Below are positions 1-22,264 of a stretch of DNA of 22,264 bases, piece after piece (position 1 is the stretch's first letter; each line of letters starts with the position of its first letter). The translations under genes and the position numbers were made by a program. The stretch comes from a virus, in IMG/VR virus record IMGVR_UViG_3300037153_001142, positions 1-22,264 of that record, one strand, 5' to 3'. The notes under the pieces were generated by a model, which was not told the origin of the DNA, searched no databases, and was given only the letters and a program-made list of their open reading frames with translations.

Positions 1-633
1 GGCGGCCATCACCTCCTTCCAGTTCGCGAGCACCGAGGCCGGCTCCTGGGCCAGCACCCAGGTCAGCCCGGTATCGGTGCGGATGCAGAGGTCGCCCCGC
101 TGCGCCGCCAGGGCCAGCATCTCGGCCTGGCTCGCCACGGTGAACACGTCGGTCACGGCCAGGGGGGGCAGCTGGCTGGTCGGGATCACCCCGGTGGCGT
201 CCAGGGAGGCGTAGCCGTTCGGCTGGGCCTTGCCGGCGAGCGCCTGGTACGAGGCCAGCGCGGTGGCGAGCTCCGTCTCGTCGACGTACTCCGGGGGGAT
301 GGGCGGGGGCTCGTAGTCCGCGGGGAGGTAGCGCGTGTCCGCTTCGTCGGTCGACAGGTACTGGGGGTGCGGGTCGGGGGCGGAGAGGTGGTCGCTGCCC
401 CAGGCGGTGCGGAGGTAGTCGATCACCCCACCGGTACTGGGCGTCTCGTGGTCGTGGAGGGGCAGGGGCAACCCGGAGCGCAGCCGGCCCAGCACCGAGG
501 CCCCCCCGTTCGTGCGCGTCGCGACCGCGCCCCCCGTGGCCGGCGCCCCCGTGGCGCCCCCGGCGGCGCCCGCCCCGGTCGTCCCCCCCAGGGTGCTCCC
601 GCCCAAACCGCTACCGGTGGGGTCTTCGCTCAT
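1..633 (-). CDS. Tail fibre / receptor-binding protein, N-terminal part (runs off the window)
   Basis: The reading frame opens at ATG 633 and stays open for 211 codons to the left edge, so the C-terminal part is missing. Residues 9-35 are Gly/Ala/Thr-rich and look like a flexible linker. Residues 82-103 (HLSAPDPHPQYL followed by an acidic RYLPADY stretch) and 137-160 (QPNGYASLDATGVIPTSQLP) are short motifs common in tail fibre and baseplate-attached proteins. Residues 161-208 carry the frequently associated pattern with RGDLCIRTD and NWKEV. It is the last gene seen in the tail module, 23 bases after the preceding minor tail gene, where fibres normally lie. The family resemblance is recalled from motifs, and the receptor-binding role is inferred from position. 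Confidence 0.8.
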   Translation of the reverse strand, partial: MSEDPTGSGLGGSTLGGTTGAGAAGGATGAPATGGAVATRTNGGASVLGRLRSGLPLPLHDHETPSTGGVIDYLRTAWGSDHLSAPDPHPQYLSTDEADTRYLPADYEPPPIPPEYVDETELATALASYQALAGKAQPNGYASLDATGVIPTSQLPPLAVTDVFTVASQAEMLALAAQRGDLCIRTDTGLTWVLAQEPASVLANWKEVMAA

Positions 634-656
634 GTGCTGGCCTCATTTTACTCGCT

Positions 657-2042
657 TCAGGGCACCCAGAAGACCTGCGTCCGGCCGGCGGCGGGCGGCG
701 GGGCGAGCTGGCAGACGAAGTCGACGGTGAGCTGGGTGCAGCGGTAGGCGCCCTCGTCCGCCCCGGGGGCGAACTCGCTCGGCGCCCCCAGCCCCGCCTC
801 GAGGCTGGCCAGGAACGCCGGGGGGTCGTCCGGCTCGAGCGGGTAGGCGAAGTCGGTCACGGCGCGGTACTCCCCGCTCAGGGTCACGTCGTCCTCCGTC
901 CACAGCATGGCCGGGCGCCCGCCCCCGCCGGTGAACCCCAGCCGGCGGTAGCCCGTCCGGCTCGGGCCGTCGCCGGTGCCGGACTCCGCCCGCAGCACGT
1001 ACCAGCCGATGAGCTGGTGGGCCGCCGTCCCGGTCGTCCCCGCCTCGGTGGTGGGGGCGAAGGCGGGCAGGGGGGTCAGCCGGTACATGTCCACCGGGCG
1101 CGAGCCCGCCGGCTTGGCGACGTAGGTGGCGTCCCCGTCCGGGGGCGCCTCAGCGACCGCCGCCCAGTTCTCGGGCGCCCCCGCCACGGTCAGCTCGGTG
1201 GACGACCCGGGGGCGATCGGGAACAGGGTCGCCACGGCCTTGGGGCCCAGCCACTCCTCGGGGTCGTTCTCGGGGCCCCAGCCGTAGTACACCACGTCGT
1301 CCAGGTCGACCACCACCGCGCTGCCCGTCGGGCCGACGGCGCCGAAGCGGTAGTGGGTGAGGCGGTTGGGGGCGTCCGGCACGGTCGCCACGCCGGTCAC
1401 CCGGGCCACCTCCGCCCCGTCGACGCGGACGGCGACCAGGGCCCCCTCGAGGTCGTCCGCGGGGGCCGCCAGGGCGGTGCGGTACTCCAGGTGGACCCAC
1501 GCCCCCCGGGGGACGGCCCCGGCCCCGGAGGCGACCAGGACGCCCCCGGCGGCGTCCCCCAGGCGCACCTCCACCGTGCCGTCGGCGAGGACGAGCAGCG
1601 ACTGCTGGGGGGAGGCCGGGCCCCCGCCCAGGGTGTCGGCCTGCATCGCCTGGACGAGCACGACGTCGTCCCCCGGGGCGCCCGCCGAGAGGCGGACGTG
1701 GGCGGCGAACCCCGCCGACTGCTGCTCCAGCGGGGTGGGCCCGCTGGGGTCGCTGGCGTAGACCCCGGCCCCGGCGAGCCAGTTGCCGGCCCCGGCGAAG
1801 CGGGCCGCCCGGCCGACGAAGGGGCCCGTGACGTGGGTGTAGGTGCCCGCGGTGTAGGCGTCACTCCCGATGAGGGGGGCGTACTTGAGCCCCGCCGTCT
1901 CGGGGGTGAGGGCCTCGAAGCTCTCGGTGAAGAACACCTGGGTGAAGAAGTCGGCGTGACGGGGCGGGGCGGCCCCGGGGGGGGCGGGGAGGCGTCGGGG
2001 GGCGAGTCCGGTGGTCACGGGGGTCGTCACGGGGGGGCTCAC
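657..2042 (-). CDS. Minor tail protein with a LamG/concanavalin-like region
   Basis: This 461-residue protein starts at GTG 2042, four bases after the previous stop; no good Shine-Dalgarno is seen. Residues 1-30 are Pro/Thr-rich. Residues about 37-255 form a long beta-rich stretch (FTESFEAL, RAARFAGAGNWL, a DLDDVVYYGWGPEN ending) resembling a LamG/concanavalin-like sandwich. Residues about 257-350 hold a pattern recurrent in siphophage tail proteins (ATLFPIAPGSSTELT, NWAAVAEAPPDGDATYV, then a HQLIGWYVLRAES strand). Given its place between the hub-like protein and the fibre gene, it probably decorates the tail tip and may bind carbohydrate. The binding role is inference; no catalytic motif is visible. 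Confidence 0.75.
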   Translation of the reverse strand: MSPPVTTPVTTGLAPRRLPAPPGAAPPRHADFFTQVFFTESFEALTPETAGLKYAPLIGSDAYTAGTYTHVTGPFVGRAARFAGAGNWLAGAGVYASDPSGPTPLEQQSAGFAAHVRLSAGAPGDDVVLVQAMQADTLGGGPASPQQSLLVLADGTVEVRLGDAAGGVLVASGAGAVPRGAWVHLEYRTALAAPADDLEGALVAVRVDGAEVARVTGVATVPDAPNRLTHYRFGAVGPTGSAVVVDLDDVVYYGWGPENDPEEWLGPKAVATLFPIAPGSSTELTVAGAPENWAAVAEAPPDGDATYVAKPAGSRPVDMYRLTPLPAFAPTTEAGTTGTAAHQLIGWYVLRAESGTGDGPSRTGYRRLGFTGGGGRPAMLWTEDDVTLSGEYRAVTDFAYPLEPDDPPAFLASLEAGLGAPSEFAPGADEGAYRCTQLTVDFVCQLAPPPAAGRTQVFWVP

Positions 2043-2046
2043 GGGG

Positions 2047-2544
2047 TCACAGGGCCCGCAGGAACAGGGTCAGGGTGACCAGCTGCACGGTGGAGGCGCT
2101 GGTGACGGCGACCCGGAGGACGCTCCCCCGGGCCAGCGGGGTCGTCCACCCCGCGAGGGCCTCGCTGCGGGCCTGCTGGGCCCCGGCCAGGGTGGGGGGG
2201 GCGCCCCCGCAGACGCTGGTCACGGCGGGCCAGGCGGCGGGCGGGACGGGGGCCAGGAGGTCGACCACGACGCTCCCGGCCGTATCGGCGTACAGGGCCC
2301 AGCCCTCCAGGTGGTAGGCCCAGGGGAGCTCGAAGTCGCAGTACGTCCCGGCGCCCAGGGCCCCGCCGGCCCCGGACAGGACGACCACCACCGCCCGCCG
2401 GCCGTGCTGGCCGAGCCGGTGCTCCTCCAGGAGGGCCCCCATGCGCGTCTCGGCGGCCTGCGCCGCCTTCTGGTAGACGCTCCGCCACAGGGCGGCCAGC
2501 GGGGCAGCCGCCCCGAGTGCTCCGACGGGCCCCCCGTCCGCCAT
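2047..2544 (-). CDS. Small minor tail protein (tail-tip beta-sandwich)
   Basis: This is a 165-residue protein starting at ATG 2544, 17 bases after the previous stop. The central stretch (TYCDFELPWAYHLEGWALYAD, then AGSVVVDLLAPVPP, then PTLAGAQQARSEALAGWTT and a closing hydrophobic strand) matches a pattern often seen in tail-tip or fibre-associated proteins of siphophages, in which an FEVP-type strand, a GSIVVDIW-type strand and a LTGWTT motif follow each other. The N-terminal 50 residues are helical and Ala-rich. It lies between the hub-like protein and the large minor tail protein, so it is probably a structural tail-tip component. I know no enzymatic function for this pattern. Confidence 0.7.
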   Translation of the reverse strand: MADGGPVGALGAAAPLAALWRSVYQKAAQAAETRMGALLEEHRLGQHGRRAVVVVLSGAGGALGAGTYCDFELPWAYHLEGWALYADTAGSVVVDLLAPVPPAAWPAVTSVCGGAPPTLAGAQQARSEALAGWTTPLARGSVLRVAVTSASTVQLVTLTLFLRAL

Positions 2545-2561
2545 CTCAGGCCCGCCTCATC

Positions 2562-3848
2562 TCAGGAGCGCCGCAGGCACCGGAGGCGCTGCGTGAACAC
2601 CCCCCGCTCGTCGAGGGTCACCTCCAGGTGCTGGATCCAGTAGTGTCGGCTGGGGTCGGTCAGCCCCAGGCGGGGGCTGGTCAGGTGCACCGTCCAGCCC
2701 GGGGCCAGGGGGTCGTCCCGGGGGGTGGAGAGCTCGAGCGTGTCCAGCACGGTGTTGTATTCGGCCAGGAGGAAGTCGGCCACCGCCTGGCAGGCCAGGA
2801 CGTCCTCCGGGTGCTTGGGGTCGTCGATCAGGCTCTTCTCGAGCATCGGGGAGGAGAACGAGGCGGCGACGACCGGGAACCCCTCGGGGTACTCCGCCGA
2901 GACGGTGTCCGGGGGGATCGGCAGCCCGGGGGGCAGGTAGGGGGCGAAGGCGCTGGTCACGGTGAACAGGCAGGTCGCGGCGAACGCGATGTTGACGTCG
3001 GTCGGGTCGCCCGGCATCAGGCTGGCGTTGGCCGGGTCGGGGCCCCCGGTGACGGTGACCCGGTTGGCGGCGCCGGCGGGGTCGCGCCCGATGCGGGCCT
3101 CGAGCACGTCCACGCCCTCGGTGAAGGAGGCGTCCGGGGCGGCGTCGGGGACGGTCTTGTACGGCGCCCGGAAGACGGTGCCCCCGGTCGTCTCCACCGT
3201 CCGGTAGCGCCCCAGGGGGCCCAGGGTGGGGTGGGTGTCCGGGACGGAGGCCTCGTCGAGGGCCTCGATGTAGTCCAGCCCCGACTGCCCCTCCTGCCAG
3301 TGGAAGGGGTTCGGCGCGAGGCGCTGCTGCCCGTCCACCGTGGCCAGCCCCAGGGTCTTGCCGGTGCCCCCGATGTTGCCCGCGGTGTAGGGCACCCCGC
3401 AGGCGTCGAGGACGGCCATCACCTGGGCCTCGTCGGGGGTGCCGGTGGCGGGGTCGACCATGAGCGTGCCCCCTTTGGTGGTGTTGCGGACCCAGGCGGC
3501 GCGGTAGAGGCGCCCCTTGCAGTGGAGCACGTTCTCGATGGGATAGAGCGCGTTGTCGATGGGGACGACGTACCCCCGGAACTTGGTGTCGGGGCCGTCC
3601 TCGGGGGCGTTCGCCCCGGGGAAGCAGCCCATCTTGATCTCGATCTCGCTCCAGTAGCTGATCTCCACCGTCCCCCCCCCGGTACGCCGGACGGTCGCTT
3701 CCGAGTAGCGCTGGTCGTAGCCGAACGAGCAGGAGGCGGCGAAGCAGGTGGGGTCGAGGACGGCCTCCGGCTCGGGGTCGTCCTCCGTCGGCGGGGGCGT
3801 GATCCAGACTTCGAGCACGGTGGTACGGACGGTGGTGGTGGCGCTCAT
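2562..3848 (-). CDS. Tail hub-like / baseplate protein
   Basis: I place the start at ATG 3848, giving 428 residues, because it overlaps the previous stop as ATGA (3848-3845). The frame stays open upstream, but that extension is Arg/Pro-rich noise lying inside the neighbour. The protein is beta-rich with a WITPPPTEDDPEPE N-terminus, a CFPGANAPEDGPDTKFRGYV segment, a FHWQEGQSGLDYIEALDEA segment near the middle and a VTLDERGVFTQRLRCLRR terminus. Size, beta content and position after the tape measure and Dit-like genes fit a siphophage hub of the gp27/Tal N-terminal type. No peptidase or lysozyme motif is visible. The hub call rests more on gene order than on sequence. Confidence 0.65.
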   Translation of the reverse strand: MSATTTVRTTVLEVWITPPPTEDDPEPEAVLDPTCFAASCSFGYDQRYSEATVRRTGGGTVEISYWSEIEIKMGCFPGANAPEDGPDTKFRGYVVPIDNALYPIENVLHCKGRLYRAAWVRNTTKGGTLMVDPATGTPDEAQVMAVLDACGVPYTAGNIGGTGKTLGLATVDGQQRLAPNPFHWQEGQSGLDYIEALDEASVPDTHPTLGPLGRYRTVETTGGTVFRAPYKTVPDAAPDASFTEGVDVLEARIGRDPAGAANRVTVTGGPDPANASLMPGDPTDVNIAFAATCLFTVTSAFAPYLPPGLPIPPDTVSAEYPEGFPVVAASFSSPMLEKSLIDDPKHPEDVLACQAVADFLLAEYNTVLDTLELSTPRDDPLAPGWTVHLTSPRLGLTDPSRHYWIQHLEVTLDERGVFTQRLRCLRRS

Positions 3849-4255
3849 GGGCGCTCGTCTCCGGGCATCCCGGGGGGTAGGGTGGTCGGGTGGGCGGTGA
3901 CTTCCGCCAGGTCGCCGACGAAGAGCCACTCGGTGCGACACAGTTGGGGCAGGGGCCCGCCCCGGCGGTAGTAGCGGGAGACGGAGAGCAGCACCACCGC
4001 GTCGTCGCCCTCGTCGGTGGAGAGCGTGCCGGAGGCGCCGGCGGTGCCGGGGAGCGCCGCCAGGGCGAGGTAGTTGGCCTCGTTGTCCAGCCGCACGGTG
4101 ACCGTGCGCCGGTGGAGCATCGGCCCCCCGAGGTCGACGTAGGCGTTCCCGGGTCCGCCGGGGATCTCCCGCACGCTGGTCAGCCCCTCGTGGCGGTCTT
4201 CCAGCCCCTGGACGAGGAGGTCGAAGGTGATCCCGCCGAAGGTCGCTCGAGGCAC
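3845..4255 (-). CDS. Small tail protein, probable distal tail (Dit-like) component
   Basis: This 136-residue protein starts at GTG 4255, four bases after the tape measure stop, with a GGAGG site seven bases upstream inside the tape measure gene. The N-terminus (ATFGGITFDLLVQGLEDR) and the central VDLGGPMLHRRTVTVRLDN strand resemble small beta-rich proteins found directly after the tape measure in siphophages, where the distal tail protein normally sits. It is shorter than typical Dit proteins (about 200-250 residues), so it could be another tail-completion protein. Its stop overlaps the start of the hub-like gene as ATGA, suggesting coupled translation and near-equal production. Confidence 0.55.
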   Translation of the reverse strand: MPRATFGGITFDLLVQGLEDRHEGLTSVREIPGGPGNAYVDLGGPMLHRRTVTVRLDNEANYLALAALPGTAGASGTLSTDEGDDAVVLLSVSRYYRRGGPLPQLCRTEWLFVGDLAEVTAHPTTLPPGMPGDERP

Positions 4256-4259
4256 CGGC

Positions 4260-6545
4260 TTACCTCCCCGCCCCCTGGACGGCTCGGGTGGGCCCGGCGT
4301 CGGTGCCCTGCTGGGCGGCGATCATGGCGTCCACCACGGCGGTCGCCGTCTGCCGGCCGAGCGTCTGGGTCAGGTCGTCGACGAGGGCGTCCCGGCTGGT
4401 GTCCGGCCCCACCTGGACGGCGACCCCGCCGACGTTCACCGTGACCGGGGCGGCGGCCACGGGCGTGGGGGGGACGGTGGGCTCGACGCGCGGGAGCGAG
4501 CCCGGCCCGCCGGCGCGGATGCCCGTCCCGGCCGTGGGGTCGAACGTGCCCCCCACCTTGGGCGTGCCGCCCGGGAAGAGGGTCGTCCGGATGGCCTCGC
4601 CCACCATCTCCTTGAGCACGTCCTGGAGGGTGGGTCCGGCCCTGATCGCCGCGAGGACCGCGTCCCAGAGGGTGCTCCCGATCTGCTTCCCGAGTCGCTT
4701 GACCTCGGCGTCACCGCCGCCGTCCCACCACTTCTGGAAGGTCGTCACCAGGGCGCCCCAGAGCGTGCCCCCGTTGTCCTCGACCCACTTCTCGTACGCC
4801 GTCGTCCACGCGTCGGCGACCTCCTGGCCCCGCTTCTTGGCGTCCGCCACCGCCTGCTGGTGGGACGCCTCCGACGGCCCGGAGGCGATCTGGTCCTGTT
4901 GGGCCTTGATGGCGGCCGTGGCGTCGTCGATGTACCCCCTCATGTTCTGCCACCGCTGGCCCTCGATCTGGAGGACGGCCACCCGGTCCTGGTAGCTCGC
5001 CAGCAAGTCCTGGGACGGCTGCAAGGCGTCGGCCTCCCGCCGGCGCAGGTCGGCGATGCGCTCCTGCAGGGTCTGGATCGCCGGCGCCCGCTGCCGGTCG
5101 TCGTTCAGGGCCTCCAGGCGCAGGCGCCGCTCCTGGAGGGCCAGGGCGATGGCCTGCTGCCGGGGGGTCAACCCGGCCGCCTCGGGGTCTTCCGCGCCGC
5201 CGGCGGCCCGCTCGAGGGCTTGGATCTCCCGGGTCAGCCCCAGCCGCTCGCTCATCGCCCGGTTCGAGGCGAGGGCCTGTTGGAGGCGCTGGGCCTCGGT
5301 CGAGTTCTGCAAGAGCTCGAGCTGGCGCTCGAGGGGCCGGAGCTGGGCCTCGAAGCCCTGCCGGATACGGTCGGCGCCGAGCTGGATCTCGGCGGCCCGC
5401 ACCCCGATCTCGCCCAGTTCTCGGTTGATCCCCGCCATCTGGACGGACGCCGACCGGCCCACGCCCTCCAGCCGCGCGAGGTCGCCGCCCGCCGCGGCCA
5501 GCCCCTGCCGGGCCTCCTCGAGCGAGAGCGTGCGGGCCAGCTCCTGCACCACCGGGGTGGCCTTGCGGGTGGCGTCGGCGGCCTGCTCGATGGGGCGCCC
5601 CCACTCCGCGGTGGCGAACTCCCGGAAGCCGGGCAGGAGCTGGTCGAGGATCCCCAGCAGGGGGGCCAGGGCCTGGGCGGCGGCCGTGGCCAGCCGGACG
5701 AAGACCTCCGCGATGCCGGCGGCGATGGCCCGCAGCTGCTCGCCGTAGCGGTCGATCAGGGCCACCACGTGGGCGAACTGCTCCCCCAGGGCGTCGAAGA
5801 GGCGGGAGGTGGCGATCTGGCGCAGCTCCTGGCCGAAGGACTGGATGGTGGAGAGCAGCCCCTCCACCGAGCGCCCGTAGGCGGCGATGGCCCCGGCGTC
5901 GATGCCCCGGAACTCGAGCGCCCGCTTGACGATCTCGAGGTTGGGCACCCCCTCCTGGCGCAGGCGCTCGATCAGGGAACGGGGGATCTCGAACCGTTGC
6001 ACGAGGCTCTCGAAGGAGCCGGACATGGCCTCCTGGAGGGCCACCACGCCCCCGGTGATCCCCTGGAAGGGGTCGAGCACCGCCAGTTGCTCGGCCACCC
6101 GGACCAGCTCCAGCAACTGGTCGGTCGAGCCCCGGGCGTAGGAGATGAGGGCCCGCCCGGCGCCGATGATCTCCTGGTCGTTGAAGGGCGAGACGGCGGC
6201 CTCCCGGCGCAGCACCGCGATGACGGCGGCGGCCTCCTGCGCCGAGCCGGTGTAGCGCTGGAACGCGACGGTGGCCCGCTGGAGCTCCTGGTTGCTGGCG
6301 AAGCCCTGGCGGAGCTGGTCGATCACGCCGCCGATGACGTCCCCGGCGGCGCCGGCGGCGGCCCCGATGAGGCGGAAGGCGTCGGCCACCCCGGAGACGC
6401 GGGTCGCGAGCCCGGTGCCGAAGCCACTCCCGGTGGCCTCCACCCGCTGCTGGAGGCGCTGCACCTCCGTGCCCAGCTCGCGCAGGCGGGACGACGCCTG
6501 GTCCTGCGCCGTGATCACCAGCTGGAGCTCGGCCGCCGTGGGCAC
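4260..6545 (-). CDS. Tail tape measure protein
   Basis: This 761-residue protein starts at GTG 6545 with a GAGGTGA ribosome site six bases upstream, just after the tail chaperone extension ends. Residues about 80-210 carry the tape measure domain pattern (AVIAVLRREAAVSPFNDQEI, LDPFQGITGGVVALQEAMSG, RFEIPRSLIERL). Residues about 350-560 are rich in Arg/Gln/Glu/Leu heptads and predict long coiled coil. A Pro/Gly/Val-rich segment (about 680-720) and a short helical end follow. Tape measures set tail length at about 0.15 nm per residue, so 761 residues imply a tail of roughly 110 nm, a general rule rather than a measurement. No muralytic motif is seen, and only a weak hydrophobic stretch (about 57-75). 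Confidence 0.95.
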   Translation of the reverse strand: MPTAAELQLVITAQDQASSRLRELGTEVQRLQQRVEATGSGFGTGLATRVSGVADAFRLIGAAAGAAGDVIGGVIDQLRQGFASNQELQRATVAFQRYTGSAQEAAAVIAVLRREAAVSPFNDQEIIGAGRALISYARGSTDQLLELVRVAEQLAVLDPFQGITGGVVALQEAMSGSFESLVQRFEIPRSLIERLRQEGVPNLEIVKRALEFRGIDAGAIAAYGRSVEGLLSTIQSFGQELRQIATSRLFDALGEQFAHVVALIDRYGEQLRAIAAGIAEVFVRLATAAAQALAPLLGILDQLLPGFREFATAEWGRPIEQAADATRKATPVVQELARTLSLEEARQGLAAAGGDLARLEGVGRSASVQMAGINRELGEIGVRAAEIQLGADRIRQGFEAQLRPLERQLELLQNSTEAQRLQQALASNRAMSERLGLTREIQALERAAGGAEDPEAAGLTPRQQAIALALQERRLRLEALNDDRQRAPAIQTLQERIADLRRREADALQPSQDLLASYQDRVAVLQIEGQRWQNMRGYIDDATAAIKAQQDQIASGPSEASHQQAVADAKKRGQEVADAWTTAYEKWVEDNGGTLWGALVTTFQKWWDGGGDAEVKRLGKQIGSTLWDAVLAAIRAGPTLQDVLKEMVGEAIRTTLFPGGTPKVGGTFDPTAGTGIRAGGPGSLPRVEPTVPPTPVAAAPVTVNVGGVAVQVGPDTSRDALVDDLTQTLGRQTATAVVDAMIAAQQGTDAGPTRAVQGAGR

Positions 6546-6546
6546 G

Positions 6547-7109
6547 TCAGCTCACCTCGATGGACTCGGAAACCGGCGGGCGGCCGGCCTCGTCCTGCCA
6601 GTCCCGCACCAGCTCGACGGCGGCGGCCACCACGTCGGCGGGGGTGGCCATCAGCGCCGGCCAGCTCCAGCCGAACGTGCGGCAGAGGGTGAGGTCGCTG
6701 CGGACTTGCTCGCGCCAGCCGGCGCTTTTTTTGCCTCCAGCCCCGTGATGTGGGCGTCCAGGGCCGCGTCGATCTCCGCCGCCGAGTCCGGGTGCAGGGC
6801 CTCGATCGCCTCCCGGCTCAAGTCGACGTGGGCGCCGTCGGCGTCCACCAGGGACCAGTCCATCAGCCAGGTGCAGAGGCGCTCGACGTGGTAGGCGGCC
6901 CAGTCGACGGAGAGTTGCGGCCCGGCGCCCTGCGCGGCCAGGGCGTCGGGGACGGACAGGCCCGCCGACGCGAGGCGCCGCTGCTGGCCGTAGGTCAGCT
7001 CGGCGTGGACCAGCACCCAGTCCCCGTCGGAGAGCTCCAGGCGCACCGCCGCCCCGCTGGCGAAGCGGTCGCGCCGGCTGGTCTTCGTTACGGTCCCGTT
7101 CGTCGTCAT
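6547..7109 (-). CDS. Tail assembly chaperone, frameshifted long form (GT-type)
   Basis: This long product is read by a -1 ribosomal frameshift at 6726-6732. The first 128 residues are those of the short chaperone, up to the Lys-Lys of the slippery site; 59 further codons in the -1 frame end at TGA 6549-6547. The extension begins SAGWREQVRSDLTLCRTFGW and continues through SWPALMATPADVVAAAVELV to a Glu/Pro-rich tail. An FGW motif followed by an Ala/Val-rich helix is typical of the second tail chaperone protein of siphophages. The extension has no separate good start, and it ends one base before the tape measure start, exactly where the T part of the lambda gpG/gpGT system lies. The frameshift itself is inferred from sequence. 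Confidence 0.85.
6651..7109 (-). CDS. Tail assembly chaperone, short form (G-type)
   Basis: This 152-residue protein starts at ATG 7109 with an AAGGGGG ribosome site about four bases upstream. Its N-terminal part (RDRFASGAAVRLELSDGDWV, then ELTYGQQRRLASAGL) and central WAAYHVERLCTWLMDWSLVD segment fit siphophage tail chaperones that bind the tape measure during assembly. The last 24 residues after the slippery site are Ala/Ser/Arg-rich and low in complexity, as expected of a tail read only when no frameshift happens. It precedes the tape measure gene, the usual place. In lambda most ribosomes make the short form and a few percent the long one; the ratio here cannot be read from sequence. Confidence 0.9.
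   Translation of the reverse strand: MTTNGTVTKTSRRDRFASGAAVRLELSDGDWVLVHAELTYGQQRRLASAGLSVPDALAAQGAGPQLSVDWAAYHVERLCTWLMDWSLVDADGAHVDLSREAIEALHPDSAAEIDAALDAHITGLEAKKAPAGASKSAATSPSAARSAGAGRR
6726..6732 (-). other. Programmed -1 ribosomal frameshift site (A_AAA_AAA)
   Basis: On the minus strand the chaperone frame reads GCA AAA AAA GCG, so the seven A residues form a textbook X_XXY_YYZ heptamer in the correct phase. After slipping back one base the next codon is AGC (6726-6724), and the frame stays open for 59 codons. A run of seven identical A/T bases is conspicuous in such GC-rich DNA. The downstream GCGCCGGCTGGCGCGAGC could form a short stem (GCGCC with GGCGC) a few bases after the slip site, which may act as the stimulator; that pairing is my reading and has not been folded. 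Confidence 0.88.
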
Positions 7110-7169
7110 ATGCCCCCTTCTCTGGTCGCCCCGAACACTCCCGTTACGGGGCGGACGACCTCGTTACGG
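7086..7169. repeat. Three direct copies of CGTTACGG around the divergent intergenic region
   Basis: The octamer CGTTACGG occurs at 7086-7093, 7142-7149 and 7162-7169, all in the same direction, within 84 bases. I noticed one further copy in the window, near 20556. The cluster covers the start of the tail chaperone gene and the space between it and the only plus-strand gene. It might be an operator or transcription-factor site for that gene, but no matching -10/-35 pair is obvious. The middle copy sits in a short inverted repeat (CCCG TTA CGGG, 7140-7150). Confidence 0.4.
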
Positions 7170-7209
7170 ACGCCCCCAGCGGGCGCCGGCGCCCCCTATG
7201 CTCGGTCCC

Positions 7210-7458
7210 ATGGAAAACTGGGTGATGCTCCTCCTCGCCGCCGTCGTGGTGTTCCTCCTCTTCCGGGAGTTCTGGTGCTGGTACTGGAAGCAGTCGGAGC
7301 AGGTCAACCTGTTGAAGGAGATCCGGGACAGCCTCCGCCGCCTCGAGGCGGCGGAGGCGCCGCCCGCCCGACGGGACGGCCCGCACCCGGGGCCCGAGCC
7401 GGACCCCGCCAGGGGCTGGCGCGACCGGGTGCTGGACCGGATGGCCGGCGTCCCGTGA
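7210..7458 (+). CDS. Small single-pass membrane protein with a C-terminal coiled coil, on the opposite strand (moron-like)
   Basis: This is the only plus-strand gene I accept. From ATG 7210 it encodes 82 residues; ATG 7198 in the same frame would add four. Residues 3-18 (NWVMLLLAAVVVFLLF) form one transmembrane helix, followed by an aromatic interface (REFWCWYWK), an amphipathic helix (VNLLKEIRDSLRRLEAAE) and a charged Pro/Arg-rich end. The FWCWYWK..E...LLKEI pattern resembles small bacterial membrane proteins of unknown function. Third positions are nearly all G or C, as in the real genes here. It ends nine bases from the convergent tail tube gene. No clear ribosome site or promoter is seen. 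It could be a moron affecting superinfection, or less likely a holin; the role is unknown. Confidence 0.75.
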   Translation: MENWVMLLLAAVVVFLLFREFWCWYWKQSEQVNLLKEIRDSLRRLEAAEAPPARRDGPHPGPEPDPARGWRDRVLDRMAGVP

Positions 7459-7467
7459 GCCATCCTC

Positions 7468-7869
7468 CTACAGGTTCAGGGTCGACTGGTTGCCGAAGGC
7501 GGAGAAGCTGCCCCGCACCCGGGTCACCCCGTCCACCCGCGTCTCGATGCTGGCGTCCAGCCAGGCCAGCATCGAGATGTACTTGCTGGGCGCCCGGGCG
7601 GTGGGATAGAGGTACAGCTTGCAGCCGTCGGGGGACTCGGAGGCCGGGAAGAGCTTCGTCTCGTCCGTGTTCCAGTACCCCTCGTACGTGCCCCGCAGCG
7701 CCGGCCAGCCCTGCATCTCCTCCTGGTTGACCGAGTCGAAGTTGGTCACGTCCACCCGGGCGGTGCTCCGGTCCGCCGTCCAGGCGGTGAGGGTCAAGAC
7801 GCGCGAGGCGGTGGTGGTGGCGGACGTACTGGCGTACAGGACTCCGTCGCGCCCGTGGTAAATCGGCAC
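7468..7869 (-). CDS. Major tail tube protein
   Basis: This 133-residue protein starts at GTG 7869, with GAAGGAG seven bases upstream and four bases after the previous stop. It begins PIYHGRDGVLYAS, continues with a Ser/Thr-rich stretch (STSATTTASRVLTLTAWTAD), VDVTNFDSVNQEEMQGWPAL and ends in DGVTRVRGSFSAFGNQSTLNL. Small size, all-beta character, the VDVTNFDS motif and the place just before the tail chaperone fit the tube protein of non-contractile tails. The preceding three genes are sugar and methyl transferases, so its exposed Ser/Thr-rich region is a possible acceptor for modification; that is inference only. Confidence 0.85.
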   Translation of the reverse strand: MPIYHGRDGVLYASTSATTTASRVLTLTAWTADRSTARVDVTNFDSVNQEEMQGWPALRGTYEGYWNTDETKLFPASESPDGCKLYLYPTARAPSKYISMLAWLDASIETRVDGVTRVRGSFSAFGNQSTLNL

Positions 7870-7873
7870 CGGC

Positions 7874-8941
7874 TTACTCCTTCTCGGCTCGCTCGGTCAG
7901 GTGCGCCACCAGCTGGGCGGCGCGGTGGTGGTACGTGTCGTGCTCGACCAGCGCCGACAGCCCGGCCGCCGCGTCGCGCCGGGCGGCCTCGTTCTTCAGG
8001 AAGTGCCGGCAGAGCGTCTCCAGCTCCCTGGGGGTGTCGAAGGTGGGCACCAGGGGGCCGAACTTCTCGGACACCTCGGCCCGCCGGTGGCTGATGGTGA
8101 AGACCCCGTCGGCGGCGAGCTCGTAGGCCCGGGGGTTGAGACTCTCGGCCCCGGCCGCGCCGGCGTCCCGGTAGAGGTTGAGCCCGATGCGGGCCCGCCG
8201 GTAGAGCCGCCCCGTGGTGGCGTTGTCCACCAACCCGGGGTGGAGGTAGGGCGCCAGGGGGTGCCGTTTGGGCACGTCGTCCCAGTAGCCGTACAGCCGG
8301 AGGTCGATCCCGCTCCAGTCCACCCCGGCGAGCAGCTCCATCCGCTCCGAGAAGCCGGTGCCGACGAAGACGACGTCGAACGGCCGGTCGGCCGGCGGCT
8401 CCCACGGCCCGTCGAGCCACCACCGCCCCGGGGCATGGGTGGCCGGGTCGTAGGCCGCCGGCAGGTAGTGGGTGTTCGGGTTGGCCTCCCGCAGGAAGGG
8501 CACCGAGGCCCGCTCCTGGGTGAAGCAGACGTCGTAGTAGGGCGCGGCGCGGGCCTGCTTCTCGTCGTCGTAGGGGCTCTCGGTGAAGACGACGGCCGTC
8601 CGCAGCCCGGCCCGGCGCAGGCACTCCGCGACGTCGAGGTGGAAGAACATCCCGGAGACGACCACCACCCAGTCCGCCTCGTGCCGCAGGGCGCGGGCGA
8701 GGGTGCCCTCGCTGGCGTGGTGCTGCTCGTCGTTCGGGGTGGGTTCGACCCCCGCGAGCGGCCCGCCGGCCTCCCGCTGCTTCTTCCAGAGCAGCTGGAG
8801 CCAGTCGTGTGAGGCGTCCAGGCGGGCCCCCAGGGCGTACTCCCAGACCAGGTGGCCCCCGGCCTTCAAGCCGCCCGAGAGCCCCGTGTACACGTCCCAC
8901 GTGGCCCACGGGGCGCCCCCGTCGACGAGGAGGATCCTCAT
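7874..8941 (-). CDS. CgeB-like glycosyltransferase (GT-B fold)
   Basis: I start this at ATG 8941 (355 residues) because it overlaps the methyltransferase stop as ATGA; an upstream extension would only duplicate the neighbour in another frame. The N-terminal half begins MRILLVDGG and includes DWVVVVSGMFFHLDVAECL and TAVVFTESPYDDE. The C-terminal half has DVVFVGTGFSERMELL (189-204), LYRRARIGLNLYRD (246-259), and ESLNPRAYELAADGVFTISH (266-285), where the Glu residues are the usual nucleotide-sugar contacts. This order is that of the CgeB/spore-maturation type of GT-B enzymes, which transfer a sugar from an activated nucleotide donor. Donor and acceptor cannot be told. It closes the sugar cassette just before the tail tube gene. 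Confidence 0.88.
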   Translation of the reverse strand: MRILLVDGGAPWATWDVYTGLSGGLKAGGHLVWEYALGARLDASHDWLQLLWKKQREAGGPLAGVEPTPNDEQHHASEGTLARALRHEADWVVVVSGMFFHLDVAECLRRAGLRTAVVFTESPYDDEKQARAAPYYDVCFTQERASVPFLREANPNTHYLPAAYDPATHAPGRWWLDGPWEPPADRPFDVVFVGTGFSERMELLAGVDWSGIDLRLYGYWDDVPKRHPLAPYLHPGLVDNATTGRLYRRARIGLNLYRDAGAAGAESLNPRAYELAADGVFTISHRRAEVSEKFGPLVPTFDTPRELETLCRHFLKNEAARRDAAAGLSALVEHDTYHHRAAQLVAHLTERAEKE

Positions 8942-9492
8942 CCCGGCGCGACCTCGGGCTTCGTGCAGTCGACGCCGCAGTCCCACCAGCTGGGGACCGA
9001 GAGGCGGGGGTCGTCCCGGGCGATGTCCCCCTCGAGCCGGAAGCCGTTGCGCACCAGGGCCCGGCGCAGGGTGGCCCCGTCGTAGCTCCACTTGTGCCGG
9101 CTGGGCTGGATGGTGGAGTAGAGGAAGACCCGGCACACGCTGTCGAGGTCGTCCAGGTTCCAGAAGACCCCCTCCGGCACCTCCACCACCTCGTGGCGCT
9201 GCTCGAGGTAGCGGGCCAGGACGGCCCGGGTGTCCGGCACCACGACCCCCAGCCGGCCCCCCGGCACCAGCACCCGGCGGCACTCCCGCAGCAGCTCGTC
9301 CGCCTCGTCCGGCTCGAAGTGCTCGAGCAGGTGACCGCAGTAGATCTCGTCCACCGTGCGGTCGCCGACCGGGATGGGGGGGGCGTGGAAGTGCCGGTCG
9401 GCCGGCGTCTCGGGGTCGGCGTCCCAGTTGTCCCACCCCTCCAGACGGTACGCGCCACACCCGAGGTTGAGGCGCTTCAGGGGCCGGTTCAC
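8938..9492 (-). CDS. Class I SAM-dependent methyltransferase
   Basis: This 184-residue protein starts at GTG 9492, overlapping the preceding stop as GTGA. Motif I (RLNLGCGAYRLEGW, residues 7-20) and the following acidic DNWDADPE fit the SAM-binding loop and strand 2. HLLEHF (54-59) and LVPGGRLGVVVPD (75-87) are the usual motifs of methyltransferase family 11/12 enzymes, which act on small molecules, sugars or lipids more often than on DNA. Residues 126-134 contain STIQPSRHK, and the end has SWWDCGVDC. It lies between two glycosyltransferases with 4-base overlaps on both sides, so I infer it methylates a sugar built or attached by them. Substrate specificity is not visible. Confidence 0.88.
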   Translation of the reverse strand: MNRPLKRLNLGCGAYRLEGWDNWDADPETPADRHFHAPPIPVGDRTVDEIYCGHLLEHFEPDEADELLRECRRVLVPGGRLGVVVPDTRAVLARYLEQRHEVVEVPEGVFWNLDDLDSVCRVFLYSTIQPSRHKWSYDGATLRRALVRNGFRLEGDIARDDPRLSVPSWWDCGVDCTKPEVAPG

Positions 9493-10292
9493 GCCACGAC
9501 CTCCGGCACGAGCACCTGGAGCAGCGCCTCCCGGGCCTCCACCGGGGCGCAGCTGCGCGTCTCGTCCGTCCAGTCCTCCAGCGGGCCGGGCTTGGCCTGG
9601 GCGATCACCTCGGGCTGCCAGACCACCCGCTCGAGCCCGCCCCACTGCTCCACCGTCTCCCGGATGAAGTCGTAGTCGCCCTGGTAGCGGTTCGTCCACG
9701 TGCCGAGCTTCTCGGGGACGTTCGGGCAGACGATGTTCTCTGCGTCGATGTGGTCCTGCTTCAGCCAGCCCGCCGTGTGCCAGTACACCTGCTTCCAGGG
9801 GGCGATCCAGCGGAACAGGAAGACCCGGGGGTCGCCCTCGTGGGAGCGGAGCGCCCGGGCGATGCTGGGGAAGGCCCACCTGGTGTACACGTCGTCGTCC
9901 CCCAGCCAGGAGAGGTACTCGCCCCGGGCCACGGTGGCCCCGAAGTTCCGCTGGGGGTGGCCCACCATGTGGAGGCCGCCGTCGTGCTCGACGTAGCGCA
10001 CCAGCTCGGGGTAGCGCTCTGCCAGGTCGGCGGCGCGGTCGAGGTCGTCGCAGAACGTCCCGTCGTGGACGTCGCCCACCAGGATGACCTCATACGGCAG
10101 CCAGTCGCCCTGGCGGAGCAGGCTGTTCACCGCCCGCTCGAGGGAGGGGCGGCCGATGGTGGGGACGATCACACTCAAGAGGGGCCGTGGCGGTATCCTC
10201 GGGGGTGGGGATGCGCCCGTCCGCCCCGGACGGCCCGGGCCGGTGGTAGCCCCTTTGCCGGTCAAGCCGGCGGGCGTAGCCCTGCTCACCAT
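9489..10292 (-). CDS. Family 2-like (GT-A) glycosyltransferase
   Basis: From ATG 10292, two bases after the previous stop, this encodes 267 residues. The first 38 residues are Gly/Pro/Arg-rich and probably disordered. The GT-A domain begins at LLSVIVPTIGRPSLERAVNSLL (38-59). NFGATVARGEYLSWLGDDDVY (116-136) includes the metal- and nucleotide-binding acidic triad at 132-134, and GDYDFIRETVEQWGG lies near the C-terminus. Such enzymes use a nucleotide sugar and a divalent metal ion. It is the first gene of the cassette inserted between tail terminator and tail tube. As the domain is short and lacks membrane helices, it is probably soluble; the acceptor is unknown. Confidence 0.88.
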   Translation of the reverse strand: MVSRATPAGLTGKGATTGPGRPGRTGASPPPRIPPRPLLSVIVPTIGRPSLERAVNSLLRQGDWLPYEVILVGDVHDGTFCDDLDRAADLAERYPELVRYVEHDGGLHMVGHPQRNFGATVARGEYLSWLGDDDVYTRWAFPSIARALRSHEGDPRVFLFRWIAPWKQVYWHTAGWLKQDHIDAENIVCPNVPEKLGTWTNRYQGDYDFIRETVEQWGGLERVVWQPEVIAQAKPGPLEDWTDETRSCAPVEAREALLQVLVPEVVA

Positions 10293-10294
10293 CG

Positions 10295-10717
10295 CTACAC
10301 CGCCGTCACCTCGACCTCGAGCGCGAAGCCGAGCAACGGCACGCCGGCGGTGTCGACCGTGGTGTACGGTCGCGCCCCGCCGATGACCCGGGCGAAGTGG
10401 GCCACCCCGCCAAGGGTCACGTCGCCATCGATGGCGGCGGCAATGCTCCGCTGGCCACTCGGGGCCACGTAGGTGTCCAGGGCCTCCTGGGCCCGGTACA
10501 GGTCGGCGGCATTGACCAGCACCCAGCACTCGAACACCGGACGCCAGAGGCGCTCCGTGTCCGGCCCCATCGCCTCGTCGTACGTCCACCGGACGGGGCC
10601 GTTGACGCAGAACGCCGGGGGCTCCGGCTTGGGGTGCATCTCGGCGTAGGTGCGTAGGCCGCTGATGGTTTCTGCCCGGCGGCGCAGCCCGTCCCGCAGG
10701 TCATGGAGCGAACTCAT
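10295..10717 (-). CDS. Tail terminator / tail completion protein
   Basis: This 140-residue protein starts at ATG 10717, overlapping the previous stop as ATGA; longer upstream forms are noise from the neighbour. It begins SSLHDLRDGLRRRAETISGL, has a central FECWVLVNAADLYRAQEALD strand-helix and then APSGQRSIAAAIDGDVTLGG, a pattern typical of siphophage tail terminators (lambda gpU type), and it ends in a beta strand GFALEVEVTAV. The tail terminator caps the finished tube and joins it to the head. It sits directly after the gp10-like neck gene, as expected. The sugar cassette begins two bases after its end. Confidence 0.8.
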   Translation of the reverse strand: MSSLHDLRDGLRRRAETISGLRTYAEMHPKPEPPAFCVNGPVRWTYDEAMGPDTERLWRPVFECWVLVNAADLYRAQEALDTYVAPSGQRSIAAAIDGDVTLGGVAHFARVIGGARPYTTVDTAGVPLLGFALEVEVTAV

Positions 10718-11184
10718 GAGGCGCCCCCCAGCCGGACGACCACCTGCTGGCCGGCCCGGGCGAAGAGGCGCACGATCCGGTCGGCGTTCCTGGTGAAGGC
10801 GGGGAGCAGGAAGGGCCGGGCCCGGGTGCCCCGCCGGGCGATCCCCCGCTGCACGGCGTAGGGGGACACCCCGTGGCGCCGGGCCCACCCCACCAGGGCG
10901 GCCACCGGGGGCCAGTGGGGGCGGCTCCCCCGCTCGACGTAGAGGCCGTAGCGCACCGAGGGGCCCACCTCGCCCACCAGGCGCGTCCCCTGCCCCCGCA
11001 CCCGGTGGGTGATGGAGTTCATCAGGCGCCGGGTGTCGTGCCGGACGTTGCGCCGGGCGTCCGCCTCCACCAGCAAGAGCGAGGTGGTCATCGCCCGCAG
11101 GCTCTCGGCGGCCACCAGCTCGGGGCTGCGGGCCAGCGCCCGGGCCAGGGGTTCGGCCCCCTCGAGGCGCAACTGGACGGGCAT
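10714..11184 (-). CDS. HK97 gp10-like neck / tail component
   Basis: The start is at ATG 11184, which shares one base with the preceding stop (TGATG), giving 156 residues. The N-terminus (MPVQLRLEGAEPLARAL) is followed by a long helix (SLRAMTTSLLLVEADARRNV), then RHDTRRLMNSITHRV, VGPSVRYGLYVERGSRPHWP and TRARPFLLPAFTRNADRIV. The pattern of a xTGxL-like segment, a YGxxVExG turn and an RPFLxPA motif is characteristic of HK97 gp10-like proteins, which lie at the head-tail junction. It is basic. Position between connector and terminator fits. Confidence 0.88.
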   Translation of the reverse strand: MPVQLRLEGAEPLARALARSPELVAAESLRAMTTSLLLVEADARRNVRHDTRRLMNSITHRVRGQGTRLVGEVGPSVRYGLYVERGSRPHWPPVAALVGWARRHGVSPYAVQRGIARRGTRARPFLLPAFTRNADRIVRLFARAGQQVVVRLGGAS

Positions 11185-11879
11185 CAGACCATCACCCACT
11201 CGGCGCCGTAGACGCCGGCCTGACCCGCCTGGGCCGCCAGGAGCGCGGCGCCAGGCGAGCCCGGCCGGGAAAGGGGAAAGAGGAGGCTGAGGACGTCCGC
11301 GTCCTGGCGGGGGACGACCTGGAACGCGTCCAGCTCCGGCTGGGAGAGGACGGCGAAGGGCGCCTCCCGGCGCTTGTACCAACGGGCCCCCAGCAGGAGG
11401 TTGGCCTGGGCCACGGGGGCCGGGCAGCGCCCCCGCTCGTCCACGTAGCCCCAGACCCCGGTCACCCGCACCAGCTCGCCGGGGACGAAACAGTAGGGGT
11501 CGGTGCCCGCCGGCGGGGTGGCCCACAGGCGGAGCGTGTCGAAGGGGGGGCCGGAGTAGGGCTCGAGGCTGTACTGGTCGGCGGTGAGCGTGGTGGCGAA
11601 CGTGCGGTCGCCGGCGGCGTCGACCTCCACCCCGGGGTTTGTGGAGCGGAGGTCGACCACCGGCACCGCATCGAGGGTGGCCGCCGCGGTCACCCGCACG
11701 GTGTCGGGCAAGGATACCCCGAAGGTGCGCCCGCAGAACCAGTCGATCCAGGTCTTGCCGGCGTCCAGCGCCCGCTGGAGGTCGACGTGGGTGGCCGTGT
11801 CCTCGGACGGCAAGTCCAGGAGCTGGGCCAGCTCTTCCACCAGGGCGTACGGGGGGACGAGCGAGACGGTCGCGCTCAC
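11184..11879 (-). CDS. Head-tail connector (HK97 gp6-like adaptor)
   Basis: This 231-residue protein starts at GTG 11879, overlapping the acidic gene's stop as GTGA. The N-terminal half has VPPYALVEELAQLLDLP and HVDLQRALDAGKTWIDWFCG, the helical pattern of phage adaptor proteins. The centre holds a beta insertion (VPVVDLRSTNPGVEVDAAGD and FDTLRLWATPPA), then a WGYVDERGRCPAPVAQANLL segment and a helix LLLGARWYKRREAPF, all usual in the gp6-like/phiE125 gp8 group. Such adaptors form a ring below the portal. It is longer than many family members because of the central insertion and an Ala-rich tail. Its stop shares a base with the gp10-like start. Confidence 0.82.
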   Translation of the reverse strand: MSATVSLVPPYALVEELAQLLDLPSEDTATHVDLQRALDAGKTWIDWFCGRTFGVSLPDTVRVTAAATLDAVPVVDLRSTNPGVEVDAAGDRTFATTLTADQYSLEPYSGPPFDTLRLWATPPAGTDPYCFVPGELVRVTGVWGYVDERGRCPAPVAQANLLLGARWYKRREAPFAVLSQPELDAFQVVPRQDADVLSLLFPLSRPGSPGAALLAAQAGQAGVYGAEWVMV

Positions 11880-12103
11880 GCGGGCGGCTGCTCCTCCTCG
11901 CCCTCAGCCGCCTCCTCGCCCTCAGCCGCCTCCTCGGCCTCAGCCGCCTCCTCGGCCCGCTCCTCGGCCAGCTCGGCCTCGGACTCGCGGGGCTCGGCGG
12001 CCTCCTCGTGGGCCTCGGCCTCGGACGGGCGCACGTCAACCGGCGGACCCGAGGGCGCCGGCGCCGGCTGCGCGGGCTGGCGGCGCGGGGGGGTCGTGCT
12101 CAT
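11876..12103 (-). CDS. Small acidic, low-complexity protein with a tandem repeat
   Basis: This 75-residue protein starts at ATG 12103 with a GAGG ribosome site eight bases upstream; a longer frame to 12160 would run into the capsid gene. The N-terminal third is Pro/Gln/Arg-rich, while the rest is almost entirely Glu and Ala, ending EEAAEGEEAAEGEEEQPPA. It is predicted to be disordered and strongly negative. The reading frame is kept by an 18-base repeat, so copy number can change without frameshift. It follows the capsid gene, a common site for small accessory head proteins. Its role is unknown; a charged head-associated or assembly-helping protein is only a possibility. Confidence 0.7.
   Translation of the reverse strand: MSTTPPRRQPAQPAPAPSGPPVDVRPSEAEAHEEAAEPRESEAELAEERAEEAAEAEEAAEGEEAAEGEEEQPPA
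11901..11954. repeat. Three tandem 18-base repeats in the acidic protein gene
   Basis: Positions 11901-11918 and 11919-11936 are identical 18-base units, and 11937-11954 differs from them by one base; a shortened fourth unit follows. On the minus strand each unit encodes six residues of the form Glu-Glu-Ala-Ala-Glu-Gly/Ala. The unit length is a multiple of three, so changes by replication slippage would lengthen or shorten the acidic tail in frame. Confidence 0.9.
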
Positions 12104-12131
12104 AGCTTTGTCCTCGTAGGCGCGGCGCACG

Positions 12132-13457
12132 CTAGTAGCCGGTGATCCGCACGATGGCACTCGGCCTCCAGCACACGAACGCCAACCGTTGCTCGGCCAG
12201 GATGGTCTGCTGGTTGCGGATCAGCTGGTCGTTGATCAGGCCCACCCGGATGGCGCTCTGCTCCCGATCGAAAATGCTGGTCGCCTGGGCCCAGGGGGCG
12301 ACCAGCACGGTGTCGACGGGCACGTTCTCGTCCTCCACCACGGGGAGCCCGAAGACGGTGGGCACCCCCAGCACGTTGGGCGGGCCCATCAGGTACTGCC
12401 CCAGGGTGGCGCTGGCGGCGTTCTCCCGGAGGAGCCGCACCTGCTCGTAGTCGACCGGGTTCATCAGGTAGGCCGTGGGGGCCAGCTTCGCCCCCGTCCG
12501 GGAGAGGGTGCGGGCGTGGAACAGGGCGTCGACCTCGTTGAACGAGCCCCGCCCGAAGGTCTGGATGCCGACCTGGTTGATCACCCCCAGCAGGTTCTCC
12601 CCGGTGCCGTCCCCGGCGATGATCTGCCGGGAAACCTCCTCCTGCACCCCCTGGAGGAGCTGGGTGTTGATGACCCCCCGGATCGCCGGGGCATCGGCCA
12701 GCAGCCTATTCGTCACCGGCAGCCAGGTGGCTGCCGTCCGCACGTAGGCGGTGACGTTGGCATAGACGAGCGTGCTCTCGGGCTTGCGCCCGTCGGTGCC
12801 GGTCAGGGCCGAGCCGGTGGCCTCCGGGACGAAGGAGACGTTCAGCGTGCGGGTCGTCTGCTGGATGTACTCGATGGCGTCGCTCTCGGTGGTGAGCCGG
12901 GGCACCAGGTCGAGCACGTTGACGATCTTGGGCAGGATGTCGATGACGGTGGAGCGCACGTCGGTGGGCACCAGGGCGGCGCCCCCGACGGTGCCGGCGA
13001 GGGTGGCCTTCCACTCCAAGAGCGAGGTACCGTCCGAGAGGGGGGCGGCGAACTCGAGGCGATTTAGCCCGCTGTTGAGCAGGCCGTGGTTCTTCGCCTC
13101 GAGGTACTGGACGCTGCGGGTGAACTGCTCCCCCGGGGTGAGCGGGCGGCCCTTCGTCCCCGGGGCCCCCTGCGCCGGCTGGGCGGGGAGCAGGGGCTTG
13201 GAGTAGTGGGCGAGCATCTCCTCCGTCTTCTGGCGGAGGTTGAGGGCCTCCTCGGCCCCCCCGATGCGGTCGTGGAGGAGGTCGGCCTCCGAGAGCAGGC
13301 GCTTGACCGTCTCGAGGTCGTCGCCCGTGAGGGGCTCGGCGCCGGGCCCGGTATGCTTCAGCTCGATCTCCGAGGCGGCTTCCAGGCGGGCCTTGGCCTC
13401 CTTGCGCATGTCCTCCAGCGTCATGTTGGGGCCGAGCTCGGTCACCACTGCGGCCAT
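12132..13457 (-). CDS. HK97-fold major capsid protein
   Basis: This 441-residue protein starts at ATG 13457 with a GGAG site eight bases upstream, overlapping the protease gene by 16 bases. Residues about 10-100 are charged helix (LEDMRKEAKARLEAASEIEL, TVKRLLSEADLLHDRIGG), the scaffold-like delta domain normally removed by the prohead protease. The fold proper follows: AALVPTDVRSTVIDILPKIV, an E-loop region near SFVPEATGSALTGTDGRKPE, VSRQIIAGDGTGENLLGVIN in the axial part, LAPTAYLMNPVDYEQVRLLR and GLPVVEDENVPVDTVLVAPW. It is the typical capsid layout, directly after the protease gene. Cleavage probably occurs in the Pro/Gly/Ala-rich linker (about 87-105); the exact site is not determinable here. 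Confidence 0.96.
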   Translation of the reverse strand: MAAVVTELGPNMTLEDMRKEAKARLEAASEIELKHTGPGAEPLTGDDLETVKRLLSEADLLHDRIGGAEEALNLRQKTEEMLAHYSKPLLPAQPAQGAPGTKGRPLTPGEQFTRSVQYLEAKNHGLLNSGLNRLEFAAPLSDGTSLLEWKATLAGTVGGAALVPTDVRSTVIDILPKIVNVLDLVPRLTTESDAIEYIQQTTRTLNVSFVPEATGSALTGTDGRKPESTLVYANVTAYVRTAATWLPVTNRLLADAPAIRGVINTQLLQGVQEEVSRQIIAGDGTGENLLGVINQVGIQTFGRGSFNEVDALFHARTLSRTGAKLAPTAYLMNPVDYEQVRLLRENAASATLGQYLMGPPNVLGVPTVFGLPVVEDENVPVDTVLVAPWAQATSIFDREQSAIRVGLINDQLIRNQQTILAEQRLAFVCWRPSAIVRITGY

Positions 13458-14032
13458 GTGATGGGCTCCAATCCGTGGGCGCGGCGGCCGGCGTTGATGC
13501 GCACGCGCCGCAGGTGGGCCTCGACCAGCGAGTGGCCGGGGCGGGCTTCGGGGGGCGGCACGACGTCCCGGTCTTTGACGGCCGTGACGGTGGCGCGGGG
13601 TTGCATGGGGAGGGCGACGACGCTGACCTCGAGGAGCTCGACCGCCTTCAGGTTGCGGACGTTCTTCTGCTCGTCGTGGTCGAAGTCCTTGGCGATGAAG
13701 CCGATGGAGAAGCTATCCAGCGACCCGTCCGAGAGCAGGGTGTGGACGTCCTGGCCCAGGCGGGTCTTGGAGATGCGGAAGCGCCCGAAGAGGCCCCGCT
13801 CGTCCTCGTAGAGCTCCAGGGGCCGCCCGAGCACCTGGGCGGCGTCGTGGGCGTAGAGGAAGCGGACGCGCCCCCCGGCCTCGAGCGTCTGCTTGAAGGC
13901 CCCGGGGTGGACGACGTCGTTGCCGAGGTCGCGGTCCCAGGTGGAGGCGTACCCGGCCACCTCCCAGCCGTCGTCGGCGGCCTTGACCTCCGCGATCTTC
14001 TGGGGGAGCCCGTAGGTCAGGGTGCCGGACAA
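13442..14032 (-). CDS. HK97-type prohead protease
   Basis: I choose TTG 14032 (196 residues) because GAGGGG lies eight bases upstream; TTG 14062, inside a hairpin loop, would add ten residues. The core includes EVAGYASTWDRDLGNDVVHP, GRVRFLYAHD with the likely catalytic His (about residue 62), and DGSLDSFSIGF with the likely catalytic Ser (about 109) in the SxGF context. ELLEVSVVALPMQPRATV is the next conserved strand. These are hallmarks of the S78-type prohead protease that cleaves the capsid delta domain and then itself. The end (HLRRVRINAGRRAHGLEPIT) may guide it into the prohead. It precedes the capsid gene with a 16-base overlap. Confidence 0.93.
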   Translation of the reverse strand: MSGTLTYGLPQKIAEVKAADDGWEVAGYASTWDRDLGNDVVHPGAFKQTLEAGGRVRFLYAHDAAQVLGRPLELYEDERGLFGRFRISKTRLGQDVHTLLSDGSLDSFSIGFIAKDFDHDEQKNVRNLKAVELLEVSVVALPMQPRATVTAVKDRDVVPPPEARPGHSLVEAHLRRVRINAGRRAHGLEPITWPQW

Positions 14033-14037
14033 AAGGA

Positions 14038-14070
14038 GTGCCCCTCTATGGCTCGGCCACAAAGGGGCAC
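14038..14070 (-). promoter_or_regulatory. Hairpin overlapping the probable ribosome site of the prohead protease
   Basis: An 8-base perfect stem (GTGCCCCT at 14038-14045 with AGGGGCAC at 14063-14070) encloses a 3x3 internal loop and a second 4-base stem (TGGC 14049-14052, GCCA 14056-14059) closed by TCG. On the transcribed strand the downstream arm contains most of the GAGGGG ribosome site of the protease TTG start. The arm is followed by TCCTTTTG, a short T-rich stretch, so a weak intrinsic terminator is an alternative. Either reading would lower protease and possibly capsid expression. This is read by eye, with no folding energy computed. Confidence 0.6.
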
Positions 14071-14138
14071 CGCTCGGCTATTTGGCTCGCTCTGCCGCTT
14101 TGGCACTCGCGAGCAGATTGGCTGCGCGTACTCTACGG

Positions 14139-14348
14139 CTACTCCGTAGCGGCTGTCAATCCCGGGGCGCTGCGGACGTCGGACTTGCACCGGGGACACT
14201 TGAAGGCATACGGAGCGGCGGCGTACTCGGCGAGGCGCCGCCCGCAGCCCGTGCAGCGCAGCCCGACGTCCACCTGCTTGCCGTCGACCGTACCCGTGCC
14301 GGCACTCGCCCGGGCCAGCCGCACCACGTCCCAGCCGCGCTGCTTCAC
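14139..14348 (-). CDS. Com-like zinc-ribbon protein
   Basis: This 69-residue protein starts at GTG 14348, overlapping the glycosyltransferase stop as GTGA. Cysteines at 32, 35, 51 and 54 form two CxxC knuckles (LRCTGCGRRLAE and FKCPRCKSDV). The spacing and the KCPRCK signature match the Mu Com family of small zinc-binding translational regulators, which in Mu act on the mRNA of the DNA-modification gene mom by opening its translation start. The first 28 residues are an additional segment. The gene just upstream codes for a glycosyltransferase, and the one downstream is the prohead protease whose ribosome site is hidden in a hairpin. An RNA-binding role is family-based; the target is inference. 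Confidence 0.78.
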   Translation of the reverse strand: MKQRGWDVVRLARASAGTGTVDGKQVDVGLRCTGCGRRLAEYAAAPYAFKCPRCKSDVRSAPGLTAATE

Positions 14349-15463
14349 GCCCGCCCCATCAGCCGCTGCCAGGCCGCCGGCCAGCGCCAGTAGTTGGCCT
14401 TGAGCGACCACTTGTCCAGCACGTCCCGCCGCAGGGCATTCGCCACCCAGCGGCGCTCCTCCTCAGCGGGCCTGGCGACCAGGTACTCGAGGTACTTCTC
14501 CCACTCGTCCGCCGTGGAGGCGAGGAACCCGCTCTCGTAGTCGGAGACGACCTTGCCGTACACCGTCGGACTGGCCACGACGGCGGCCCCGCTCAAGCCG
14601 AACTCCCACGCCTTGATCGGCGTCTTACTGCGGTTGAAGGGGGTGTCGTCCAGGGGGCAACAGCCGACGTCGATCCCCACCATCCCGCGGGGGTAGTCCT
14701 GGGCCGGTAGCCAGGAGATGCGGATCACCCGCGAGTCAGGGACGTGGGCGGCCACCACCGGGGGCTGGTGCCCGAAGACGACGAAGAGCACGTCCGGGTA
14801 GCGCCGGGCGAGGCGGCCCCAGGCGACCGCCATCTCCTCCAGGTCGGCGTCCGGCCGGTTGCCCCCCGCCCAGCCGATGGTCACGTTCGGGCAGGGCCGG
14901 GGCACCCCCCGCTGGCGGCTCGTGAACCAGCCGGCGTCGATGGCGTTGGGCACCACCTCCACCGGGGCCGAGGTGTAGCGCCGCACGGTGCTGGCGAGGT
15001 ACTGGGTGCTCACCGTCACCCCGTCGCAGCGGGCCAGGGCCCACAGGGCCGCCACCCGGTCGGCCTCGAGCTCCGTCCGCGTCTTCTCCGGGTTGATCCG
15101 GCCCAGCTGCTGCTCGGTCATGAAGGGGGTGAAGAGGTCGTCGTCCGCCTCGAAGAAGACCTTGCGCCCCCGCTTGCGGAGGGTGTCCAGCCACTTGCCC
15201 GCCCGCTTGCGGTCGGTGCGGTGCCAGGCCAGGCGGCACAGCACGATGGCCTCGTAGCCCTCGAGCGGGACGTCGATCAGGGAGGGGTCGCGGACGTGGA
15301 CCCAGTCGCAGGGGTAGCCGTGCAGGCGCAGGAAGCGGGCCGGCTGCCAGGCTCGCCAAAGTGAACATCCCGACTCGTCGCCCACGATGGACAGCACCCG
15401 GGGGCCGACCAGGGGCGCGTCCAGTAACGGGTCGAGGCGGGGGAGGGGGAGGGTGGTCGTCAC
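14345..15463 (-). CDS. Glycosyltransferase, family 4-like (GT-B fold)
   Basis: The start is at GTG 15463, overlapping the MuF stop as GTGA, giving 372 residues; an upstream extension to 15502 overlaps MuF and is rejected. The N-terminal domain has PRVLSIVGDESGCSLWRAWQ (21-40) and KVFFEADDDLF (101-111). The hinge follows at VEVVPNAIDAGWF (168-180) and the second domain at VTIGWAGGNRPDADLEEM (194-211). NRSKTPIKAWEFGLSGAAVV (277-296) contains the acidic nucleotide-sugar site. This pattern is known from GT-B enzymes of cell-surface and phage glycosylation loci. No membrane helix or signal is present. Donor and acceptor are unknown; its place between head genes suggests virion modification or a regulated surface-sugar change. 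Confidence 0.85.
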   Translation of the reverse strand: MTTTLPLPRLDPLLDAPLVGPRVLSIVGDESGCSLWRAWQPARFLRLHGYPCDWVHVRDPSLIDVPLEGYEAIVLCRLAWHRTDRKRAGKWLDTLRKRGRKVFFEADDDLFTPFMTEQQLGRINPEKTRTELEADRVAALWALARCDGVTVSTQYLASTVRRYTSAPVEVVPNAIDAGWFTSRQRGVPRPCPNVTIGWAGGNRPDADLEEMAVAWGRLARRYPDVLFVVFGHQPPVVAAHVPDSRVIRISWLPAQDYPRGMVGIDVGCCPLDDTPFNRSKTPIKAWEFGLSGAAVVASPTVYGKVVSDYESGFLASTADEWEKYLEYLVARPAEEERRWVANALRRDVLDKWSLKANYWRWPAAWQRLMGRA

Positions 15464-16035
15464 GCTTGGTCGTCCACCAGGGGGATCAGCGACATCCGGC
15501 AATTGGGGTGCAACAGGCCAGGATTGCTGGAGAGCGGGACGACCTTGCCATTCCTCGACGCGCAGGGCTCGTCGGTGTCCTCGTTCTCCACGATCTGCAC
15601 CCGGCTCACCAAGCCCGTCGCTTCGTATCTGGAGACGGCCGCCGCGTTCTGGGCGATGGCTAATTCTGTGCGGCTAATCGTCTCCGCCCGCCCCCGCCAC
15701 GTCTCGAGGTACAGCCCCCGGATACCGCCGTAGCCGTCGGCCGGCACCCCGTTGGCGATCTCGTGGTCGGAGTAGCCCCGCTCCTGGCCCACCTTCAGCA
15801 CGTCCCGCAGCTGGTCGCGGGTGCTCAGGTCGATCCGCACCACCTGCTCGGCGGCGAGCGCCAGCTGCTTGCGGGTGGCCTCGTCGTCCAGCCGGAACTC
15901 CTCGGCCCCAAGGAACGGGAAGACGGACTGGAGCAGCTCGTGGACGGCCTCGAGCATCCGCAGATACCGGGGCATGAGCACGCGGGCGAGGAAGCCCTGC
16001 TCTTCCTCGGGGTCGTAGAGGTCGTCCAGGCGCAT
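15460..16035 (-). CDS. Minor head protein, short MuF-type
   Basis: This 191-residue protein starts at ATG 16035, sharing one base with the preceding stop (TGATG). After a helical N-terminus (LDDLYDPEEEQGFLARVL), it has a DLSTRDQLRDVLKVGQERGY segment and the MuF core: RAETISRTELAIAQNAAAVS (116-135), VENEDTDEPCASRNGKVVPL (149-168) and LHPNCRMSLIPL (175-186). The Cys and HPNCR pair are family hallmarks. Mu gpF-like proteins are minor head components attached near the portal and may enter the cell with DNA. It lacks any toxin-like C-terminal extension, ending just after the core. Confidence 0.88.
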   Translation of the reverse strand: MRLDDLYDPEEEQGFLARVLMPRYLRMLEAVHELLQSVFPFLGAEEFRLDDEATRKQLALAAEQVVRIDLSTRDQLRDVLKVGQERGYSDHEIANGVPADGYGGIRGLYLETWRGRAETISRTELAIAQNAAAVSRYEATGLVSRVQIVENEDTDEPCASRNGKVVPLSSNPGLLHPNCRMSLIPLVDDQA

Positions 16036-16223
16036 CAGCTGGGCCCCGGCGCCGCCCGCACGATCCCGGTGAGCGCCCCGTAGCCGAAGGCGAAGCTCCA
16101 CGAGCTGAACGGGGGGCCGCCGTGCCGCACCCACCCCCAATCGAAGACGCGTCGGCGCTCCAGGCTGAGGATCACGGTCAGCCGGCGGCGACGGGAGAAC
16201 CGGAGGTCCACTCGGCGGTCCAT
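16035..16223 (-). CDS. Small basic protein of 62 residues, unknown function
   Basis: The start is at ATG 16223, which overlaps the preceding stop (TAATG), with GAGGGG six bases upstream; the stop overlaps the MuF start (TGATG). The N-terminus is very basic (DRRVDLRFSRRRRLTVILSL) and the C-terminal half is aromatic and Gly-rich (VFDWGWVRHGGPPFSSWSFA). It resembles no family I recognise. The perfect coupling on both sides and the ribosome site argue that it is translated. Being basic, it may bind nucleic acid or the head shell, but this is speculation. Confidence 0.65.
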   Translation of the reverse strand: MDRRVDLRFSRRRRLTVILSLERRRVFDWGWVRHGGPPFSSWSFAFGYGALTGIVRAAPGPS

Positions 16224-16348
16224 TAGCGCCCCTCACAATCGAGGTTGCTGAGGCGGGTCTTGCGGGGCGACCAGACGCCCCGCCAGCGGGTCCGGTTGCC
16301 GGTGAGATAGGCCAAGACGCTCTGCATCGGCCAGCGGTCGTGGGGCAT
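16223..16348 (-). CDS. Very small basic protein of 41 residues, unknown function
   Basis: This 42-codon frame begins at ATG 16348, overlapping the preceding stop (TGATG), and ends TAA at 16225-16223, overlapping the next ATG. The product starts MPHDRWPMQSVLAYLTGNRT and ends DCEGR, with several Trp and Arg residues in the middle (RWRGVWSPRK). No family is recognised. It fills the exact space between two other tiny genes without leaving any gap, which supports it being real; it is too short for many gene-calling length limits. Confidence 0.55.
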   Translation of the reverse strand: MPHDRWPMQSVLAYLTGNRTRWRGVWSPRKTRLSNLDCEGR

Positions 16349-16488
16349 CACCGCTTCTTCCGCTTCTTGTGGACGCCGGTGATGGTCCTCTTGTTGGCCG
16401 AGGCGTAGAAGATCCTCGTCCCCCGGGTCTTGCCGTATTGACGGGTCATGGCTTTCTTGATCTTGGCGCCCTTCTTCGTGAGCGGCAT
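16348..16488 (-). CDS. Small lysine-rich phage protein of 46 residues (MPLTKKG type)
   Basis: The frame starts at ATG 16488, one base after the portal stop, and ends TGA 16350-16348. The product begins MPLTKKGAKIKKAMTRQYGK, then RIFYASANKRTITGVH and a KKRKKR end. The combination of an MPL(T/S)KKG start, a QYGKxxG turn and FYASxNKxTIxGV is one I recognise as a recurrent tiny protein of tailed phages, generally encoded near structural genes and without a known function. High lysine content suggests nucleic-acid or capsid contact. An internal ATG at 16449 would give 33 residues but discards the conserved start. Confidence 0.8.
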   Translation of the reverse strand: MPLTKKGAKIKKAMTRQYGKTRGTRIFYASANKRTITGVHKKRKKR

Positions 16489-16489
16489 C

Positions 16490-18046
16490 TCACGCGGCCC
16501 CCTTGCCAACCGGCGCCACGCGTGGAGCGCCGGCCCGCGTCAGCACCCGCTCCGCCTGGCCGCTCATCCAGGCGTCCAGCTCCTGCTCGAGCATCGGGCG
16601 CATCATGGCCTGGAGGACGGTCATCAACTCCGGCACGTAGGCCAGCGACTGCTTGCGCTCGGGCACCGACAGGGCCCGCCGCTCCTGCGGCGCTTGGCCG
16701 TCCTGCTGTCCACCGGGTGGCCGGTTGGCCGCCGTGATCTCCGCCATCTGCCGGGCCTGCTCCAGCGGATCCTGGGCCTCGCCCAGGCCGTTCGGCAGGG
16801 GCTCCAGTCCCACCTGGGCCCGGGCCTCGTCTTTGGTGAGCCAGCCCTTCTCCACCCCCACGCTGACCCGGGCGTAGACCTCGTTCTGGTCCTCCTGGAG
16901 GGCCCGCACGTTCGTCGTGTCGTAGCGGAAGCGGACGGCCTTGTCGGGGGCGTAGTCCACCCACAGGAGCTGCTTCGTGTACGTGGCCGCCACCACCCGC
17001 CACAGGGGGTTCACGGTCTGCTCGTAGAAATGCTCCTGGCCCTGGCGGACGTTGTTGTAGATGCTGTGCTCCAACCCGCTGGCCAGGTGGATCAGGGTGG
17101 GCGGCACCCCGGTCACGGCGCCGATGCGGGTCTCGGGGATGTAGTGGGCCTCTTTCAGGTTCAGCTGCTGGGGGGAGAAGCCGAGCTGCTGCACCGTGCC
17201 CCCGTTGCCGACCACGGCCACCCGCCCCCGGTTGGGCCCGGTCAGGCTCTCCTGCAGCCGGTCGCGCACCTGCTCGGCCTGCTCCTGGGTCAGCACCGGC
17301 CCGGGCGGGACGGTGACGGCGAGCGAGGTGACCCCGGTATTCTTCAAGACGGCGTCGGTGAAGCGCGTCGCCTCCTCGTCGGAAGCGATCTCCCGGATCA
17401 GGCGCCGCAGGGGCGACATCCCCAGCCGGTGGTCGGCGTCGTCGATCTGGAGCCGGAAGTGGAGCACGTCTTCCGGGGGCAGCTCGTCCCGGAACCCCTT
17501 GCCGTCGTCGAAGACGTAGTGGCTGATGAAGACGCCCCGGCGCCGGTCGTCCTCGGTCGTCTCCGGCTGCATCTGGGTGGGGCTAATGGGCCAGAGCTGT
17601 TTGACCGCGCCCGCGCGGTCGCGGATCTTGCGCAAGTAGGCGTTGCCGTCGACGTTGAGCACGAAGGCCAGCCAGCCGTTCAGCTCCGCCTGGGACAGCG
17701 AGGGGTGGGGGTCGGCCAACAGCTGCATCACGGGGTGGCCGTCGATCCAGTCCTCGGTGCCGTCGGCCCCGTGGCGGCTGACCCGCAGCGGCGCCTCCTG
17801 GAAGGCCGAGGCGAGCTCCTTGAGGCAGGCGAACACCGCCGAGTTCAGCGTGGTCGTGCCGCCGAAGGCCGTCGTTACCGGGTTCCAGTACGCCCCCCCG
17901 AAGGCGTCCGGGGTGTAGGTGTCCGTGGTGAAGACCACGGAGGTCTGCTTCAGTTCGGGGGCGGGGGCGGGGGGCGGCTCGGGCATCCGGGCCTTCAGGT
18001 CTTCCCCGCGCAGGTAGTCGCGCACCAGGGTCAGCACACTAGCCAT
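16490..18046 (-). CDS. Portal protein (HK97 type)
   Basis: This 518-residue protein starts at ATG 18046, overlapping the preceding gene by eight bases. The family's features appear in order: TLNSAVFACLKELASAFQEA (about 66-85), HPVMQLLADPHPSLSQAELN, FVLNVDGNAYLRKIRD, PPEDVLHFRLQIDDADHRLG, MSPLRRLIREIASDEEATRF, KEAHYIPETRIGAVTGVPPT and EHFYEQTVNPLWRVV. Twelve copies form the ring through which DNA is packaged. The last 90 residues are Gln/Pro-rich and then helical, and probably project toward the head interior. Length is at the upper end of the HK97 portal range (about 400-520). Confidence 0.95.
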   Translation of the reverse strand: MASVLTLVRDYLRGEDLKARMPEPPPAPAPELKQTSVVFTTDTYTPDAFGGAYWNPVTTAFGGTTTLNSAVFACLKELASAFQEAPLRVSRHGADGTEDWIDGHPVMQLLADPHPSLSQAELNGWLAFVLNVDGNAYLRKIRDRAGAVKQLWPISPTQMQPETTEDDRRRGVFISHYVFDDGKGFRDELPPEDVLHFRLQIDDADHRLGMSPLRRLIREIASDEEATRFTDAVLKNTGVTSLAVTVPPGPVLTQEQAEQVRDRLQESLTGPNRGRVAVVGNGGTVQQLGFSPQQLNLKEAHYIPETRIGAVTGVPPTLIHLASGLEHSIYNNVRQGQEHFYEQTVNPLWRVVAATYTKQLLWVDYAPDKAVRFRYDTTNVRALQEDQNEVYARVSVGVEKGWLTKDEARAQVGLEPLPNGLGEAQDPLEQARQMAEITAANRPPGGQQDGQAPQERRALSVPERKQSLAYVPELMTVLQAMMRPMLEQELDAWMSGQAERVLTRAGAPRVAPVGKGAA

Positions 18047-18386
18047 CGTCGTCGTCGTCCTCGTACGGTTCCCGGCCCTCGAGCACCCGGGCCCTGACCC
18101 GGCGGTGTCCCGCCGCCGCCTCGTCCCAGGTCGCGTAGCGCCGGCAGTAGCTCTCCTGGAGGTCGTCCTCGCTCTTGAAGAGCATCGTCTCGAAGAGCAG
18201 GGGAGGGCCGGCCCCGTACTGGTGGTCGAAGCCGAGGAAGACCGTGGACAGCCACCGGCCGTCCGGGAGCGTCTCCTGGGCCACGGCCCGTTTCGGACCC
18301 GGGTGCTCAGCCCACCACCGGCTGAAGGCCACGATGTCCACCGGCTTCGGCTCGTGGCCCTCGAGGACGTAATGCTCCCAGCGCAT
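18039..18386 (-). CDS. Conserved phage protein of 115 residues, unknown function
   Basis: I use ATG 18386 because it shares a base with the terminase stop (TGATG); an upstream ATG at 18398 would add four residues. The sequence contains VAFSRWWAEHPGPKRAVAQE, LSTVFLGFDHQYGAGPPLLF and FETMLFKSE, followed by RRYATWDEAAAGHRRV. The STVFLGxDHxF..GPPLLFETM pattern with a later Y(S/A)TWxEAxxGH is widespread in tailed phages, though I know no function for it. It ends with six Asp and Glu-rich residues. It lies between TerL and portal, so a packaging or head role is plausible but unproven. Confidence 0.82.
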   Translation of the reverse strand: MRWEHYVLEGHEPKPVDIVAFSRWWAEHPGPKRAVAQETLPDGRWLSTVFLGFDHQYGAGPPLLFETMLFKSEDDLQESYCRRYATWDEAAAGHRRVRARVLEGREPYEDDDDDG

Positions 18387-19585
18387 CAGAACACCCACTC
18401 CGTCGGTTGGCTGGCCCCATAGTACGCCAGCGCGAGCGCAATAACGCAGTCATCATGCAGCGTCTCCGGGGCCGCGTACCGGATCAGTCCGCTCGGTAGG
18501 CGCTCGGCCTCGAACGCCAGCAGCTCGTTCAGCAGCACCTCATCCTTGAGCAGGCGCAGCTCCTCCCGCTCGAGCGCCAGGGCCAGGGCGTCGATCACCG
18601 CCATCTTGCTCGCGTTCGTCGTCTGGAACGGGTAGACGGGCAGGCTCATCCGCTGGAGTTGCTCGACCAGGGGCTCACCCATGGCGTTCTGCTCCGCAAA
18701 AATTGCGTCGGGTTTGAACCGCTCACAGAGCGCCCGCAGGCGGCCCAACTGGACGGCGTAGTCCACCTGGTTGCTGCGGTCGAGGGCGACCACCTCCTTG
18801 GTGGTGCAGTCGATCACCACGAAACACGAAAAATCCAGGGCGCGCCCCCAATCACAACCAACCGAGTAGCGGTGACCCTCGAGCGCTCCAGCCTGGGGCG
18901 TCGCCATCGCCGCCTCGAGCACCTTCCTGAAGACCTGGCCCTCCGCCTCCAGAAATACCGCATTGAATTCCTGGGCGAAGGTGCGCTCGGGCAGGGTGCG
19001 CCGGCTGTCGTCCACCTCGTCGGCGGGGATGTAGGGGTTGGAGAGGGTGGGCATCTGCCAGGCCGCCCAGTCCGGATAGCCCGGATCCGCTCCCCGGTCA
19101 TACAGGCGCTTGAAGAAGTTGAGCCCCTTGGGGGTGGACAGGAACCAGGCCCCGCCCCGGTAGTCGACCAGGGTCGGGCGGAGCACGGCGTTCCAGGCCT
19201 CCTCGAGGTGGCGCACCATGGCCGCCTCGTCGACGATGACCTCGGCGTACTTGCGCCCCCGGGCGACGTCGGGCTGATCCAAGCTCCACATCTCGATCAC
19301 CCCCCCGCCCAGGAGCTCGAGCCGGTGCTGCTGGCTGTCGATCCGGGAGAGCACGGGGCCCGCCGCCCGGCGCACGTCCCGCCAGACCTCGGTCAGCATC
19401 CGGTAGGAGGGGGAACACCAGGCGACGGGGTTGCCGGGGAGGGCGCGGAGCAGCAGCCGGTTCACCCCCAGGGTCGTCTTGCCAAACCTGCGGCCGCAGC
19501 AGAGCACGTTGAACCGGGACTGCCCGGCCAGGACGGCAGCCTGGGCCTTATGGGGCCTGGGGAGCGTCACCGTCAGGACCGGCAT
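18386..19585 (-). CDS. terL: Terminase large subunit (ATPase and nuclease)
   Basis: This 399-residue protein starts at ATG 19585, inside the end of the small-subunit gene (38-base overlap). The ATPase half has a Walker A CGRRFGKTT (30-38), an AWCSPSYRMLTEVWRD adenine region, Walker B AEVIVDEAA with D119 and E120, and the coupling motif STP (150-152). The nuclease half has GCDWG with D245, FAEQN with E298 and LHDD with D378/D379, the acidic residues of the RNase H-like nuclease that cuts the packaged DNA. All key residues are present, so it is probably active. It is somewhat shorter than the usual 420-550 residues. Confidence 0.96.
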   Translation of the reverse strand: MPVLTVTLPRPHKAQAAVLAGQSRFNVLCCGRRFGKTTLGVNRLLLRALPGNPVAWCSPSYRMLTEVWRDVRRAAGPVLSRIDSQQHRLELLGGGVIEMWSLDQPDVARGRKYAEVIVDEAAMVRHLEEAWNAVLRPTLVDYRGGAWFLSTPKGLNFFKRLYDRGADPGYPDWAAWQMPTLSNPYIPADEVDDSRRTLPERTFAQEFNAVFLEAEGQVFRKVLEAAMATPQAGALEGHRYSVGCDWGRALDFSCFVVIDCTTKEVVALDRSNQVDYAVQLGRLRALCERFKPDAIFAEQNAMGEPLVEQLQRMSLPVYPFQTTNASKMAVIDALALALEREELRLLKDEVLLNELLAFEAERLPSGLIRYAAPETLHDDCVIALALAYYGASQPTEWVF

Positions 19586-19895
19586 CGGGATACTCCACGC
19601 GGATCACCAACTGCTCGGCCCCGGGGCTCGAGAGCTCCATCTGCTGGAGGGCCTTGCCGAAGCCCCGGTCGGCCAGCCAGGCGGCCGCCTCCATCCGCAG
19701 GCGCAGCGGCGCCTTCTTGCGCCCCCGCAGGACGGAGAGCATGAAGGCCACCAGCTCGGCCCCGTCTTTGGTCTGCTCCCGCACGAGGGAGGCGATGCCC
19801 TTGGGGCGCCCGCCCGGGTTGGCGCGGTTGCCGGGCGTAAAGCGACCGTTTTCGCCCCGGTTCTGCGGTGACGCGACCAGCGCCTCAGCGGCCAT
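19548..19895 (-). CDS. terS: Terminase small subunit-like protein
   Basis: This 115-residue protein starts at ATG 19895 and overlaps the preceding gene by 11 bases. The N-terminus contains GRFTPGNRANPGGRPKGIAS, a DNA-contacting pattern common in small phage packaging proteins encoded immediately before terminase, followed by a helical core (REQTKDGAELVAFMLSVLRG, LRMEAAAWLADRGFGKALQ). The C-terminal 25 residues are acidic and Pro-rich and might contact TerL, whose gene they overlap. It recognises phage DNA for packaging by family role; the cos or pac site is not identified. Confidence 0.8.
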   Translation of the reverse strand: MAAEALVASPQNRGENGRFTPGNRANPGGRPKGIASLVREQTKDGAELVAFMLSVLRGRKKAPLRLRMEAAAWLADRGFGKALQQMELSSPGAEQLVIRVEYPDAGPDGDAPQAP

Positions 19896-20118
19896 AGTTC
19901 CGGTTCAATTGCTCCCGGGTGAGGCGCCACAAGTGGTCGCCGCAGACGAGGCATACCCGTCGGGTCAGGAAGCCCGCGGGCTCGTTCGTCAGCGTGCCGT
20001 CGGGACGCTCGACGTGGTAGACCCGCTCGAGGCGCAGGGTGACCACGGGGACGCCCGAGGGCCACGCCGTGTCCATCTCCTTGTCGCAACGGCCGCAGAA
20101 GAGGACGTCAGTCGCCAC
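19885..20118 (-). CDS. Small zinc-binding protein (two CxxC pairs)
   Basis: This is a 77-residue protein from GTG 20118, overlapping the RusA-like gene by 11 bases and TerS by 11 bases. Cysteines 8 and 11 (LFCGRCDKEM) and 56 and 59 (VCLVCGDHLW) could bind one zinc ion, with a beta-rich middle (VPVVTLRLERVYHVERPDGT) between the knuckles and a helical basic end. I do not recognise the family. Small zinc proteins beside terminase are common in phages and may bind nucleic acid; nothing more specific can be seen. Confidence 0.75.
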   Translation of the reverse strand: MATDVLFCGRCDKEMDTAWPSGVPVVTLRLERVYHVERPDGTLTNEPAGFLTRRVCLVCGDHLWRLTREQLNRNYGR

Positions 20119-20614
20119 CGGTCACCCCCACCGCGACGTCGACGTGGGGCAGGCGCCCCTCCTCCGGCTCCAGCGGGCGGCGCCGGACAAAGAGCCGGAA
20201 CACCCGGCAATCGTCCTTGATCGCGCCCCCCGCTTGCAGGGCATCCAGGAGGGCCGTCGTGACGCGGTCGAGGTCGAACTTGCCACCCGCCGCCACCACG
20301 GCCTCAACGGCCAGGGGCCAGCGCACGTCCGGCGCCGTCCAGCCCGCTGCCTCCACCGCGCCCCGCACGTACAGGCTCCAGACCGCGCGGCCCGCTTCGT
20401 AGGCCGGGGGGTAGGCGGTCCGGCGGCTCCCGTTCTTCAGCGGTTGCTCCCTGGGGCGTTGCCAGGAGACGACGCCGGGCAGGGTGAGCCGCAGCGTGGC
20501 GCTCTCGTCGGCCAGGCGCTGCATCGCTCGAGCCAGCCGCACGGAGCGCGCCCCGGCGTTACGGGCGGCCATCGCCTCCCGCTTCACGCGCTGGTGCTCG
20601 GTCGCCGTCAGCAA
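20108..20614 (-). CDS. RusA-like Holliday junction resolvase
   Basis: The frame opens at TTG 20614, with GAGG nine bases upstream (168 residues). ATG 20572 is an alternative that shortens overlap with the preceding gene from 56 to 14 bases. Residues about 1-40 are a basic helical extension absent from short RusA proteins. The fold begins at LRLTLPGVVSWQRPR. The active region reads KFDLDRVTTALLDALQAGGA (112-131) then IKDDCRV, keeping Asp114, Asp116 and Asp134/135. The Asn and Lys usual in D-x-D-N-x-x-K are replaced by Arg117 and Thr120. RusA enzymes resolve branched DNA before packaging, which suits the position beside terminase. Confidence 0.78.
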   Translation of the reverse strand: MLTATEHQRVKREAMAARNAGARSVRLARAMQRLADESATLRLTLPGVVSWQRPREQPLKNGSRRTAYPPAYEAGRAVWSLYVRGAVEAAGWTAPDVRWPLAVEAVVAAGGKFDLDRVTTALLDALQAGGAIKDDCRVFRLFVRRRPLEPEEGRLPHVDVAVGVTGGD

Positions 20615-21047
20615 GACTCGAGTCCTCTGCGCTAAGGATACGACGCACCCACGAGGCGATCTCCTGGTCGACCGGGCGTTTGCCCCGCTCCGCGCCCTGG
20701 ACCTGCTGGTAGGAGAGCCCGAACTCCCGGGCCAGGCGCCGGATCGACCAGCCCACCAGCTCGCGGGCCGTCCGCTGTTCGTCGGGCGTCGCCGCCGGGC
20801 CGTCCTTCGTCCGCCGAGGCCGCTTGCGCAGGGGCGGGGGGCGCTGCTCCCAGGGGGCGATGCGCCCCTCCTGCCGGCGGACCGCCCGGGAGTGCTCCGC
20901 CTTGAGCAGGCCGGTCACCAGGGAGCGATAATGGACCTCGCAGAGCGCGTAGGTATAGCCCAGGGCGTCGGTGTAGGCGCGGGTGGGGGGGGTCGTGAAC
21001 GCGGGCGTCCCGACCTCGCCCAGGACGCAGCACGTGGCCCGCTTCAC
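20559..21047 (-). CDS. Helix-turn-helix DNA-binding protein
   Basis: I start this at GTG 21047, eight bases after the transglycosylase stop, giving 162 residues; longer upstream reading is out-of-frame noise. The first 60 residues have several Cys and aromatic residues (RATCCVLGEVGTPAFTT, LGYTYALCEVHYRSL) and might bind metal. A basic Pro-rich linker follows (70-85). Residues 98-123 (VGWSIRRLAREFGLSYQQVQ) form a helix-turn-helix, then RGKRPVDQEIASWVRRILS. The last 20 residues overlap RusA and are low in complexity. It may regulate the late operon or the neighbouring genes; the target is unknown. Confidence 0.72.
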   Translation of the reverse strand: MKRATCCVLGEVGTPAFTTPPTRAYTDALGYTYALCEVHYRSLVTGLLKAEHSRAVRRQEGRIAPWEQRPPPLRKRPRRTKDGPAATPDEQRTARELVGWSIRRLAREFGLSYQQVQGAERGKRPVDQEIASWVRRILSAEDSSLADGDRAPAREAGGDGRP

Positions 21048-21055
21048 CGGGGTCT

Positions 21056-21421
21056 CTACCGACAGACCCAGTGGCGCGGGCCGCCGACGCGATAGAGGTA
21101 CGCGGCGGCGTAGGCGTTCGCCACCGCATGGAAGGGCGAGTAGCCGGCCCACCCCGAGGCCCGGCTCACCCACGTCCAGGTGCTCGGGATCATCTGGAAG
21201 AGGCCGGCGGCGCCGCTCGCGCGGTTGTAGGCCCCGGGGAACCATTTGCTCTCGCACCAGGCGATCTTGCGGAGGTGCCCGGCCGCCCAGGGGATGCCCT
21301 CCTGGGCGGCGGCCTGGTCGATCAGGTCGGGCACGCTCTGCCCGTGGGCGTCGGCGCAGGAGAGGGCGATGTAGGACGCCAGGATCGTCCCCGCCGTGAA
21401 CCCGAGCAGCCAGTTCTTCAT
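21056..21421 (-). CDS. Secreted lysozyme-like transglycosylase (SLT domain)
   Basis: The start is at ATG 21421, overlapping the preceding stop as ATGA, giving 121 residues. Residues 1-27 (MKNWLLGFTAGTILASYIAL then SCADAHG) form a signal peptide or anchor, with an A-x-A cleavage context and a Cys at 22 in a poor lipobox. The catalytic domain has WCESKWFPGAYN with Glu57 as the likely acid, ASGAAGLFQMIPSTWTWVS (68-86), and N102-AYAAAYLY before a terminal GGPRHWVC. These are SLT/goose-lysozyme-like motifs cutting peptidoglycan between MurNAc and GlcNAc. It is far from the usual endolysin place after the tail genes. It may serve host lysis or entry. Confidence 0.88.
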   Translation of the reverse strand: MKNWLLGFTAGTILASYIALSCADAHGQSVPDLIDQAAAQEGIPWAAGHLRKIAWCESKWFPGAYNRASGAAGLFQMIPSTWTWVSRASGWAGYSPFHAVANAYAAAYLYRVGGPRHWVCR

Positions 21422-21642
21422 CCCGCCGCCTCCTCGAATAGGGGCAGTTGCGTGGCCGGGGCCCGATAAGCCCGCAGCAGGAGCCGCTGGACGTCCAGCC
21501 ACGTCAGCCCGCACGCGGCGCTACAGCGGGCCGGCTCGTCGAGCCACAGGCACCGCCGTCGCCCGGTCGACCCCGTCCACGAGGACGAGCCCAGGCGCAC
21601 GATCCCGATCCCGCAGCGGGGGCACGGCACCGGGACGCTCAC
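21418..21642 (-). CDS. Small cysteine-rich (zinc finger) protein
   Basis: This 74-residue protein starts at GTG 21642, overlapping the preceding stop as GTGA. Its N-terminal CPRC (7-10) and later Cys31, Cys40 and Cys44 (RRRCLWLDEPARCSAACGLT) suggest a zinc site, though the spacing is unusual. The C-terminal half is helical (WLDVQRLLLRAYRAP) and ends in LPLFEEAAG; QLPLFE resembles sliding-clamp-binding QxxLxLF-type ends, which is only a suggestion. Its stop overlaps the transglycosylase start. No family is recognised. Confidence 0.7.
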   Translation of the reverse strand: MSVPVPCPRCGIGIVRLGSSSWTGSTGRRRCLWLDEPARCSAACGLTWLDVQRLLLRAYRAPATQLPLFEEAAG

Positions 21643-22073
21643 CCCCGCTCCCCCTCGAGCACGCCCGCCGCCCACTCGCCCAGGCGGGTGTTGACGTACC
21701 GGCGCCCGCTCTCGGCCTCCGCCACCTGGCTCCGGGACAGCCCCACCCGGGCCGCCAGCTCCCACTGCTTCAGCCCGGCCAGGGCCCGGGCCGCCTTGAG
21801 CTGCTCCGGGGTGACCGCGCTCGGGGGCCGGGTGCGGGGGGCGTCCTCCCGCGAGGTCGAGCGCCGGAAGCGCCGCGCCGCCCCCCGGATCTCGGTGGCG
21901 AAGCGGTGCAGGCGGATGTGGTAGTCCTCCCCGTCCCAGGCCGGCGCGGCCGGATCGCCGTTGAAGTCGCCCACCGGGGAGGGGCCGTCCTCGCTGGTCG
22001 TCACCGGCCACGGGGGGGCCTCCCCGTCCACCCGGACGACCTTCAACCCATCTCGGCGATAGCGGACGGTCAT
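21639..22073 (-). CDS. XRE-family helix-turn-helix regulator
   Basis: This 144-residue protein starts at ATG 22073, overlapping the preceding stop as ATGA. Residues 1-80 are a variable N-terminal region of no recognised fold with a VTTSEDGPSPVGDFNGDPAA stretch. Residues 92-128 (LKAARALAGLKQWELAARVG, then LSRSQVAEAESGRR) are a clear XRE-type helix-turn-helix followed by a helix. Proteins with a single XRE domain often act as phage repressors or activators. In this place, at the head of the operon, it could control early-to-late switching, but no operator is visible upstream inside the window. Confidence 0.82.
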   Translation of the reverse strand: MTVRYRRDGLKVVRVDGEAPPWPVTTSEDGPSPVGDFNGDPAAPAWDGEDYHIRLHRFATEIRGAARRFRRSTSREDAPRTRPPSAVTPEQLKAARALAGLKQWELAARVGLSRSQVAEAESGRRYVNTRLGEWAAGVLEGERG

Positions 22074-22249
22074 CCCGCAGCGTCCTCAATAGGGGCGGGT
22101 TGGATACGGCGGCGCCGCAAGCGATCCTTCAGGTACTCGATGTCGCCGTTGTCCTCGAGCCACGCCATCCAACGCAGGATGGTGAACTCGTCGTCGACGG
22201 CCCATTGCTGATCGGCTTCCTTCCCTCCACCGCTCAACTTCGTAATCAC
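22070..22249 (-). CDS. Small charged protein, possibly truncated by the window edge
   Basis: The frame is open from the right edge; GTG 22249 would give 59 residues, but no stop lies between it and the edge, so a longer start outside is possible. The product begins with an ITKLSGGGKEADQQWAV run, then FTILRWMAWLEDNGDIEYLK, DRLRRRRIQPAPIEDAAG. A short acidic helix followed by a basic helix suggests a DNA-binding or regulatory peptide, but no family is recognised. Its stop overlaps the XRE gene start as ATGA, supporting translation. Confidence 0.5.
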   Translation of the reverse strand: MITKLSGGGKEADQQWAVDDEFTILRWMAWLEDNGDIEYLKDRLRRRRIQPAPIEDAAG

Positions 22250-22264
22250 GTGCGGCCCTAACTG

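Follow-up and report, generated by a model that had tools for sequence, protein, structure and literature searches.

The late operon of an uncultured, siphovirus-like contig was found to carry a cassette of three genes, encoding a GT-A glycosyltransferase (GT), a methyltransferase and a CgeB-like GT, all on the minus strand between the tail terminator and tail tube genes. The fixed core of this arrangement is the pair of CgeB-like GT and tail tube and not the three-gene unit, because many relatives lack the GT-A enzyme and the methyltransferase or have others in their place, and the CgeB-like GT alone is constant. The cassette probably serves to glycosylate the virion, and specifically the tail tube. 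The tube is strongly favoured as the acceptor because GT and tube are reciprocally linked across very divergent phages and because the genes in the slot between terminator and GT are of the sugar-chemistry type. A sequence-only reading of the same DNA had proposed coordinated sugar attachment and methylation of virion proteins by the three coupled genes; linkage and slot chemistry favour such a virion modification, but not the three genes as its conserved core. Virion glycosylation has been documented in few phages, and the question at stake is how a GT finds its acceptor. The near-absolute two-way linkage of a GT family to one structural protein points to the enzyme, the substrate and a candidate loop.

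Gene content of the window and layout of the cassette

The window, meaning the whole stretch of DNA that was analysed, is a complete and linear IMG/VR virus record of 22,264 bases. Its late operon lies on the minus strand and encodes terminase, portal, a MuF-like protein, a GT, a Com-like zinc-ribbon protein, prohead protease and major capsid protein, followed by connectors, tail terminator, the cassette, tail tube, a probable chaperone, a probable tape measure protein and distal tail genes. The features used below are as follows.

18386-19585, minus strand: terminase, late operon
16490-18046, minus strand: portal, late operon
14345-15502, minus strand: fourth glycosyltransferase, GT4/GT-B like, 385 aa, between MuF-like protein and prohead protease (PHROG 7162, 1.3e-22)
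13442-14062, minus strand: prohead protease, late operon
12132-13457, minus strand: major capsid protein, late operon
10295-10717, minus strand: tail terminator, upstream border of the cassette (PHROG 17840, 1.3e-23)
9489-10292, minus strand: GT-A glycosyltransferase, GT2 family, 267 aa (PF00535, Glycos_transf_2, 1.5e-11; alignment of relatives)
8938-9492, minus strand: SAM-dependent methyltransferase, 184 aa (PF08241, Methyltransf_11, 2.4e-7)
7874-8941, minus strand: CgeB-like GT-B glycosyltransferase, 355 aa, the constant member (PF13524, Glyco_trans_1_2, 3.5e-18)
7468-7869, minus strand: tail tube protein, 133 aa, proposed acceptor (PHROG 1407, major tail protein, 3.7e-6)
7810-7830, minus strand: codons of tube residues 14-20, candidate O-glycosylation site (Ser/Thr density; β1-β2 loop in the model)

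The small Com-like zinc-ribbon protein (14139-14411, minus strand), which has weak Pfam matches, is encoded between the fourth GT and the protease and recurs in relatives. Between tube and chaperone, an opposite-strand gene of the window (7198-7458, plus strand) encodes a small putative membrane protein, and the same gap holds an opposite-strand gene for a putative secreted DUF4352 protein in L011 (5460-6335, minus strand) and L012 (10452-11342, minus strand). This gap looks like a moron site.

The terminator stop codon occupies 10297-10295 and the GT-A gene starts with ATG at 10292, leaving a gap of 2 nt. The GT-A gene stops at 9489 and the methyltransferase starts with GTG at 9492, an overlap of 4 nt (GTGA); similarly, the methyltransferase stops at 8938 and the CgeB-like GT starts with ATG at 8941, an overlap of 4 nt (ATGA). 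The TAA of the CgeB-like GT ends at 7874, and the tube gene starts with GTG at 7869 after a gap of 4 nt. Because of these internal overlaps and short outer gaps, translation is likely to be coupled across the cassette. The enzyme families named in the sequence-only reading all received significant Pfam scores, the four-base overlaps were found at both internal junctions, and the flanking genes that it had named are confirmed as terminator and tube by their PHROG matches.

The CgeB-like GT scored 66.4 bits against PF13524, for which the gathering cut-off is 25, and belongs to this family. Its AF2 model (pLDDT 95.8) has a GT-B fold with GT4 enzymes such as BshA and MshA as nearest Foldseek neighbours, and its invariant residues in the alignment of relatives include R271 and E274. 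A search of PDB sequences with its profile gave no match. The GT-A enzyme is assigned to GT2 by its PF00535 match and its DXD motif (D132-D134), and these residues and the GDDD motif are invariant among relatives; its first 33-35 residues or so are an extension specific to this contig and found in none of the relatives. The methyltransferase is of class I by its Pfam match and its glycine-rich motif I (N9-L10-G11-x-G13), which is again invariant, so that the catalytic motifs of all three enzymes are invariant among relatives. For the tube, profile matches to 8qhs, 6tba and 8gtb were obtained, and its AF2 model (pLDDT 90.6, alignment of 75 sequences) matched the monocin, R4C, lambda gpV and RcGTA tail tubes in Foldseek; homology and fold thus both identify it as a tail tube.

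Conservation in close relatives

Eleven IMG/VR contigs were collected by terminator homology and further ones by capsid homology. In every one of these relatives whose contig spans the region, a GT-A enzyme, a methyltransferase and a CgeB-like GT separate terminator and tube. The gene order of the window recurs in L004, L006, L007, L009, L011 and L015; L003 and L012 share it except for the methyltransferase, which is a different SAM methyltransferase at the same place and gave no tblastn match to the type of the window. Among these relatives the proteins are 58-69% identical, with intact frames and dN/dS below 1. The recurrent order, intact frames and dN/dS show that the cassette is not a product of chance: it is real, conserved and under selection. 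In the distant relative L002 the CgeB-like GT stands alone between terminator and tube.

The tube is 91-94% identical between the window and its nearest relatives, against 58-79% for most neighbouring genes. Most tube pairs gave dN/dS values of about 0.07-0.27, compared with 0.26-0.73 in the three enzymes (Nei-Gojobori counts, which are rough at this GC content). In the pair L012 and L004, the tubes are identical and the GTs differ by 9%.

Reciprocal linkage of the CgeB-like GT and the tail tube

A profile search with the CgeB-like GT returned 286 contigs with one pattern, and the best 80 of the 286 were kept. The linkage was counted from both sides. On the GT side, the members found by GT homology were clustered at 90% identity, leaving out contig ends and finds made by the tube only; the tube gene lay immediately downstream of the GT in 76 of the 88 distinct members and within 2.5 kb in 10 more. 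The remaining two are a fragment at the left end of its contig (L166) and a second copy whose main copy is elsewhere on the contig (L176). On the tube side, 80 tubes were found with a separate tube profile that took no account of the GT, and every one was linked: the CgeB-like GT was immediately upstream in 76 and within about 1 kb in four, and no tube lacking the GT was found inside the GT-linked clade among these 80. The linkage persists even where the GTs are 31-39% identical and the tubes about 20%. These lineages are not independent events, the linkage being inherited.

A scan of 84,980 prokaryote genomes gave only two members of the CgeB-like GT, distant homologues in a Gallionellaceae MAG and a Chloroflexi MAG, and both were near tubes. 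Among phage records, tblastn with four CgeB-like proteins and the tube as queries found nothing except two weak Acinetobacter phage matches, and no record of the annotated phage collection matched the CgeB-like GT or the tube of the window. The sequence-only reading had drawn its parallel from actinobacterial phages; for the window, an actinobacterial setting finds no support in these matches. On the Gallionellaceae contig (L140, 8001-10521) the CgeB-like GT is accompanied by two tandem tail tube genes, and the region is probably a prophage. L056 and L057 have the GT-less type of tube, and a divergent CgeB-like GT and a GT-A enzyme are encoded elsewhere in them, between portal and gp10-like genes. 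A mirror-tree test was dropped as evidence specific to the tube, since the GT-tube distance correlation was no higher than that between the GT and other structural genes.

A modular slot between terminator and GT

The interval between terminator and CgeB-like GT varies from nothing, through one methyltransferase or a GT-A enzyme with a methyltransferase, to larger islands. It is empty, giving terminator-GT-tube, in L002, L101, L164, L203 and others. Its annotated contents are DegT/DnrJ/EryC1 aminotransferases in nine loci (L091, L092, L093, L110, L115, L117, L118, L187 and L195), GNAT acetyltransferases in four (L093, L115, L118 and L187), radical SAM/SPASM proteins in four (L097, L098, L171 and L178), FkbM-type and other methyltransferases (L195, L120, L140 and L176), GT2 enzymes (L089, L092, L116 and L188), a short-chain dehydrogenase (SDR) in L091 and a cytidylyltransferase-like protein in L116. 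The best matches of the DegT proteins, below the curated cut-off, are nucleotide-sugar transaminases such as PseC. All annotated slot genes are glycan-type enzymes or tail genes, with no toxin or defence gene seen among them, and no single locus was seen to hold a complete nucleotide-sugar pathway. These contents are those expected of a glycan-assembly island. Next to the GT, two protein families of about 220-300 aa recur that have no Pfam or NCBIfam match (for example L036, 2604-3257, and L186, 1388-2071), and these are possibly new glycan enzymes.

A candidate acceptor loop on the tube

The Ser/Thr-rich stretch of the window tube is STSATTT at residues 14-20, which form the loop between the strands 10-13 and 22-30 in the AF2 model. 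Across the 77 distinct tubes of the main GT-linked clade the loop has the consensus S-T-[ST]-G-[ST]-G. It holds 3.9 Ser/Thr residues on average, where composition would predict 1.4, and no other 7-residue window of the tube is as rich in them. Enrichment in this clade is also seen at S79 and S107. The GT-linked tubes of L126, L134 and L136, from a distant clade, have no Ser/Thr in the loop, and therefore the loop is not a universal acceptor. It is the leading candidate acceptor for the main clade only. The proposal of the sequence-only reading, that the Ser/Thr-rich N-terminal part of the tube is the acceptor, thus narrows to this densest loop and to this clade.

That reading had also called for a comparison with relatives lacking the cassette. 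Tubes without the GT mostly carry D-P-x-G-G at the loop position; Ser14 was present in 40 of 59 GT-linked tubes and none of 29 GT-less ones, and Tyr12 in 51/59 and 0/29, respectively. The loop does differ, but the GT-less tubes found here form one clade, so this contrast is inseparable from ancestry and was not taken as independent evidence. Tyr12 was also rejected as a necessary acceptor, since several GT-linked tubes carry L, M or F there.

Proposed function and alternative explanations

The following scheme is inferred throughout, from the catalysis itself and the residue that accepts the sugar to the sequence of steps, the methylation of a sugar instead of the protein, and the role in the phage. 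The CgeB-like GT, a proposed tube glycosyltransferase with putative activity on a protein acceptor, would be translated just ahead of the tube and would move the first sugar from a nucleotide-sugar donor to a Ser/Thr of the tube. This transfer would be cytoplasmic, would precede or accompany tail polymerisation, and would most likely occur at the β1-β2 loop of residues 14-20. The GT-A enzyme would then lengthen the glycan and the methyltransferase would O-methylate it. Exchangeable slot enzymes would give a phage-specific glycan on a conserved tube, which may shield or alter the tail surface. There is about an even chance that a large uncultured siphovirus-like group combines an obligate, dedicated tube GT with a modular island and so makes a lineage-specific, partly amino-sugar and methylated tube glycan, a tail "serotype" system.

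The enzymes might instead act on another virion protein (capsid, fibre or tape measure) and be encoded ahead of the tube simply because late expression is convenient there. The mycobacteriophage capsid is glycosylated as well as the tube, according to the reports cited below, and the window has a further GT beside the capsid genes, in the slot of the Wildflower cassette described below. This fourth GT is conserved by synteny in L005, L008, L010 and L012-L019 and is possibly a capsid or other virion glycosyltransferase; the window may thus have two glycosylation loci, one by the capsid genes and one by the tube. However, the capsid-side slot then has its own GT, and both searches, from the GT and from the tube, found the CgeB-like GT beside the tube, also in phages whose terminator-side genes are different. 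This explanation is thus considered unlikely.

It is well known that prophage GTs can alter host surface polysaccharide, and a role of this kind, in receptor change or superinfection exclusion, would agree with the weak similarity of the GT-A enzyme and the fourth GT to the polysaccharide GTs WcaA, TuaG and TuaH. The cassette, however, has no flippase or membrane protein and is coupled by 4-nt overlaps within a late structural operon, and the strict tube linkage would be left without a reason, which makes such a role rather improbable. The differing gene content of the slot could also mark a moron hotspot for unrelated accessory genes; the restriction of its annotated genes to glycan-type enzymes and tail genes, their operon orientation and the near-invariant CgeB-like GT at the 3' end make this very doubtful. 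Glycosylation of phage DNA bases, as in T4-like phages, is hardly credible: T4 α-glucosyltransferase (1y6f) is among the structural matches, along with many further GT-B enzymes, but the GT4 enzymes BshA and MshA match better, the location is in the tail operon, and the contig showed no recognisable gene for a hydroxymethylase or another base-modifying enzyme.

A tail tube glycosylation module therefore remains the preferred explanation. The pairing of GT and tube with swappable sugar genes suggests, at the level of sequence, that many uncultured phages decorate their tails with custom sugars, and that sugar-coated tails are common among environmental phages and missing from isolated-phage records. 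Nature offers well over a hundred variants, with exchangeable sugar genes, and the enzyme-acceptor question can be reduced to two genes in a laboratory host.

Comparison with known systems

In flagellin-type glycosylation islands, a PseC-like aminotransferase, an acetyltransferase and a GT are among the modular sugar genes that accompany a gene for a tubular polymer protein. The slot may be analogous in its modular sugar-biosynthesis genes close to such a gene and in the PseC similarity of its DegT proteins; the difference is that phage tails are concerned here and that the complete nucleotide-sugar pathway was not seen in any single locus.

CgeB of Bacillus has been listed among the GTs possibly building or anchoring spore crust glycans, with CgeA as a possible glycosylation target (PMC10502511). 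It shares PF13524, above the gathering score, with the GT of the window, and the distant phage member in L134 is 23-25% identical to the Bacillus CgeB/DUF3880 proteins that it matches. The phage enzymes differ in this very low identity, in forming a phage subfamily and in having the tail tube as neighbour.

The closest functional parallel is found in mycobacteriophages. In Che8, Corndog and Myrna, virion proteins are glycosylated by phage-encoded GTs, and the glycans are reported to sit at the C-termini of capsid and tail tube subunits (PMC12363180, PMC12619734); Corndog-type cluster O phages carry three GTs downstream of an O-methyltransferase (PMC11600133). These GTs, joined by a methyltransferase in cluster O, act on siphovirus capsid and tail tube, and the phage-encoded GTs of the window would do likewise for its tube, where the candidate site is, however, an N-terminal loop. 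The loci also differ. The Che8 GTs are at the right end of the genome and not beside the tube, and single-sequence comparison, which has limited power, gave no significant alignment of the window GTs with Che8 gp108-110. In the cluster O phage Wildflower, the O-methyltransferase and three GTs occupy the interval between portal and protease, the slot of the fourth GT of the window, and are away from the tube, unlike the CgeB-like GT. Mycobacteriophages are thus already known to glycosylate their virions, tail tubes included, by different GTs encoded at different loci, whereas the GT family, its strict linkage to the tube and the modular island appear to be undescribed in the open-access literature searched.
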